DNA of 64,000 nucleotides from Chloroflexota bacterium (GTDB taxonomy: Bacteria; Chloroflexota; UBA11872; VXOZ01), in assembly GCA_022824225.1 (NCBI GenBank), contig JAJEAH010000005.1, positions 1 to 64,000 on the forward strand. Reading direction: 5' to 3'. The notes under the pieces were generated by a model. It was not told the DNA's origin. It searched no databases and was given only the letters and a program-made list of their open reading frames with translations. How positions within the stretch are numbered: position 1 is the first letter of the stretch; the number at the start of each line of letters is the position of its first letter. The translations under genes were made by a program, and so were the position numbers. Shown in pieces: positions 1 to 64,000 of this stretch.

Positions 1-267
1 TCCCCCGCCACTTGGCAAGAATGGCGGGAGGTTGTTGCCCGGCCCTCCACCGTAGCGCGGGGGCTTGTCCCCCGCCTCTTGGCAGGAAGGGCGGGGTCCA
101 ATCGCCCGGCCCCCCCACCGTAGTGCGGGGGCTTGTCCCCCGCCTCCTGAACCAAGAGCAGACACGAAATCGAGCAGGGCGCCAAGCGATGGCTGCCGAA
201 CAGTAGCCGCAATGGCACCTTCGGTTCCAAACACACGGAATATCCGCAGGAAAAAGAGGAGCGACCC
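1..267. repeat. Intergenic repeat copies, family R1
   Basis: No gene is seen here. Two copies of a short repeat lie at 52-76 and 120-144, and the window opens with the tail of another (1-9). The core reads GCGGGGG-CTTGT-CCCCCGC, a 7-bp stem with a 5-nt loop. The same element recurs near 1416, 1541, 17941 and 18037, so it is a dispersed intergenic family. A good Shine-Dalgarno (GAGGAG) for the next gene ends the stretch. Confidence 0.75.
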
Positions 268-1377
268 ATGGTTACGTACGACGACCTGAAGATCGGCACG
301 TTCATCAACGCCAGCGGCACCATCACGACGCTGGGGGGCAGCATCATGCCCGCGCCGGTGGTGGCGGCTATGGAGCGCGCCTCCCACGCGTTCGTGGACC
401 TCAACGAACTGCACGAAAAGGCCGGCGGCAAGCTGGCGGAGATGATCGGCGTGCCGGCGGCGTTCATCGCGTGCGGCGCGGCCAGCGGCATGCAACTGGC
501 GGCGGCCGCGTGCCTGACGGGCACAGACATTGGGCGCATCCGCGGCCTGCCGCAGGTGCCGAGCGGCACAAACGAATTTGTCATCAGCTACGTGGACGAG
601 CATACGTACATCCACCAGGGCATCGAGATCGTTGGCGGCAAGCTGGCCCCGGCGGGGACTAAGGAGCAAGTCACGTCCGACGACCTCATCGGCGCGATCA
701 CGGAGCGCACGGCGGCGGTGGTGCACTTCCTCGGCAAGCAGACCAGGCAACAGTTGATCGAGGTAGTCGCCGGAGCGCATGAGCGCGGCGTACCGGTGAT
801 GGTGGACGCGGCGGCGCAACTCCCGCCCCGGTCCAATCTCACGGAAATCGTCGGACTGGGGGCCGATCTCGTGGTCTTCAGCGGCGGCAAGGGCATCCGC
901 GGCCCGCAAGCCACCGGCATGGTGCTGGGGCAACCGGACCTAGTGGAGGCGGCGCGGCTGAACGGCAGTCCGCAGAGCGCGGTGGGACGCGGCATGAAGG
1001 TGGGCAAGGAAGAGATCATGGGCCTGCTGACCGCAGTGGAACTCTATCTGGCCCAGGACGAAGCCGCGGAACTGGACGGCTGGGAAGCGGAGATGCGCGC
1101 GGTGGCGGCTGCCGCCGACGGCATCGAGGGAGTCACCGGAGAGGTGCTGCGCCAAGATTCCGGCGCAAGCTGGGACATCGTGCCCCACGCCCAGATCAGC
1201 TTTGTGGCCGGCGGCAGTATGGACGCCGCACAGGTCATCCGCGCCCTGCGCCAGGGCGAACCCGCCATAGACGTGCGCCCAAACCCGGCCGGCATTCTCA
1301 TCAGCCCCATGACCCTGCAGCCCGGCGAAGCGGAAATTGTCGCCGACCGCCTCCGCGCGGTGTTGCAGGCTGAGTGA
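268..1377 (+). CDS. SelA/DgaE-like PLP-dependent enzyme (aminotransferase fold type I)
   Basis: This 369-aa protein belongs to the PLP-dependent family that includes bacterial selenocysteine synthase SelA and D-glucosaminate-6-phosphate ammonia-lyase. The predicted Schiff-base lysine is K208 in the run FSGGKGIRGPQ, followed by TGMVLG. D180 in VMVDAAAQ would hold the pyridine nitrogen. The N-terminal INASGTITTLGGSIM segment is typical of the family. It is shorter than classical SelA (about 450 aa), so a lyase or aminotransferase acting on an amino sugar or amino acid is more likely than Sec synthesis. The ATG is preceded by GAGGAG at good spacing. It stands alone between repeat-rich gaps. The exact substrate cannot be read from sequence. 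Confidence 0.8.
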   Translation: MVTYDDLKIGTFINASGTITTLGGSIMPAPVVAAMERASHAFVDLNELHEKAGGKLAEMIGVPAAFIACGAASGMQLAAAACLTGTDIGRIRGLPQVPSGTNEFVISYVDEHTYIHQGIEIVGGKLAPAGTKEQVTSDDLIGAITERTAAVVHFLGKQTRQQLIEVVAGAHERGVPVMVDAAAQLPPRSNLTEIVGLGADLVVFSGGKGIRGPQATGMVLGQPDLVEAARLNGSPQSAVGRGMKVGKEEIMGLLTAVELYLAQDEAAELDGWEAEMRAVAAAADGIEGVTGEVLRQDSGASWDIVPHAQISFVAGGSMDAAQVIRALRQGEPAIDVRPNPAGILISPMTLQPGEAEIVADRLRAVLQAE

Positions 1378-2040
1378 TGGACTTGCCAAAACCGGCTCCT
1401 GCCCACGTCTCAAACGTAGCGCGGGGGCTTGTCCCCCGCTCCGCGTACCTGTTGCCGGATCCAGAAAATCTGGCCGTTGGCACTTCTGCGCCCTTGAGCG
1501 TACGGAATCTCAGGCCTCTGGCACATTCTCGTCTCTCTCCGTAGCGCGGGGGCTTGTCCCAATGCGGTCGCATCAAAGTGGATGGCTTCAGTTTTCTCCG
1601 TCCATGCTGAGCACTTCGGCCCTTCGACAAGCTCAGGGCAGGCAAGCTCAGTACAGGCCTGTCGAAAGGTGAACGGCGGGGTGGTTGTGGCGCATTGTTC
1701 TCCCTGTTCATACTTCGATCCTTCAGCAAGCTCAGGACAGGCTCTATCGAAGCGCAAACGGTGCGTAGAAGGCCCAGAACCGATGATCTCGTGCCTGAGC
1801 CGTTCACCCTTCGACTTGGCTCAGGGCGAACGGCTCAGGCGCAGGCTTTAGAACGGCTCAGGCGCGGGCTCCAATGCGACACCATTGGGGCTTGACACCC
1901 GCTCTTTGCGCGTGAGGATCGCTTCATCGACCCCTCTGCGTTCGGCCGGTTCATAGCGGCGTAGAGGCACGACATGTCGTGCCCCTACCCCTTTGGCGTC
2001 GCGGAAGAATGGGACTGTCCTTTTAGCCAATCCAAAGCGC
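1378..2040. repeat. Repeat-rich intergenic region (families R1 and R2)
   Basis: No supported gene lies here. R1 copies are at 1416-1439 and, truncated, 1541-1560. Copies of family R2 (core TTCGACAAGCTCAG and its variant CTGTCGAAAGGTGAACGG) lie around 1620-1676, 1728-1760 and 1808-1850. The ORFs that cross this region are translations of repeats. Confidence 0.7.
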
Positions 2041-3069
2041 TTAGAAATTACCTGTCCGGCTCTCGTACTTCGTCGGCTTGCCCAGGGTTGCGCCGTCGTG
2101 CTTCACCCACCAGGCCACCCAGTCGATGATTTGCTCCGGCGGCACGCGGGGCGCGCCAAAGGTCTCAACATAGCGCGTCGCATCGCCGAGCAGGGCAGTA
2201 GGCTCCGGTTCTCCGGTGAAGATGGGCGCGACGCCCAGACGCTCGCCCAGAGATTCAGCCACTGCTTGCACGGAGAGCTTTTCCGTGCCGGTCAAGTTGA
2301 TGATATCAGCAGGACTGGCGCAGAGCGGAAACGAGCGGGCGAGCATGTCGCAGGCGTCGCCCTGCCAGATTTGGTTGGCGTAGCCCATGGCCAGGTCGAT
2401 GGGTGTCTGCTCTTTCACTTTCGTGGCGATATCCAGGATGATGCCGTAGCGGAGTTCCGTGGCGTAGAAGAGGCGCACGATGAGGGTGGGCGTGCCGTTG
2501 CGCTCGGCGTAGTATTCCACCAGGCGTTCACCGCCCAACCGCGATTCGGCATACTCGCCCACGGGGCCCAGCGCAGCGTCTTCGTCTGCGCCGCTGCCGT
2601 CGACCGGCATAAACCGGTACACGTTGCCGGACGAAACGTAGACCATGCGCGAGGCAGGGAAACGCTCCATGAGTTTCGCCGGCACGAGGGTATTCATGGC
2701 CCAATTCAGCGAGGGCGCGCCGCTGGAGCCGAACTTGAAACCGGCGAGGAGGTAGAGGTACGGCGCGTCCGGCAGTTTGGCCACGCTCTCGTCGTCGAGC
2801 AAGTCGCAGGCGACCGTATCCACGCCGACGCTATCCAGGTAGCGGCGGGAATCCGGCGAAGAAAACCGCGACACGCCAATGACGCGCTTTGCCCCGGCCC
2901 GCACGAGCATTTCCGCCAGCGTGGGGCCCATCTTGCCCGCTACGCCCAGCACCATGATGTCGCTGTCCAACGCCTGCACGGCCTCGCGCACAGCCGGAGT
3001 CGGCGCGGTCATCTGCGCCATGAGTTCTTGTTCGGACCGCAACGGCGGCAGCAACGTTTGGGTGCTCAC
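2041..3069 (-). CDS. NAD-dependent epimerase/dehydratase (SDR superfamily)
   Basis: A 342-aa Rossmann-fold protein of the extended SDR (sugar epimerase/dehydratase) type. The nucleotide-binding glycine motif GVAGKMG is at residues 42-48. A VYVSSGNVY strand carries the catalytic Ser position, and YAESR follows where the usual motif is YxxxK, so the catalytic Lys is replaced by Arg. The GTG start is chosen because GAGGAG lies 6 nt upstream. The open frame continues about 100 codons further upstream, but that part is translated R2 repeats. A TATACT box sits just upstream of the chosen start. The substrate is unknown; a nucleotide-sugar or polyol role is inferred. Confidence 0.8.
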   Translation of the reverse strand: MSTQTLLPPLRSEQELMAQMTAPTPAVREAVQALDSDIMVLGVAGKMGPTLAEMLVRAGAKRVIGVSRFSSPDSRRYLDSVGVDTVACDLLDDESVAKLPDAPYLYLLAGFKFGSSGAPSLNWAMNTLVPAKLMERFPASRMVYVSSGNVYRFMPVDGSGADEDAALGPVGEYAESRLGGERLVEYYAERNGTPTLIVRLFYATELRYGIILDIATKVKEQTPIDLAMGYANQIWQGDACDMLARSFPLCASPADIINLTGTEKLSVQAVAESLGERLGVAPIFTGEPEPTALLGDATRYVETFGAPRVPPEQIIDWVAWWVKHDGATLGKPTKYESRTGNF

Positions 3070-3657
3070 GTCATGCTCCTCGCAAGGCAGAAGGTAGTTT
3101 CCGTACAGTATAGCGCACGGCCCTGGCGTCGCCGTCTGCGCCCGCGCCGTACTGCGCTGAGCCGGTACCGTTCGCACTGAGCCAGTACCGTTCGCACTGA
3201 GCCAGTCGAAGTGCGCGCACACGGGCAAGGGCCAATCCGTTCGCACTGAGCTTGTCGAAGTGCGGGCACGCGGGCAAGGCCCAATCCGTTCGCGCTGAGC
3301 TTGTCGAAGCGCAGGCAGTCTAGCGTCGCCGTTTGTTTTCACTGGCTGAACTAAACAAAGGACCATTTGCTCCTGCTTGTCGGGTTATTCCCCACGAGAT
3401 GTTGTGTCTCCCAGCTTGTTTTTAGAGACCAGGAGAACGGCGCCTACCGTGTGAGACTGGAACGTGCGTTGTTCTGCTCCACCCATGCGCTTCGACAAGC
3501 TCAGCGCGAACGGAATAGGTGCACTTCGACAGGCTCAGTGTGAACGGAAGTGGGCGTTGGCTTGGTTGCGCTGCGGGTACGTTCGGGGTGCTCTACCGGA
3601 TGTTTGGGGCGCGCTGCAGCTACATTTGAGGCGCAGTGCCGGTGTGTCGCTTGGGCC
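3070..3657. repeat. Cluster of R2 intergenic repeats
   Basis: This gap holds several tandem or near-tandem copies of the TTCGCACTGAGCTTGTCGAAG element (around 3151-3215, 3237-3265, 3285-3312) and two in opposite orientation (3486-3510, 3526-3548). No gene is supported. The copies alternate orientation, so parts could form long hairpins between the two divergent-end genes. Confidence 0.7.
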
Positions 3658-4143
3658 TCATTCTTGCCGCAACGCGGCCACAAGCGCATTCCGCTTGGGC
3701 AGTCCGCCGTCGATACGATAGCTCTCTTGGCCCAGCCCGTCATAGACGACGAAACTGGGCACCAATTGCAGGCCGGCGCGTTCGGCGAACGAGAGTCCGA
3801 CCGGCGTGTGCCGGTCCAGCCGAACGACCCGCGCCGCCGCGCCAAATTCCTCCTCTATCCCATCGACGATGGGACGGGCCGCCAGGCAGCCCCCTCAGTA
3901 GTTCGAGAACACGGCGACCAGCACCGGCAGACCCGCTCCGATCAGTTCATCCGGCCCGGCGGCGTCGGGCAGGACCGACGCACGAGTGCGCAAGCGCACC
4001 GCCACGAGCACGAGGACGCCCCCTACCAGCGCCACCAACGCGATCCCAGCGGGCAGCGGCAGCCAAAGGAACGCGATGGCGGCACAAAGCAACAGCACGA
4101 AGAGCGAAACGAATACGTATGAATACTGGTTGAGGAATTGCAT
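3658..4143 (-). CDS. Membrane-anchored thioredoxin-like selenoprotein (U-G-G-C active site)
   Basis: Reading through one in-frame TGA (3895-3897) gives a 161-aa protein with Sec at residue 83. Two hydrophobic segments (about residues 9-28 and 31-49) anchor it. A thioredoxin-like domain follows: strand PVLVAVFSNY, then U83-G84-G85-C86, helix (LAARPIVDGIEEEF), strand RVVRLD, and the cis-Pro loop LVPSFVVYDG with P129. The thioredoxin signature therefore spans the TGA, and the TGA sits exactly at the first active-site Cys position. A 7-bp hairpin begins 20 nt after the TGA. The gene lies 92 nt downstream of the peptide-transporter ATPase gene and may be the last gene of that operon. The ATG has only a weak ribosome site (AAGAGAG adjacent). 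Alternatives are a TGC-to-TGA mutation or sequencing error. No Sec machinery gene is in the window. Confidence 0.75.
3858..3874 (-). promoter_or_regulatory. Candidate bacterial SECIS hairpin
   Basis: In the minus-strand mRNA the sequence UCCCAUC-GUC-GAUGGGA forms a perfect 7-bp stem with a 3-nt loop. Twenty nucleotides separate the UGA from the stem and 27 separate it from the loop. The loop starts with G. These values fit published bacterial SECIS models (short stem inside the coding region, G in the first loop positions, roughly 16-37 nt from the UGA). A second, closer hairpin (GGGCUGC-CUG-GCGGCCC) begins 2 nt after the UGA and could compete or stack. Confidence 0.6.
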
Positions 4144-4235
4144 CTCTCTTACCCAATCAACTGCTGCAGGCGGTCGTACGAATGCGCAGTCGCCAATGGC
4201 GGGCGGCGCGGCCCGTGTCTCCCGCGCCCAAACAG

Positions 4236-5258
4236 CTACGCCTTGTAGCACGCCACCAACTGTTCTTGTCCTTTGTGTTCCAGCGGCGGATGGTCGTTCG
4301 TCTCGCAAGAGTCGTCGGCGAGCGGGCAGCGGTCGAAGAACCGGCAGCGGGCCGGGGGATCGACCTGCCTGGCCACGCCGCCCTTGATGGTTACCGGCGG
4401 GCGCTCTACCGTGGGGTCCGGCACCGGCACCGCCGACAGCAGCGCCTGGGTGTACGGGTGCTGCGGGCTGCGCAGGATCTCCTCAGTGGCGCCGATTTCG
4501 ACGATCTTGCCGAGGTACATGACCGCGATGCGGTCGCACATGTACCGCGCCACCGCCAGGTCGTGGGTGATGTACAGGTAGCTAATCCCCAGTCCCGCGG
4601 CCAAATCCGACATGAGACGCATGATGCCGGTCCTGACCGACACGTCCAGCATGGAAGTCGGTTCGTCGGCAACGACGAATGCCGGTTCCACGATGAGGGC
4701 GCGGGCGATAGCTACCCGCTGCCGTTGACCGCCGGACAACTCATGCGGATAGCGAAAGAGAAACGTGCGCGGCGGCGTCAGGCCGACCAGGGCGAGCATT
4801 TCGGTCACGCGGTCCAGCCGCTCCGGGAGCGCGCCGATCTTCTGCACCTGCAAGGGTTCGGCGATGGTATCGAAGATCGTGCGCCGGGGATTCATGGATT
4901 CATACGGGTCTTGGAAGATGATCTGCGCGTGCCGCCGGAACTCTTTCAGGTGCTTGCCCCGCAGCGTGGCGATGTCCGTAGGCTGGCCGGCGCCGTCGTC
5001 GAAGACCACGCGGCCGGCGGTGGGCTCGATGAGCCGCACGAGCATCTTGCCGGTGGTGGTCTTGCCGCAGCCGGATTCGCCCACCAGTCCCAGGCTCTCG
5101 CCGCGCGCCAAGGTGAAGGATACGTCGTCCACGGCGTGGACCAGCGGGGTGTGCCGGCGGAAGCGGGTTTTCCCCGCCGGAAAGTGCTTGCGCAATCGCT
5201 CGACCGTGAGCAGGGGCCGCGCGTCCTCGGCGGACGCGCGCTGGGCAGTCTCAGCCAT
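4236..5258 (-). CDS. Peptide/nickel-type ABC transporter ATPase, OppF-like
   Basis: A 340-aa ATP-binding subunit that, with the OppD-like partner, powers import through the two permeases upstream in the operon. Walker A GESGCGKTT is at residues 60-68. A Q-loop (IIFQDPYESMNPR), the signature LSGGQRQR, Walker B VVADEP and the H-switch ITHDLA are all present. TSMLDVS replaces the usual TSALDVS. The C-terminal oligo/dipeptide domain has the characteristic CRFFDRCP run. The ATG overlaps the OppD stop by 8 nt (ATGGCTGA), which indicates translational coupling. An upstream in-frame extension into the OppD gene is rejected. Substrate type (peptide or other) is not determined by sequence. Confidence 0.92.
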   Translation of the reverse strand: MAETAQRASAEDARPLLTVERLRKHFPAGKTRFRRHTPLVHAVDDVSFTLARGESLGLVGESGCGKTTTGKMLVRLIEPTAGRVVFDDGAGQPTDIATLRGKHLKEFRRHAQIIFQDPYESMNPRRTIFDTIAEPLQVQKIGALPERLDRVTEMLALVGLTPPRTFLFRYPHELSGGQRQRVAIARALIVEPAFVVADEPTSMLDVSVRTGIMRLMSDLAAGLGISYLYITHDLAVARYMCDRIAVMYLGKIVEIGATEEILRSPQHPYTQALLSAVPVPDPTVERPPVTIKGGVARQVDPPARCRFFDRCPLADDSCETNDHPPLEHKGQEQLVACYKA

Positions 5259-6228
5259 CGGCCTCGTCCCCCGGCGGATTCCAGCAGTCCGCCCACTGTG
5301 TGCCCCGGCGCACGGTGGGCGGCGCTTGCTCTTTGCAGACATCCGTAGCAAACGGGCAGCGGGGATGGAAGTGGCAACCGGAGGGCAGGTCCAACGGGTT
5401 TGGCGGCTCGCCGGAAAGCGTCGCCAGGTCGTGTTTTTCGCCGGTCACGCTGGGGAACGAGGACATGAGCGCGCGGGTGTAGGGATGGATGGGGCGCTTG
5501 AATACGGCGGCGGCGTCGCCGTATTCCACGATCTTGCCGGCGTACATTACGGCCACCACGTCGCTCACCTCGGCAATCACGGCCATATCGTGGGAAACGT
5601 AGAGCATGCTCATGTTGAGTTCGCGCCGGATGTTGCCGAGTTCGCGCAGGATGCGGTCCTGCACGATCACGTCCAGGGCCGTGGTCGGCTCGTCGGCGAT
5701 GATCAGGTCGGGCCTGCAGGCCAGCGCCATGGCGATGATGGCGCGCTGTTTCATGCCGCCGCTGTACTCGTGCGGGTAGCGGTCGATGGAATTGTGGTTC
5801 AGGTTCACCAGGTCATATAATTCGCGCACCCGCTCAGCCGGGTCTTGACTCACCGCTGACGGGTGCTGCTCCAGCGCCTCGATGATCTGGTCGCCCACGC
5901 GGTATACAGGGTCCAGCGCATTCATGGCGGACTGAAAGACCATGGCAATGCGGTTCCAGCGGTACGCGCGCATGTCATTCGCAGAGAGCGCCAGGAGGTC
6001 AACGCCCTCCAGCAGCACCTGGCCTTGGCGGATTTGCGCGCTTTCCGGCAGCAGCCGCAGGAGCGCCAGGGCCAGCGATGACTTGCCGCAGCCGGATTCC
6101 CCCACCAGCCCCAGGGCTTGCCCCGTCTCCACGGTGAACGAGACGCCGTCCACCGCGCGCACTTCACCGGCCCGGGTGTGATAGTCCACGGTCAAGTCTG
6201 TGACGGCAAGCAGAGGCGCGCCGCTCAT
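5251..6228 (-). CDS. Peptide/nickel-type ABC transporter ATPase, OppD-like
   Basis: A 325-aa ATPase with Walker A GESGCGKSS at residues 43-51, Q-loop MVFQSAMNALDP, signature YSGGMKQR, Walker B LIIADEPTTALD and switch His in YVSHDMAV. The C-terminal CHFHPRCPFATD run is the oligo/dipeptide transporter extension. Its start codon overlaps the stop of the OppC-like gene (ATGA) and its stop overlaps the OppF-like start, so the four membrane/ATPase genes form one coupled operon. It acts on the cytoplasmic face of the membrane. Confidence 0.93.
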   Translation of the reverse strand: MSGAPLLAVTDLTVDYHTRAGEVRAVDGVSFTVETGQALGLVGESGCGKSSLALALLRLLPESAQIRQGQVLLEGVDLLALSANDMRAYRWNRIAMVFQSAMNALDPVYRVGDQIIEALEQHPSAVSQDPAERVRELYDLVNLNHNSIDRYPHEYSGGMKQRAIIAMALACRPDLIIADEPTTALDVIVQDRILRELGNIRRELNMSMLYVSHDMAVIAEVSDVVAVMYAGKIVEYGDAAAVFKRPIHPYTRALMSSFPSVTGEKHDLATLSGEPPNPLDLPSGCHFHPRCPFATDVCKEQAPPTVRRGTQWADCWNPPGDEADG

Positions 6229-7190
6229 AGGCGCCGCAGTCTCGGGTTGATGACCTCATCCATGGCCCGGCCCACCAAATAGAATGACGAGCACAGCAGC
6301 GTGATGGACAGGCTGGCGGGGAAGATCAGCCACCAGTACGCGCCGACCTGCAGCAGGTAGCCCGCCGCTTCCGTGGTGTGGATCATCAGGCCCCAACTCA
6401 TGCGCACGTCCAGCAGCCCCAGGAAGCTCAGGATTGCTTCCGAGAAAATGGCGCCGGTCACTGTGAACATCATGAAGAGGAACGAGAGCGGCAGCAGATT
6501 GGGGACGATGTGGATGAATATGATGTGCACCGGCCCCCCTCCGGCGGCCCGGGCGGCTTCGATATACGGCTTGACAACCACCGAGAGCGCCTGCGACTTT
6601 AGCAGGATAGCGGTGCCGCCAAAGCCTGAGAGAATGCCGATGATGAGGGCCAATTCGAAGTGTTCGACTCCGATTAACGCGCTCAAGACGATGAGCACAC
6701 TAATGCCCGGCAGCATGACCATGATGTCGGCAAACCGCATCAGTATGGTGTCCATCACACCCCCATAGTAAGCTGCGATCGCGCCGACGGTTGTGCCGAT
6801 GGTCACAGTGACCACGGCGGCGAGCAGGCCCAGCAGAAATTCAGACCGGGCGCTGTACATGAGTTGGCTCAGGATGTCGCGCCCCAGGGGATCGGTGCCC
6901 AGCAGGTGGCTCCGGCTGGGCGGCGCCGGCTGGCGCGTCTCGTCGAACGCGTAGCCCACCACGGGATCGTAGATCCGCTCATCCCAGACGGTGTTCATGA
7001 GGATGGGGTGCATCAGGGCGAGTACCAGGTAGAAGAGGATGATGACGAGCCCGATCATGCCGACCCGGGTGCTGACGAAGAGCCCCCAATTCTCACGCAG
7101 GCTGCGCAGCATCAACGCGAACCGCACTTTCCGCAGGGAAGCGGCGGTCGGCGCGGGAGCGGCCGGCGGCGGAGCGGTTTCGACTGCCAT
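6225..7190 (-). CDS. ABC transporter permease, OppC/DppC-like
   Basis: A 321-aa membrane protein with an N-terminal cytoplasmic Pro/Ala-rich leader, a first membrane helix near residues 43-62 and five further hydrophobic segments. The GTDPLGRDILSQLMYSARS stretch and the EAA loop (EAARAAGGGPVHIIFIHIVPNL) are diagnostic of the OppC family and contact the ATPases. It shares one nucleotide with the OppB-like gene upstream and overlaps the OppD-like gene by 4 nt. It forms the transmembrane pore together with the OppB-like protein. Confidence 0.92.
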   Translation of the reverse strand: MAVETAPPPAAPAPTAASLRKVRFALMLRSLRENWGLFVSTRVGMIGLVIILFYLVLALMHPILMNTVWDERIYDPVVGYAFDETRQPAPPSRSHLLGTDPLGRDILSQLMYSARSEFLLGLLAAVVTVTIGTTVGAIAAYYGGVMDTILMRFADIMVMLPGISVLIVLSALIGVEHFELALIIGILSGFGGTAILLKSQALSVVVKPYIEAARAAGGGPVHIIFIHIVPNLLPLSFLFMMFTVTGAIFSEAILSFLGLLDVRMSWGLMIHTTEAAGYLLQVGAYWWLIFPASLSITLLCSSFYLVGRAMDEVINPRLRRL

Positions 7191-8338
7191 TAGTATCTAA
7201 TCCTCGGGTCCAGGTACACGTAGAGCACGTCCACCGCCAGATGGGCGAGCAACACGAAGATGCCGACGAAGACGAACGCGCCCACTGCCAGCGGCAGGTC
7301 TTCGGCCAACGCCGCCGATACCAGCGTCTGCCCCATGCCGGGCCAGGAGAAGACCGACTCGATGATGACGCTCCCGTCCACGGCAAAGGCCAAGCTGAAC
7401 ACGAGGCTGGTGACCACCGGCAACAAAGCGTTGCGCGCCACGTGTCGATCGCGCACGGCCTTTTCGGGCAAGCCCTTGGCCCGCGCCGCCAGCACGAAGT
7501 CCTCACGCATGGTCTCCAACATGCTGTTGCGGGTGAGCAGCATGGTGCCGGCGAAGCTGATGATGGTGAGCGTGAGCACCGGCAGTATCATGTGCTCGAT
7601 GAGGTCCCAGGCCAGATGGCCGACGTCGGTTGACCACCAGATGCCGACGGTCACCGCCGCGGCCGCGGCGAGGCTGCCGATCTGTATGTACCGGGCGCCG
7701 GCCACGCGGCGGCGGGTTGTTACCAGGAAGATGGCAAACACGATCACCGAAACGACGAACACTGTGAGCATCATGCGGTTGAACAGCGTATTCGCGTTCA
7801 ACGGCGCATCGCGCCAGAGCACGGGGTCCAGGAACTTGCCGATGGGAAACCACCCCGCCTTGAAGGCAAAGAGCCAGATCATCATGAGGGCGAACCATGG
7901 CGTGAAGACCGTGTAGAGCGTGACGCCGCCGAGGGTGGTGGCATATTCGGTCCAGCCGCCGCGCTTCCAGGCGATGATCTTGCCCAGGACGAATCCCATG
8001 TAGAAGGAGAAAACCGTGGCCGTGAAGAAGAGGGCCACGGTGCGCGGCAGGCGCTCGCCGATCACGTCGGCAACGCTGCGGGGATAGTGGCTGAAGGAGA
8101 GGCCGAAGCTGCCGGTCAGGACATTCTTGACATAAACGAGGAACTGTTGCCAGAGCGGCTGGTTCAGGCCGAACTGCTCCTGCATGCGTTGCTTGGCATC
8201 CGGCGGCAGCTCCGGATTCAGCGCATACACGTTGCTGATGTCGCCGGGTTGGGCGTTGACGAGGAAGAAGACGATGCAGATGAACGCGAAGAGCGTCAGG
8301 AGTATCTGGACCGTTCGCTTGAGCAGGTAGGCAGCCAT
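7190..8338 (-). CDS. ABC transporter permease, OppB/DppB-like
   Basis: A 382-aa permease beginning MAAYLLKRTVQILLTLFAF, the classic first helix of the OppB family, with the NPELPPDAKQRMQEQFGLNQP periplasmic segment after it. The EAA loop appears as ARAKGLPEKAVRDRHVARNALLP. It is longer than typical OppB (about 310-340 aa) because of an extra pair of hydrophobic segments and a loop near residues 170-240, a variant seen in some families. It follows the binding-protein gene after about 600 nt. Confidence 0.92.
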   Translation of the reverse strand: MAAYLLKRTVQILLTLFAFICIVFFLVNAQPGDISNVYALNPELPPDAKQRMQEQFGLNQPLWQQFLVYVKNVLTGSFGLSFSHYPRSVADVIGERLPRTVALFFTATVFSFYMGFVLGKIIAWKRGGWTEYATTLGGVTLYTVFTPWFALMMIWLFAFKAGWFPIGKFLDPVLWRDAPLNANTLFNRMMLTVFVVSVIVFAIFLVTTRRRVAGARYIQIGSLAAAAAVTVGIWWSTDVGHLAWDLIEHMILPVLTLTIISFAGTMLLTRNSMLETMREDFVLAARAKGLPEKAVRDRHVARNALLPVVTSLVFSLAFAVDGSVIIESVFSWPGMGQTLVSAALAEDLPLAVGAFVFVGIFVLLAHLAVDVLYVYLDPRIRY

Positions 8339-8765
8339 GCGTCGTCAACACCCCGTTGTGACCGACTGTTGCGCTCCATTATTCACACGCGCGGCGTAGC
8401 CGTCAAACCGTGGGCGCACTGGGTGCGCTGCGGATCCATGGGAGTGACCGGCCACAGGCGCGGCGCGAGCTAGAACTAGCGGGGCGACCGCCGGGCGCTG
8501 AGCCGGAGCCGCAGGGCCGCGGCGGGGCGTATCCGGCGACCTACCGCCGCGACCGATCCCGGCAGAATACTCCCATCCGCGGCCTGCCCGGCGCGCAGCG
8601 TCTGGACTGCGTCTATGAGGTGGAATACCGCTCACCCGCAGACTGCTCTCTGCCCTCTGGCCGGCGCGGGCACGGGCAAGCCGGACAAACGCAAACTCGT
8701 CCGGCGCACAGTTGAGTGGCGGAGTGCGGCGCCGGCGCGGACATGGGCAAGCCACACGAGGAAAT

Positions 8766-8808
8766 GCCGAGAGGCGGCGAAGCGTGGTCTTGCTCGCCGC
8801 CTCTCGGC
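8766..8808. terminator. Long hairpin between binding-protein and permease genes
   Basis: A perfect 15-bp inverted repeat (arms 8766-8780 and 8794-8808, 13-nt loop) lies about 130 nt past the binding-protein stop on the minus strand. There is no T-run, so it is not a textbook intrinsic terminator. It could stabilise the upstream message or dampen transcription into the permease genes. The rest of the 8339-8940 gap shows no gene; the ORFs there have no recognisable features. Confidence 0.5.
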
Positions 8809-8940
8809 GCAGCCGCGCTGCACTGCGTTAGCCGCGCATAGGCGCAAAACATGCGTCACGGCGTCGCAAGCAGATTGCGCAGGTTGCGGGAACAACGTGT
8901 GCCCGCAACCTACACATCACCCCGGCGGTCCAGGACGCGG

Positions 8941-10923
8941 TTACTTGATCTGCACTGATTGCTGCATGCCGCTGACGCCTTCTATGCCGCCCAGAACTTC
9001 CGTGTACGGGAAGCTAATCCGGGAAGGCCGGTAGGAGTCCAGCTTCGGGATGGTGAACAGCGTCACGTAGGGCAGGTCTTCCGCCAGGAACTCCTGCAAC
9101 TGGTCCACCTTGGCTTGTGCGCCCTCGATAGTGGTCTCAGAGAGCAACTCGAACGAGATGGTGTCGTAGTCCGGGTTGGCGTAGCCGCCCCAGTTGAGAC
9201 CGCCCTCTTGGTTCTCCGGAGCGTGGCGGCTGTTGAAGAAGTTCTCCAGATAGTCCGGGAACAAGCTCAGACTCCAGCCGAGAATCCACATGTCCAGGTC
9301 TTCGCCCACGGTCTCGCTGAAGAGTATGCCCACGATGACGTTGAAACCGGTCAGGTTAGCCCGCACCGGAATGCCGATGTCGGTCAACCAGCGTTCGATC
9401 CAGATCGCGAACGTGGCGCGCAACGGGTCGTAGCCCGCGCTGGGCGCGATCAGCGTCAGTGCGGGCACCTCGGAGCCGTCGGGCATTTTCAGCCCGCTGC
9501 CCGGCGTGGCCACGAAGTTGCCGTCATCGCTAATCTGCGGCTCCTGCTCGAACGTGAAGCCGGCTTCCTTGAGCAGGGCGACTGCCTGCTCCAGCCGTTC
9601 GCCGCGGGTCATGCCTTTGCCCAGGCTCGGCGTATCGGCATTGAACCAGGCCGAATTGCCCTCCGCCACCATGGAGTAGGCGGGGATGGCGGCATCTTGC
9701 AGAATCGTCTGCGCCACGAACTCTTTGTCGATGAGAATCGCCACGGCCTGCCGGAACTCGCGGATGCTCATCGGGGCTTTGCGAACGTTGAAGCCCAGGT
9801 AGAACATGCCGTTATCCAGATTGGTAACGATATCCAAGTCGCCGCTGGCCTGGATGCGCTCGCGGAAGCCCTTCTCCAGTCCCAGGGGATTGAAGACGTA
9901 GTCGATGTCGCCGTTGGTCAAGGCGAGAATGGCGGTGTCCTGGTTGCCATAGATGCTGAAGAGGGTCGAGTCTACATGGGGCCCCACCGTGTATTGCAGG
10001 GCGATGTCGCCGCCCGGCTCACCAAAGTACGTATCGGTATAGCCCAGCCGCTCGTTCTCTTCCACCAGCGTGCCGCTGGCGTAGCGGGTGATGACCGAGC
10101 CGGTGCCGTAGTAATTCGCGGCCGCGTTATTCTCGAAGAACGCGCCCGGTTCCCAGCGGCCAAACGTGTAGCCGCCCAGCGTGGGATCATTCTCCGGCAC
10201 GTGGGCCATGAGTGCTTCGACCTGCGCGCCCGCATCGCCGGCTTCTTTCGCTTGCGCGACCACGGGGGCCCAGTAGTGTTCCGGCAGGATGGGCATGAAG
10301 GCCAGGCCAAACTGCCAGACGCTCAGACCGGGGGTCTGCGGGTTGCCCTCGTCGTCGGTGGCTTTGAAGAAGATCTTGATGCGATGGCTGTCAATCGCTT
10401 CGATGCGATCGAGGAACGCGGAGTCCACCACCGCGCCGAAGTTGGAGCCGATGCCCATTTCCAGCACCGTGTGGGCAGTGAAGATTACGTCGTCGGCCGT
10501 GAGTTCCTCACCGTCGCTCCACATGATACCGGCGCGGATTGGCACCTCAGTCGTCCAGTATTCCGTGCCGTCCACGCTCTCTTTGGTGAGTTCCGTGGGG
10601 AAGTCGGCTGCCACGCCGGGCACCCACTCGAACGTTTGGTCCGAGTAGCCATAGAGCGTGGAGGTCCAGCCGCTGAGGACGTACTGCGTCCACACCGAGC
10701 CGCCGGGACCGCCGTAGTAGTTCCAGAAGTTGCGCGAAATCGGCTCTTCGAAGATGCCCATGCGGTAGACCGGCGGGCCCATCTCCGCTGGCGCTTCAAC
10801 AGCTTCTTCGGCCGCCGCCTCAGGCGCGGCAGCCGGCGTTTCCTGCCCGCAGGACGCCAGCCCCAACGCGAGGATAATGGCGATGAAGAAAAGGGCCGCC
10901 CTCGTTCTCGATAGCCTAGACAC
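8941..10923 (-). CDS. Extracellular solute-binding lipoprotein, family 5 (peptide type)
   Basis: A 660-aa binding protein that would capture substrate outside the membrane for the OppBCDF-like transporter downstream. The GTG start is supported by GGGAGG 7 nt upstream; the longer ATG start (10956) lacks such a site. The N-terminus has RTR, a hydrophobic stretch and lipobox LASC with acylated C25, then an Ala/Glu/Pro-rich linker. The family-5 fold is recognised from EPISRNFWNYYGG, IMWSDGEELTADDVIFT and the C-terminal ILGWSLSLFPDYLENFF. At 660 aa it is longer than DppA/OppA (about 530-545 aa). Gene order (binding protein, B, C, D, F) is standard. Confidence 0.92.
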   Translation of the reverse strand: MSRLSRTRAALFFIAIILALGLASCGQETPAAAPEAAAEEAVEAPAEMGPPVYRMGIFEEPISRNFWNYYGGPGGSVWTQYVLSGWTSTLYGYSDQTFEWVPGVAADFPTELTKESVDGTEYWTTEVPIRAGIMWSDGEELTADDVIFTAHTVLEMGIGSNFGAVVDSAFLDRIEAIDSHRIKIFFKATDDEGNPQTPGLSVWQFGLAFMPILPEHYWAPVVAQAKEAGDAGAQVEALMAHVPENDPTLGGYTFGRWEPGAFFENNAAANYYGTGSVITRYASGTLVEENERLGYTDTYFGEPGGDIALQYTVGPHVDSTLFSIYGNQDTAILALTNGDIDYVFNPLGLEKGFRERIQASGDLDIVTNLDNGMFYLGFNVRKAPMSIREFRQAVAILIDKEFVAQTILQDAAIPAYSMVAEGNSAWFNADTPSLGKGMTRGERLEQAVALLKEAGFTFEQEPQISDDGNFVATPGSGLKMPDGSEVPALTLIAPSAGYDPLRATFAIWIERWLTDIGIPVRANLTGFNVIVGILFSETVGEDLDMWILGWSLSLFPDYLENFFNSRHAPENQEGGLNWGGYANPDYDTISFELLSETTIEGAQAKVDQLQEFLAEDLPYVTLFTIPKLDSYRPSRISFPYTEVLGGIEGVSGMQQSVQIK

Positions 10924-11430
10924 AGGAATACCTCCCTTGCGTGATTGTTGGCTCACCGGCGTATCGCGCTATCCAAGCGAAACCGCCGGCGCCCACACAC
11001 TCCTTCGTGCTGCGCCTCCAACATGCGCCTTGGCCTTAGTGTACACGAGAGACTGGCAGCGTCAAGTGGGAATCAGTCCGCCGAACGTAAAGAGATTGGG
11101 GAATGTGCTAGGCTGGGCGAACCCCCGTCAGACCGCGCCGGCATTCCTTGGTCGGCGCAGCCGCACGCAGAAAAGCAAGGCTGTGGAGCGCCCTGCTCCC
11201 ATGCTCCTATCCCCACACCGCACGCTCCCCCCAGCGCCGGGCAATTCCAATCAAACCCCAGCGCCCCCGACACCCGCCGCGCCGCCACCGCCCACGCGTT
11301 CCACGTCTCCCCTTCTCACTACCGACGGCAGATTGGCCCGGGTTCCAGGGCTGGACATCGCGGTACAATACGTGCGTGTGGCTTATCTAGTCCAACCAAC
11401 TAGGCCTCCCAAAGAGGCCGAGAATCGACT
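10924..11430. other. Intergenic region between divergent units
   Basis: About 500 nt that separate the minus-strand transporter operon from the plus-strand accessory island. It must carry the transporter promoter, but no convincing -35/-10 pair is apparent. The ORFs covering it overlap in several frames and none has recognisable features. Confidence 0.5.
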
Positions 11431-12084
11431 ATGCACCATGTGAGACTCATCACTGCATTTGAGGACTATCGCGCCGCGTCGCGGCAGGTGCGCGCCAGCG
11501 GCGGGGCGACTGACGAACGCTCGCCGTATCCGCCGCTGTTCGAGAAGCCAGCGTCAAACGGCGGCGAGACCGAACGTCCCGGCATCTTCCAGACCAACGC
11601 CCTCACCGGCGGCGGGGGGCACTTTGGCAGCGGTGAAGCCGTCATGCCCGGCCGGGGCAAGGCTATCGAGCGCGCCTACACCGCCAAAGAACGCGACACC
11701 CTCATGGATGCACGCCCTGTCTCTACCTATGCGGAATGCGGCGCCCTCTCCGGTCTTTCCGGCGCAAGCCCGCCTCTGGACGCCCTCGGCAATGCGCGGC
11801 CCGCCTCCACCAACGCCGCGCCTGACCCGGCAGCGACAATGGCCGTCCTCGGCGAGACCACCTACGACATCTACCTCAACGACCGCGCCTACTGGCAAAA
11901 CGTCCCCGCCAACGTCTGGCACTACAAACTCGGCGGCTACCAAGTCCTCAAGAAATGGCTCTCCTACCGCGAACAAACGGTCCTAGCCCGCCCCCTCAAG
12001 CTAGAGGAAGTCCAGCACTTTTCCGACACCGCCCGCCGCATAGGGGCTATACTGCTGCTAACTGCTGCCACGAAAGTAGAGTGA
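11431..12084 (+). pseudogene. C-terminal remnant of a type ISP restriction-modification enzyme
   Basis: The 217-aa reading frame carries only the C-terminal portion of a type ISP/IIG-like restriction-modification polypeptide. Recognisable pieces are MPGRGKAIERAYT followed by DIYLNDRAYWQNVPANVWHY, KLGGYQVLKKWLSYRE, RPLKLEEVQHFSDTARRIGAILL. This GGYQVxKKWLSYRE block closes such enzymes, which normally exceed 1,000 aa. No nuclease, helicase or methyltransferase motif precedes it, so it is a truncated remnant. The first 70 residues cannot be aligned by eye. It sits directly upstream of the PD-(D/E)XK-like gene, consistent with a decaying defence island. Confidence 0.6.
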
Positions 12085-12091
12085 TTGCACA

Positions 12092-12829
12092 ATGACACGA
12101 GGCAACTGGGACGAATCTCGCGCCAAACTGTGGCTTGAGTCTCAGGGGCACACCGACATACGAAGGCCATGTGATGACCCGCCGGACTATGTTGTCGAAG
12201 GACGCTATGCCGTTGAGGTGCGACGGTTGAATCGAATGGGGGAGGATTGGGGAAAGCCCCTTGAGTCCTGGGAAAAGGCTCTAGAGAAAACTCTCCAGAA
12301 GGTGTTGGCAGGATTTGGCCCACCCACCGAGGGAAAAGTCGTCTACGTCGACTACGACTACCCTTATCGGCCTCCACCGCCAGCCCAGAAAGAATTCGAG
12401 AGAGAAGCCAGAGAGGCTCTAGAATCAGTCGAGCCGCCAGTGAATTCGCTTTTGAAGTTGAAGCTGGAGTGCGGGGTACGCCTCCTCCTGTCTCCTCCAG
12501 TGCCGGCGAAGTCAGCGACCACAAAATACATGGTGAATGATGTTTCAGTTGCGACGGCCGATTCAGGTTGGGTCCTGTCCGAACTGAGAGAGCACATTCC
12601 ACGCTGTATCAAAGAAAAGTCTAGGAGAGTGAGAGGGAAAGACCGAGTCCATTGCTATAGCGAGTGGTGGCTTGTCCTAGTGGACCATATAGAGTATGCA
12701 GGGCAACTTGAGGAGTCTGAACTGGAAGACCTCCGTGAAGCCGTTCAGTTCAAGGACTTCTGGAAGCGCGTTGTCATTATTAGTCCTGAGAACCCCGAGC
12801 AATTCTATGATTTGGTGGCCGAAAGATGA
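12092..12829 (+). CDS. Hypothetical protein with PD-(D/E)XK-like N-terminal motif
   Basis: A 245-aa protein that I do not recognise as a named family. Near the N-terminus DDPPDYVVEGRYAVEVRRL resembles the nuclease core of the PD-(D/E)XK superfamily: D32 in a beta-turn, then E42-V-R44 where the usual pattern is ExK, so the Lys is replaced by Arg. An acidic-basic helical stretch follows, then a CGVRLLLSPP strand and a C-terminal half rich in E/W/V. It starts 7 nt after the ISP remnant and its stop overlaps the start of the pentapeptide gene (ATGA), so the two are co-translated. A nuclease-like or DNA-binding role is inference. Confidence 0.65.
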   Translation: MTRGNWDESRAKLWLESQGHTDIRRPCDDPPDYVVEGRYAVEVRRLNRMGEDWGKPLESWEKALEKTLQKVLAGFGPPTEGKVVYVDYDYPYRPPPPAQKEFEREAREALESVEPPVNSLLKLKLECGVRLLLSPPVPAKSATTKYMVNDVSVATADSGWVLSELREHIPRCIKEKSRRVRGKDRVHCYSEWWLVLVDHIEYAGQLEESELEDLREAVQFKDFWKRVVIISPENPEQFYDLVAER

Positions 12830-13896
12830 GGAAACCCGATTGGCTTGGTCTCCCGCATTTCATCCATCGCGTGACAAAGCGGGATGGGTTCTGGTGGGTT
12901 GCCGGGTTGATTGCGATACTGGTATTCGGCGTGGGTTTTTCTTGGCTCTTTTGGGAAGAATTGCGCGGCGATGATGAATCGCTTAGCTCGACTATCCGCA
13001 ATCTGGGCCTCGTCGGAGGTGGAATTGTTGCGATAGTGCTCGCTGTCTGGCGCAGCCTTGTGGCGCAGAAACAGGCCGAGGCAGCGCTGCGACAAGCCGA
13101 CACCGCATTGCGCCAGGCCGAAACGGCGCAAAAAGGGCTACTGAACGAGCGCTATCAGCAAGGCGCTGAGATGCTCGGCAATGATGTCCTCTCGGTGCGC
13201 TTGGGCGGCATCTATGCGTTGCAACGCTTGGCGGAGGAACACCCGGAGCAGTACCACATCCAAATTGCGCGTCTCTTCTGCGCGTTTGCGCGCCATCCGA
13301 CTCAGGGCAAGCCCCCAGGGTCAGAGCAGTCAACCGGGGATTCAGGTCCTGCTATGAGTGAGGCTGAGGAACAAATGAAGCACTTGCTGGATCGGCTGAG
13401 GCCAGTTCCTTGGTCGCTAATGCGGGAGGACGTCAAGGCGGTTATTGAGGCGATTTCATTTCGCAGGCGTTCCTGTATTGCCCTTGAACGAGCAGCCTAC
13501 TATAGTCTCGACTTACAAGGTGCCAATCTGGCAAGTATGCACGGTATGGGGGACCTTTCCAATGCGGACCTGTCGGGAGCTAACCTAGCCAGCACATATC
13601 TCTTGAACGTGAATCTCTCTGATGCAAAACTCTTCTTCGTAGACTTGTCTAATGCGTTGCTAGTGAAGGCGAATCTGTCTGGCGCGCATTTCTCGGGAGC
13701 CAACCTTTCCGATGCTCGCCTCTCGGGAGCGAACCTGTCTGGCACCGAACTCCAGGGGGTAGAGAATCTGACACAGAAGCAGTTGGATCAAGCGCGCGCT
13801 GATCCCAGGAAGCCACCCAAGCTAGAAGGCACTGTCGACGCGGAAACCGGCTTGCCTCTAGTCTGGTGCGGCAAGCCACTCGACGATGAAGTGTAG
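12826..13896 (+). CDS. Membrane protein with pentapeptide repeats
   Basis: A 356-aa protein with two N-terminal membrane helices (about residues 22-44 and 58-77), a short coiled coil rich in Gln/Ala (QAEAALRQADTALRQAETAQ), and a helical domain containing RYQQGAEMLGNDVLSVRLGGIYALQRLAEEHPEQYH. That last block is seen in many pentapeptide-repeat membrane proteins. The C-terminal third is a run of A(D/N)LSGANL-type pentapeptides forming a right-handed quadrilateral helix (about residues 225-320). It is coupled to the PD-(D/E)XK-like gene by a 4-nt overlap. The helix domain is expected to face the cytoplasm. A sensor or effector role in defence is possible but unproven. Confidence 0.85.
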   Translation: MRKPDWLGLPHFIHRVTKRDGFWWVAGLIAILVFGVGFSWLFWEELRGDDESLSSTIRNLGLVGGGIVAIVLAVWRSLVAQKQAEAALRQADTALRQAETAQKGLLNERYQQGAEMLGNDVLSVRLGGIYALQRLAEEHPEQYHIQIARLFCAFARHPTQGKPPGSEQSTGDSGPAMSEAEEQMKHLLDRLRPVPWSLMREDVKAVIEAISFRRRSCIALERAAYYSLDLQGANLASMHGMGDLSNADLSGANLASTYLLNVNLSDAKLFFVDLSNALLVKANLSGAHFSGANLSDARLSGANLSGTELQGVENLTQKQLDQARADPRKPPKLEGTVDAETGLPLVWCGKPLDDEV

Positions 13897-13962
13897 GTAT
13901 TGTTGTTAATCCTACGAGCCGCGTCGCAGCGAGAATGCTAGACAGCGACAAGGCACGTTTGG

Positions 13963-14418
13963 TCACAGTTCCCGCAGATAGTTGAAGTTTACTGCCGAAT
14001 TCGGCGCTCTCTGTTGCGCTTCATGGAATAGGTCAAAGTCCACCGTAAGCAGTGGTGTTCTCTCAGTAATAGCTTCCAAGAGAGCGGCGTCTGTGATGCC
14101 AAGCCGCGTGAATGCGCGGTTATTGGAAGCGGCGGCGCCGGATACGACTACTTCCTTGCTCTCATGGATGAGGCGCCGGAGTTGGGCGAATAGGCCGGAG
14201 CGTTCAGGCTCTCCGTGTTGCGCGAGCAGGTTCGAAGTCTCAGCGAGCGTATGCGGCGTCACCAACACGTGGTCGAACCCGTCGAGATAGTTGAGCAAGG
14301 TATCGTAGTCTGCTGCTGTGTATCGGCGCAGCCGCCTGTGTTTGGCGATGATGTTTCTGCTGGTTTTGCCGACGACAAGTAGCAACAGAAGATTTGAATC
14401 GATGAAGAGTTCCGTCAT
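13963..14418 (-). CDS. PIN-domain protein (VapC-like ribonuclease)
   Basis: A 151-aa PIN-domain protein, probably a metal-dependent RNase. Acidic active-site positions are visible as D7 in LFIDSNLLLLL, the Glu of TPHTLAETSNLL, and the Asp residues of LGITDAALLEA and LLTVDFDLF. It follows the 92-aa partner by 10 nt on the same strand, the layout of a toxin-antitoxin pair. A GTG six nt further upstream is an alternative start; neither has a clear Shine-Dalgarno, which fits translation coupled to the upstream gene. Confidence 0.78.
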   Translation of the reverse strand: MTELFIDSNLLLLLVVGKTSRNIIAKHRRLRRYTAADYDTLLNYLDGFDHVLVTPHTLAETSNLLAQHGEPERSGLFAQLRRLIHESKEVVVSGAAASNNRAFTRLGITDAALLEAITERTPLLTVDFDLFHEAQQRAPNSAVNFNYLREL

Positions 14419-14428
14419 CGGCACGCGG

Positions 14429-14707
14429 TCATTCGGCAGTCGTGAGCACGCGATCTTTGATGGTCTTTACGCGCCCATCACGATCACTGATCCGAAAGAC
14501 CTTGTAATGCCGATCTTCGGGAGGCTTCCCGAGTGCTGACGGAAGCGGTGTTGCTTCCCAGAGCCGCGCAAAACTGAGGGTGATTAGCCACTCTTCGGAT
14601 TCATCGTCGAATTCGACCTCCTCAAGCCCAACGTAGCTGACCGGCTCCTCACTAAAAAGCTCCAAGAGGTATTGTTTCGCCAACTTAACTGCTTCTCTAA
14701 CGTCCAT
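14429..14707 (-). CDS. Small acidic protein paired with PIN-domain gene
   Basis: A 92-aa protein with an N-terminal amphipathic helix (REAVKLAKQYLLELFSEE), then a GLEEVEFDDESEEWLITLSF strand pair and a C-terminal KVFRISDRDGRVKTIKDR strand-helix. It has no DNA-binding motif that I can see, unlike classic VapB antitoxins. Start choice is firm: GGAGG lies 5 nt upstream. Its position just before the PIN gene suggests it controls or partners the RNase. Family unknown. Confidence 0.7.
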   Translation of the reverse strand: MDVREAVKLAKQYLLELFSEEPVSYVGLEEVEFDDESEEWLITLSFARLWEATPLPSALGKPPEDRHYKVFRISDRDGRVKTIKDRVLTTAE

Positions 14708-14830
14708 TGGGACCTCCAGCGCAACGTGTGGCCCAGAGCCACTACAGCCCTACTTTGCGTGTGACCGCTTCAACTCGGGCGCAACAGTCGGTCTCTACGT
14801 GCCCCCTGCCTTGGTCTGCGATGGGTAAGT

Positions 14831-14983
14831 CTACTTCTTCTTCGGCGGCGGGGCAGGAGGCGGGGGCGGCTTGACCGTATTCTGAGGTTTGGGGGTCTGT
14901 CCTGCAGTTGGCGCCGGTACTCTCGTAGTGCTCTTCGGCGGCTGGTTACGTCTACTTGGCGCGAGGTTCGGTTCTTTAGCCAT
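14831..14983 (-). CDS. 50-aa Pro/Lys-rich small protein
   Basis: A short ORF starting MAKEPNLAPSRRNQPPK and ending in a proline run followed by KKK. It is basic and predicted disordered. GGAG lies 7 nt upstream of its ATG, and the ATG is only 3 nt past the stop of the DUF6338-like gene, so the two are very likely cotranslated. No function can be assigned; it may bind an acidic or SH3-like surface. Confidence 0.6.
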   Translation of the reverse strand: MAKEPNLAPSRRNQPPKSTTRVPAPTAGQTPKPQNTVKPPPPPAPPPKKK

Positions 14984-14986
14984 GGC

Positions 14987-15592
14987 TTACTCCTCGGTTA
15001 TTTCAGAGGATTTCAATTCCAAGAATTCCACCATTTCCACTTCATCCCCGGGCACGAGAATGACGGAAACTCCAGTGGCTTGTTTGGGCCCTTCTTCTGT
15101 CAACCACTCTGCCTCTGCAATTCTGAAATGGCCCTGATCTGGGCGGCTCGGCCACTCTTCCGGCCATCCATACAACCGGCGTTCACCTTTCAAGTGTAGC
15201 ACGACATAACAGTCAGGATTGCGGGCGAAAGTTGAGTACCATTCCGATGGAAATGAGTTTTCTTTGGTCAGACGAATCCAGCGGAAGAATCCGTGCAGCG
15301 TGTCGTGGTTTGAGACATAGACGGCAATCAATGCAACAACTACAGCGATCAGCACGGCAGCGACAATCTCGGAGTCTTCCATCCAGATAGGATCCGCCCC
15401 GGACAAACCTTGAACCAGCGGGATTCCCTTCACGATTGCCTGCACAACCGTCGTGAATATCAAGGCCTGCACAATGCGATCGAATTCATTTGGCTTGGGA
15501 TGCGCAGTCAGTGAGTGGAAGATTGCGGAAGCCACGAAGCCCGGCAGCAAGAACGTGAGGACCGTGACGATTTCGCTCGATGCCCAATTCAT
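14987..15592 (-). CDS. Membrane protein, DUF6338-like
   Basis: A 201-aa protein with three hydrophobic segments (about residues 8-27, 42-62 and 77-96) and a cytoplasmic C-terminal domain containing YGWPEEWPSRPDQGHFRIAEAEWL and an acidic tail. The YGWPEEWP and FLLPGF blocks resemble the DUF6338 family of uncharacterised membrane proteins. The ATG is preceded by GGAG at about 10 nt. Base composition is lower in GC than the neighbouring housekeeping genes, a hint of transfer. The downstream 50-aa ORF is probably part of the same unit. Confidence 0.65.
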   Translation of the reverse strand: MNWASSEIVTVLTFLLPGFVASAIFHSLTAHPKPNEFDRIVQALIFTTVVQAIVKGIPLVQGLSGADPIWMEDSEIVAAVLIAVVVALIAVYVSNHDTLHGFFRWIRLTKENSFPSEWYSTFARNPDCYVVLHLKGERRLYGWPEEWPSRPDQGHFRIAEAEWLTEEGPKQATGVSVILVPGDEVEMVEFLELKSSEITEE

Positions 15593-15735
15593 ACTTCTAT
15601 ATCTCCGAGCTCAATTCCTCACAAGGAATTCTATCAAATGGATTTGCGATGGTCTTGGGTGGAAACTATATTGGCAAAGTGTAGTTGTCGGTTGACTTTC
15701 CACTAGCTGTGCTCTAAATCGTCAATTTAAACGCA

Positions 15736-15763
15736 AAAGCACGCTGGGATTGCAGCGTGCTTT
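15736..15763 (-). terminator. Intrinsic terminator downstream of tRNA(CAU)
   Basis: On the minus strand an 11-bp perfect stem (AAAGCACGCTG / CAGCGTGCTTT, 6-nt loop) is followed by TTTTGCGTTT. It lies 24 nt past the 3' end of the tRNA gene. A wider nested inverted repeat (15731-15744 with 15769-15782) shares the same bases and could form an alternative fold. Confidence 0.75.
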
Positions 15764-15786
15764 CCTGTGCGTGCTTTTGCGTTGTG

Positions 15787-15861
15787 TGGTGGCGGGGGTG
15801 AGACTCGAACTCACAACCTAGGGCTTATGAGTCCCCCGCTCTGCCTTTGAGCTACCCCGCC
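15787..15861 (-). tRNA. tRNA with CAU anticodon, probably elongator tRNA-Met
   Basis: The acceptor stem GGCGGGG/CCCCGCC, D stem GCTC/GAGC, anticodon loop CTCATAA and T arm GTGAG-TTCGAGT-CTCAC all fold, and CCA is encoded. The anticodon stem has a weak A-G at its top pair. The 5' pattern GGC...GTAGCTC resembles elongator Met rather than initiator; Ile2 remains possible because both read CAU. Confidence 0.88.
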
Positions 15862-16283
15862 AAGTGTGCCTGCGTCAGGCCTGTGCCGCTGCGCCGTGGT
15901 CACGGTTGGGGGGATTGACCCCCTCAGCCTTGTCCTGTCCCCATTGGTGAGGGAAGAGACTGGGGTTCATGGCGCCATGTTCCCGCAGTCTTTACCTCGC
16001 CGTATGGGGAGGAATTCCGGCGATCCGGCGCGTGCGCCCCTTTCCCCTTGTATCGGCCCAATAGCGTGTATCGACCGGTACTGTAAGCCGGGGCACGGGG
16101 CCGGTTTGCGCCCTCCTCCAGTCACAGGTAGATGCCCTTGCTTGCACAGCGTGAGCAGAGACCTGTACCGGTGGGGAGAACCCACGACCGGAGCGCGCGC
16201 ATACGCCAGAGGCACGTTTGCAGCCGCAAGCCTGCACATCCGGATGCCTGCCCTGCCGACAGACCATCGTTCGCGCAGACAAG
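15862..16283. other. Spacer between two tRNA genes
   Basis: A 422-nt stretch between the two CAU tRNAs. I see no gene or clear repeat. The spacing is long for a tRNA operon, so the two may have separate promoters. Confidence 0.5.
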
Positions 16284-16356
16284 TGGGCCCACCTGGATTC
16301 GAACCAGGGACCTTCTCCTTATGAGGGAGCAGCTCTAACCACTGAGCTATGGGCCC
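16284..16356 (-). tRNA. tRNA with CAU anticodon, probably tRNA-Ile2 (lysidine type)
   Basis: The acceptor GGGCCCA/TGGGCCC, D arm TAGCTCAGTGGTTAGAGC, anticodon arm CTCC-CTCATAA-GGAG and T arm CCTGG-TTCGAAT-CCAGG are visible. No CCA is encoded. The D arm and overall pattern match tRNA-Ile(CAU), whose wobble C is modified to lysidine by TilS so that it reads AUA. Elongator Met is the alternative. Confidence 0.85.
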
Positions 16357-16753
16357 CGGCCACGCCTTGCCGTTAGGAGAAACGCGTGACTCTCTAGCAT
16401 TATACGGAGCCGTTCCCAGCAGCGTCAATTGGGGCGGATGGTAGCGAGAATAGCTGCGCTTCGCCAGAGAAGATGGAACAACCCATGGAGACCTTTGTGA
16501 AACCCCTTCCTTCTTGAATAGAAAGGTTGGGATGGGTGCAAAATGGATTGACATCATGTAATCTCTAGCTGCAAAGCGTCTCTGGATTCCGGCTTTCGCC
16601 GGAATGACGGAGTTATGCAAAGGTCTCCCGTGGGAATACGAGCGTGGTACCATGCTGCCAGGCGTCGCCCACCCGCGAGCGCTGCGCCAACGACACATGT
16701 GACTGCCAGGGCGCGGCGTACAGCGTGAATAATGACACTGAGGAGACCTTTCG
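16357..16753. repeat. Intergenic region with R5 hairpin repeat
   Basis: The gap contains the element GGATTCCGGCTTTCGCCGGAATGACGG at 16584-16610; its core TTCCGGC-TTTC-GCCGGAA is a 7-bp hairpin. This kind of element is widely dispersed in bacterial intergenic DNA. No gene is seen. GAGGAG near 16739 is the ribosome site of the next gene. Confidence 0.65.
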
Positions 16754-17710
16754 ATGGCCCGGTTTCTTACGGAAGAGCACGTGCGGCAGCTCTTGCCCAT
16801 GGACGAGGCATTGGCGCAGGTGGAGGCCTGCTTTCACGCTTTGGGCACAGGCCAGGCCCGCAACCAGCCGCGCCGCCGCATTCGCTTGCCCGGCGGCATG
16901 CTGCACGTAATGTCGGCCGGCGACGCGGGTCTCGGCGTATTCGGACACAAGGTGTACACCACCACGCGCCAGGGCGCGAAGTTTCTGGTCACGCTCTACA
17001 GCGCGGAAGACGGCCGGCCGCTGGCCGTGCTGGAAGCCGGGCTGCTTGGGGCCATCCGCACCGGCGCCGCCAGCGGCATCGCCGCCAAGTACCTGGCGAA
17101 CCCCGACTCTGCCGTGCTCGGCGTGCTCGGCGCCGGCCGGCAAGCGCCGACGCAGATTCAGGCCGTGTGTGCCGTGCGCCCGATACAGCAGGTGCTTGTC
17201 TACAGCCGCAACCCGGAGCGGCGCGAGGCGTTTGCGCGGGAGATGACAGGCTCCTTGGGTATTCCGGTTTCGGCGGCGGAAAGTGCGCAAGAGGCCGTTG
17301 AAGCTGCCGACGTGGTGGCGGCTATCACCAATAGCAAACATCCGGTTTTGGCCGGCGCGTGGCTCAAGCCCGGCGCCCACGTGAACGCCGCGGGCAACAA
17401 CATGCTGGTGGAGCGGGAGGTGGATACGGAAGTCTTGCGGCGGGCGTGGCTCATCGCCACGGATTCGTTGGAAGGCGCCAAAATCGAGTGCGGCGACCTG
17501 CTGGCGGCGGTGGAACCGGGCATCGTCCAATGGGAGGACGTGGTGGAAATCGGCCAGATAGCGGCGGGACGGCATCCGGTGGCCGATCGCCCCGCCGACG
17601 CGATCACGGTTTTCGAATCACAGGGCATCGCCGCGGAAGACCTCTTCACCGCCGTGCACGTGCTGCGCAAGGCCGAAGCCCAGGGGATCGGCATGGAATT
17701 GCCGTTCTAG
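16754..17710 (+). CDS. Ornithine cyclodeaminase / mu-crystallin family protein
   Basis: A 318-aa NAD(P)-dependent enzyme of the ornithine cyclodeaminase family. The substrate side is marked by [14 protein letters not shown] and GHKVYTT; the signature [16 protein letters not shown] precedes the Rossmann glycine motif [11 protein letters not shown]. Family members deaminate ornithine to proline, or reduce cyclic ketimines or make alanine, so the reaction is not fixed by sequence. GAGGAG lies upstream of the ATG. It is monocistronic. Confidence 0.85.
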
Positions 17711-18159
17711 CACGGCATGATGCACACCTGCATTTGGGCACGCAGCCAATTGCATACTGCATGCCCGGCCCCGCGCGGTTTTCACACGAAACACGGGTGC
17801 CCGGTCGATGCCGACTCGGCGATAAACGTTGCTGACAGGCGGAAGCGCGCGGGAATCTGGGGCCGGGGACGCAGGTTGCAATCCTGAGCTACCAAGGCGG
17901 TTGTTCGCCCACGCTGGCATGGAGTAGAAAGCAGCTCGTCGTAGCGCGGGGGCTTGTCCCCAATGCTATCTCTTAGAACTGCTGAGCACTGTTCTCGCCG
18001 TTCATACCTCGACAGGCTCAGAACGTACGGGTAGCTGTAGCGCGGGGGCTTGTCCCCCGCTTCTTGTCGAGAATGACGACCATCATCCTGGGCAAGACTC
18101 TTGCCGCAGCACGTTGCCGAGAGTGGAGTCTATGCTTCCTGTGCCTGTAGCAGGTTCTA
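17711..18159. repeat. Intergenic region with R1 and R2 repeats
   Basis: R1 copies are at 17941-17961 and 18037-18060, flanking an R2 copy near 18007-18030. No gene is supported; the frames that run through the repeats lack conserved features. Confidence 0.65.
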
Positions 18160-18711
18160 TCAGAGCCCCAAATCATCAGAAATGCCCTGCAGGGCCGTCA
18201 GGTTGATAGCGGCGAAATCGGGCAAGGTAAAGCCGATGCCGCTGCAGGTCTCGATCTCCTCGCGCTTGGCGGAAGCGGCGAAGGCCTTCTCCTTGTACTT
18301 GCGCAGCACGAACTCCGGCGTCACCGACGCCAGTTTCTTGTCGGGCCGCACCAGGGCGCAGGCGATGATGAGCCCGGAAAGATTGTCGCAGGCATAGAGG
18401 GCTTTATCCATCAGGCTCTCGCGGGGCACGCCGTGCTCGTCGCTGTGGGCCTGCACGGCGTGGATCACGCGGGGGTCGCAGTCGCGTTCCCGCAGCAGCT
18501 TTGCCATGAGCAGCGTGTGCTGGGCGGGGTCTTTCTCGGTAGCCTCGTAGTCGGCGTCGTGCATCAGCCCCGCCAGGCCCCACAGGTCTTCATCTTCGCC
18601 AAAGTGCCTGGCTAGCTCACGCATGCACGCCTCCACCGCGAGGCAGTGCTTCACGAGGTTCTTGTTCTTGAGCAATTCGTTGACGAGTTCCATGCCTTCA
18701 TCGCGGGTCAT
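18160..18711 (-). CDS. HD-domain phosphohydrolase
   Basis: A 183-aa protein with the metal-binding His-Asp pair H51-D52 in AGLMHDADYEA, an upstream His (H22 in LVKHCLAVE) and the HSDEHG run. This arrangement marks a small HD-domain hydrolase of the type that acts on nucleotides or other phosphoesters. AGGAG precedes the chosen ATG; the longer ATG at 18960 would run through the divergent promoter. It is transcribed away from the Gfo/Idh/MocA gene. Confidence 0.8.
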   Translation of the reverse strand: MTRDEGMELVNELLKNKNLVKHCLAVEACMRELARHFGEDEDLWGLAGLMHDADYEATEKDPAQHTLLMAKLLRERDCDPRVIHAVQAHSDEHGVPRESLMDKALYACDNLSGLIIACALVRPDKKLASVTPEFVLRKYKEKAFAASAKREEIETCSGIGFTLPDFAAINLTALQGISDDLGL

Positions 18712-18891
18712 GTTGCGCAATTCTCCTGATTCTGGTCGCTCACGCTGGCTTGTGGCGTTTTCACCCACGGCCCGCCAATCCGGTTGGCCACGGGGCGTAG
18801 CAATTGGCAGAGGGCGTGCCCCGGACACTTCGCATGCCGATTGCGGGGAACGATAGTCGCGCCCTGCGCGGTCATTCGTGCTCCGCCACAG

Positions 18892-18909
18892 TGTATAGTA
18901 CCGTATACA
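18892..18909. promoter_or_regulatory. Inverted repeat in divergent promoter region
   Basis: TGTATA-GTACCG-TATACA is a perfect 6-bp dyad between the divergent HD-domain and oxidoreductase genes. It overlaps TATA-like hexamers on both strands, so it may be a promoter element or an operator. Confidence 0.4.
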
Positions 18910-18962
18910 GAGACGACCTTTGCTGCCAATACGACCGAGACCAATCGTGAAAGGATGCACCA

Positions 18963-19994
18963 GTGCCAGACGTAGTGCGCTTTGGAATAGCGGGCATGGA
19001 CCATTGGTATGCCGGTTTCGCGGCGTTGCGGGGCGTTGCCGCCAACGAGCAGGCGGTGGTGACGGCGGCGGCGCACCGGAAGACGGCCCACCTGGCCGCC
19101 GCGGCGCAGGAATACGGCATTCCCCATATCACCGACGACTACCGGGAAATCGTGCAGCGCGACGACGTGGACGTCGTGGTGGCGGCGTGCACCACGGCTG
19201 AAGCGCCCGCGCTCTGCCAGGAGGCGGTGCGCCACGGCAAGCACATCGTGTGCGTGAAACCCATGGCGCTCACGCTGGCTGAGGCGGACGGCGTCGTCGC
19301 GGCAGTCAACGCGGCCGGGGTGGGGTTCTATCCCTTGGAGGCGATCCAAACCGCCGGCGGCGCGGCGCAACAGTACGGCCAATGGCTGCAGGAAGGCCGC
19401 ATCGGCCGGCCCATCAGCGCCACGTCTATCCGGCGCGGCGGACTGCCCACGCAGGAATGGCCCGGCGTGCACGTGGACCGCACCTGGTGGCTGGATGCTT
19501 CTCTCGCTCCCGGCGGCGGCTGGGTGGACCACGCCATCTACGACGTGCACATGCTGCGCAGGCTGCTGGGCGCCGAGGTGGTGCGCGTCACCGGCGCGAC
19601 CGCGAATTTGGTGCACGAAGACATCCCGCTGGAGGACTTCGGCGTGGCGACACTCACCTTCGACAACGGTTTCGTGGCCACGCTGGAGGTCACGTGGTCC
19701 AGCGGCCCGGAGTCGGGCATGCACGCGTTCCAACTCGTGGGCACCGAGGGACAGATCGTGACGGACGGCATTACCCGCAAGCTGGCGGTGCGGGGCAAAT
19801 TCGCTCCGTGGCAGGGCTGGGTGATCTCCGATGCCGTGGGTAACGCCGGCGCCAGTTGCATCGACCTCATGGTGGAGTTCGTGCAGCAGGGCGCGCCCCT
19901 GCCCGCCACGGTGGAAGACGGGCGCGCGAACCTGGCCGTGTGCCTCGCCTTCTACGAGGGCGCGGCCAACGACCGCGTGGTCACGCTGGCGTAG
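18963..19994 (+). CDS. Gfo/Idh/MocA family oxidoreductase
   Basis: A 343-aa NAD(P)-dependent oxidoreductase. The N-terminal Rossmann motif is RFGIAGMDHW. The usual EKP motif is changed to VKP (CVKPMALT), which replaces the conserved Glu. The C-terminal alpha/beta domain contains GGGWVDHAIYDVHML, the family's substrate-binding His region. GTG is the start codon, with AAAGGA upstream. Members act on sugars or inositols; no neighbour tells the substrate. A paralogue with intact EKP lies at 50347-51372. Confidence 0.85.
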   Translation: MPDVVRFGIAGMDHWYAGFAALRGVAANEQAVVTAAAHRKTAHLAAAAQEYGIPHITDDYREIVQRDDVDVVVAACTTAEAPALCQEAVRHGKHIVCVKPMALTLAEADGVVAAVNAAGVGFYPLEAIQTAGGAAQQYGQWLQEGRIGRPISATSIRRGGLPTQEWPGVHVDRTWWLDASLAPGGGWVDHAIYDVHMLRRLLGAEVVRVTGATANLVHEDIPLEDFGVATLTFDNGFVATLEVTWSSGPESGMHAFQLVGTEGQIVTDGITRKLAVRGKFAPWQGWVISDAVGNAGASCIDLMVEFVQQGAPLPATVEDGRANLAVCLAFYEGAANDRVVTLA

Positions 19995-20543
19995 CAAGTA
20001 TGGCTGCTTGCCGCGGGCTTGAGCATGGGCTATAACGTCTTGCTTGGCAGTCTGCGAGTTCACAGCGCCGCGGCGAGTACTGCTGCCGGCCGCGCCGGTA
20101 TTCTCATTGTCCGGTGGCGTTGTAGTACTGCCTCCTCCGGCAGCTTGTGTCTGCGCGTGGCCGATCGCCGAGGTTAGCGGCCTACCTCGTGCGGAGCGCC
20201 GCCTCTCGCGGCGGCATAGACTGCCGGGTTTCCGGTGGTTTCGGGGAGATTCTCCGCGTGGCGGCAAGGGGCCGGGATGAGGGTAGTTTACGTGCCGGAC
20301 GTGCGGGCGGGGGTTTTGCGGCATTGGCGGCAGGCCGGTGGCGCGCCCGGGAAGACGCAGGTTACAAACCTGCGCTACCGGTCGAAGGGCAGGACTCAGA
20401 ATTGTGAGTATTAGGCTGTGTGCTCAGGTGGATTGCGACTTAAGCTGGGGCGGCTGCTTCCAGTGCTCCGGTCTCTTAACGCGCTCGCTCCCTCTTCCCA
20501 CTCCTAGGGCCGCCCAGCCTTTCCGTTTGCGCGCGGTTCGCCC
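19995..20543. repeat. Intergenic region with R3 palindrome
   Basis: An R3 copy at 20354-20379 has the core CGCAGGTT-ACA-AACCTGCG (8-bp stem, 3-nt loop). The rest holds no supported gene. Confidence 0.6.
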
Positions 20544-21302
20544 ATGAGCACAGTTATCGCGATTGCCAACCAGAAAGGCGGCGTCGGCAAGACGACGACG
20601 GCCGTCAACCTGGGCGCCTATCTGGCGGTGCACGGCCGGCCGGCGCTGCTGGTGGACCTGGACCCCCAGGCGAACACCACCGGCGGTCTCGGACTGCCCA
20701 AGCAGGATCCGAGCATCTACCATGCCCTGCGGGGCGGGGTGCAGGCGCACGACCTGGTAGTGGCGGTGGAAGGCGCTCGCGACCTCTGGGCGTTGCCGTC
20801 CAGCCCTGCGCTGGCGGGCCTGGAAGCGGAAGCGGCGGCCTTGCCGGAGCGTGAGTATCTCCTCAAGGCCGCGCTGGCGCCGGTGCGGGAGGACTACGGG
20901 TTTGTGCTCATCGACTGTCCGCCCTCCCTGGGCATGCTCACCATCAACGGGCTGTGCGCCGCCGACGAGGTGATCATCCCGGTACAGTGTGAGTATCTGG
21001 CGCTGGAAGGGCTGGCGCAGTTGTTGGATACCGTGCGGCGGGTGCGCAGCGGCTTGCATCCCGCCCTGGGCCAGGTGCGCATCGTCCTGACCATGTACGA
21101 CGCGCGGACCCGCCTCGCGCAGGAAGTGCGCGACGAGGTGCGGGCGCATTTTCCGGGCCAGGTGTTCGAAACGGTGATCGCGCGCAACGTGCGCCTGGCG
21201 GAAGCGCCCAGCCACGGGCGCACGATTTTGGCGTACGATCCCTTTTCCAAGGGGGCCGAGGGCTATCGCCATCTGGCGGAAGAGGTGATTGGAGCGGCCT
21301 AG
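20544..21302 (+). CDS. parA: ParA/Soj family ATPase
   Basis: A 252-aa deviant-Walker ATPase. The motif KGGVGKTT is at residues 11-18, Walker B FVLIDCPPSLG and the LVDLDPQANTT block follow. Such proteins segregate chromosomes or plasmids with ParB, or position other cargo. No ParB-like gene lies downstream, where it usually would; the next gene is a small membrane protein on the other strand. It may be the chromosomal Soj with ParB elsewhere, or an orphan cargo-positioning ATPase. Confidence 0.9.
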   Translation: MSTVIAIANQKGGVGKTTTAVNLGAYLAVHGRPALLVDLDPQANTTGGLGLPKQDPSIYHALRGGVQAHDLVVAVEGARDLWALPSSPALAGLEAEAAALPEREYLLKAALAPVREDYGFVLIDCPPSLGMLTINGLCAADEVIIPVQCEYLALEGLAQLLDTVRRVRSGLHPALGQVRIVLTMYDARTRLAQEVRDEVRAHFPGQVFETVIARNVRLAEAPSHGRTILAYDPFSKGAEGYRHLAEEVIGAA

Positions 21303-21674
21303 CGAATTTCCGTGCCCAGGCATGCTCGTTCACCGGCACAGGTTGAACGCTTACTTACGTGGGCAAGCGGGCGCGCAAGACCATGCTCATCCACCGGCAT
21401 AGGATGAGCAGGCCCAGCGGGACAAAGGGGGCGAGTCTCGCGGGCGGCAGGTAGTGTTGTGGGGTGGTTTGCCGGGTAGTCTCGGAACGAAACGAATTTG
21501 GGCAAGCCGGGGAGGAACGGCCACGCGGGTTTCATCGAACGCCGGCTGAACCGGACGGCGCGATGGGCGGCGCGCTTAAGAAATGCCGCCGCAACAAACC
21601 GTATGACGGCTGGCGGCGGTCTCGGAAGAGGGACTATGCGATTTGGGAAGTAGCAGACGGACGCTGGGAAGAGG
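21303..21674. other. Intergenic region downstream of parA
   Basis: A 372-nt gap. No ParB-like frame and no clear parS site was found. The one ORF here (plus strand, about 96 codons) is Arg-rich and lacks features. Confidence 0.45.
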
Positions 21675-21869
21675 CTACTGCACGAAGATCTCGAAATTCA
21701 CGTCTTCTTCGCGGCCGATCAGGCGCTGCGCCGCGCGCCGCACGTAGGTGACGCTGTCGTGGCCGAGCAATGTGCCGATTACTGAGCCCAACACCAGGCC
21801 GCACACCGCGCCAAGAGCGATACCCCAAACGAAGTGGTCTTCCGCTGCGCGTTTCATAGTTGACGCCAT
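21675..21869 (-). CDS. Small single-pass membrane protein (YtxH-like)
   Basis: A 64-aa protein with a Gly-rich hydrophobic segment (VWGIALGAVCGLVLGSVIGTLL) followed by a basic amphipathic tail. This layout resembles YtxH/gas-vesicle-type small membrane proteins. GGGG a few nt before the ATG supports the start. It is in line with rsfS on the minus strand, 81 nt downstream. Confidence 0.6.
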   Translation of the reverse strand: MASTMKRAAEDHFVWGIALGAVCGLVLGSVIGTLLGHDSVTYVRRAAQRLIGREEDVNFEIFVQ

Positions 21870-21950
21870 AGCATCCCCTTTGCTCCATCGCCGCACCACA
21901 CGGCCTCTGGTGTGGTTATGGCCGGCGCGTCCGCGCTTGTGCCGCGCCTG

Positions 21951-22295
21951 CTACTGCACCCGCAGGATCGTCGTTGCCTGCGACCACAGACGCTCCAGGT
22001 GGTAGTACTCGCGCATATCGCTCGAGAACACGTGCACCATCACGTCGCCGTAATCGAGTACGACCCAACCGCCCTCGCCCTTGCCTTCGCTGCGCAGCGT
22101 CGACTCGCCGCGGGCATCCAAGTCTTGCTCGATGTGCTCAACGATTGCGCGCAACTGCGGCGTCGAATCCGCCGAGCACAGCACGAAGTAATCGGCCACA
22201 ACCGTCTGCCGCCGAATGTCCAGCAACGCAATATCTGCGCCGCCGTGTTCGGCCATAATGTCGACTGCACGTTTCGCTTTCTCTAGTCCTTCCAT
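21951..22295 (-). CDS. rsfS: Ribosomal silencing factor RsfS
   Basis: A 114-aa protein of the RsfS/Iojap family. It binds ribosomal protein L14 and blocks subunit joining during starvation. The family signature is visible as ADIALLDIRRQTVVADYFVLCSA and the closing GWVVLDYGDVMVHVFSSDMREYYHLERLW. No Shine-Dalgarno precedes the ATG. An extended -10 box ends 7 nt upstream, so the transcript is probably leaderless. nadD lies upstream on the same strand after 276 nt, the usual gene order. Confidence 0.92.
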   Translation of the reverse strand: MEGLEKAKRAVDIMAEHGGADIALLDIRRQTVVADYFVLCSADSTPQLRAIVEHIEQDLDARGESTLRSEGKGEGGWVVLDYGDVMVHVFSSDMREYYHLERLWSQATTILRVQ

Positions 22296-22302
22296 TGGGA
22301 TG

Positions 22303-22308
22303 ATTATA
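22303..22308 (-). promoter_or_regulatory. Extended -10 promoter just upstream of rsfS
   Basis: TGT-TATAAT reads as TGn plus a consensus -10. Seven nt separate the hexamer from the rsfS ATG, placing the expected transcription start at or next to the start codon. No good -35 is visible. Confidence 0.6.
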
Positions 22309-22571
22309 ACATACCCCTGCTGGATACAGGCGGACAATTTCCTAGCCGGCCGCACCCAGGCGTGCGCCGCCCACACCACCCAGCGGGATTGGCGGGCGCT
22401 CGCGGCGGGGGCCGCTGGAGTTCCGACCGGCCTTCTGGGTCTGCCGTCGCGAACCGTCCCCGCGGGCACGACAGCGGCAGAGCGAAAACAGGACGCCCCG
22501 AAAACGTGCCGTGGTGGGCGTCGTCCTTGCCCCAGCAGGGACCGTGAATGCTGAGGCGAACGCGCCCGCGC

Positions 22572-23177
22572 CTAACCGGCGCTGTCCCCGCGCCGGTAGA
22601 TCCCGTGCCGCTCGATGTAGGCGACGACGGCGGGAGGCGTGAGGCAGCGGAGAGAGCGCCCGGCGGCCGCCCGCTCGCGAATGCTGCTCGCGGAGATGTC
22701 CACCGGCGGAATTTCCTGCCACGTGATACGGTCCCGCGCCGCCGCCGGCAGCCCGCGCGGCGCGGCGGCGCGCGCAACGCCGGGGCGGGTGAGGGCAACG
22801 ATGGAGGCTAATTCAAGGAGTTTCTCCGGCCCCCGCCACTGGGGGAGTTCCGCCAGTTGGTCGGCGCCGATGAGGAAGACGAACGCAGCCTCCGGCCACT
22901 GGCGGCGCAGCGCGGCTACCGTATCCACCGCATAGCTGGGAGCGGGACGATCCACGTCCACGGTGGATAGGGCGAAGCCCGGACTATCGTGAATGGCCAG
23001 GCCAACCATGGCCACGCGGTGCGCGGCGCTAGCTTGCGCTACTCCTTTGAGCGGCGAGCGGTTTGCCGGCACGAAGAGCACGCGGTCAAGCCGCTGCCCG
23101 GCGCGGGCCTCCGCGGCCGCCCGCAGGTGTCCATAGTGGATTGGATCGAACGTGCCGCCCAGGATACCGATGCGCAT
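22572..23177 (-). CDS. nadD: Nicotinate-nucleotide adenylyltransferase NadD
   Basis: A 201-aa enzyme that adenylylates nicotinate mononucleotide in NAD synthesis. The nucleotidyltransferase motif GGTFDPIHYGHL is at residues 7-18 and the C-terminal ISASSIRER matches the ISxTxxR signature. The middle VFLIGADQLAELPQWR is family-typical. It is followed on the same strand by rsfS. Length matches NadD enzymes. Confidence 0.95.
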   Translation of the reverse strand: MRIGILGGTFDPIHYGHLRAAAEARAGQRLDRVLFVPANRSPLKGVAQASAAHRVAMVGLAIHDSPGFALSTVDVDRPAPSYAVDTVAALRRQWPEAAFVFLIGADQLAELPQWRGPEKLLELASIVALTRPGVARAAAPRGLPAAARDRITWQEIPPVDISASSIRERAAAGRSLRCLTPPAVVAYIERHGIYRRGDSAG

Positions 23178-23305
23178 ACCAGAATACCGGTGCTCTCGTG
23201 TTGGCCGCGGCTATTGCCGGAGCTACGTCAACGAAGTTCGGGCGGGCGGCACAGCCGCCAATCGGAGCGTCAAGCCTGCTGACAGTACGCGCCCACGCCC
23301 TTAAT

Positions 23306-23335
23306 CCGTTCGTGCTGAGCCTGTCGAAGCATGAA
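23306..23335. repeat. R2 repeat copy
   Basis: One copy of the CCGTTCGTGCTGAGCCTGT-type element in the short gap between nadD and the LRR gene. The gap otherwise holds no gene. Confidence 0.6.
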
Positions 23336-23411
23336 GGCGCCCAGCCAGCGGCCAAGCGCCCTCATTCGTCAACCGTTCACAGCGCGCCATGCCGCAGCAC
23401 CGCGCGATAGC

Positions 23412-25850
23412 CTAGTTGCTGCAGTACGGCAGACCGAGCTCATCCAGGTCGTTGTACTCGATGTTGCGCATCGCGGGCGGGATGCACCCGGTCAGCGCAT
23501 TGCCGCTCAAGTCGAGCTTCTGCAACCCGGTGAGATTGCCCAGCGAAGCGGGGATGCTGCCGCTGAAGTCATTCTCGCCCAGGTCGAGCGCCTGCAGGTT
23601 CAGCAAATTGCCAAGCTCAGCCGGAATCTCGCCGGAAAGCTGGTTCTCGTCGAGGTCCAGCCACTCCAGGTTCGTCAGGTTGCCGAACGTGGCCGGAATG
23701 CCGCCGGTCAGCCGGTTCTCGTTCAGGTCCAATTCGCGCAAGCTAAGCAAGTTGCCCAAAGACGGTGGAATACTGCCGGTGAATTGGTTCTCGTCTATGT
23801 CCAGCTCGCGCAAGTTGGCGAGATTGCCCAACGTCGCCGGCAACTCACCGGAGAGCTGATTGTGCCGCATATCCAGAGACCGCAGGTTCGCCAGGTTGCC
23901 GATTTCAGCCGGAATGGCGCCGGTAAGCTGGTTGTTCCAGAGGCCGAGTTCCTGCAAGCTGCGGAGCTTGCTCAACTCAATCGGGATAGCGCCCACCAGG
24001 CGGTTGTGGCCCAGGTCCAACACCGTCAGGTTGGCAAGCTCGCCCAGCTCCGCCGGGATGCCACCGGTCAAGTGGTTGTGGGAGAGGTCGAGTTCGCCCA
24101 GGCTGGAGAGACTGCCCAACGAGCCGGGAATTGCACCGCTCAACTGGTTGTCGCTCAGGTCGAGCACTTCCAATTTGCCCGGATTGCTCAATGCCGCCGG
24201 AATCTCCCCGATCAAACGGTTGGACGCCAGGGACAGCACTTCCAGGTAGAGCAGGTTGCCCAACTCATCAGGGATGGGTCCCGTCAATTGATTGTTGGCA
24301 AGTCTGAAAGTCCGCACAAAGGCGAGGTTCGCAAGCTCTACCGGAATCCCGCCGGTCAGCCGGTTGTCGGCCAGATTGAAGTCTCGCAAATGCGAGAGGT
24401 TGCCGAGTTCCGCCGGGATGGGACCGGTCAGTTCATTGCCGCTGAGCACCAGATAGGCAAGGAAGGGGATTCCGCCGAGTTCGGGCGGGATTAGGCCCGT
24501 CAATTGATTGCCGGCGAGACCCAGCGCCCACAGGTTCTTCAGATTGCCCAATTCCACCGGAATCTCGCCGGTAAAGTGGTTGTTGTCCAACCACAGGTCC
24601 TGCAACTCGGTCAGGTTGCCCAACTCCACCGGAATCTCACCGGTAAGGAAGTTATTGTCCAGGTCTATGCTGCTCAGGTCGGTGAGGTTGCCGATTTCCG
24701 CCGGGATTGGGCCGGTGAGCTGGTTGTTCCAGAGCACCAACGTGCTCAGGTTGCTCAAGTTACCAATCTCCGGGGGAATCTCGCCCGTGAGACGATTGAA
24801 GGAGATGTGAATCGTGCGCAACTCGGGGAGGTTGGTTAGCTCCAAGGGAAGCTCACCCGACAACTGGTTGAAGGAGAGCACGAGGCTTCTCAGGTTCTCC
24901 AGCTTGCCGAACTCCGCCGGAATCTCGCCGGACAGGCGGTTGTAGTGGAGTGAGAGCGAGCTCAAGTTTGCCAGATTGCCCAGCTCCACGGGAATCTCGC
25001 CGGTCAAGCCGTTGCGGGAGAGGTCCAGGCTGCGCAAGTTCGCCAACTCGCCCAACTCGGCAGGAATGCCGCCGGTCAGCAGATTGCGCGAAAGGCCGAG
25101 GGAACTCAGGTCGGCAAGGCTGCCCAATCCAGCCGGCAGGTTGCCCCGCAAGCCGTGTTCGGACAGGCTCAACGAAGTCACCCGCAGCAGGGAATTGGTG
25201 CCGACGCCTTCCCACTCGCTGACGTCAAGGTCTGCGGACCAGTTCAACGGCGTGCCGTCACCCACAAGCGCGTCGCGGATGCCCAGCAGCGCGGCATGTT
25301 GGAGTGTCGCGCAGTACGGCAGGCCAAGCTCGCCCACGTCGCCGTATGGCACGTCGCGGAACTCATCCGGCATACAGCCGGTTAGTTGATTGCCCCGGAG
25401 CGTAACCCATTCGAGGTTGCTCAGGTGGCCGAGTTCCAGGGGGATTTCGCCGGTCAGGCTATTGCCGGAGAGCCACAACCGCTCCAGAGACGACAGCAGG
25501 CCCAATGCCGCCGGAATCGTTCCCCGCAGGTCCAGGTTCCGGAGGTCCAGCCGGGTGATGCGCTTCGTTTCCGGATCAATGGTGACGCCGGTCCATTCGG
25601 TAATCGGCGTGTCCGGACTCCAGTTGAGGTCCGCGCCGCCGTCGCCACGCAACTCATCGCCCAGATCGCTCTGAATTAGCGCTTCGCAATCCGAGGCGTC
25701 CACGTCTTCGGTGCACGGCGATTGATAGGTTGCCGCCGTGAGCAGGAAGACTCCGCCCAAACAGAGCAGGCCAACCCATCTCCCCAGCGAGACGCGTAGG
25801 CCGGCGGCGCGTAGCGCGTGAAATGAACTCGTCAGAAGTCGCGGCAACAT
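23412..25850 (-). CDS. Secreted leucine-rich-repeat protein of plant type
   Basis: An 812-aa protein built almost wholly of 24-residue repeats of the pattern LxxLxxLDLxxNxLTGxIPxEL, the plant-type LRR. A signal-like helix (WVGLLCLGGVFLLTA) precedes it. An N-terminal cap resembles plant LRRNT: LNWSxDTPITEWTGV and then KRITRLDLRNLDLRG. A second such cap (LNWSADLDVSEWEGV) starts after a cap ending in DELGLPYC-like sequence. Two copies of the ELGLPYC cap occur, one after the first two repeats and one at the very C-terminus. AGGAG lies 7 nt before the ATG. Bacterial proteins of this type often bind host or surface proteins. The reverse strand is a long open frame that is only a shadow. Confidence 0.88.
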   Translation of the reverse strand: MLPRLLTSSFHALRAAGLRVSLGRWVGLLCLGGVFLLTAATYQSPCTEDVDASDCEALIQSDLGDELRGDGGADLNWSPDTPITEWTGVTIDPETKRITRLDLRNLDLRGTIPAALGLLSSLERLWLSGNSLTGEIPLELGHLSNLEWVTLRGNQLTGCMPDEFRDVPYGDVGELGLPYCATLQHAALLGIRDALVGDGTPLNWSADLDVSEWEGVGTNSLLRVTSLSLSEHGLRGNLPAGLGSLADLSSLGLSRNLLTGGIPAELGELANLRSLDLSRNGLTGEIPVELGNLANLSSLSLHYNRLSGEIPAEFGKLENLRSLVLSFNQLSGELPLELTNLPELRTIHISFNRLTGEIPPEIGNLSNLSTLVLWNNQLTGPIPAEIGNLTDLSSIDLDNNFLTGEIPVELGNLTELQDLWLDNNHFTGEIPVELGNLKNLWALGLAGNQLTGLIPPELGGIPFLAYLVLSGNELTGPIPAELGNLSHLRDFNLADNRLTGGIPVELANLAFVRTFRLANNQLTGPIPDELGNLLYLEVLSLASNRLIGEIPAALSNPGKLEVLDLSDNQLSGAIPGSLGSLSSLGELDLSHNHLTGGIPAELGELANLTVLDLGHNRLVGAIPIELSKLRSLQELGLWNNQLTGAIPAEIGNLANLRSLDMRHNQLSGELPATLGNLANLRELDIDENQFTGSIPPSLGNLLSLRELDLNENRLTGGIPATFGNLTNLEWLDLDENQLSGEIPAELGNLLNLQALDLGENDFSGSIPASLGNLTGLQKLDLSGNALTGCIPPAMRNIEYNDLDELGLPYCSN

Positions 25851-25958
25851 CGTTGTTCTCCTATGCGACTACCAGGACAGTACAAGACGGTCGCACGACC
25901 GTTTAATAGCGGGCAAATGCGTACGGGGTGAAGCAACGAGGAGTATGTCGCAGACTCG

Positions 25959-26360
25959 CTAGAAGCGTTGGCGTGATTGCCACATGTGCCGCAGGCGCTC
26001 GAGCAGACCGGGCGGTTGGGTTGATACGTCCCGTCCCCGCCACTTCTGCTCCGCTCGCTGCCGGTTGCCGCGGAAAGCAAAGATCAAGGCGGCGGCCAAG
26101 CAGCCGGCCGCGGCAATGCCCAGCAAGGGGGCCGCGAATGGAAACGTGATCCGAAAGACGTTGCCTACCACCAACGCGGCCAGACCGAGCAACAGAAACG
26201 TGCCGCTCGTGCCAAAACGGCTGAAGAGGCCGGCAAGCGCGCGTTCCAGAGAGAATCCCCGGCGGCGCACCCGTTGCTTCTCTTCAGGCACGTAGACTTC
26301 GATGCCGTCCAGCAGCCGGCGTACCTCTTGTTCGTCTCGTCTTGAAAGTCCCTGCGGCAT
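25959..26360 (-). CDS. Small membrane protein of unknown function
   Basis: A 133-aa protein. An N-terminal acidic-basic helix (SRRDEQEVRRLLDGIEVY) leads to two hydrophobic helices (about residues 53-72 and 77-95), then a basic tail. It recalls DUF3040-type proteins in layout only. AGAGG precedes the ATG. It may share an operon with the two genes upstream on the minus strand. Confidence 0.65.
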   Translation of the reverse strand: MPQGLSRRDEQEVRRLLDGIEVYVPEEKQRVRRRGFSLERALAGLFSRFGTSGTFLLLGLAALVVGNVFRITFPFAAPLLGIAAAGCLAAALIFAFRGNRQRAEQKWRGRDVSTQPPGLLERLRHMWQSRQRF

Positions 26361-26432
26361 GGCGACTATTCCTCTTCGTTGTTCTCACCCTATTATTGGA
26401 TAGCGGCGCCGCTCATGTCAATTGACGCTCCG

Positions 26433-26687
26433 CTACTTTTCCGTTTGCCCGCGAACTATCCGGCCGGTAATGTACCAGACGGTCAGCCACACCAGACCGC
26501 CTATGGCGATGACCAGTCCCAATGCGAGCGCGTTTTCCCACGACCAGTCGAAGACGAGGCGCGCCGCGAGCAGGAAGAGGTAGAGCCAGGCAACGATCTT
26601 CAGGCTGCGGGAAAGGCGCGTGCGAAACTCGACCCAGAGCACCAGCACCAGGCTTAGCGCCGTGAGCAGCCAGATGAGTTGGCGCAT
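26433..26687 (-). CDS. Small three-helix membrane protein
   Basis: An 84-aa protein made of about three hydrophobic helices (LIWLLTALSLVLVLWVEF, IVAWLYLFLLAARLVF, LALGLVIAIGGLVWLTVWY). Function unknown. Its ATG overlaps the stop of the 242-aa gene upstream (TGATG), so translation is coupled. Confidence 0.65.
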   Translation of the reverse strand: MRQLIWLLTALSLVLVLWVEFRTRLSRSLKIVAWLYLFLLAARLVFDWSWENALALGLVIAIGGLVWLTVWYITGRIVRGQTEK

Positions 26688-27415
26688 CAGTCGCTGTACC
26701 CCCGCAACGAATCGAACGGCCCCGCCGGATACGTGCCGCGCAGCATGCGCAGCGTGTCCAGGCCTTTCTGGGAATCGCTGGCCAGGCGCTCCGGCAGCGA
26801 ATTGGCCACGCGCTGCTTGAAGAGCCAGTAGAGGAATTCCTTCCGCTCCGTGAGGGTCATGACGCCGCTCACGGGCCGCCCCCGCTCGGCGCTGTAGTCA
26901 TGCAGGAGTTCGCGTTCGTTCTTGCCATACAGGCGCGTGTAGTGGCTCTCCGGATCACGGCGGTCGCGGGTGACGCCGTAATTCGTGGCCTTGAGCAGCT
27001 CTTCTTCCACGGCGTGGAGCAAGACTTCCTCCAGCACTACGCCGTAGAAGTAGCTCAGGTAAGCACGGTATTTCTCCGCGCCCAACAAGTGCGCGAATTC
27101 AGTGTCCGAATACGTATACGGTGGGCGGGCGTAGAAGAAGAGCGCTTCATATTCCTCTTGCGGCAGCAGGTGGCCGAAGTCCCAGCAGATGCGTTCCATG
27201 ACCAGCAGCAGGTCCAGCGCCTCGCCGGCAATGACGTAGCGAAAGTAGCGTCCGCCATAACACTCCTCGTCGCGGTCCCAAAGTTGCACGGCCCCAAGCA
27301 GCGCGGCGTACCAGTGCTCGCCTGCGCTGAGCGCATCGAGAAACGCGTGCACGGCTGGCGATTGGTCCGTCAGCAGCGCTGAATCGACTTCTTGGGGTGT
27401 GACGAGGGTTGGCAT
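26687..27415 (-). CDS. Hypothetical helical protein
   Basis: A 242-aa mainly helical soluble protein that I cannot place. Features are HWYAALLGAVQLWDRDEE, an ERICWDFGHLLPQEEYEALFF run and a C-terminal FKQRVANSLPERLASDSQKG. Several conserved Trp/Tyr/Glu suggest a buried ligand or metal site, but no known motif. Start chosen at the ATG before PTLVTPQ. It heads a coupled unit with the 84-aa membrane protein. Confidence 0.65.
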   Translation of the reverse strand: MPTLVTPQEVDSALLTDQSPAVHAFLDALSAGEHWYAALLGAVQLWDRDEECYGGRYFRYVIAGEALDLLLVMERICWDFGHLLPQEEYEALFFYARPPYTYSDTEFAHLLGAEKYRAYLSYFYGVVLEEVLLHAVEEELLKATNYGVTRDRRDPESHYTRLYGKNERELLHDYSAERGRPVSGVMTLTERKEFLYWLFKQRVANSLPERLASDSQKGLDTLRMLRGTYPAGPFDSLRGYSD

Positions 27416-27891
27416 GGCAATCACCACGGGGGCGCAGAGGTAGAATCCCACACGCCCATTATACTTACCACCACCCACGCATGACTACTAGGTTGGCATG
27501 CGTGTCCAACTATGTAGAGAAGCTTCGCGGCGGTCATGGCGGGCAACGGGAGAGGAACCCACGGCAAAGAGCCTGGCTGCGCACCTGTGGCCGGAAGTGA
27601 TCGGGCAGGGATGGTTCGGAAGCCAATCCAGCCACCGTTCGTGCTGAGCCTGTCGAAGCACAGGTCGGATCGCAAGTGAGACAAACACCGTTCGTGCTGA
27701 GCACTTCGGCGAGCTCAGTACAGGCCAGTCGAAGCACAGCCGGACCGCGAGGAAAACAGCGCAGCCAATTTGCAAAACGCGGCGTCACACCGTGCGCGAA
27801 TTGGTATCATGGGAGGCGGACGACCTTTCAGCGCCAACAAGCCCATTCACACGCGGAATTCATCTATCCTCAGCCAGGAGCAGCAAAACCG
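27416..27891. repeat. Intergenic region with R2 repeats
   Basis: R2 copies lie near 27635-27663 and 27687-27738. No gene is supported in the rest. Confidence 0.6.
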
Positions 27892-28182
27892 GTGCCAGTG
27901 TATCGTCTGGACTATACTAATTCAGGGAGCGCGCCACAGCGGATCACTGTGAACGGCGATACCGTGGTGCACCGCATACCCCCCGGCGGCAGGAAATCCG
28001 TGCCGATGGAGTTGGACGACGCCGTGGCAATTCTGACGTTGAGCGGTGAAGACGCCGCGCCAGCGTATGCCGGGACCGTCATCGGCCAGTCCGGCGGCAT
28101 CTTTCTCGAGTTGCGCCCGGCCGACGACCCCGCGGCCGTTCCCCAGCGCATCCGGTTGCAGACCCGCCGCCGCCTGCTCTAG
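27892..28182 (+). CDS. Small beta-rich hypothetical protein
   Basis: A 96-aa protein beginning with GTG, with AGGAG about 11 nt upstream. It alternates short strands (VYRLDYTNSG, ITVNGDTVVHRIPPGGRKSV, AILTLSG) with a Gly/Ser loop, suggesting a small beta-sandwich. The reading frame continues upstream through a repeat, which I exclude. No family recognised. Confidence 0.45.
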   Translation: MPVYRLDYTNSGSAPQRITVNGDTVVHRIPPGGRKSVPMELDDAVAILTLSGEDAAPAYAGTVIGQSGGIFLELRPADDPAAVPQRIRLQTRRRLL

Positions 28183-28596
28183 CCGCACTGCTGCCGCGCC
28201 AATCGGGCGCGGCTCGACCTCCGGGCAGCCTCTATCGCCGTCTCGCTGCCGAGACGCTAAGTCGCGCGCGCCTGCGGCGAGCCGTTGGTGAGTCGCCGCC
28301 GCGTGGCGCTAGGCGCAGTCGGCGTTTTGCGCGGCTCTCAGTCTGTAGTCGTCAGGTTAGCCGCGCCTGGCGGGCTTCCCGCTGCGGGAGTTCCGTAGCA
28401 ACCGGAAGCCCAATCTGAAGAGAATTGCAACGGCGCCTGTTGCCAGATCGATGGACCTTGCGCCCGTCTTGCCGACCGAAGCCCGCCCCGACGCACTGTG
28501 ACCGGCTCGAGCGCGACGTCCTCACCGTACAGATCGCTGCAGCATTTCCGCGCAAGGGATCGGCGCCTCTGCTACCGCCAACGGGATGCCGGAATT
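28183..28596. other. Intergenic region between convergent genes
   Basis: About 410 nt with no supported gene. Several short GC-rich inverted repeats are present but none is followed by a T-run on either strand. Confidence 0.45.
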
Positions 28597-29268
28597 CTAG
28601 CAGATGCTTGCGTTCGGGAGTTCGACAAGGCTGGACAACACGGCTCTGCGCGCATAGGGGTCGAAGGCCGCGCGGGGCGTAACGCCGCTCAGCACGGCGA
28701 AGAAAGCTGTCCCGGCGCGCTGAGCAGCCTTGGCGTCGGTCACGCTGTCGCCCACGTAACAGGTGCCCGCCGGCACGCTGCCCAGCGCCGCCATGGCCGT
28801 GAACAGCCCTTCGGGATCGGGCTTGGCCGCAAGCACGTCTTCTCTGCCCACAATTACGTCGAATGCCGCGCGCAGGTCTTCCCGTTCCAACACCTGCTCG
28901 ATGCGGTAGCGAAACTTGGAGGAAACAACGCCCAGGGCCAGCCCGCGCCGCTTAAGAGTCTCCACCGCTGCGGCCACGCCCGGCAAGATAGCGGTGCGGT
29001 CCGCCATGACGGCATCCGCCTGTTGGATGAAGAGACGGTCGAAATCGCTGCTTGCGGCCGCAAACCGGTCTGCCGGAACGTGCGATCCGGCCAGCCGGAC
29101 GAAAGTATCTGCCAGCGGAAGTCCGATGGTCCGGCGAATGGCGTCCGGCGCAGCCGGGGGCAACCCCAGCGCCTGCAACGCAAAATTCGCGGAGGCAATC
29201 ACGCCGGGAGAGGAATCCGCCAGCGTGTAGTCGAAGTCGAAGAGGATCGTGCGCAGTTGAGAAGGCAC
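28597..29268 (-). CDS. HAD-superfamily phosphatase (phosphoglycolate phosphatase-like)
   Basis: A 223-aa haloacid-dehalogenase hydrolase. Motif I FDFDYTLADS has the nucleophile D11 and acid D13; motif II VVSSKF; motif III Lys in AAKPDPEG; motif IV YVGDSVTDAKAA. The cap helical region (residues about 20-85) is the C1 type used by phosphoglycolate phosphatases and PpaX pyrophosphatases. GTG is the likely start, without a strong ribosome site. It stands apart from the PIN operon downstream. Confidence 0.85.
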   Translation of the reverse strand: MPSQLRTILFDFDYTLADSSPGVIASANFALQALGLPPAAPDAIRRTIGLPLADTFVRLAGSHVPADRFAAASSDFDRLFIQQADAVMADRTAILPGVAAAVETLKRRGLALGVVSSKFRYRIEQVLEREDLRAAFDVIVGREDVLAAKPDPEGLFTAMAALGSVPAGTCYVGDSVTDAKAAQRAGTAFFAVLSGVTPRAAFDPYARRAVLSSLVELPNASIC

Positions 29269-29319
29269 AGCATCTATGCGGGAGTTGCTGGTGTTCGAGA
29301 GAGCCTACGCGTAGACCGC

Positions 29320-29895
29320 TTAAGTCCCTGTACTGGTAAGGTGAACGATCTCAAGTTTGCTGGACGACACCCCTTCAGCTCGCTTGAAGTCAGAGTCGGC
29401 AGTTACGTATGTCCCCGCATGTGCCTCGGCTAGTGCAAGGTGAAGCGCATCATCAGGGGTAAAATCAAAGTCGCGCATGTACCGGATTGCCGCTGCGGTC
29501 ATTGCTGGAGCGAAGGTCGTGCTATCCGGCACAACGTCCACCGGATGACCGGCTCCTTGCCAGTCGTGGACTACTCGCGCGACGCCTTCAATCCACTGAC
29601 CATGGTTTTGGAAGGCTGCCGCTCTATGCTTGCGATATGCGCTCCTTGAGAAGCGGGAGCCGGGGCGTTGCCTGTTTATCCTGCGGTAAGATTCCCTAAA
29701 CATACCCCACCAAGCCTCCTGCAATGAGATCATGGATACAAGGATTGGCACGCCAGCCATGAGCATGTCCCCAACAACGACTCGACAACTCTTGTAGAGG
29801 TGGTGGCTGCTTGCAGCGTATCCAACAAGCACGTTTGCGTCTACGTAGACGGGAGCATCAAATGTATGGCCTGGCTGCCAGCACGTTACGAGCAT
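29320..29895 (-). CDS. PIN-domain protein, last gene of a three-gene operon
   Basis: A 191-aa PIN-domain protein. Acid positions are D19 in VYVDANVLVGY, the Glu of SMISLQEAWWGM, and two Asp in FTPDDALHLALA and VTADSDFKRA. The middle carries a long basic insert (SYRRINRQRPGSRFSRSAYRKHR), unusual for small VapC toxins. Its ATG follows the stop of the 116-aa gene by one nucleotide. It is likely an RNase. Confidence 0.78.
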   Translation of the reverse strand: MLVTCWQPGHTFDAPVYVDANVLVGYAASSHHLYKSCRVVVGDMLMAGVPILVSMISLQEAWWGMFRESYRRINRQRPGSRFSRSAYRKHRAAAFQNHGQWIEGVARVVHDWQGAGHPVDVVPDSTTFAPAMTAAAIRYMRDFDFTPDDALHLALAEAHAGTYVTADSDFKRAEGVSSSKLEIVHLTSTGT

Positions 29896-29896
29896 T

Positions 29897-30247
29897 CTAG
29901 AGGTCCGGAAGCGTGGTAAGTTCCACGACGTCTAGGCCAGGCGAACCGGGAACAACACCCATGTGCCGCACAAACGCGGTGAATAACTCCGGCGACATGC
30001 GTTGGCGATAGTATTCAAGGTCTATTTCACCAAAGCGCCGCTGGTATTCAGATTTCTTCACAAAGTAGTTGGGGGCAACGTAGACCCAGGGCTCTTCGCC
30101 CCTGGTATCGCCTTCCTGCGATTCTGAGATTCCCAACAATCGCTTAATCCAGTCAATCTCTTCCTCGCCTGAAGGTCTGGGAGAAAAGAAACTTCCCGGA
30201 TTGCCCCTCTGTTCTCTGTCTAGCTGCAACACAGAGTCAGTAGACAT
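29897..30247 (-). CDS. Hypothetical protein upstream of PIN gene
   Basis: A 116-aa protein with no family I recognise. The N-terminus is charged, followed by EEEIDWIKRLLGISES, VYVAPNYFVKKSEYQRRFG and YRQRMSPELFTAFVRHMG. Its ATG overlaps the upstream stop (TGATG). Position between a large unknown protein and a PIN RNase suggests an antitoxin or adaptor. Confidence 0.65.
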   Translation of the reverse strand: MSTDSVLQLDREQRGNPGSFFSPRPSGEEEIDWIKRLLGISESQEGDTRGEEPWVYVAPNYFVKKSEYQRRFGEIDLEYYRQRMSPELFTAFVRHMGVVPGSPGLDVVELTTLPDL

Positions 30248-30924
30248 CACTCACCTACAATTCGGCTGATATCAGACTGCACCAGTTGTATTGCGGAATC
30301 TTGCCATGAGCCGGCATCTGAAAGGACACTTTCAAGTTCCTGAGAGCTGTATGCCATCTCAACATTCCACTGTACGCCCAAACCCATATAGAGAAAGCAC
30401 TCGGGTATGGATTCTCGCTCCCAGCGGAGGAAAGTCGTTTGTAGTTGCCGAGGTTCCATGGGGCCCAATTGAACATGCCTACTCACATGACCTTCGTCCT
30501 GGTCGATGGTTAAGCCTAGATCCGTTGCGCCCTCCATAAGGGCGGTATCTTGGAAAAACGCCCGCTGAAACTGCGAGCAGAGCTCGCGAAACGACAGGGC
30601 ATAGGGCTCAATGAAGATGGAGTCTATGCGCACTCTTTGTAAGGTTGGGAATGTAGAAGCTTCATCCAGGTCTGAGAACGCCGCCAGGGCGCTATGTATA
30701 GTTTCCTCGCTAGACTTGGGTCCTTCCTGCTCGAAAGTGAACCCATGCATTTGAAAGCCGATCCGCTGCTTCTTCTCCTCATTCTCGAAATGCGTCGCTT
30801 CGCCCTTAAGTTCAGCACTCTCATCGCCGCTTGCTACGCGGGACAACTCACGTACTTCCTGCCAAGGCCGCAAAGCCTCCGCAAACTCCACCCGGATGGC
30901 TGTCCTCACGAGGTCTACAGACAT
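30247..30924 (-). CDS. Hypothetical protein heading a PIN operon
   Basis: A 225-aa soluble protein with ALRPWQEVRELSR, an AELKGEATHFENEEKKQRIGFQMHG beta region and a C-terminal LQTTFLRWERESIPECFLYMGLGV strand-turn. It loosely resembles the TIGR04255 group of uncharacterised proteins found near accessory loci, but the match is by impression only. Lower GC than housekeeping neighbours. Confidence 0.65.
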   Translation of the reverse strand: MSVDLVRTAIRVEFAEALRPWQEVRELSRVASGDESAELKGEATHFENEEKKQRIGFQMHGFTFEQEGPKSSEETIHSALAAFSDLDEASTFPTLQRVRIDSIFIEPYALSFRELCSQFQRAFFQDTALMEGATDLGLTIDQDEGHVSRHVQLGPMEPRQLQTTFLRWERESIPECFLYMGLGVQWNVEMAYSSQELESVLSDAGSWQDSAIQLVQSDISRIVGE

Positions 30925-31299
30925 GGTGTGCTCGCGATCGACATGTCAACTTGCATGGGTGCCAATCAATGAGATCGACTACGGCATAGGCCAATTATAC
31001 TAGTATGGCGCAGTGCAAAAAGCAATTGGGAAAACAGCAAGAGTATTTGAGCAAGGCAAGTAACGTCTGCAGTTACAGTTCAAGTCACCTTGATACAGTC
31101 TTGCTTGACGTGCATTGGCAATTGCGGAGGCGAAGAAGTGAGTTTGGGACGTTAATAAAAGAAGGCTTACGCAGCCAAGACCGAGGTTCCTTTAGTGCAG
31201 TACCCGCGGTAAGGATGCCCAAAGTATGGAAGACCTAGTCCGCAAAGGAGAGCGCGAAAATAGCCTGACGTGCTATGTTTGCTAGTTCGTGGGGGTGGC
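30925..31299. other. AT-richer intergenic region
   Basis: A 375-nt gap with lower GC than the surroundings. A 77-codon ORF (31005-31238, plus) is present but has no recognisable features. The promoter of the PIN operon should lie near 30930-31000. Confidence 0.5.
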
Positions 31300-32622
31300 C
31301 TATTCGGCGTTGAGCTGCATTTGGATGGCCTCTTGGGTGTCTTTGGCCGCCTGCTGGGCGGTTGCTTGGCCCGTAAGGACGGGAAAGACCAGCGAGGCCA
31401 ACATGAGGAAGGCGAGCCATTCCGGCGCGTCGGCGTCGATGTACTGGCTCTGCTCCATGCTTTCCAGGAGCACGAGCGAGTCGTTCACCGTCAGCGTCTG
31501 GTGAATGGAGCGCAGAGTCTCCGGGTCCATGCGGATGGCCGGCATGCTCAGCACCAGGGAAGCCGCCTCCAGGAGCGGGTCCAAAATCTCGTAGGCAGCG
31601 TCCGCCTGGGCGCTTTCCTGCGCCACGCCCGCCATGTGCGCCACCATGCCCCACGTCGCCGCGTCACTGCCGCGCGGCACCGACACGAGTTCCAGAGAGG
31701 CGCGTCCGCTGCCCCGCCAGTAGACTTCCGCGTTGACCATGCCGCCGGTCATAGCTATTTGACCATTCAGGATCATCGTCTGCGCCCTGTTGGTCAGATT
31801 GAGGGTGAGGTTGTCGGCGCGGTAGTCGACCACGCTCAGGGGCGGGGCCACCTCATGCCGCAAGATGAGGTCCGCCTGATACTGCAAGGCGCTGATGACG
31901 CCCGCATGGGTGACGTCCCAGTTGCGGTCCTGAAAGAGGGTGCTGCCCTCCTGCCAGGCCAGGGCAAAGAACGGGGGGATGAGCGGCGCTTGCAACGCAC
32001 CCCACACGCGCGGCGTCGCCGTCGGGTCATCCAGCGCTTGGGCCAGCGTCAAGAAAGCCTGCCAATTCCAGTCTTCGGCAGGCAACGGGACATTGGCGCG
32101 CGCAAAGAGCGCCGGATTGTACATGATCGTACAGACCGACGCCGCCAGGGGGAGCGCGTGCAGCGTGCCGCGATAGGCGCCGCTACTCAGGATGTGCGGC
32201 CAGAAATCATCCGTAGAAAAGTCAATATCCCGCCGCGTAAACTCGCCGAGGTCGCGTGTCACGCCTTGCCCTGCCAACGTGGGCAACGCGAATTGGTCCA
32301 TCCAGATGAGATCGGTGTTCGTGCCGGCGGCCGCAAGCGCGGCAACCGCTTCCGAATACGTTTGACCGCCGGTTGGCCGCAGCGGGACCGCTTGCACCGT
32401 GTACTGTCCGGCGAACGTCTCTTCGCCCAACACCGCCGTCATTTCGCGGGTCTGGCCGCTGGAGGCATCGGGCAGGATCAGCGATAATTCGACTGGGCCA
32501 CTGGTGGGCTCTGTGAGCCTCGCGGGTTCTTCTTCTTCTGAATCGTCGCCCGCGAACGGCCCACACGCCGCAACTACGGCGGGAACGAACGACGCGAGGA
32601 GTAGCAAGTTTCGGCGTGTCAC
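31300..32622 (-). CDS. Extracellular solute-binding lipoprotein (family 1 type), orphan
   Basis: A 440-aa binding protein. The GTG start is preceded by GGAGG. The N-terminus TRRNLLLLASFVPAVVAAC has a twin-Arg and lipobox with C20. The body resembles sugar-type family 1 proteins (WDVTHAGVISALQYQADL, LILPDASSGQTREM) but is divergent. The in-frame extension up to 32802 is rejected because it is Arg/Pro-rich with no ribosome site. No permease or ATPase is adjacent. Confidence 0.8.
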   Translation of the reverse strand: MTRRNLLLLASFVPAVVAACGPFAGDDSEEEEPARLTEPTSGPVELSLILPDASSGQTREMTAVLGEETFAGQYTVQAVPLRPTGGQTYSEAVAALAAAGTNTDLIWMDQFALPTLAGQGVTRDLGEFTRRDIDFSTDDFWPHILSSGAYRGTLHALPLAASVCTIMYNPALFARANVPLPAEDWNWQAFLTLAQALDDPTATPRVWGALQAPLIPPFFALAWQEGSTLFQDRNWDVTHAGVISALQYQADLILRHEVAPPLSVVDYRADNLTLNLTNRAQTMILNGQIAMTGGMVNAEVYWRGSGRASLELVSVPRGSDAATWGMVAHMAGVAQESAQADAAYEILDPLLEAASLVLSMPAIRMDPETLRSIHQTLTVNDSLVLLESMEQSQYIDADAPEWLAFLMLASLVFPVLTGQATAQQAAKDTQEAIQMQLNAE

Positions 32623-32987
32623 TGTTAGATTGCCTCCGGGAAACCGGATGCGTCCGGCACTCGCGCCGCTGCTCTCGTGCGTTGCGGCGAGCAATCGCGG
32701 CGGTCTACCCCCACGCCATCCCTCGTACACATGTCTGCGCGCTGTGCTCCTTGTGCCAAGACAATCTTTGGGTTCGCCAGTGCACCTTGCAAGCGGTGCC
32801 ACTCTCTAGCATGCTGCACAAAGCTGGGAATTTCCTGAGATTTTGCTGTCCCTCTCTGCGGCGGCCGCTCGCTTTTCTGCCGCCACGGCCCCCTGCCGCC
32901 GGTAGTTGGGGCGATACGGAGGACGTGGACGCTGCATCGTTCCTATGGTATCACGGCAGCGCGCCCGCATGTCCACGTTGCGGCAGT
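32623..32987. other. Intergenic region between SBP gene and purD
   Basis: About 365 nt without a supported gene. No repeat of the named families is visible. It contains the promoter of the binding-protein gene. Confidence 0.4.
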
Positions 32988-34247
32988 TTACACCTCGCGC
33001 TGTGCGATGTCGTGCCGGAAGTAGGCATTGGGGAAGGTGATCCGCGCGATGTTGCTATAGGCGCGGCGCCTCGCCTCGGGCACGTTGGCGCCCCGGCCGA
33101 CGGCGATGAGCACGCGACCCCCGGCGGTGACAACCTCGTTTCCGTCTTGCTCCGTGCCCGCGTGAAAGAGCAGCGCGTCATCGTCCAGCGCGTCCAAGCC
33201 CGCAAGCGGATGGCCGGTAGCATACGAGCCGGGATAGCCGCCGGAGGCAAGCACCACGCCGCACGTGGCGGCGGGATCCCACGTGACGTCCACGTCCGGC
33301 AGCCGGCCCGCCATTGCGGCCCGAAACACGGCGACCAGGTCGGCCTGCAGGCGGGGCAGGATGAGTTGCGCTTCGGGATCGCCGAGGCGCACGTTGAATT
33401 CCACGATGCGCGGCCCGTCGTTGGTCAACATGAGCTGGCCGTAGAGCACACCCACGTACGGGTGTCCTTCCTGCGCCATGAGCGCAATCGTGCGCTCCAT
33501 GATTTCGTGGTGGATGAAGTCCAGGGTCTCCGGGTCCACAAAGGGAGCGGGAGAGTAACCGCCCATGCCGCCGGTGTTGGGGCCTACATCGCCGTCGTAG
33601 GCGCGCTTGTAGTCGCAGGCGGTGGCGAGGGGCGTAATGTGCGTGCCGTCGGCAAAGGCGAAGACCGAGATTTCGGGGCCGCGCAGGCACTCCTCGATGA
33701 CGATGCGATCGCCGGCTGCGCCGTACGCGCGGTCGGCCATGATGGCGTCCAGCGCCTGCAGCGCTTCGTCACGCGAGGCGCAGACGAATACGCCCTTGCC
33801 GGCGGTTAGGCCGTCGGGCTTGAGCACGATGGGCAGGGGCGCGTGGTCGAGATAGGACGCCGCCGCATCCCGCTCCTCGAACACGGCAAAGTCCGCCGTG
33901 GGCAGCCCGTGCCGCCGCATGAACTCTTTGGCCCAGACCTTGCTCCACTCCAGCTTCGCCGCCGCCCGCGTGGGGCCGAAGGCGGTCTGACCACAGGCTT
34001 GCAAGGCATCAACCGCGCCGAGGGCCAGGGGATCGTCTTGGGCCACTACCGTGAGGTCTATGGCATTCCCCTGTACCCAGGCGACCAATGCATCGATATC
34101 CGTGGCCGCGATAGGCACGTTCTCGCCCAAAGCCGCTGTGCCGGCATTGCCCGGCGCGACGAAGAGCGTCGGCTGGATTGGGCTCTGCGCGCACTTCCAC
34201 GCAATCGCGTGCTCGCGTCCGCCGCCGCCGACGATCAGAATGCGCAT
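32988..34247 (-). CDS. purD: Phosphoribosylamine-glycine ligase PurD
   Basis: A 419-aa ATP-grasp ligase of purine synthesis. The N-terminus MRILIVGGGGREHAIAW is diagnostic, followed by APGNAGTAALGEN. The ATP-grasp domain has LKPDGLTAGKGVFV, CDYKRAYDGDVGPNTGGMGGYSPAP and the C-terminal metal region IVEFNVRLGDPEAQLILP. The usual GPExPL motif is altered to AQDDPL. It begins 7 nt after the stop of the retropepsin-like gene, so it is cotranscribed with that cassette. Confidence 0.95.
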   Translation of the reverse strand: MRILIVGGGGREHAIAWKCAQSPIQPTLFVAPGNAGTAALGENVPIAATDIDALVAWVQGNAIDLTVVAQDDPLALGAVDALQACGQTAFGPTRAAAKLEWSKVWAKEFMRRHGLPTADFAVFEERDAAASYLDHAPLPIVLKPDGLTAGKGVFVCASRDEALQALDAIMADRAYGAAGDRIVIEECLRGPEISVFAFADGTHITPLATACDYKRAYDGDVGPNTGGMGGYSPAPFVDPETLDFIHHEIMERTIALMAQEGHPYVGVLYGQLMLTNDGPRIVEFNVRLGDPEAQLILPRLQADLVAVFRAAMAGRLPDVDVTWDPAATCGVVLASGGYPGSYATGHPLAGLDALDDDALLFHAGTEQDGNEVVTAGGRVLIAVGRGANVPEARRRAYSNIARITFPNAYFRHDIAQREV

Positions 34248-34254
34248 AGACCGT

Positions 34255-34638
34255 TCACTCCAACGCTAGCAGTCCTGCGCGAAAGTCCACGACCAGGCGA
34301 TTCCCGCGCAGGAAATCCAAGCCCAACACGCCGTCTATGGCGGCGCGCGATGGCAGCGTGTGGTAGAGCACGCGCATGTTGGTCGCCGCTTTCCCTAGCG
34401 CCTCGATCTTCGCCACACGCAACAAGGGAACGGACAGTGCGCCACTGCCGGTTGTGATGCGCGCCCGTTCTCCCAGTGCCGCAGGATCGTATCCCAGGGA
34501 TCGTGCTACTTCCCTACTTACGATCGTCCTCGTGGCGCCGGTATCGAGCACGAGATCGACGGTCTCACGACTGTCACGACCATGTATCCGAGCCGGAACG
34601 ATAATCAGATGGCCGTGCGGATCGAACCGAAAGCTCAT
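34255..34638 (-). CDS. Retropepsin-like aspartic protease, copy 1
   Basis: A 127-aa protein with the aspartic-protease signature LVLDTGATRT (D32-T-G) and the partner motif IDGVLGLDFLRGNRLVVDF. This is the single-domain retropepsin fold, active as a dimer. It overlaps the small upstream gene by 4 nt (ATGA) and lies 7 nt before purD. An almost identical layout recurs at 35017-35400. Substrate is unknown; the paired small protein may be its target or regulator. Confidence 0.85.
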   Translation of the reverse strand: MSFRFDPHGHLIIVPARIHGRDSRETVDLVLDTGATRTIVSREVARSLGYDPAALGERARITTGSGALSVPLLRVAKIEALGKAATNMRVLYHTLPSRAAIDGVLGLDFLRGNRLVVDFRAGLLALE

Positions 34639-34886
34639 ATTAGGAATTCGACATCATCCGGAAATGCGCCAAAGTAATGCACGGCGACTTCACTGGGCTC
34701 GCGGCCTCCCCCTCGCAGCCGCCACAGTGCCTCATAGACGGCGACCCGGTCCTCGTCGTGCGCGAGCACGGTGCCGCGGATCACCTCATTCATCGGCGTG
34801 AGGTCGGGCTCGCCGATCAGCACCCATTCCCCGTCGAACGCCGCTTCCATTTCCGCGTAGGTCATGACTTCCGCTTGCGTTTTCAT
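34635..34886 (-). CDS. Small protein paired with retropepsin, copy 1
   Basis: An 83-aa acidic protein with MTYAEMEAAFDGEWVLIGEP and LTPMNEVIRGTVLAHDED, ending in FGAFPDDVEFLI. Its first 45 residues are nearly identical to the copy at 35402-35638. AGGAG precedes the ATG. Family unknown. The longer ATG at 35009 runs through a purD remnant. Confidence 0.8.
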   Translation of the reverse strand: MKTQAEVMTYAEMEAAFDGEWVLIGEPDLTPMNEVIRGTVLAHDEDRVAVYEALWRLRGGGREPSEVAVHYFGAFPDDVEFLI

Positions 34887-34930
34887 AGCATTTGCGCTCC
34901 TGTATCCTTCCCTAGATGGTAGCAGATAGC

Positions 34931-35009
34931 CCACACCCTGAGGCGACTGCCGCGCCCACGGCCAAGCAGTTGCTAACTCCCGTTCGCCGCCAGTCATCAG
35001 GATGCGCAT
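34931..35009 (-). pseudogene. Truncated 5' end of purD
   Basis: About 26 codons beginning MRILMTGGERELATAW and continuing AxQSP match the start of the intact purD (MRILIVGGGGREHAIAW, AQSP). The remnant ATG lies 7 nt past the stop of the second retropepsin gene, the same spacing as for the intact purD. It shows that the tandem duplication included the start of purD. Confidence 0.75.
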
Positions 35010-35016
35010 ATGCCCT

Positions 35017-35400
35017 TTACTCCAGCGCTAGTAGGCCTGCAAGAAAGTCAATCACCAAGCACTCACCGCGCAAGAAGTCCAAGCCCAATACGCCGTCTAC
35101 CGTAGCGCTAGGAGGCAAATTGTGACAGAGGATCGGGAAGTCAGCTTCAATCTTACCCAATGCGTGGATGCTCCCGAGTCGAACCTCAAGCACGGATTCT
35201 ATGCCGCTTCCGGTCGTAATCTCCGCCGGTTCCCCCACTTCATCCAGCTCTAGACCTGCGTATTCGAGCGCACTTTGGTTGATAACTGATGTAGTCGCCC
35301 CGGTATCAAGCGCAAGCTCAACTATCACTTCTCGTTGCGGGCCGCCCAGCGTGACTGGAATGATGATGAGCCCACCGTGGGGATTGAAGGGGACTGCCAT
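35017..35400 (-). CDS. Retropepsin-like aspartic protease, copy 2
   Basis: A 127-aa paralogue of the gene at 34255, same length, with ALDTGATTS (D32-T-G) and VDGVLGLDFLRGECLVIDF. It starts one nt after the stop of its small partner (TAA-T-ATG). Identity is high in the catalytic blocks and lower between them, so both copies seem to be under selection. N-terminal PHGGLIIIP matches PHGHLIIVP in copy 1. Confidence 0.85.
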   Translation of the reverse strand: MAVPFNPHGGLIIIPVTLGGPQREVIVELALDTGATTSVINQSALEYAGLELDEVGEPAEITTGSGIESVLEVRLGSIHALGKIEADFPILCHNLPPSATVDGVLGLDFLRGECLVIDFLAGLLALE

Positions 35401-35401
35401 A

Positions 35402-35638
35402 TTACAAGAGAAAGTCAATATCTGTGAGGCGACTTCCCATGTAGAGAATTGCTACCCGATCTATGCTTCGCTGCATCGCATCGCAGTACACTTCATCCCG
35501 ATTCTTGCTGTGGAAGAGCACGGTGCCGCGAATTACCTCATTCATCGGCGTGAGGTCGGGTTCGCCAATCAGCACCCACTCCCCATCGAACGCCGCTTCC
35601 ATCTCCGCGTAGGTCATTATGGTTGCTTGCGTCTTCAT
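35402..35638 (-). CDS. Small protein paired with retropepsin, copy 2
   Basis: A 78-aa paralogue of the gene at 34635, beginning MKTQATIMTYAEMEAAFDGEW. The C-terminal part diverges (CDAMQRSIDRVAILYMGSRL). GGAGG lies about 10 nt upstream. It heads the operon: small-2, retropepsin-2, purD remnant, small-1, retropepsin-1, purD. Confidence 0.8.
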   Translation of the reverse strand: MKTQATIMTYAEMEAAFDGEWVLIGEPDLTPMNEVIRGTVLFHSKNRDEVYCDAMQRSIDRVAILYMGSRLTDIDFLL

Positions 35639-35959
35639 GTCGCACTTTCCTCCCAGCGTTACCACTTAAATGCTACCAGATGGCCCGCTGCCCTGCGTGT
35701 CTGCTGTGTCCGCGTCCCGGCGGCCGCGGGCCGCCGTCGCCCGTGCGACCTCGTCGCGCGCAATGCTCCCAAGCGGTGCGGCCGGTCGTGCCGAGGGCCG
35801 CTGTCTCTCCGCGCACTGCTTTGCTATACTTTGCTAGCTTGAGAGATCGAGACTGCGGGCGTTCGCGTTGCAAGAGGGCGACAGCCGGTGTTGCCGGAAT
35901 CGTTGGCGCCACGAGGGCCCGCCGTGGCATTCACTTCCAATTCACAAGGAGAGCTATGC
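35639..35959. other. Divergent promoter region
   Basis: About 320 nt between the retropepsin/purD operon and the glycine-betaine-type binding protein. A TATACT box near 35826 is a plausible -10 on the plus strand. No gene is seen. Confidence 0.45.
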
Positions 35960-36982
35960 ATGGGCATCCAGCGCAGATTACGCGTCTTGTTGGCGGCGTT
36001 GGTTGCCGCGTTCATCATCGCCGGCTGCGCCCAGGCGGCGCCGGTTGCGACGAAGGAGACCATCGTCTTCAGCGATCTCAATTGGGACAGCGTGCGGGTG
36101 CAGACCCGCATTGCCCAGTACATCGTAGAGAAAGGCTACGGCTATCCCACCCGCGCCCTGCCCGGGCCGACGCTGCCGTTGTTCGAGAGTCTCCGTCGGG
36201 GCGATAGCCACGTGAGCATGGAGATCTGGCTGCCCAACATGAGTGAGGTCTGGGAAGAGGCGCAGGCGGCCGGCCAGGTGGTGGCCGTGGGTGAGAGCGT
36301 GAGCGGCATCCAGCAATCGGCGTTCATGATACCGGCGTATATACAGGAGGCGCATCCCGAGTTGGACAGCGTCGCAGACCTGAAAGAGGAGCAGTATCAG
36401 AAGCTGTTCGCTACTGAGGAGACCGATGGCAAGGCCAGACTGGTTACGTGCCCGCCGGGCTGGGCGTGTGAGCCCGTGAACGCGGAAAAAGTCGCGAGCT
36501 ACGGGCTTGCCGATCACGTGCACGTCGTCGTTCCCGCATCCGAAACGGCGTTGAATGACGAGGTGTTCGCGCGCTACGCGGCAGGGGATCCCTGGCTCGG
36601 TTACCTCTCCGGCGACATGCCCGCGGCGCTCAAGCTGGACATGGTACCGCTGGCGGAGCCGGCCTACAGCGACGAGTGCTGGGCCACAACCAAAGCCTGC
36701 GCCTATGAACCCGTAACGTCTCTCATCGCGGCGGGTCCCGCGCTGCTGACCGACGCGCCCGAGATTGTGGCGGTGCTGGGCAAGTGGGACTTCACCCTGG
36801 AACGCTACAAGCAGGTGGCGATTTGGCGGCTTGACAACGCGGCCGGCATCGACGAGGCCGTACTCTGGTGGCTCAACCACAACGCTGACGTGTGGAGCCA
36901 ATGGGTCACCCCAGAGGCCGCGGCCGCCATCCAAGCGGCCCTCGACGCCGGCGAGACCCCCGCCGGCTGGCCCGCCGAATAG
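35960..36982 (+). CDS. Glycine betaine/proline-type solute-binding lipoprotein
   Basis: A 340-aa protein of the ProX/OpuAC type. AAGGAGAG lies 6 nt before the ATG. The signal GIQRRLRVLLAALVAAFIIAGC ends at lipobox C23. The mature part has IVFSDLNWDSVRVQTRIAQYI, EIWLPNM and VTCPPGWACEPVN, which are typical of substrate-binding domains for quaternary amines. No permease or ATPase gene lies near. Role in osmoprotectant or choline uptake is inferred. Confidence 0.85.
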   Translation: MGIQRRLRVLLAALVAAFIIAGCAQAAPVATKETIVFSDLNWDSVRVQTRIAQYIVEKGYGYPTRALPGPTLPLFESLRRGDSHVSMEIWLPNMSEVWEEAQAAGQVVAVGESVSGIQQSAFMIPAYIQEAHPELDSVADLKEEQYQKLFATEETDGKARLVTCPPGWACEPVNAEKVASYGLADHVHVVVPASETALNDEVFARYAAGDPWLGYLSGDMPAALKLDMVPLAEPAYSDECWATTKACAYEPVTSLIAAGPALLTDAPEIVAVLGKWDFTLERYKQVAIWRLDNAAGIDEAVLWWLNHNADVWSQWVTPEAAAAIQAALDAGETPAGWPAE

Positions 36983-37146
36983 TCGGCCTGGCCGCAGGCG
37001 CCGGTCTGGACGCGCATTCGCTTTCATCGCAATTGCTGACGTGGCGGCAGATGCCGGTTTGGGCCCTGGCGGTTGCCACGACACTCTCTTCCGGCACAAC
37101 CCCGTGCAGCCCCGCCGGCATGCCGGTGCACCCGGAGTGCAAGGCG

Positions 37147-37176
37147 TTGACACCAGTGCCGTGTAGTCGCTATAAC
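37147..37176 (+). promoter_or_regulatory. Near-consensus promoter for the 37.2 kb binding protein
   Basis: TTGACA (37147-37152) and TATAAC (37171-37176) are separated by 18 nt. The start codon lies 44 nt beyond the -10. This is the best sigma-70-type promoter in the window. Confidence 0.65.
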
Positions 37177-37220
37177 TAGGCACAGGGCAGCGTTTAGCAG
37201 AGCTAAGGAAGGATACCGTC

Positions 37221-38612
37221 GTGGACAAGAACACTGGAGCGCGAGAACGCATTACTCGTCGCGGGTTCATGCTTGGCGCAACCGCGCTGGGCGCAGGCGT
37301 ATTCGCGGCGGCGTGCGGCCAGGCCGCGCCGGCCATGGAAGATGAAGAGATGGCGCCCGAGCAGCAGGAAGAGGCCCAGGCTGAGGCCGAGGCCCCGGCC
37401 GGCCCGCAGGGCGAGGCGCTCTACTGGCACCGCGGCTTCTTCGATTTCGAACCGTGGGCGGCAGAATTTGCGGACCTCAATCCCGGACTCACGTTCAATG
37501 CCGTGGGCGAGTCGGACCGCCTGAACAAATTCGTCGCGGCGGTAGCGGCGGGCAGCCCGCCCGATGCCGTGGACGTGGGCGACTGGCAGACGGTCGAGCT
37601 GGGCGTGACGGACATTTCGCAGCCGCTGAACAACTACTACAAGGCGTCCGGCGTCCTCAATCTCGACGAGTTTTGGCCCAGCGTGCTGAGCTACCTCACC
37701 GACGCGCCCACAGGCAACTTGTACGGCGCGCCGTACGCGCCGGACCTGCGCGTAATGTACATCCACGGCGATACGTATCTCGAAGTGGGCCTGGACCCGG
37801 AGAATCCGCCGACGAGTTGGGCCGATTTCGACACGGCTATCATCCAGACCACCAGGTTCGACGGCGAAACGCTCGTGCGCGCCGGGTGTCCGCCTTTCTG
37901 GGGCAGCGGCGGCACCGGCCTGTGGCTGCTCCTGCTCTGGCAGTTGGGCGGCGACGTGATGGCGCCGGACTGGTCGGAAGTCACCATCAACAGCCCCGAG
38001 GCCGTGCGCGCCTTGGACTGGCTAAAGAACATCCACGAGGTACAGGGCGGCTGGGACGCCATCGCCCAACTGCGCGGCGACGGCCTGCACCGCAACAGTC
38101 ACCTGGCCGAGGCCCGCGCGGTGCACTACTACGCCACCTTTGCCGAGCGCGGCCAGTGGTTCCTGGAGAATGCCCCGGACTTGAACTTCGGCTTTACGCC
38201 GTGGCCAAAGCCGGAAGGCGGCAAGGACGCCAACCTGGGCGGCAACCACACCGCCACGTTTGCCATCAACGCGCCGAACCCGGACGCCATGTTCAGTTGG
38301 GTGGAGTACTTCTTGAGCGCGGACACGAACCTGCGCTTTGCCAAGCAGTACGACCGTGTGCCGGTGCGCGAGGCCACCACCTCCTCGCCGGACTACACGG
38401 AGAACGATCCGTTCCGTGAACTCATCGCCCAGCAGATGCCGTTCCGCCACTTCTACTACTCCGGCCCCGGCGGCACCGAGGCCCGCAGCCACGCCGTCGG
38501 CTTCGTGCCGGACGTGATGGCGGGCACCATCACCGCGCCGGAGGCGCTCGCAGCCGCCGAGCAGTCAATCACCGAACTGCTGGCCAACTGGAACGAGCGG
38601 CTGGGCCGGTAA
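37221..38612 (+). CDS. Extracellular solute-binding lipoprotein (family 1, sugar type), orphan
   Basis: A 463-aa binding protein. The N-terminus has TRRGFMLGA (R13-R14, a Tat-like motif) and a lipobox ending at C32, followed by an acidic Glu/Ala/Gln-rich linker. The mature domain resembles family 1 proteins that bind sugars or oligosaccharides (YWHRGFFDFEPW, PTSWADFDTAI). GTG start with AAGGAAGG 8 nt upstream. No transporter genes adjoin it. Confidence 0.85.
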   Translation: MDKNTGARERITRRGFMLGATALGAGVFAAACGQAAPAMEDEEMAPEQQEEAQAEAEAPAGPQGEALYWHRGFFDFEPWAAEFADLNPGLTFNAVGESDRLNKFVAAVAAGSPPDAVDVGDWQTVELGVTDISQPLNNYYKASGVLNLDEFWPSVLSYLTDAPTGNLYGAPYAPDLRVMYIHGDTYLEVGLDPENPPTSWADFDTAIIQTTRFDGETLVRAGCPPFWGSGGTGLWLLLLWQLGGDVMAPDWSEVTINSPEAVRALDWLKNIHEVQGGWDAIAQLRGDGLHRNSHLAEARAVHYYATFAERGQWFLENAPDLNFGFTPWPKPEGGKDANLGGNHTATFAINAPNPDAMFSWVEYFLSADTNLRFAKQYDRVPVREATTSSPDYTENDPFRELIAQQMPFRHFYYSGPGGTEARSHAVGFVPDVMAGTITAPEALAAAEQSITELLANWNERLGR

Positions 38613-38651
38613 TCACCAAGCTGGTAAGGCCGGGTCTGCCCGCAGGCAGAT

Positions 38652-38788
38652 ACCGGTAGAGCAGGCTTTGCAACCCGCGACCGGCAGCGCAGGACTGAAA
38701 CCTGCAGCCGCCAGCGCGAATCTAAAAGCTGCGACCGGTAGCGCAGGATATGCAGCCCGCGACCGGTAGCGCAGGTTTGCAACCTGCG
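38652..38788. repeat. Tandem 28-bp repeat array derived from R3
   Basis: Five imperfect units of 26-28 bp run head to tail, of the form ACCGGTAGCGCAGGTTTGCA plus CCTGCG. Units are 28, 28, 26, 28 and 27 nt. There are no unique spacers, so it is not CRISPR. The rest of the 38613-39156 gap holds no supported gene. Confidence 0.75.
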
Positions 38789-39156
38789 TCTTACCGTTTG
38801 CGTGGACGGTCATGGCGCATGGGCGCCGGCAAGCGCCGCGCATGGCATAGCGGCGTTGCGGGCGGGATTCCGCGCCGCAGCCGGACCGTGCCGAGGGGTT
38901 ACCCGCAACGAGGGTGCAACCGCGCCGCACGTACGTGTGGCGTGGCGGGCGGAGCCGCCCCTACCGGCGGCCCGCCCTTGCCGAACAGAGGGAGATTCCA
39001 CCGGAGCGGCGGCGCATTCCCTGCTTCCCTGGGATAATGGGCTGCCGCGCCAGCCAAGGCCGGCTGCGCAGCGGACGCATAGTCCGCGCCCAACCCCGCA
39101 CCGGATGCGGGAATTTCCCGCCGAGAGCGTGCTTGCAGCCGAGAGAGTTGACGATC

Positions 39157-40893
39157 ATGGCTTCATCCGAACACGGCATTCCGCTAAGCATAGTCAATAT
39201 CGCCTTCACCCCTGAGTACATCACGGCTGTCATAGACCGGGTATTGCAGTGCGGTGACAAGGCGTCCGGTGGCGTGCGCAAGGGGCTTCAAGCGGCGATC
39301 AACAACAGCATCAAGCTGGACGGCTTTCGGAATTCGAGCAAGGCGCCGACGTCCCGGCTCAGGGATCCCATGCTGTGGCAGGTGACCCACGGCGACGACA
39401 GGCTTATTGGCGAGGTGCTCAGGACGTGGGTGGAGACGCGGAAAGATCTGCAGGATTCCGTCAAGAACTATCTCACGGACGCGGGCTTCGTGGTCGAAGG
39501 CCCGGACCTGCGCGAGGGAGTTTTCTACTCCGCGTGGCTGACGGAACAGTGGCAAGATACGATTGAGAGGGTTTGCCGGAGCAATCCCGAATTCGACCGT
39601 GACGACGTCAGGATGATGGTGTGCTACCTATCCGGCATGGTGGAAAAGCTCGCGGTGGGGTCTGAGCCGCTTGCAGAGTGTATCGCCCACCTGCGCAGCC
39701 TTCCCGTGGATGCCCCCGATTGGCATGAGTTCGACGACTTCATCGCTATCGTGGGAGAAATCGCGGACAGCAACGCCGGGAGGCGCACCGCATTCTTCGC
39801 CGAGCGTTGCCGGGATACCCTCCAGCAGATACAGCGTGAATTCGCAGACGAGTTGCAGTACCTTGAGATCGATGTTGCGGCTTGGCAAGAAGCGGGAGAC
39901 CGGCGGCCGTATTTCAGTGAGATTGCGCTGAAGATGGCAGACCATTTGCAGGAAATGCTCGCGGAATATCAGGAGATTCGCCCTCAGGCGCCGTCCCGCC
40001 AGGTGGAGGAGGAACGCAGGCCCGCGCGCGAGCGGCGAGAGGAGGCTATTCTCGCAGTTGTTGCCGATTGGGAACGCATGATCGCGGCGGCCGACGACCT
40101 GAGCGGCGGCGAGAACTCTGGAGCGGACGCCGCCACATCCGCCGCCGACGGCGCCCCGGCGGATGGAGAACCCAGCGCAGCGCCGGCGCCTTCCGACGCC
40201 GGGCCGCCGGAAGAAATCCAAGCTCTGCGCGCCGAACGCGAACGCTTAGTCCAAGAGCGCGCGTCTCTCAAGAGCGAGAACGACCGGTTGCAGTCCGAGA
40301 ACGAGCGGCTCGCCAAAGCCAACACCGGCCTGGAAGCGGACAAGCAAGCGCTCCACAGCGAGCATAGCGAACTGAAAGCCAGGCTGTCGCCGAGCCGCGA
40401 CTTGGAGGAGTACTGGCGGCGCTTCTACGGGACATCCCCGTTTGAGCAGGTGAGAAACGTCAACGATGCGGTCTTGCGCGTACAGGAGATATTTCCTGAG
40501 CAAATCGTGATTGCCCTCAATTCGAGATCGGAGAAGGACTGCCAGTTTCAGAGGCCGGTCGAGGCGCTGGCCGCGCTGGCGTGGCTCGCCACGGACTATC
40601 ATCATCTGCGGTGGACGAAATCCGGGGAGGACCCGCGCTTCGACGAGCGTCTGAAGAAGTCCTGCCCCGGCTGGTCGTATAAACCGCATCAGGCCAACAC
40701 GATCAAACAACAGTTCGCCGAGTGGTACACGACCAAGGTGGCGGGCCGGCGCTACGAACTTGGCGAGCACCTGGGCAAAGGCACCAGCGCGGATCCGCAG
40801 AAGACGATTCGGATCGCGTTCGCCTGGGACGACGAACGCGGCCAGGTGATCGTCGGCTACATCGGCCGGCACCAGAAGAACCGCCGCTCCTGA
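39157..40893 (+). CDS. Large coiled-coil protein with unknown ends
   Basis: A 578-aa protein, function unknown. The N-terminal half is helical with conserved-looking SIVNIAFTPEYITAVIDRVLQCG and EFDDFIAIVGEIAD. A disordered Ala/Pro/Asp linker (about residues 320-355) precedes a strong coiled coil of Leu/Arg/Glu heptads (ERERLVQERASLKSENDRLQ and on). The C-terminal domain of about 150 residues ends RIAFAWDDERGQVIVGYIG and resembles in pattern the closing strand block of RelE/HigB-like folds. Start: ATG before ASSEHG; the longer frame upstream runs through repeats. Inference only: a scaffold or accessory-system protein. Confidence 0.7.
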   Translation: MASSEHGIPLSIVNIAFTPEYITAVIDRVLQCGDKASGGVRKGLQAAINNSIKLDGFRNSSKAPTSRLRDPMLWQVTHGDDRLIGEVLRTWVETRKDLQDSVKNYLTDAGFVVEGPDLREGVFYSAWLTEQWQDTIERVCRSNPEFDRDDVRMMVCYLSGMVEKLAVGSEPLAECIAHLRSLPVDAPDWHEFDDFIAIVGEIADSNAGRRTAFFAERCRDTLQQIQREFADELQYLEIDVAAWQEAGDRRPYFSEIALKMADHLQEMLAEYQEIRPQAPSRQVEEERRPARERREEAILAVVADWERMIAAADDLSGGENSGADAATSAADGAPADGEPSAAPAPSDAGPPEEIQALRAERERLVQERASLKSENDRLQSENERLAKANTGLEADKQALHSEHSELKARLSPSRDLEEYWRRFYGTSPFEQVRNVNDAVLRVQEIFPEQIVIALNSRSEKDCQFQRPVEALAALAWLATDYHHLRWTKSGEDPRFDERLKKSCPGWSYKPHQANTIKQQFAEWYTTKVAGRRYELGEHLGKGTSADPQKTIRIAFAWDDERGQVIVGYIGRHQKNRRS

Positions 40894-40938
40894 TACGGTC
40901 TGCTACACGGTCTGGCGCACGCTCTGCTGCACACCGTG

Positions 40939-41355
40939 CTACGAGAACGACACGCAGGCCGTGCGTACTACGCGCAGCACGGTTTCTTGGTTGAAACGCG
41001 TCTCGTACTCCTGCGCAATTTCGTTGGTGAGGCGTAGCCCCTCCGCGCCCGGCGTCGTCAGGATGATGAGCACCTTGGAGCGCTCACGCTCGATCACCCC
41101 GTCAGAATTACGCCACTGTCCAGCGCCGTCTATGACAGTCAATCCAGCGGGGAAACGCGGCGTTACCGTATCCGCCAGGAACTCAGCCCAGGCTTCATCG
41201 CTCACCACCTCCACCCCGCCGCTGCTGCGTCCGAAGAAGAGCTGGTATTCGGCAAATTCGTCGGTACCCGCAGGACAGGACGAGACCGTGTAGGCGCTGC
41301 AACCCGCCAGAAACGCGACGGCGAATAAGAAAAGAACGGCTTGCATCAGACGCAC
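40939..41355 (-). CDS. DUF3574 lipoprotein
   Basis: A 138-aa protein with signal peptide and lipobox LAGC (C19), and the DUF3574 pattern YQLFFGRSSGGVEVVSDEAWAEFLADTVTPRFPAGLTVIDGAGQW followed by SKVLIILT. Start GTG with GGAGG 7 nt upstream. Role unknown; likely anchored outside the membrane. Its 3' end is convergent with the coiled-coil gene. Confidence 0.85.
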   Translation of the reverse strand: MRLMQAVLFLFAVAFLAGCSAYTVSSCPAGTDEFAEYQLFFGRSSGGVEVVSDEAWAEFLADTVTPRFPAGLTVIDGAGQWRNSDGVIERERSKVLIILTTPGAEGLRLTNEIAQEYETRFNQETVLRVVRTACVSFS

Positions 41356-41999
41356 AGGAATCCCTCCAAGCAGTGTTTCGGACGGTCAATCGATTTTTCG
41401 CTCCCGGGGGAACTAGTGGGAGCAGACATGTTGCCTCTGCGGGGCTGTGCGCATGTAAATTGTATGTTGTGGTAGGTGGGCATATGGGTGAAAGTGAGGA
41501 GGTAGCGCCAGGGGCGCGTCGCCTCTTCATTCCGAGCGGAGCGATATGTCATTCCGAGCGGAGCGAGGAATCTAAGAGACTTGCCGAATCAGGACTCATC
41601 GTCGCGGCGCCTGTCCTGCGCCCGCCGCAGGGCTCCTCAGCATGACCCTTCGAGGAGCAGCCGCATACGTTGACACGCACACCTGTGCAGCTTGAGCCAG
41701 AACCCACTAATCGCGTGCTATCGTTTAGATAGAGGCGCAAGGCGCGGCAACTGAGTCCGGTGTCGCGCACCGGCGGGAGTCCGCATCCCGCCAAACTGAT
41801 TTTACTCCGGCGCGGTTCCGCTGCGCGCCGGGCCGCCGGCACAGACCACGAAACGAAACCGGTTGCAAGGCGCACAATACGCTCCCAGGCAAGTATACTG
41901 CACGCAGGGCGGTTGGGAGGAGGGTGTTCCTCGCCCGCGACGTGTCCGCAGCGAAGTAACCGGCAGCGCGTTCTCGCGCAATTCAGCAAGGATTCTGCA
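41356..41999. repeat. Intergenic region with R6 repeats
   Basis: Two tandem copies of TCATTCCGAGCGGAGCGA lie at 41527-41544 and 41549-41566 (the second continues into GGAATCT). This element family is common between bacterial genes. The remaining 400 nt show no gene. Confidence 0.6.
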
Positions 42000-43922
42000 A
42001 TGCCAGAGCCAAGGATATTCGATGATTCCAGCGCTTGGATCAGGGGCATCACCCGCGCGTGGCAGTTCTTGCCGCCGGTTGACATGCGCGCCGCCATCGA
42101 GCCGAACGAAGTCGAAGCGGCCAGCGGCCATACGTTCGTCATCACGTTGACGACGGGGCCGGGCCTCGTCCTGCCTACCGGTGCCCACATCACGGTGGAA
42201 ATCCCGGACTGCTGGGACTGCCACCTGGGCAATTGCTATCGCCGGGGCGTACAGACCCTCGGCAGCCGCGACCAGATTCGGGCGGGCTACGGGGCCTTCG
42301 TCGACGTGGCGTGCGAGAATCCCGACGTGCAACTCGCCGCCGCCGCCTCCTGGGGGCGCCATCTCGATCTCCTGGATGTCGTGGTGCAGTCCGGCGCGCT
42401 GCAGGGCGGCGACGAGGTGCAGATTACGCTGGGCGCGCCTGACGGCAACCTCTTGCAGGCCCAGAAGTTCGCGCAGACGACCGTCTTCAGTATTGGCGTG
42501 GACGCCGACGGCAGCGGCGTATACCGGCAGATCGCCAACTTCCCCACGGTGAAAGTGGTTGGTGCGAACACGGCCGACCGGTTTCGCGTCTTTGCGCCCG
42601 CCGTGGTGCAGCCGGGTGAGACGTTCGACGTGCGCGTGCTGCCGGTGGACGTCTACAGCTTCAACCCTGCAACCGGATACGCAGGTAAGGCGCAAGTCTA
42701 CGCTACGGAAGGCATCGAGACGGTAGACCGCGTGGCTGTAGACACATCGGCGCAGCCTCTTGGCGAGACCATCACTGCCACTGCCAAGACATCCGGCGTC
42801 CAGACTCTCAGCGTATTCGATTCCCAGGCCGGCATCTCCGGCAAGAGCAACCCGATTGGCGTGGGCTTCCTGCCTGGCGGCGATGGCGACAAGGCCGGCA
42901 TCTACTTTGGCGAGATGCACAGCCAGATGTGGCACAGCATGGGCACGGGGACAACGGCGGAGTTCTTTGCGTGGGGCCGCGACGTGGCCGGCCTCGACTT
43001 CTGCGCGCCCGCCAACCACTACAACTGGCGCTTTGAGGTAACCGACGACATCTGGCACGAACTCGTCGACGACTGCAACCGCTTCAATGATCCCGGCCGC
43101 TTTGCCACCCTGGTCAGCTTCGAGTGGGGCGGGGTGGGCGGCAGCGGCCACAAGAACATCTACTACCGGGGGGATAGCGGCCCGTTTCATTTCTGGTACC
43201 AGGGCCAGCACCGCAGCCCGGACGCGCTCTGGGAGGATATGGCCGCACGCGGCCTGGAGGCGCTCACGATACCCCACCATCCCAAGTCCATGGGCGGCGC
43301 GGACTGGCGCTTCCGCAACGACCGCTACCAGCGCCTGGTCGAAATCTGCTCCATGTGGGACATCGCGGAAGAGTCCGGGCCGCTCAGTGTGCAAGCGGCG
43401 CTGGCCATGGGACACCGCCTCGGCTTCGTGGGCGGCACGGACAGCCACTTCGGCCTTGCCAACCAGGGCAGCTTCCACGTGAACGACGGCAACGGTCTCG
43501 CGTGTGTGGTGGCGCCGGAGCTTACCCGAGAGGCCATCTGGCAGGCGCTCTCCGACCGCCGCTGCTACGCCACCACCGGCGACCGCATCCTGCTGGACTT
43601 CACCATAGACGGCCTGCCCATGGGCAGCGACAACGCGGCGGATTTGGGCAGCGTTGACCCGCGCCGCTTGCGCATGCGCGCGGCGGGCACGGCGTCATTC
43701 ACCCGCGTGGAGGTCATACGCAATAACCAGGTGGTCTTCAGCGCCGACCCGCAGTCCGACGTCTGGGAGGACGAGTGGACCGACACCGCCGACCTCGCGC
43801 CAGTCGCCTTTGCGCCCACGTTCCCCGACGACCGCCCGTTCGTCTACTACTACCTGCGCGTGTTTCAGGCCAACCGCCAACGGGCATGGAGCAGCCCGAT
43901 CTGGTTTACGCAAGATGAATGA
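42000..43922 (+). CDS. DUF3604 protein, PHP-like metallohydrolase
   Basis: A 640-aa protein. The N-terminal half is beta-rich (residues about 1-300). The C-terminal part matches DUF3604: YFGEMHSQMWHSMGTGTTAEFFAWGRD, FCAPANHYNW, SFEWGG, IPHHPKSMG and FVGGTDSHFG. The His/Asp/Glu pattern is of a PHP-type metal site. No signal peptide is apparent. AAGGAT lies upstream of the ATG. Activity unknown; a phosphatase or sugar hydrolase is possible. The upstream in-frame part is Arg-rich and excluded. Confidence 0.85.
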   Translation: MPEPRIFDDSSAWIRGITRAWQFLPPVDMRAAIEPNEVEAASGHTFVITLTTGPGLVLPTGAHITVEIPDCWDCHLGNCYRRGVQTLGSRDQIRAGYGAFVDVACENPDVQLAAAASWGRHLDLLDVVVQSGALQGGDEVQITLGAPDGNLLQAQKFAQTTVFSIGVDADGSGVYRQIANFPTVKVVGANTADRFRVFAPAVVQPGETFDVRVLPVDVYSFNPATGYAGKAQVYATEGIETVDRVAVDTSAQPLGETITATAKTSGVQTLSVFDSQAGISGKSNPIGVGFLPGGDGDKAGIYFGEMHSQMWHSMGTGTTAEFFAWGRDVAGLDFCAPANHYNWRFEVTDDIWHELVDDCNRFNDPGRFATLVSFEWGGVGGSGHKNIYYRGDSGPFHFWYQGQHRSPDALWEDMAARGLEALTIPHHPKSMGGADWRFRNDRYQRLVEICSMWDIAEESGPLSVQAALAMGHRLGFVGGTDSHFGLANQGSFHVNDGNGLACVVAPELTREAIWQALSDRRCYATTGDRILLDFTIDGLPMGSDNAADLGSVDPRRLRMRAAGTASFTRVEVIRNNQVVFSADPQSDVWEDEWTDTADLAPVAFAPTFPDDRPFVYYYLRVFQANRQRAWSSPIWFTQDE

Positions 43923-44513
43923 GAGCAGGTCGCCGCTCTGCGAGAAATGGCACGGCCGGCTCGTGTCGGTACCCAAGAGCTCGAAAATCCATCTCATCCT
44001 GCGCGCGGACCGGCTCAGTTCGGTCACCGGAGCTACAAGGCAGCGGGTTGCTCGCGCCTGACTTGACATGAGTGCCTTCAGGCTGAGTCATTGAGGTAGA
44101 GTCCGCGCAGCTATACAAGATTTTGCCTGGGTGCCTGTGTGCGATTCTGTTCCTGTACTCGTTGCGTCATGCACTGCGTCAGCCACAATCACTTGGCCCT
44201 GAAGTGACGAATTGAGGGGTAGGTCCCAATAGTCAGTCCTGGGACAGTTGCGCGCGCGGCAAGTAGTCGGGTCTAGTGCAGCGACCGGCACCGGACATGT
44301 GCCAATGCCAACGCTTGAATGAGTTGCCAACCTAAGAGGCAAACTGAATTTCTTCATGAGAGAGCACTATGATGGCAAATTGCGGCGCGCGAAAGCGTGC
44401 TCAACGTGAGAAGTAGTTTCGAAGACGAATGTAGTTGTTTCAGGTTTCACCTACTAGACGCATGTGAAAGCACGTGCGCTCCGGCATCTCTTGGCGCGGA
44501 AGGAGTAGCCGAA
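43923..44513. other. Intergenic region upstream of the macrodomain gene
   Basis: 590 nt of lower GC without a supported gene. This is where a DarT-type toxin would be expected for the following DarG-like gene; I see no NAD-binding or DarT-like frame on either strand. A TTGACA hexamer lies at about 44063, but a matching -10 is not obvious. Confidence 0.5.
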
Positions 44514-45032
44514 GTGATTGAATTCAAGACCGGTGACATTCTCACCGAAGCTGTCGAGGCACTTGTCAATAGCGTCAACTGTGTGGGCGTGATGGGACGG
44601 GGTGTAGCGCTCCATTTCAAGAATGCCTGCCCGGAGAACTTCATAGCATATGCCGCTGCCTGCAGACGCCACAAGGTGAAGCCCGGCCGAATGTTCGTCT
44701 TCAAGACCGACCGGCTGGCGGGGCCGCGCTATATTGTCAACTTCCCCACCAAGCGGCACTGGCGCGACAAGAGCCGCATGGATGACATTGAGGCCGGCCT
44801 CGATGCGTTGGCGGTTGAAATTAGAAAGCGAAAAATCTGCTCGATCGCGTTGCCTGCGCTGGGCTGTGGGCTCGGCGGACTCGATTGGGCGGTAGTACGC
44901 GAGCGCATCGAAGCGCGACTGGGGAAACTCGATGGTGTCAGGATCGTCGCGTTCGAACCGGATAGTAAAGTGGCTGACGGCCATGCAATCCATGCGGAGA
45001 ACCCCAGACCGGCAGTGCCCGGCATCTTTTAG
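44514..45032 (+). CDS. Macrodomain protein, DarG-like (no adjacent toxin)
   Basis: A 172-aa macrodomain closely matching the N-terminal domain of DarG, the antitoxin that removes ADP-ribose from DNA. Diagnostic blocks: EALVNSVNCVGVMGRGVALHFK, NFPTKRHWRDKSRMDDIEAGLDAL and PALGCGLGGLDW, including the Lys of FPTKRHW used in catalysis. GTG start with AAGGAG 8 nt before it. DarG normally continues with a second domain and is preceded by darT; here the protein ends after the macrodomain and no toxin is visible. It may be a stand-alone hydrolase or a remnant. Confidence 0.85.
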   Translation: MIEFKTGDILTEAVEALVNSVNCVGVMGRGVALHFKNACPENFIAYAAACRRHKVKPGRMFVFKTDRLAGPRYIVNFPTKRHWRDKSRMDDIEAGLDALAVEIRKRKICSIALPALGCGLGGLDWAVVRERIEARLGKLDGVRIVAFEPDSKVADGHAIHAENPRPAVPGIF

Positions 45033-45102
45033 CGATATAGTTTAGGGCTGGTCTGAGTCTGATTCTCAATCGAGTAGCGCGGAGTCGTGAAGAGCATATG
45101 CC

Positions 45103-45984
45103 ATGAGTCGCCGGGCCTTGCGCAAGCAGCTTATCGAATCCATTGAGTTGGGCGCGATGGACCGGGTTGCCGAGATCGCGGCGCTCGATCCGGGCATCGT
45201 CAATGCGGCGAATTCTCACGGGCACGTTCCCCTCGGCGCGGCCATCGGCGCCGGCTGCCTCCAGCGCGTGAAGGCGCTGGTTGACCTAGGCGCTGACCCG
45301 CATCATGTCTATCACGGTCGCTCCCTGCTGGATGCGGCGGCCTACGCCGGTCATGAGGAGATATTTTGCTACCTTGTCTCCCTCGGCCTGCAGCCGACCG
45401 TCCACCACGCGGCGGCCATTGGCGATCTGCCCCGGCTGGCAGAGCTGCTGTCCGCGAATCCGGCACTGGGCAAGCCCACGGCGGCGGGGGGCCGCTGGCG
45501 CATCACACCGCTGCATGCGGCGGCGATCGCGGGCAATCAAGCGGCTGTGGAGTTTCTCTTGACGCAAAATGTTGCCGTGGATGCCGAAAACCACAACGGC
45601 CACACCGCCCTGGCGCTCTGCGTCGAGCATCATCGCGGCAACGCAAACGCGGCAATCGCGCGGTTGTTGCTGGCGCGCGGCGCGGACGTCAACGCCGCCG
45701 GCGGCCACCACGGCGGCACTGTGCTCCACCGCGCCGTGACGCATAACGACCGGCCTCTCGCGCGGCTGTTGCTGGAACGCGGCGCCGACCCCAACCGGCA
45801 GGACTTTTCGGGCAAGACGCCGCTCCACCACGCGGTAGCCAAGAACCGGCAACTCGTCACGCTCCTGCTCCGGCATGGCGCCAGCCTCGCGCCGCAGACC
45901 CGGGCCGGCGAGACTCCGCTGGCGTACGCGCGGCGCTTGCGCAAGCAGGCAATTGCGGTGTTGCTGGAGCGCGCGGCGCGCTGA
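45103..45984 (+). CDS. Ankyrin-repeat protein
   Basis: A 293-aa protein made of about eight ankyrin repeats. Recognisable units include HGHVPLGAAIGAGCLQRVKALVDLGAD, GRSLLDAAAYAGHEEIF, RITPLHAAAIAGNQAAVEFLL, and GKTPLHHAVAKNRQLVTLLLRHGA. No signal peptide. Such proteins mediate protein contacts. With the LRR protein it gives a eukaryotic-like protein set. Confidence 0.88.
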   Translation: MSRRALRKQLIESIELGAMDRVAEIAALDPGIVNAANSHGHVPLGAAIGAGCLQRVKALVDLGADPHHVYHGRSLLDAAAYAGHEEIFCYLVSLGLQPTVHHAAAIGDLPRLAELLSANPALGKPTAAGGRWRITPLHAAAIAGNQAAVEFLLTQNVAVDAENHNGHTALALCVEHHRGNANAAIARLLLARGADVNAAGGHHGGTVLHRAVTHNDRPLARLLLERGADPNRQDFSGKTPLHHAVAKNRQLVTLLLRHGASLAPQTRAGETPLAYARRLRKQAIAVLLERAAR

Positions 45985-46049
45985 GCGGCCGGGCGCCTCA
46001 ACCCCGCCCAAGGCGCGGTCACGCGCTTTTCCCCCCTGGGGCGGTGTGG

Positions 46050-46055
46050 TAGAAT
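46050..46055 (+). promoter_or_regulatory. Possible extended -10 for MBL-pyrG unit
   Basis: TGG-TAGAAT reads as an extended -10 box. It lies 67 nt upstream of the MBL-like start. No convincing -35 is present. Confidence 0.4.
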
Positions 46056-46121
46056 GCTCAAGGCCTTACTGTGCTCTTTCCCCTGTGATCGCTTCCTACC
46101 GCCTTTGGAGTGTAGATTGGC

Positions 46122-46778
46122 GTGGATATTTCCTGGTACGGCAACGGGTGTTTCCGGTTGCGCAGCCAGCTCGGGACGGTAATCACCGACCCGTATCCGC
46201 CCTCCTCCGCGCTTCGTCTTCCCAAGCTCAGCGCCGCCATTACCACTGTCAGTGAGACCGGTCTCTGTGACGCGACCGCCGTTGCGCAAGACGACAACGG
46301 CCACCTGCTCGATGGGCCGGGAGAGTATGAGATCGGCGGCATTTTCATTTTAGGCGTGCCGCTGCACACCCGCGGCCAGCCGCCGGTGACGGCGTTCGTG
46401 TTCGAGTTGGAAGGAATCGCGGTCTGCCACCTCGGCCTGCCGCGGCAGGCGCCCCCCGCCGCCCGTGTCGAGGACCTGGGCAGCGTGGACGTATTGCTCA
46501 TGCCCGTGGGCGGCCCGGAACGCATCGCCGTGCAGGCGATTGCCGATCTGGCCAGCGAACTCGAACCGAAAGCGCTGATACCCATGTACTACAGTTTGCC
46601 CGAGGCGCCCGACGACCGGTTCCATACCCTGGACCGCTTAGCCCATGAACTGGGCGTCAAACTGCCGGAATCCGAGACTTCGCTCAACACCCGGCGCAGA
46701 GGCGGACTCGGCCAGGGCACGCTAACGGTGTTGACGAGCAAGGCGCAGACCCGACGCGAGAGCGTAGCCCAGAAGTGA
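46122..46778 (+). CDS. MBL-fold protein lacking the metal-binding His motif
   Basis: A 218-aa protein with the overall pattern of MBL-fold hydrolases of the YtkL/UPF0173 type (DISWYGNGCFRLRSQLGTVITDPY; GPGEYEIGGIFILGV; AVCHLGLPRQ; LLMPVGG). The HxHxDH metal motif, expected after ITTVS, is replaced by ETGLCDA, so it is unlikely to be an active metalloenzyme. GTG start. The stop overlaps the pyrG start (GTGA), so expression is coupled to pyrG. Confidence 0.78.
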   Translation: MDISWYGNGCFRLRSQLGTVITDPYPPSSALRLPKLSAAITTVSETGLCDATAVAQDDNGHLLDGPGEYEIGGIFILGVPLHTRGQPPVTAFVFELEGIAVCHLGLPRQAPPAARVEDLGSVDVLLMPVGGPERIAVQAIADLASELEPKALIPMYYSLPEAPDDRFHTLDRLAHELGVKLPESETSLNTRRRGGLGQGTLTVLTSKAQTRRESVAQK

Positions 46779-48517
46779 GTAGACCTATGCCGGGAACAGG
46801 CCACACTGCCAAGCACATCTTCGTGACCGGCGGGGTCGTCTCGTCGGTTGGCAAGGGGGTTACGGTCGCCGCCATCGGCCGGCTGCTCAAGAGCCGGGGC
46901 ATCAGCGTCTCCATCCAGAAGCTCGACCCCTACTTCAACGTCGATCCCGGCACCATGAGTCCCTACCAGCACGGCGAGGTGTTCGTAACGGAAGACGGCG
47001 CGGAAACGGACCTGGACCTGGGCCACTACGAGCGGTTCATCGACGAGCACCTCACCCGGGCGAGCAATGTCACCGCCGGCCAGGTGTTCGAACACGTCAT
47101 AACAAAAGAACGGCGCGGCGACTACCTGGGCGGCACCGTGCAGATGATCCCCCACGTTACAAGTGAGATTCGCGAGCGCATCCTGCGTGTGGGCGAGACC
47201 AGCCAGGCCGACGTGGTGATCGTAGAGGTGGGCGGCACGGTGGGCGACATCGAGGGCCTGCCTTTCATCGAGAGCATCCGCCAACTGCGGCGCATCCTGG
47301 GTCGTGAGAACGTCTTCTACATTCACGTGACTCTGCTGCCGTACATAGGCTCTACCGGTGAGCTCAAGACAAAGCCCACCCAGCACAGCGTGCAGGAGTT
47401 GCGGCGGCTGGGCATCCAACCGGACATGGTCATCTGCCGCTCCGACTACGAGATGACGCCCGATCTGCGCGAAAAAGTGGCGCTCTTCTGCGACGTGGAC
47501 GAACAGGCCGTCATCCCCCTCGTCACGTTTTCATCCATCTATCAAGTGCCGCTGTACCTGGAGAATATCGGCCTCGGCGACCTGCTGGTACAGTCGCTGC
47601 GCTTGCCCCGGCGGGAGCCCGATCTCTCCGGTTGGGAGGAAATCGTACTGCACGCCAACAGCAACTACACGCCGTTGCAGGTTGCGATCGTGGGCAAGTA
47701 CACGGAATTGCCGGACGCGTACCTCAGCGTGGTGGAGGCGCTGGGCCACGCCTGCACCGCCAACAGCGTGAACCTGGAACTCACGTGGGTGAACGCCGAG
47801 GACGTGGAAGCGGACGGCCCGGAGGCGCATCTGGCCAACGTGCGCGGCATCCTGGTGCCGGGCGGTTTCGGCCCGCGCGGGATCGAAGGCAAGATCCAGG
47901 CGGCGCGCTACGCGCGGGAAAACGACATACCCTACCTCGGGCTCTGCCTGGGCCTGCAGGTGGCCGTGATCGAATTCGCCCGCGCGGTATTGGGTGACGC
48001 GGCCAACAGCACCGAGTTCGACCCGGAAACCCCGATCCCGGTGATCGACCAGATGGAGAGCCAGCGGGGCGTAACGAATAAGGGCGGCACCATGCGCCTG
48101 GGCGCGTATCGGTGCGATCTGACGGCGGGCACGATTGCCGCTGAAGCCTACGGCGAGTCCACGGTCTCGGAGCGGCATCGCCACCGCTGGGAGGTAAACA
48201 ATCGCTATGTGGCTGACCTGGCGGAACACGGCCTGCGGGTGAGCGGCGTCTGGCCGGAAGGCGGCTTGGTGGAAATCATGGAGCGCACCGACCATTCGTT
48301 CTTCTTGGGCTGCCAATTTCATCCGGAGTTCAAGTCGCGCCCCAACCGGCCCCACCCCCTCTTCGCGGCGTTCGTGCGCGCCGGCACGCAGGTCCACCTG
48401 GAAGGCGACCAAGAGCCGCTGCCCATCGATGCTGCAGATTCCGCAATGCCCGTAACTCCGGCGCTGGAGCGCAAAAGACCGGAGACGCCGGTACCCAGCG
48501 GCCATCTGTCGCGGTAG
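46775..48517 (+). CDS. pyrG: CTP synthase PyrG
   Basis: A 580-aa enzyme converting UTP to CTP with glutamine. The synthetase domain has [14 protein letters not shown] and [20 protein letters not shown]; the C-terminal GATase domain has the nucleophile Cys in GLCLGLQ and the catalytic His-Glu in [12 protein letters not shown]. The start is GTG overlapping the MBL-like stop; an ATG four codons on is an alternative. A 45-residue Pro/Glu-rich tail extends past the usual end. Confidence 0.97.
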
Positions 48518-48622
48518 GATCGGCCTTTCTCCCGTGCCCATTCGTCTGGCAACGAACCGCCATCCCCATTGGCTATGGCTGGGCCGCAAACGGCGCAAGT
48601 CCCGTGATGAGAATTTACCAGT

Positions 48623-48642
48623 ATGGTACACACTCGTACCAT
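48623..48642. promoter_or_regulatory. Palindromic operator candidate upstream of MFS gene
   Basis: ATGGTAC-ACACTC-GTACCAT is a perfect 7-bp dyad about 93 nt before the MFS exporter start. It is the size of a TetR- or MarR-type operator. No regulator gene is adjacent. Confidence 0.45.
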
Positions 48643-48735
48643 GCAGACTGCTTTTTCTCCCCGGCAGTGATTCGTGAGACTCGTATGAAACTGTGAGTCT
48701 TCACCGCTGCGTGGCGGCACAAGCAAAGTGCGCCC

Positions 48736-50001
48736 ATGCTGTTGCGTTTTACAGGTCTTTGGCGGCACCCCGACTTCATAAAGTTGTGGGTCGGCTCGAC
48801 CGTTTCCCGATTTGGCTCCCAGATCACGTTTCTCGCGCTGCCGCTCACGGCGGTGTTGGTGTTGGACGCGACGCCGGTACAGATGGGCATCCTCATGGCG
48901 ATGGGCACCGCCCCGGCGCTGGTATTCGGGCTGGGCGCGGGCGTATGGGTAGACCGGAGAAAAAAGCGCCCCCTCCTGATCGCCACGGACTACGGCCGCG
49001 CGCTCTTGCTGCTCGCAGTGCCGGTCTTAGCCGTACTGGGTCTGCTGCGCATGGAGTTCCTCTACGCCATTGCGCTGGGTCTTGGCATGCTGACGTTAGT
49101 CTTCGGTGTTGCCAGCCGCTCGCTGCTGCCGTCGCTGGTTGCTCGTGACGAGTTGGTGGAAGCGAACAGCAAGCTCGCCATCGGCCGCTCGGCAGCGGAA
49201 GTTGTCGCTCCCGGTGTCGGCGGCATCCTCGTGCAACTCTTCACGGCGCCCATCGCGCTCGTCATCGACGCCGTCAGCTTTGTAGCATCCGCTTTGGCAA
49301 TCCAGTCAATGCGTGCCCCGGAGCCAGAATCGGAGCCCTCCGAGGGTGGCGACGCCTTCCTGCGCGAAGCCTGGCGCGGACTGGACTTTGTTGGACGGAA
49401 CCGTGTGCTGTTGGCGATAGCGGGCGTGGTCGGCGGCATCGCGGTCTTCAATTCCATGTTCGAAGCCGTATGGCTGCTCTACGTCAGCAAGGACCTCGGC
49501 CTCGGGCCCGTGACCTTTGGCATCATGTTCTCCGTGGGCAGCGTTGGCTTCCTGGCGGGCGCGGTCGTGGCGGAACGATTGATAGAGTGGCTGGGAATCG
49601 GACGCGCCATCGTGATCGGCGTCGTGCTGGCGGGACTCAGTGATCTGGCCACGCCTCTCGTGGGGGGATCGGTGGTCGCCATCGTCATTGTGCTTACTGT
49701 GGCGAGCTTCATTTTCGGCATCGGCGCCACGATCTACGGCATTGCCCAGGAGAGCCTGCGCATGGCGGCAACGCCGCAATCCCTCCAGGGGCGCATGCAC
49801 GGCGTCATGAATACCCTCGGCATGGGGCTGATACCGATTGGCGCGCTCATCGGCGGGTTCCTGGGTGAGACCATTGGGATGCGTCCCACACTGTTTCTGG
49901 CCGCCGGGGGCGAACTCGCCGCCGTGCTTTGGCTGCTGCTCACGCCCGTGTGGAAACTGCGTGACCTGCCAAGCCAGGCGGACAACGAGAGCGAACCCTA
50001 A
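48736..50001 (+). CDS. MFS transporter (efflux type)
   Basis: A 421-aa major facilitator protein with about 12 hydrophobic helices. The loop LGAGVWVDRRKKRPLLIATDYGRALLL is the typical loop 2-3 motif of efflux MFS (EntS-like). Other cues are SRSLLPSLVARDELVEANSKL and GRMHGVMNTLGMGLIPIGALIGG. Function probably export of a drug or metabolite. It is preceded by the dyad at 48623. Confidence 0.9.
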   Translation: MLLRFTGLWRHPDFIKLWVGSTVSRFGSQITFLALPLTAVLVLDATPVQMGILMAMGTAPALVFGLGAGVWVDRRKKRPLLIATDYGRALLLLAVPVLAVLGLLRMEFLYAIALGLGMLTLVFGVASRSLLPSLVARDELVEANSKLAIGRSAAEVVAPGVGGILVQLFTAPIALVIDAVSFVASALAIQSMRAPEPESEPSEGGDAFLREAWRGLDFVGRNRVLLAIAGVVGGIAVFNSMFEAVWLLYVSKDLGLGPVTFGIMFSVGSVGFLAGAVVAERLIEWLGIGRAIVIGVVLAGLSDLATPLVGGSVVAIVIVLTVASFIFGIGATIYGIAQESLRMAATPQSLQGRMHGVMNTLGMGLIPIGALIGGFLGETIGMRPTLFLAAGGELAAVLWLLLTPVWKLRDLPSQADNESEP

Positions 50002-50346
50002 ACCGCTGCGATATCAATGTCCAGCCGCGATCGTCCAGATGTGGACTCTGCGCTAGACTCCGGTACGCAGGCCCGCAACCTGCGGCAGCGCAGCCTGCGC
50101 CAATGCAGGGCCGGTCCCCGGTAGCGCAGGTTTGTAACCTGCGGCGGCAAAACCCACACCCACCATAGAATGTCCCCGGCAGCGCAGGTTCGCACCAGAC
50201 GTGCGCGTAACCTGCGTCCCCTCCCAGACCCCGCGCGTCCCAAGGGCAAACCCAGGCACATATTCGCACGCGCAGATCGAGTCTTTGCCGACAAGTACGT
50301 ATATACTCCTTACAAACCGGCAGTCACTCAAAGCGCAGGTGCAATC
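50002..50346. repeat. Intergenic region with R3 repeats
   Basis: A clean R3 copy (GTAGCGCAGGTTTGTAACCT-GCG) is at 50121-50143, a degenerate one near 50061-50085 and another near 50178-50216. No gene is supported. Confidence 0.65.
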
Positions 50347-51372
50347 ATGCAAGAACTCGGTGTAGCTGTTATCGGCTTTGGCGTGGGGCGCAGTCACATG
50401 CGCGCGTACCGGGAGATCCCCGGCGTGCGGCTGGTCGTGCTGTGCGATACCGACGAGGAGCGGCTGGCGCAAGCGCGGCAGGAATTCGACGGCATCGAGA
50501 CCACCAGCGACGTGGAAGCAGCCGTCAGCCGCGACGACGTGCACGTGGTCTCCGTGTGCACGCCCGACCACCTGCACTACGAACACTGTCTCGCCGCCCT
50601 CGCCCACGGCAAGCACATTCTGTGCGAGAAGCCCATGACCGTCAGCGAGCCGCATGCTTGGGACCTGGTGCGGCGAGTCAGAGAGGCTGACGTGCGCTTT
50701 GCCGTCGGTAACGTCAACCGTTTTGTGCCGCAATTCGCGGCCATCCACCAATTTGTGGAAGAAGGTCGGCTGGGCGAACTCTTCTTTGTCGAAAGCGACT
50801 ACATCCACGACATGCGCGGGGTCTACCAGCGCACGCCGTGGCGCAAAGATGCCGCCAACCCGCAGAACGCATGGTACGGCGGCGGCGTGCACCCCATGGA
50901 CCTCGTGCGCTGGATTGCCGGCGACGTGGCGGAAATCACCCTCTACGCCAATAAGTGCGCCAGCACCCCGGAGTTTCCCCTGCCGGATACGTACATCAGC
51001 ATCCTCAAATTCGCGAACGGCTGCCTGGGCAAGGTGTGGGAGACCTCCGCTATCCGCCGCGTGCCGGGGCACGTGGTGAACTTCAACGCCTACGGCGCGG
51101 AAGGCACCATGCTCACCAACACGTTGGAGATGGAGGCGAAACTCTGGCTGAACTGGGGCGTGGACGGTCTGGCGGACGCCCAGACCATGCCGTTCCGCCG
51201 CACCATCGGCCATCCGGTGCTGGACGAATTGACGCATTTGGTCGACTGCATCCGCAGCGGCGCAACGCCGCTGGTGGATGCCCTGGAAGGCGCCAAGACC
51301 GTAGCCACCCTGGCGGCGGGCCTGCGGTCTGCGGAGAGCGGCAAGCCCGAACGCGTCAATTCTGGGCCGTGA
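50347..51372 (+). CDS. Gfo/Idh/MocA family oxidoreductase
   Basis: A 341-aa protein with the Rossmann motif GVAVIGFGVGRSHM, canonical LCEKPMTVSE, and the downstream substrate His in GGGVHPMDLVRW. Members are NAD-dependent sugar or inositol dehydrogenases. It is a paralogue of the 18963 gene but retains the EKP Glu. Start ATG before QELGVAV; the upstream frame overlaps repeats. Confidence 0.88.
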   Translation: MQELGVAVIGFGVGRSHMRAYREIPGVRLVVLCDTDEERLAQARQEFDGIETTSDVEAAVSRDDVHVVSVCTPDHLHYEHCLAALAHGKHILCEKPMTVSEPHAWDLVRRVREADVRFAVGNVNRFVPQFAAIHQFVEEGRLGELFFVESDYIHDMRGVYQRTPWRKDAANPQNAWYGGGVHPMDLVRWIAGDVAEITLYANKCASTPEFPLPDTYISILKFANGCLGKVWETSAIRRVPGHVVNFNAYGAEGTMLTNTLEMEAKLWLNWGVDGLADAQTMPFRRTIGHPVLDELTHLVDCIRSGATPLVDALEGAKTVATLAAGLRSAESGKPERVNSGP

Positions 51373-51486
51373 ACCCTGGCGGGAGCAACCGTTTCCCCCA
51401 CGGGACGCCGCGCATAACCGCGCAAATTGCCTCGCGCCGCGGCTAGGAGTCTCCCGCCCAGGCCGGGCAGCGCGCCCGGCGCGGGA

Positions 51487-52806
51487 CTAGGCAAGCGCGC
51501 CGGCGATGCGGAGCGCCGCGTCCACCAGCAGGCCCTCAACGCGTGGCTGATAGGGGGCCGGCAGGTGGTAGAACCGGTGGGAGCGCGACGGCTCGTAGCC
51601 GCCTTCGGCGTACGATTCCTCGGTGCATACATAGCCGATAGTGGCATTCGTGTAGCCAAGGGTCCACGCCGCTTGCCCCACGTGGTTGGCGGTGAGCGCC
51701 GCCTCGATCTGCTGGCCGATCTCCAGGAACACCTCCGCGCCCAAGCCCACCAGCCACAGGCCGCCGATGCGGAAGACCTGCACGGGAAAGTCTACGCTCG
51801 TTGGCAGCGCCTCGCCGCGACTGAGGATTGCCTGCATAGAGTCGAGCCATAGTTGGGAAAAGCCGTCGTTGTTCGCCGCGGCTTCCCGGCGCAGGCGCGC
51901 CAGGGAGTCGGCGTCCGGCGGCGTCTGCAAGGGTAAGGCTACCATCTCGTGGGCCGTCTTGATAGGGTAGCCCACCACCATCGCGGCTTCCCGGGCGGCG
52001 CGGGCGGCCAGCGCGCCGATGCCGCGTCCGTGGATGTCGATCTCCGCGCCGCTGCACGGATGGAAGCTCGTCCCGTCCGGCGCGATCACGCGCACGCGCA
52101 TGTTGCCGGCGCACCCTTGCAGAAAGCCCACCACCGGCGCGCCCCGGTCGGCGAATTGCCGTTCCACTTCCTGCCGGGCGGCGGCGACGTAATCGCCGTT
52201 CACGACAGGCTCTCGGTAGGCAAAGCCGGTGGGATGGAACGCCACGGAAAAGAGCATGGCTACCACCGACCCGTCCAGCCGTTCGCAACGCAGCGCCCGC
52301 ACGCGTTGGTCCACGTTGCCGTCGTAGTTTGGTCCCAACACGACGTCGTTGCCCTCTTGCCGCCGCCGGTTGACGGCAAATGTGCCGCTCGCGTCACCCA
52401 GGCGTAGGGCCACCGGTTCCAGGTTGGCGTCGGCGCGGGTCACGGCATCGGCCAGCGACTGAACCAAGCCCTGATAGTAGCCTTGGTCGATTTCGTCGGG
52501 CAGGTCTTGCAGGATTGCCGGGCCGAAGTGGTTGTGGGCGGCATTGATCATCACGTTGGCGCCGGGGATGTCCGTCTGCTGCGCCACGCGCTCGCGCACC
52601 GCGTTCACCAACACGGAATCCAAGCCCAGCACGTCGAGGCCGACGATGGCCACTTTCTGCGCGCCGTCGCCGAGCACCACGGCGGTCGCGTAGAGATCGT
52701 GGAGTACGCTCTCCACTCGCAGGTCGGCCCTGCTTGACTGAAAGGCGCTGCCCAAAGGCGGCGTGATCGCCGCCTTCGCGCCGCCGGCCGTGAGTTCCAT
52801 CGCCAT
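51487..52806 (-). CDS. Neutral/alkaline ceramidase-like hydrolase
   Basis: A 439-aa protein resembling the N-terminal domain of neutral/alkaline ceramidases: AAITPPLG at the start, MINAAHNHFGPAI with the conserved His-x-His, HPTGFAYREPVVNGDYVAAARQEVER, and GFLQGCAGNMRVR. No signal peptide is apparent and it is much shorter than real ceramidases (about 650-750 aa), so the true substrate may differ. GAGGAG precedes the ATG. Confidence 0.8.
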   Translation of the reverse strand: MAMELTAGGAKAAITPPLGSAFQSSRADLRVESVLHDLYATAVVLGDGAQKVAIVGLDVLGLDSVLVNAVRERVAQQTDIPGANVMINAAHNHFGPAILQDLPDEIDQGYYQGLVQSLADAVTRADANLEPVALRLGDASGTFAVNRRRQEGNDVVLGPNYDGNVDQRVRALRCERLDGSVVAMLFSVAFHPTGFAYREPVVNGDYVAAARQEVERQFADRGAPVVGFLQGCAGNMRVRVIAPDGTSFHPCSGAEIDIHGRGIGALAARAAREAAMVVGYPIKTAHEMVALPLQTPPDADSLARLRREAAANNDGFSQLWLDSMQAILSRGEALPTSVDFPVQVFRIGGLWLVGLGAEVFLEIGQQIEAALTANHVGQAAWTLGYTNATIGYVCTEESYAEGGYEPSRSHRFYHLPAPYQPRVEGLLVDAALRIAGALA

Positions 52807-52926
52807 AGCTGCTCCTCGCTTTGCGGGGGACACCGTGCACCGTCAGCATACCAAGCGGGGCCGTCCAGCGGCTGCTGCGGCTCGCCGCTTTAGGCGTGAA
52901 AAGCGGCGGTGCAGTTCCGGCGCGGC

Positions 52927-54180
52927 CTATGCCAAGCCCGCCGTGGCTTCCCAAGCCGGGTCGGCGCTGAAGCGATCGTCGATTGGCGTATAGTCGCGCG
53001 GGTAGATTTCCAGGTGGGCGGTCGCCGGGCGGTCCGGGTCTCTGCTCACCGCGAGTCTGCCCTCTTTGAAGACATAACGCACGTTGGCGTAGTTGACCAG
53101 GACCTGAATGTCGCTGGTGGGATCGCCGTCGACTACCACCACGTCGGCCAGCTTGCCCTCTTCCAGTGTGCCGAGCTTGTCGTCAATATGCATGGCTTCA
53201 GCCGAACCCTTGGTGGCTACGCCAATGGCATCCAGCGGGCTGAGACCGCAGCCGACGAACTCCTGGAGCTCGAAGCCGCTGTCCCAGATGTCCCAGGGCG
53301 GCGTGCTGGGGCAGTCCGTGCCCAGACCCATCTTCACGCCCATCTTGTGCGCCAGGCGCACGCCCTCGCGGTGCACGTGGTAGGCCTCGCCCATCTTGCG
53401 CGTTTCCCACGGGCGTCCCGCGCCGTACTTGATCGCCATGTTCTGCCGGGACGTAACCCGCAGCGTGGGCACGAAGAAGAGGTCGTTATCCAGAATGCCC
53501 TGCAGGGCTTTCTCGTCGATGAGCGCGCCGTGGTGAATCTGATCGCAGCCGGCTTGTACAGCCATATCCAGGCCCGGTTGCGTGTGGCAGTGCACCACCA
53601 CGAGCCGCCCGACGCTGTGCGCCTCGTCTACCAGGGCATCCAGCTCTTCCTGGGTGTAGTCCAGCCACCAGGTCTCTTCGTCCTCCGACCAGAAGCCGCC
53701 GCTGGCCGCCGTCTTGATGAAGTCCACCTTGGCCTGCACCATCTCGCGCACGGCCTTGCGCACTTCCCACGGGCCATCGGCAACACGGCCCCGCACGTGG
53801 CCGTTGGTGCAATCCACCACCGCGCCCACCAGCAGCCGGGCGCACTCCGGGAACCAGCCGTCGGCAATCGCCTGGCGGCAGTCCGTCGAGGCGGGCGGCA
53901 TGGTGCCGGCCACGTGGGCGATGGTCGTAAAACCGGCCAGCAGGGACTTGCGCAGCTTCTGCAGCGATTGGTACGGCCCCCGCAGGTGCACGTGCAGGTC
54001 CATCATGCCGGGCAAAATGCTCGCGCCCGCAACGTCGATGACCTGGGCCTCCGGGGGGATATCCACATCCGTACCCACAGCCTCGATGCGGTTATCCACA
54101 ATGAGGACTGCGCCATCCACAAGCGGCGGTCCGCCGTTGCCGTCGATGATCCTGCCGTTAGTGAGCGCTGTAGTTGCCAC
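52927..54180 (-). CDS. Amidohydrolase (imidazolonepropionase-like)
   Basis: A 417-aa metal-dependent hydrolase of the amidohydrolase superfamily. Metal ligands appear as ILPGMMDLHVHLRGP, K in FIKTAASGG, HCHTQPG, HHGALI and LGTDCPSTPP. The GTG is chosen as start because AAGGAG lies 9 nt upstream; the ATG at 54189 overlaps that site. It is separated from the ceramidase-like gene by 120 nt on the same strand. Confidence 0.88.
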   Translation of the reverse strand: MATTALTNGRIIDGNGGPPLVDGAVLIVDNRIEAVGTDVDIPPEAQVIDVAGASILPGMMDLHVHLRGPYQSLQKLRKSLLAGFTTIAHVAGTMPPASTDCRQAIADGWFPECARLLVGAVVDCTNGHVRGRVADGPWEVRKAVREMVQAKVDFIKTAASGGFWSEDEETWWLDYTQEELDALVDEAHSVGRLVVVHCHTQPGLDMAVQAGCDQIHHGALIDEKALQGILDNDLFFVPTLRVTSRQNMAIKYGAGRPWETRKMGEAYHVHREGVRLAHKMGVKMGLGTDCPSTPPWDIWDSGFELQEFVGCGLSPLDAIGVATKGSAEAMHIDDKLGTLEEGKLADVVVVDGDPTSDIQVLVNYANVRYVFKEGRLAVSRDPDRPATAHLEIYPRDYTPIDDRFSADPAWEATAGLA

Positions 54181-54329
54181 GGTATGCATCTCCTTGCCGC
54201 GTCGTGTATGTACTGTCAATCTCTTTGGGGGGTCTTCCGTGTTCGATGTGTATAGTGCGTGCCAGCGTGCCTGTTCCGAGCCTGTTGCAGGGCAGTAGAA
54301 CCCAAAACCACGTGTCCCTGTGAAACGTG

Positions 54330-55142
54330 CTAGCGATGCTCTGCGTTCGTGCCGGCCAGTGGCTGCCCCCAGATGATGTCGGTCGTTACGTCAAAAGTGA
54401 GAATATCTCCGTCCGCAAAGGGAGTTACCAGTTCGCGGACGGCGGCATCGAAAGCACTGGCGGCGGGCGCGTCCATGCGCTGCCGTGAGAAGCCGTTGCG
54501 CGCGTGGAACAACTCGACGTACTGATCAACAGGCATGGTGTATTCCTGCGGCGCCGTGCGCTTGCGGCCCACCTTCGCGAAAAGTTGCCGGCGCTCAAGT
54601 TCGTCAAGCAAATTGTATGGCTGGAAGTCCTGATTCGTCGAGTACCTGGGGATAATCCGATTGAGATCGTCTACCCAAGGCACGGTTGCGATCCCGCGTC
54701 CGCCCACGATCGCTAGGTACCCATGGTCAGAGAGGGCAACGGCCATCTGCGGCAGGACCGTATACCAATCCATCCAGTGGAGGCTTGCGCCGGTCACAAT
54801 CAGGCTGTAGCGGGAGTCGTAAGCGAAATCCTCCGCACTCTGACACACCCACCTGATATTCGGTCGGTCGCCGCCGGCGCGAGCCCGGCCAATCTCGATC
54901 ATGGCCGCCGACGGGTCCACGGCGTCGACGCGCTCCACTAATGCCGCCAGCGGCCGCGCCACGTCGCCGGTCCCGCATCCCATGTCCAGTACAAGGCGCG
55001 GTTCGTCTTGGGTCAGCCCGGCAAGCAACTGGAAGAGTTCAGGCGCGTAGGGCGGATAGTTGACGTAAGCCGCAGCCACGCTGCGATCCTTGAACTGATC
55101 CGCGTATTCCGGCCCGAGATGTTTGGGCTTGGGGATAGTCAC
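54330..55142 (-). CDS. Class I SAM-dependent methyltransferase
   Basis: A 270-aa methyltransferase. Motif I LVLDMGCGTGDVARPL, motif II acidic AVDPSAAMIE, and the LIVTGASLHWMDW post-motif segment are visible. GTG start. It lacks neighbours hinting at a substrate; small-molecule methylation is likely. Confidence 0.85.
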   Translation of the reverse strand: MTIPKPKHLGPEYADQFKDRSVAAAYVNYPPYAPELFQLLAGLTQDEPRLVLDMGCGTGDVARPLAALVERVDAVDPSAAMIEIGRARAGGDRPNIRWVCQSAEDFAYDSRYSLIVTGASLHWMDWYTVLPQMAVALSDHGYLAIVGGRGIATVPWVDDLNRIIPRYSTNQDFQPYNLLDELERRQLFAKVGRKRTAPQEYTMPVDQYVELFHARNGFSRQRMDAPAASAFDAAVRELVTPFADGDILTFDVTTDIIWGQPLAGTNAEHR

Positions 55143-55321
55143 TGTCTGCCCCCAGACGTACAGATCCGGAGGCCCTTTGCCTGAGGAGTCTCATACAGAC
55201 CCATTCAACGCCTATGGCCCGCTTCCGTGCAAAGACCCATCAGGTCCTGGTTACCGATTCAGAACGATTCTCAGCGTGATAGATATCGATTTCGTCCGGT
55301 TTGGTCGAACATACACTACAA

Positions 55322-55873
55322 CTAGACGACTTCCAGTAGGTGATGCGGCGGGGACGGTAACTCGACAGCAATTGGGTCACCGGGTCTCACTTCGCCGCCG
55401 GACACCACAATCGACATGATACCGGCCTTGCGGACGAGGTTGCCGGAAGCGTCGCGTTCCAGCACCGCTCGCATCAGTCCCGGTTGCACGGCTTCGAGTT
55501 GCCTGCAGGGGTCGCGCAGACCGGTTATCTCCACGACCGCAGTATCGCCAAGCATTAGCCTGGCGCCGCGCGGCAGGCCGAGGAGGTGTATGCCGCGAGT
55601 GGTTATGTTCTCCCCCATCTGGCCGGCCGCTATGCAAATGCCGGCTTCCCGCAGTTCATCGTGCAATTCGGCGTGGATCAAGTGGACCTGTCTGAGATTG
55701 GGCTGGCTGGGGTCGCGGGCTACGCGTGACCGGTGCTTGACCGTTGTGCCGCCGTGAGCGTCACCCGCAACGCCCAGACCTGCAACCAGGTGGATGCGCC
55801 GCCGGCTTTGCTTTGTCATCGAGTGCGTTGGACTGCTGTTCACCGCCTCTACAAACCCTCTACCGCTAGCCAT
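55322..55873 (-). CDS. MOSC-domain protein
   Basis: A 183-aa MOSC domain of the YiiM type. The molybdenum-cofactor-linked sulfur carrier Cys appears in ITGLRDPCRQLEAVQPGL. Other cues are GDAHGGTTVKHRSR and GQMGENITTRGI. AAGGA supports the ATG. moaC lies 3 kb away, but no molybdoenzyme gene is adjacent. Confidence 0.85.
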   Translation of the reverse strand: MASGRGFVEAVNSSPTHSMTKQSRRRIHLVAGLGVAGDAHGGTTVKHRSRVARDPSQPNLRQVHLIHAELHDELREAGICIAAGQMGENITTRGIHLLGLPRGARLMLGDTAVVEITGLRDPCRQLEAVQPGLMRAVLERDASGNLVRKAGIMSIVVSGGEVRPGDPIAVELPSPPHHLLEVV

Positions 55874-56154
55874 GCTGTTCCTTTGTGGCTGGGGGTTCAG
55901 GACAGACCACGATTCTCACAGCTTCGCTCAATGCCAATTCCTTGCGGTGGACACCTGTTCCGCACCAAATCGTAGCAGCGCACTCCCGGACAGGCCGGCA
56001 AGCCCCGACCGCGTAAGACGAGCAGCGACCTTCGATCTACGCGGCGCGCCGCTGCCTGACGAAGCCGGGGCGGAACGTGATTGCACGTCTCGCACGAACC
56101 TCGACGTAGAGGTTCTCGCTGTCTGTCCGGTTTGGTGTAAGTGTAAGCCGGCCG

Positions 56155-57459
56155 CTAGCTCATGTTGTCTGCCAGGAATTGGTTCGCGATCTCACCCGCG
56201 GTCCTGATGGTTTCCTGCGGCGTCACCTCGCCCGCAATGGCCTTGTACATTTCTGCCGAGACGAGCGGCATGATGGCGCGGATGTGCGGATGCGGGATGT
56301 CGTAGTGCATGTTCTGGCTCTGTTCGATGAACGTCGGCATCCAGCCACTGTAGTCATCGGAGACGTAGTCAATGTCAACGTCATTCCGCACCGGCAGGAG
56401 AAACACGGTGGCCAGGAACGCCTTCACGTTATCGGGCTTCAGGGTATGCGCCAGCAATTGTATCGCCGCTTCGGACTGCGGGCCATCCGGCACCACCCAG
56501 CCGGAGAGCGAGCCAAAGCCAAACTGCTCTTCCTTCTCCCACGCGGGGCTGGCGGCGAGCCAGGGGATCGTCCCTTCGTCAAAGGGGGTTTTCACGTGGG
56601 TAGGCGTGCGGGCGTTGATCATGGCAGCGCTGCCATCGAAGTACGTTCCCGTACCCTCCGTTGCAATCTTCTTATTGAACAGATCGGTCAGGAACTCCAG
56701 CGCCGCCAGACCGGGGTCTTCATCGAACGTAACACTGCGACCATCCTCCGCAAAGAACTCGCCCCCGGCCTGCCAGAGCACCGGGTTGAACCACGAATTG
56801 AGCGTGTTCTTGCTGGTGGTAACCGTCAGGCCAAACTGGCTGGAGCCATCCGCGTTCTGCTTGGTCAATTGCCGCGCGACCTCCGCCACGTCATCCCAAT
56901 GGGTGGGCGGCTCATTGATGCCGGCGCCTTCGAAGATTTCACTGTTGTAGAGGGGTATGTTCACGCTCTGCCGGTGCGGGAGGAAGTGCAGCACGCCGTC
57001 GAACGTGCCGGTCTCGACGATGCCGGGCAGATAGGCGCCAAGATCGCCGAAAGTCCCCGCCTTGGCCGCGGGACCCAGATCCGCCAGGAATCCCCGGTCT
57101 ACATACATAGCGACAAAGTCGAGAAAGCCCTGCATGAGCGCCGGCGGCGCGCCGGCCGCCATGGCCGCCGGAAACTTCTCGCCGCGGAAATTGCCCGCCG
57201 GCTGGGACTGCACGACCACGACGCCCGGATGCATTTCCTGAAACTCGTCCAGCACCGCGCCGGGCAGGTATTGGGAACGAAAGCCCCATACTTGCAGCAC
57301 GCCGGAAAGCCCCTCCGCTTCCGTGGGCGCTGCGGCCCCGTCGCTTTCCGGCGCTTCCGCCGCCGGCATCGTCTGCACCTGTCCGCAGGCAGCCAGCAAC
57401 GTTGCCCCAATGCCTGCGCCTACGCCCGCGAGCATCTGCCGTCGATTCATGCGCATCAT
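56155..57459 (-). CDS. Extracellular solute-binding lipoprotein (family 1), orphan
   Basis: A 434-aa sugar-type binding protein. The N-terminus has NRRQMLAGVGAGIGATLLAAC (twin Arg R6-R7, lipobox C25), then a Pro/Ala linker and LQVWGFRSQYLPGAVLDEF. A strong AGGAGGT precedes the ATG. Another binding protein without permease or ATPase nearby. Confidence 0.87.
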   Translation of the reverse strand: MMRMNRRQMLAGVGAGIGATLLAACGQVQTMPAAEAPESDGAAAPTEAEGLSGVLQVWGFRSQYLPGAVLDEFQEMHPGVVVVQSQPAGNFRGEKFPAAMAAGAPPALMQGFLDFVAMYVDRGFLADLGPAAKAGTFGDLGAYLPGIVETGTFDGVLHFLPHRQSVNIPLYNSEIFEGAGINEPPTHWDDVAEVARQLTKQNADGSSQFGLTVTTSKNTLNSWFNPVLWQAGGEFFAEDGRSVTFDEDPGLAALEFLTDLFNKKIATEGTGTYFDGSAAMINARTPTHVKTPFDEGTIPWLAASPAWEKEEQFGFGSLSGWVVPDGPQSEAAIQLLAHTLKPDNVKAFLATVFLLPVRNDVDIDYVSDDYSGWMPTFIEQSQNMHYDIPHPHIRAIMPLVSAEMYKAIAGEVTPQETIRTAGEIANQFLADNMS

Positions 57460-57735
57460 GGCGCGACCTCCTAGGTGTGACCGTATTCCACCGGGCGCGC
57501 GTCGCGTACCTGCTGCCGGGCCACAGCTTTCTGCATGGCTCCGGCGCGCAGCAATCCGCGAGCGCCGCCATCTGACAACTCCGCTTTCGACGAGACCGAG
57601 ACATGGCAGACTCTGCGCTCGTCTATGCTGAAAGTGTGCTCCCGTGCGCGTGGGAAGTCAAGAGCGCGTGGGCGGTTCACTGCCGCCGCCACTCCGGGTC
57701 CGTGTCCGCGGCGGCACAGTCCCACGTGTTGTGTC

Positions 57736-58470
57736 CTAGACGCTGCCGCCCAGCAGGTCCAGGATATTGCCGCCCATGATCTTAGCGTAGTCGGGCTCCG
57801 GGAACTCCCAGACTTTCACCTTTGCCATTTCGGGCAGAGGCGGGTTGTAGTCACCACCGCCGTCCGAACCCCAGATGAGCTTGCTTGGACCGAGCGCGTG
57901 GTAGGCCTCACGGATCATCCACGGGCCGCTGGTGAACGACGTATCGAGCCAGATGTTGTCATGGCGCTTCGCCACGTCGAAGAAGCGCCAGTTCATGGTC
58001 TGGTCGCTGCTGGAGCCCAGGTGGGGGATGATGATCTTGGCTTGGGGCACGGCGTCCGCCCAGCGGTCGGGAAACTCCGGCTTGTGGGCGCAGCAGAGCA
58101 CGATGGGCAGATCGTAGCTCGCGCCAAGTTCGAGGATGGGCAGGAAGAGTTCGTCGGTGATCTCGCCCTGCACCTCGCCGAAGTGCAGCTTCAGGCCGCG
58201 AAACCCCCAGTCCTCGACGGCGCGGCGCACGGCGTCCAGGCCCACCGCGCCTTCCTCCGGCGCCATGTGCGCGAACGGAATGAGCCGGTCTTCCCGGCCC
58301 GTGATCGCCTTGCGGGTCAACTCATTGGATTCGCGGCTGGGCAGGCAAATGCTGAATACACACGACTTGTCCACACCCGCCTGGTCCATGTAGCGGATGG
58401 TGTCGTCGGGGTCCAGTTCGCGGCGGTACGTGTCCCCGCCTTTGACGTGGACGTGGGCGTCGATGATCAT
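57736..58470 (-). CDS. Amidohydrolase family TIM-barrel protein
   Basis: A 244-aa metal-dependent hydrolase of the amidohydrolase-2 type (DIDAHVHV start; LHFGEVQGEITDEL; IIIPHLGSSSDQ; LIWGSDGGGDYNPPL). The HxH and C-terminal Asp are visible. AAGGA precedes the ATG. Substrate unknown; the family includes decarboxylases and lactonases. Confidence 0.83.
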   Translation of the reverse strand: MIIDAHVHVKGGDTYRRELDPDDTIRYMDQAGVDKSCVFSICLPSRESNELTRKAITGREDRLIPFAHMAPEEGAVGLDAVRRAVEDWGFRGLKLHFGEVQGEITDELFLPILELGASYDLPIVLCCAHKPEFPDRWADAVPQAKIIIPHLGSSSDQTMNWRFFDVAKRHDNIWLDTSFTSGPWMIREAYHALGPSKLIWGSDGGGDYNPPLPEMAKVKVWEFPEPDYAKIMGGNILDLLGGSV

Positions 58471-58642
58471 GGCGCTATTCCTTCAAGGGAAACGAGCGGC
58501 ATCGCGCAGATACAAGTCACGGAGCCGCTTGCCCTTTGCCAGCCAATTCCCAGTGTGTGCGCACGGCGCGTCTGCCGTCTAGTATAGACCCCCGTGCCAG
58601 GGTCGCGTCCATATGTGAAAATAGGCACAAACTGCCGCGCAG

Positions 58643-58651
58643 TGCTATAAT
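58643..58651 (+). promoter_or_regulatory. Extended -10 promoter for moaC
   Basis: TGC-TATAAT forms an extended -10 box, 38 nt upstream of the moaC start. No clear -35 is present. Confidence 0.55.
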
Positions 58652-58689
58652 GTAATTAGCCCCACATAAGGCAACGAGGCGATTCTGCA

Positions 58690-59217
58690 ATGGCGTTGAC
58701 ACACTTCAATCAGTCCGGCTTGCCGCGCATGGTAGACGTGGGTGACAAGCCGGATACCGCCCGTGAAGCGAAGGCTGAAGGCGCGGTGGCGGTGCTGCCG
58801 GAGACGTTGGAACTACTCCGCCAACAGCAGGAATCACCGCCACAGGAGTCCGGCCCGCTCAAGAAGGGCAACGTGCTGGCGGTGGCGCAAGTGGCGGGAA
58901 TCATGGCGGCCAAGTCCACCTGGCAGATGATTCCCATGTGCCATCCCTTGCCGCTGAGTGGTGTGGACCTGGCCTTCACCCTCGATGAGACCCGGAATTG
59001 TGTCCGCATCCAGGCCACCGTGCGCACCACGGGCAAAACCGGCGTGGAGATGGAAGCGCTGACCGCCGTGAGCGTCGCCGCTCTCACCATCTACGACATG
59101 TGCAAGGCCGTGGACAAGGGCATGCGCATCGAGAGTGTGCGCCTCATCGCCAAGAGCGGCGGAATGAGCGGTGACTACGCGGCCGCGGAAACTGCTGACG
59201 CCGCGAACGACGGTTGA
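58690..59217 (+). CDS. moaC: Cyclic pyranopterin monophosphate synthase MoaC
   Basis: A 175-aa enzyme of molybdopterin biosynthesis. It carries the MoaC start MVDVGDKPDTAREA, the IPMCHPLPLSGVDL active-site loop and GVEMEALTAVSVAALTIYDMCKAVDKGM with the catalytic Lys. It is a single-gene unit; no moaA or other cofactor gene is adjacent. Confidence 0.96.
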   Translation: MALTHFNQSGLPRMVDVGDKPDTAREAKAEGAVAVLPETLELLRQQQESPPQESGPLKKGNVLAVAQVAGIMAAKSTWQMIPMCHPLPLSGVDLAFTLDETRNCVRIQATVRTTGKTGVEMEALTAVSVAALTIYDMCKAVDKGMRIESVRLIAKSGGMSGDYAAAETADAANDG

Positions 59218-59865
59218 GGAACGCGTGGCCGCGCCTGCCCACGGCACCGTGAGCGAGAGCACGCCCTTCTCGCGTGCCGTGCCGCCGGTGTGAAGCAATG
59301 CTCCGGTGTGCAGGCGTAGGGGCGGTTCGCGAACCGCCCCTACGTTGGAAGGGTGTTCATCGCGCCGCCAAGCGGAAGCGGACGTGAACCGTCCCTGCGT
59401 TGGATGGATGTTTGCCGCACCGCCAAGTGCAGGCGGAGGCGAACCGCCCCTACGTTGGATGGAAGTTTGCGCAAGCAGCAGCAGCGGCGCGAGGAAAGTC
59501 TGCTTCTCTTGGCAATGCCGGTAGGGCCCGCAGGTTACAAACCTGCGCTACCGGATTGGGGTTCGCGGGTTGCAGACGTGTGCAACCGGAGCGTATGCGG
59601 AGCTGGCGCGCATGTTCCGGTGTGTAGGCGTAGGGGCGGTTCGCGAACCGCCCCTACCGGATTGGGGTTCGCGGGCTGCGGACATGGGCAACCGCCGGGG
59701 CAGGGCCCGCAGGTTTGTAACCTGCGCTTCCGGAGTGAAAGCGCTTAGACGAGCCACCGTTTGGGCAATACACGCTGGGGCGCTTCCGTTGGGCCACTGG
59801 TTGTGGCAGTAGACAAGTCGCGGAAGCACACCCACGAGCGCCTTTTCTGACCGCAAGGAGCGAGC
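59218..59865. repeat. Intergenic region with R4 and R3 palindromes
   Basis: Two perfect 28-bp palindromes of the GTAGGGGCGGTTCG/CGAACCGCCCCTAC type are at 59316-59343 and 59630-59657, with half-copies near 59380 and 59431. R3 copies are at 59528-59552 and 59707-59730. A cluster of 8-bp stems near 59239-59283 could end the moaC message. No gene is supported. Confidence 0.8.
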
Positions 59866-62364
<2,499 letters not shown>

Positions 62365-62529
62365 AGCCAATAGCAAGACCGCGCCCGAAACCTGCCCAAG
62401 CGCGTGTTTGCCTGCCCTGCTCGCTCAGGTTGCGGAGCGGTGGCTCAAGCGCGCCGCGCCCGCCTGCATTGACAGATTCTCGCCTGCTACGGCAATATGC
62501 GAATGAGTCGAGCCTCTCCTGCTCAAACG

Positions 62530-62701
62530 GTTGGCAGCAAAATCGACACAGCCACCGTGTGTGTGTGCGGAATTCAGAACTGAGTTCAGGGATTTGGCGT
62601 ATCGGCTCAAACAGCGGCTGAATCGCCAGACGCTATAACTGGCAGGGCTGGCGATCGCGGCAGGCGGTGTGGCGGTAGCAATACTCAAGTGGTTCCCATA
62701 G
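62530..62701 (+). pseudogene. Decayed DUF1640/CCDC90-like gene fragment
   Basis: The frame EFRDLAYRLKQRLNRQTL, then a TAA at 62636-62638, then LAGLAIAAGGVAVAILKWFP and a stop, matches the C-terminal coiled coil and membrane helix of DUF1640-type proteins. Upstream, KIDTATV and IQN fit the same family only after a frameshift near 62580. It resembles the intact small gene at 63522. The rest of the 62365-62746 gap shows nothing else. Confidence 0.45.
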
Positions 62702-62746
62702 GGCGCAAGCCGATTGCCGGGGGCCTCAGTCTAAGAAAGAAGACCC

Positions 62747-63439
62747 ATGGCGCGAGCAAAAGGCAAGAGACGCAAAGGGCAGAATCGCAAGACACAGAAT
62801 CGCCGGTCCATGGCGCGCGCGTGGCGCAAGTGGGTGATTCCGGCGGTGGTGGCGCTGTTCATCCTGGCCCTGGTTGTGCCGACGGTCTTGCCGGGCATCA
62901 TCGGATCGCCGCAGCCGGCTGAAAGCGAGGGCGCGCTGCCGACGGAGGACACGGGTGAATCCCAACAACCCGCGGGCCTGGCAGCCGGCGCGGCCGCCCC
63001 CGGCTTCTCGCTAGAGGATACGGAAGGCGAGACGGTGAGCTTAGAGTCGCTGGCGGGCAAGCCGGTCGTCATCGCGTTCTTCGCGCCGTGGTGTCCCCAC
63101 TGCCAGGACGAGGCGCCGCGCCTCAACGAAATCCACGCTCAGTACGGCGACCGCGTCCACGTCGTTTCCATCAGCGCGACGCCGTACGGCAAAGACTACT
63201 CCGCCCAGAACCAGGACCGGATCACACTGGAAGACATCACGTGGTTCCAGGAAGAGTTCCAGGTTACCTATCCGCTGCTCTTCGACCCGGCCGTGGCGGT
63301 TGGCGTCGCTTACAATATCGGCTCGTTCCCCACAACTTACTTTCTCAATGCGCAGCACCGCGTCGTGGAGGTTTTCGTGGGCGGGAGATCGGTAGCCGAG
63401 TTCCAGCGGGTGCTGGACGGGATTCTCGACGCGCAATGA
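62747..63439 (+). CDS. Membrane-anchored TlpA-like thioredoxin
   Basis: A 230-aa protein with a basic N-terminus (KGKRRKGQNRK), a membrane helix (about residues 29-50), a disordered linker and a thioredoxin domain. The active site C116-P-H-C119 lies in AFFAPWCPHCQDEAP, and a cis-Pro lies in GSFPTTYFLN. It probably reduces or oxidises exported proteins or acts in cytochrome maturation. It keeps Cys where the protein at 3658 has TGA. Confidence 0.9.
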   Translation: MARAKGKRRKGQNRKTQNRRSMARAWRKWVIPAVVALFILALVVPTVLPGIIGSPQPAESEGALPTEDTGESQQPAGLAAGAAAPGFSLEDTEGETVSLESLAGKPVVIAFFAPWCPHCQDEAPRLNEIHAQYGDRVHVVSISATPYGKDYSAQNQDRITLEDITWFQEEFQVTYPLLFDPAVAVGVAYNIGSFPTTYFLNAQHRVVEVFVGGRSVAEFQRVLDGILDAQ

Positions 63440-63521
63440 TACCGTCTTTCGCCCACGCCTCGCAGTCATTTGGTGGCGCGCGTGGCACGGAGGCGAGCAC
63501 AGAGTAGTAAGGTAGACCAGC

Positions 63522-63785
63522 ATGGCAGTCTTTGACACCCACAAGGCGTTTGAAGCCTTAACGGGCGCAGGCTTATCGGAACGCCAAGCCAAAGCCCTGA
63601 TAGATGTGGGCAGCGAAGGCTACGGTGCGTTGGCAACTAAAGCCGACGTGCGGGACATGGCAACCAAAGCCAACCTGGAAACCGGACTGCGGGACTTGGC
63701 GCAACGCATGATGATTCGCCTGGGTGCAATGCTGGTTGCCCTGACCGGTTTGGAGATGGCGATTATCGCGTTGTTCCTGCGCTAG
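63522..63785 (+). CDS. DUF1640-like small coiled-coil membrane protein
   Basis: An 87-aa protein: FDTHKAFEALTGAGLSERQAKALIDV, a coiled coil with ATKADVRDMATKANLETGLRDLAQRM and a C-terminal membrane helix (LGAMLVALTGLEMAIIALFL). This is the DUF1640/CCDC90-like layout. Function unknown. The decayed relative lies about 0.9 kb upstream. Confidence 0.75.
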   Translation: MAVFDTHKAFEALTGAGLSERQAKALIDVGSEGYGALATKADVRDMATKANLETGLRDLAQRMMIRLGAMLVALTGLEMAIIALFLR

Positions 63786-63840
63786 AAGACACAACGGCGG
63801 AAGCGGCAGCGCCTGCCTCCGACCGCGAGCGCAGAAGAGT

Positions 63841-64000
63841 TTACGGGCTGTCGTCACGGGTGCGCACAATCTCCACTCCCGGCATGCCGGATCGCCCCGT
63901 AGTGGGAAAGAGCACCGGCTTGCCGACGCGCACGCGCACCGCTTCACACGCGGGAAACTCCGCAAGCAGCGCGGCGGCAATGCGGTCTGCCAGGTTTTCT
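63841..64000 (-). CDS. folB: Dihydroneopterin aldolase FolB, C-terminal part
   Basis: The 3' end of a gene that enters from beyond the window edge. The translated 53 residues, ENLADRIAAALLAEF-PACEAVRVRVGKPV and PGVEIVRT, match the end of FolB of folate biosynthesis. TAA is the stop. The start lies outside the window. Confidence 0.75.
   Translation of the reverse strand, partial: ENLADRIAAALLAEFPACEAVRVRVGKPVLFPTTGRSGMPGVEIVRTRDDSP

Follow-up and report, generated by a model that had tools for sequence, protein, structure and literature searches.

Does the in-frame TGA at positions 3895-3897 of the window, the whole stretch of 64,000 nucleotides of Chloroflexota DNA analysed here, end a protein, or does it specify the selenocysteine (Sec) of a thioredoxin? 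A standard ORF call on the window gene ends at 3895 (137 aa), so that automatic annotation would halt at the TGA and split the gene, as the original prediction had anticipated. With the TGA at 3897-3895 read as Sec, the predicted product is a complete selenoprotein of 161 residues, MQFLNQYSYVFVSLFVLLLCAAIAFLWLPLPAGIALVALVGGVLVLVAVRLRTRASVLPDAAGPDELIGAGLPVLVAVFSNY-U-GGCLAARPIVDGIEEEFGAAARVVRLDRHTPVGLSFAERAGLQLVPSFVVYDGLGQESYRIDGGLPKRNALVAALRQE, encoded on the minus strand at 3658-4143 with an ATG start at 4143-4141, a last sense codon at 3661 and a stop TGA at 3660-3658, and with an N-terminus that agrees with those of homologues; the extent had been given correctly before, the strand had been left out and is now assigned as minus. 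The in-frame TGA falls on the first active-site position, where Sec83 would be residue 1 of a UGGC motif (the same codon across congeners), followed by Cys86 (3886-3888, minus strand), the presumed resolving cysteine that is replaced by Ser in seven Sec-containing relatives, and by Pro129 of the cis-Pro loop (3757-3759, minus strand), invariant across the family in 40 aligned sequences; both the U83-G-G-C86 motif and P129 lie where they had been predicted. We regard it as almost certain, judging from sequence, that the gene product is a membrane-anchored thioredoxin with Sec as its attacking residue, the UGA being decoded via SelB, tRNA-Sec and a bSECIS element. In the 3' flank of the gene (3160-3560 of the window) a short interspersed repeat, GTTCGCACTGAGC..TTGTCGAAG, occurs several times, also as its reverse complement.

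Were the TGA a nonsense mutation or a miscalled TGC/TGT Cys codon, the gene would be a pseudogene or the product of a sequencing error, as might be supposed from a standard ORF call that stops there and from the existence of Cys homologues, but the identical TGA recurs in many separate genomes. The gene is found, with TGA always at this codon, in six of six genomes of the genus (its own and five congeners), which are every genome covered for the family and the order as well, and two Longilinea MAGs (Anaerolineae) have PY-U-LAC at the equivalent place in proteins 32-35% identical to that of the window. Because relatives sharing this TGA were assembled independently, sequencing error, and with it a TGC/TGT miscall at 3895-3897, is excluded. 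From 400 genomes of the phylum, together with the genus and Longilinea, we extracted 56 genes, with U..C at the motif in 38, U..S in 7, U..U in 1 and C..C in 10; leaving aside two remote matches (G355 and G252) and one frameshifted copy, the core family numbers 53 genes, 43 with TGA at the site and 10 with Cys, and seven U/C changes fall on the tree. An in-frame UGA thus occupies the column in which homologues have Cys (43 genes with U, 10 with C), the pattern asked of a bacterial selenoprotein, and the residue that replaces it is Cys, never Trp. Among 40 aligned members no position is invariant other than 83 (Sec/Cys) and P129. Homology had been claimed on both sides of the TGA, and homologues do run past it, some with Cys at the site; a pattern of homologues ending at the TGA was looked for and is not seen among them, and full-length Cys versions exist. 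The observation exceeds chance, since 43 genes share the TGA, an open frame before and after it, and the hairpin described below.

Four of the five other genomes of the genus carry a tandem pair of gene copies or remnants of one: a UAGC copy with a UASS or UAKS copy in G001, G002 and G003, and a UAGC copy with a frameshifted UARS copy in G005. This last copy (L021 2277-2738) runs in two frames after residue 110, reflecting either a pseudogene or an assembly error. The two remote matches are thioredoxin-like proteins with lipoprotein-like N-termini, one (G355, L100 2034-2522) with an in-frame TGA (UTTC) and without the family hairpin, the other (G252, L101 2008-2367) with two in-frame TGA codons (UAPU). 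Weak matches in the same class (families f2 and f5) are ordinary CGPC or CGPC-like thioredoxins and were rejected.

In all eight related pairs of Sec genes dN is lower than dS on either side of the TGA; for the G001/G002 pair the values downstream are 0.033 (dN) and 0.285 (dS), and the UASS pair from the same two genomes has too few downstream differences to inform. Purifying selection acts on the post-TGA part, and dN below dS there argues that this part is most likely translated in frame. Such selection past the TGA, together with a hairpin confined to TGA genes, leaves a pseudogene or an error with next to no probability. Equally improbable, in our estimate, is that the UGA is a real terminator, giving a short two-helix membrane protein with the thioredoxin part translated separately or not at all; although the standard ORF call does yield a truncated product, truncation would cost the protein its active site, of which the residues past the UGA are conserved, the Cys versions are full length and the hairpin sits exactly where SelB requires it.

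This hairpin, which the original prediction had placed at a SECIS-like distance, is a candidate bSECIS at 3859-3873 (minus strand), CCCAUC-GUC-GAUGGG. With columns numbered straight from the TGA (nt 1-3), without gaps and without fitting to any structure, nt 25-39 pair into a 6-bp stem closed by a loop of 3 nt, and this apical loop, with its GU, occupies 3867-3865 at a distance of 27 nt from the UGA; in other genes the same columns read CCCGUCGUGGACGGG, CCUGUCGUGGACAGG, CCGGCCGUGCGCCGG and CCCUUCGUCGAAGGG. Published criteria for a bSECIS are a loop of 3-9 nt, a stem of 4-16 bp, a spacing of 16-37 nt, an MFE <= -7.5 and a G within the first two loop positions (PMC13188914 section 5), and the window element, with loop GUC, 6 bp, a spacing of 27 nt and -10.9 kcal/mol (nt 16-45), falls within all of them, bearing out the predicted distance. 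Calling the family hairpin by at least four stem pairs and a GU in the loop, we find it in 43/43 U genes and 0/10 Cys genes on the tree (Fisher 5e-11); phylogenetically independent contrasts of hairpin against Sec agree in 5/5 cases, a number of pairs that cannot reach p < 0.05. Columns 28 and 36 are paired in 45/45 U genes (G355 omitted), as A-U in 23, G-C in 21 and U-A in 1, a degree of pairing never matched when codons for the same amino acid were permuted (0/5000), and the type of pair requires nine changes on the tree. Over the stem as a whole U genes have 5.28 pairs of 6, compared with 3.62 +/- 0.13 under synonymous-codon resampling (0/2000), and Cys genes 2.10 compared with 2.35. As judged from these columns, stem pairing is preserved via compensatory changes. 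One Cys-form gene (G052, L061 1489-1971, CLVC) keeps 5/6 stem pairs with a loop of CTG instead of GTN, possibly a relic of a lost SECIS. The Rfam model SECIS_1 (RF00031) finds no match in the window's own genome, which is uninformative because the model is also silent in the control genomes, E. coli included.

Any recoding of UGA would leave the frame open, including a code change (UGA = Trp, for example) or leaky readthrough that does not involve Sec. The window gene itself, however, terminates in TGA, as do many of its relatives, homologues without the UGA have Cys there and never Trp, and a complete Sec machinery is in place alongside the SECIS-type hairpin, so that we consider recoding without Sec very improbable, if marginally less so than the alternatives above. 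The genes selA, selB, selC and selD, the set expected with a bacterial selenoprotein gene and proposed as a check by the original prediction, are all detected in the own genome: SelB at 374.7 bits (cut-off 242), tRNA-Sec at 67 bits (called by ARAGORN as tRNA-SeC, anticodon TCA), SelA at 573 bits on contig C49 and SelD at 365 bits (G000:C86:23017-23946, L102). SelD has an in-frame TGA of its own in CAG-U-AGK, the known Sec site of Sec-containing SelD, from which it appears very probable that this genome uses UGA for Sec in other places as well. The conserved frame, UGA and hairpin and the presence of this machinery are direct results of computation. A SelA-like PLP-dependent enzyme in the window (268-1377, plus strand; PF03841, 34 bits) is only distantly paralogous; the genuine SelA is the one on C49.

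The SelB C-terminal wing domain is found in 45/49 family-bearing genomes vs 314/400 in the phylum (Fisher p = 0.02). We rejected co-occurrence with SelB as stand-alone proof of Sec; SelB is common in the phylum, being present already in those 314 genomes, and its co-occurrence is for this reason weak evidence by itself. Among the four family-bearing genomes without the wing domain G376 has tRNA-Sec, and G001, G384 and G232, Sec-form genomes that are 69%, 92% and 86% complete, have neither detectable SelB nor tRNA-Sec, absences that may be assembly gaps.

Two membrane helices followed by a thioredoxin domain had been proposed for the protein, and the AlphaFold model predicts just this arrangement, with helices at residues 3-27 and 30-55 (3979-4137, minus strand), as also predicted from hydropathy, and a thioredoxin-fold domain at residues 64-161 (3661-3954, minus strand) with block-mean pLDDT values of 72-90 over residues 61-160. 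The best PDB matches of the model are thioredoxins (Foldseek, 4.4e-8), and the residues after the TGA resemble thioredoxins in a phmmer search (6.7e-7). Pfam PF00085 matches the post-TGA part with an E value of 7.5e-5 and a score of 23.1, vs a gathering cut-off of 23.5, and is matched by 33/40 relatives at E <= 0.001. The thioredoxin equivalog TIGR01068 gives the window protein 25.7 bits, below its cut-off of 96.8, profile searches with the AhpC-TSA/Redoxin and DsbE models return no match to it, and NCBIfam has no fitting model, the protein meeting generic thioredoxin models only, far under cut-off. Fold, redox motif and cis-Pro, the marks of the thioredoxin superfamily, are all present in the window protein.

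Membrane orientation can be read from the positive-inside rule. Two-helix members average 1.87 Lys/Arg in the inter-helix loop vs 0.35 before helix 1 (higher in the loop in 29/46, lower in 5/46), and in one-helix members Lys/Arg precede the helix, a pattern which by this rule places the thioredoxin domain of the family probably outside the cytoplasm. In the window protein the inter-helix loop is uncharged and three Lys/Arg follow helix 2, where the rule is ambiguous, and for the window genus the charge pattern gives no clear membrane side.

The gene is preceded on its own strand by genes for two oligopeptide/dipeptide ABC ATPases and a further two for permeases, and downstream is an NAD-dependent epimerase-type gene. 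The gene does follow a peptide-transporter operon, as originally described, but a functional link to the transporter finds no support, the arrangement being common to G005 only: the same ATPase lies upstream there and was not seen in the flanks read of the other congeners. The usual neighbours in Anaerolineae are an EF-G-like GTPase (divergent, and named by eye from sequence), a methyltransferase and an 'LFLFLDGxGLG' protein, the GTPase and the methyltransferase commonly enclosing the gene. Because neighbours differ in this way among congeners and Anaerolineae, we take the link to be local and reject it as a general rule. The copies in G050 and G161 directly adjoin an ordinary thioredoxin gene.

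In the chemistry of thioredoxins the residue corresponding to 83 attacks a substrate disulfide, and the mixed bond is then resolved by that corresponding to 86; as residue 83, Sec is a stronger nucleophile and a better leaving group. At codon 83 the bSECIS hairpin would direct SelB and tRNA-Sec to decode the UGA, and the second UGA (codon 162) would terminate translation. The Sec83 selenolate would then attack a partner disulfide or other oxidised thiol to give a selenylsulfide, to be resolved by Cys86 (UxxC). We infer insertion of Sec in the cell, as we do the redox direction, the partner, the substrate and the location of the domain. In the UxxS sister copies the resolving thiol would come from the partner or from a small thiol, a monoselenol mechanism. 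Some copies from the genus, as well as from families f29 and f60, have Ser at 86 and retain Sec, no CxxS form is found among the 56 extracted genes and position 86 requires at least three changes on the tree. More tentatively, and in our view less likely than not, these proteins may represent a phylum-wide family of thioredoxins, tethered to the membrane and probably exoplasmic, that has Sec more often than Cys and has lost the resolving Cys in more than one lineage with Sec kept (UxxS), and the tandem UxxC/UxxS copies of the genus may constitute a two-step selenol relay.

Sec thioredoxins (UxxC, PF00085) are catalogued as experimentally verified (PMC13188914 Table 1), and the claim that such proteins are rarely reported applies to the membrane-anchored Sec family and not to Sec thioredoxins as such. 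With the Sec-containing bacterial thioredoxin the window protein shares the thioredoxin fold, UxxC, the cis-Pro and Sec at the attacking position; it differs in its N-terminal membrane hairpin, in having UxxS relatives and in its scores of 23.1 and 25.7 for PF00085 and TIGR01068, under the cut-offs given above. Membrane-anchored oxidoreductases of the TlpA/ResA/DsbE type likewise have an anchored, probably exoplasmic thioredoxin-fold domain, but TlpA-type proteins are AhpC-TSA/Redoxin with CxxC, whereas the family described here stands closer to classical thioredoxin and is anchored by two helices; an AhpC-TSA/Redoxin gene of TlpA type is located in the window at 62747-63439. TsoB (a rhodanese/DsbD fusion-like selenoprotein, NF045694) and the DsbD C-terminal domain show weak thioredoxin-domain profile similarity to 14/40 members (best 9e-8), and neither is matched by the window protein itself. 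Sec glutaredoxins (U/CxxC/S) accept Ser as the fourth residue of the motif when Sec is the first (PMC13188914), as do the UxxS relatives of the window protein, and no glutaredoxin family is among the matches of the 40 members. The 2026 selenoproteome catalogue (PMC13188914) has no entry naming a membrane-anchored thioredoxin or a UxxS thioredoxin, and the word 'Chloroflex' is absent from it; in the open-licence literature on selenoproteins of Chloroflexota/Anaerolineae no title or abstract describes a membrane-anchored Sec-thioredoxin family. What appears to be new is a family of membrane-anchored thioredoxins that mostly use Sec, with tandem UxxC/UxxS copies among them in which Sec is kept and the resolving Cys lost.

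Because a literal reading of the stop codon truncates the gene just before its active site, a redox family present across many Chloroflexota lineages will probably be missed or called broken. The natural switches between Sec and Cys, seven on the tree, with gain or loss of the hairpin alongside, make the use of selenium in a thioredoxin directly testable, and the UxxS forms suggest that the conserved functional element of the family is selenium and not the classic dithiol pair.
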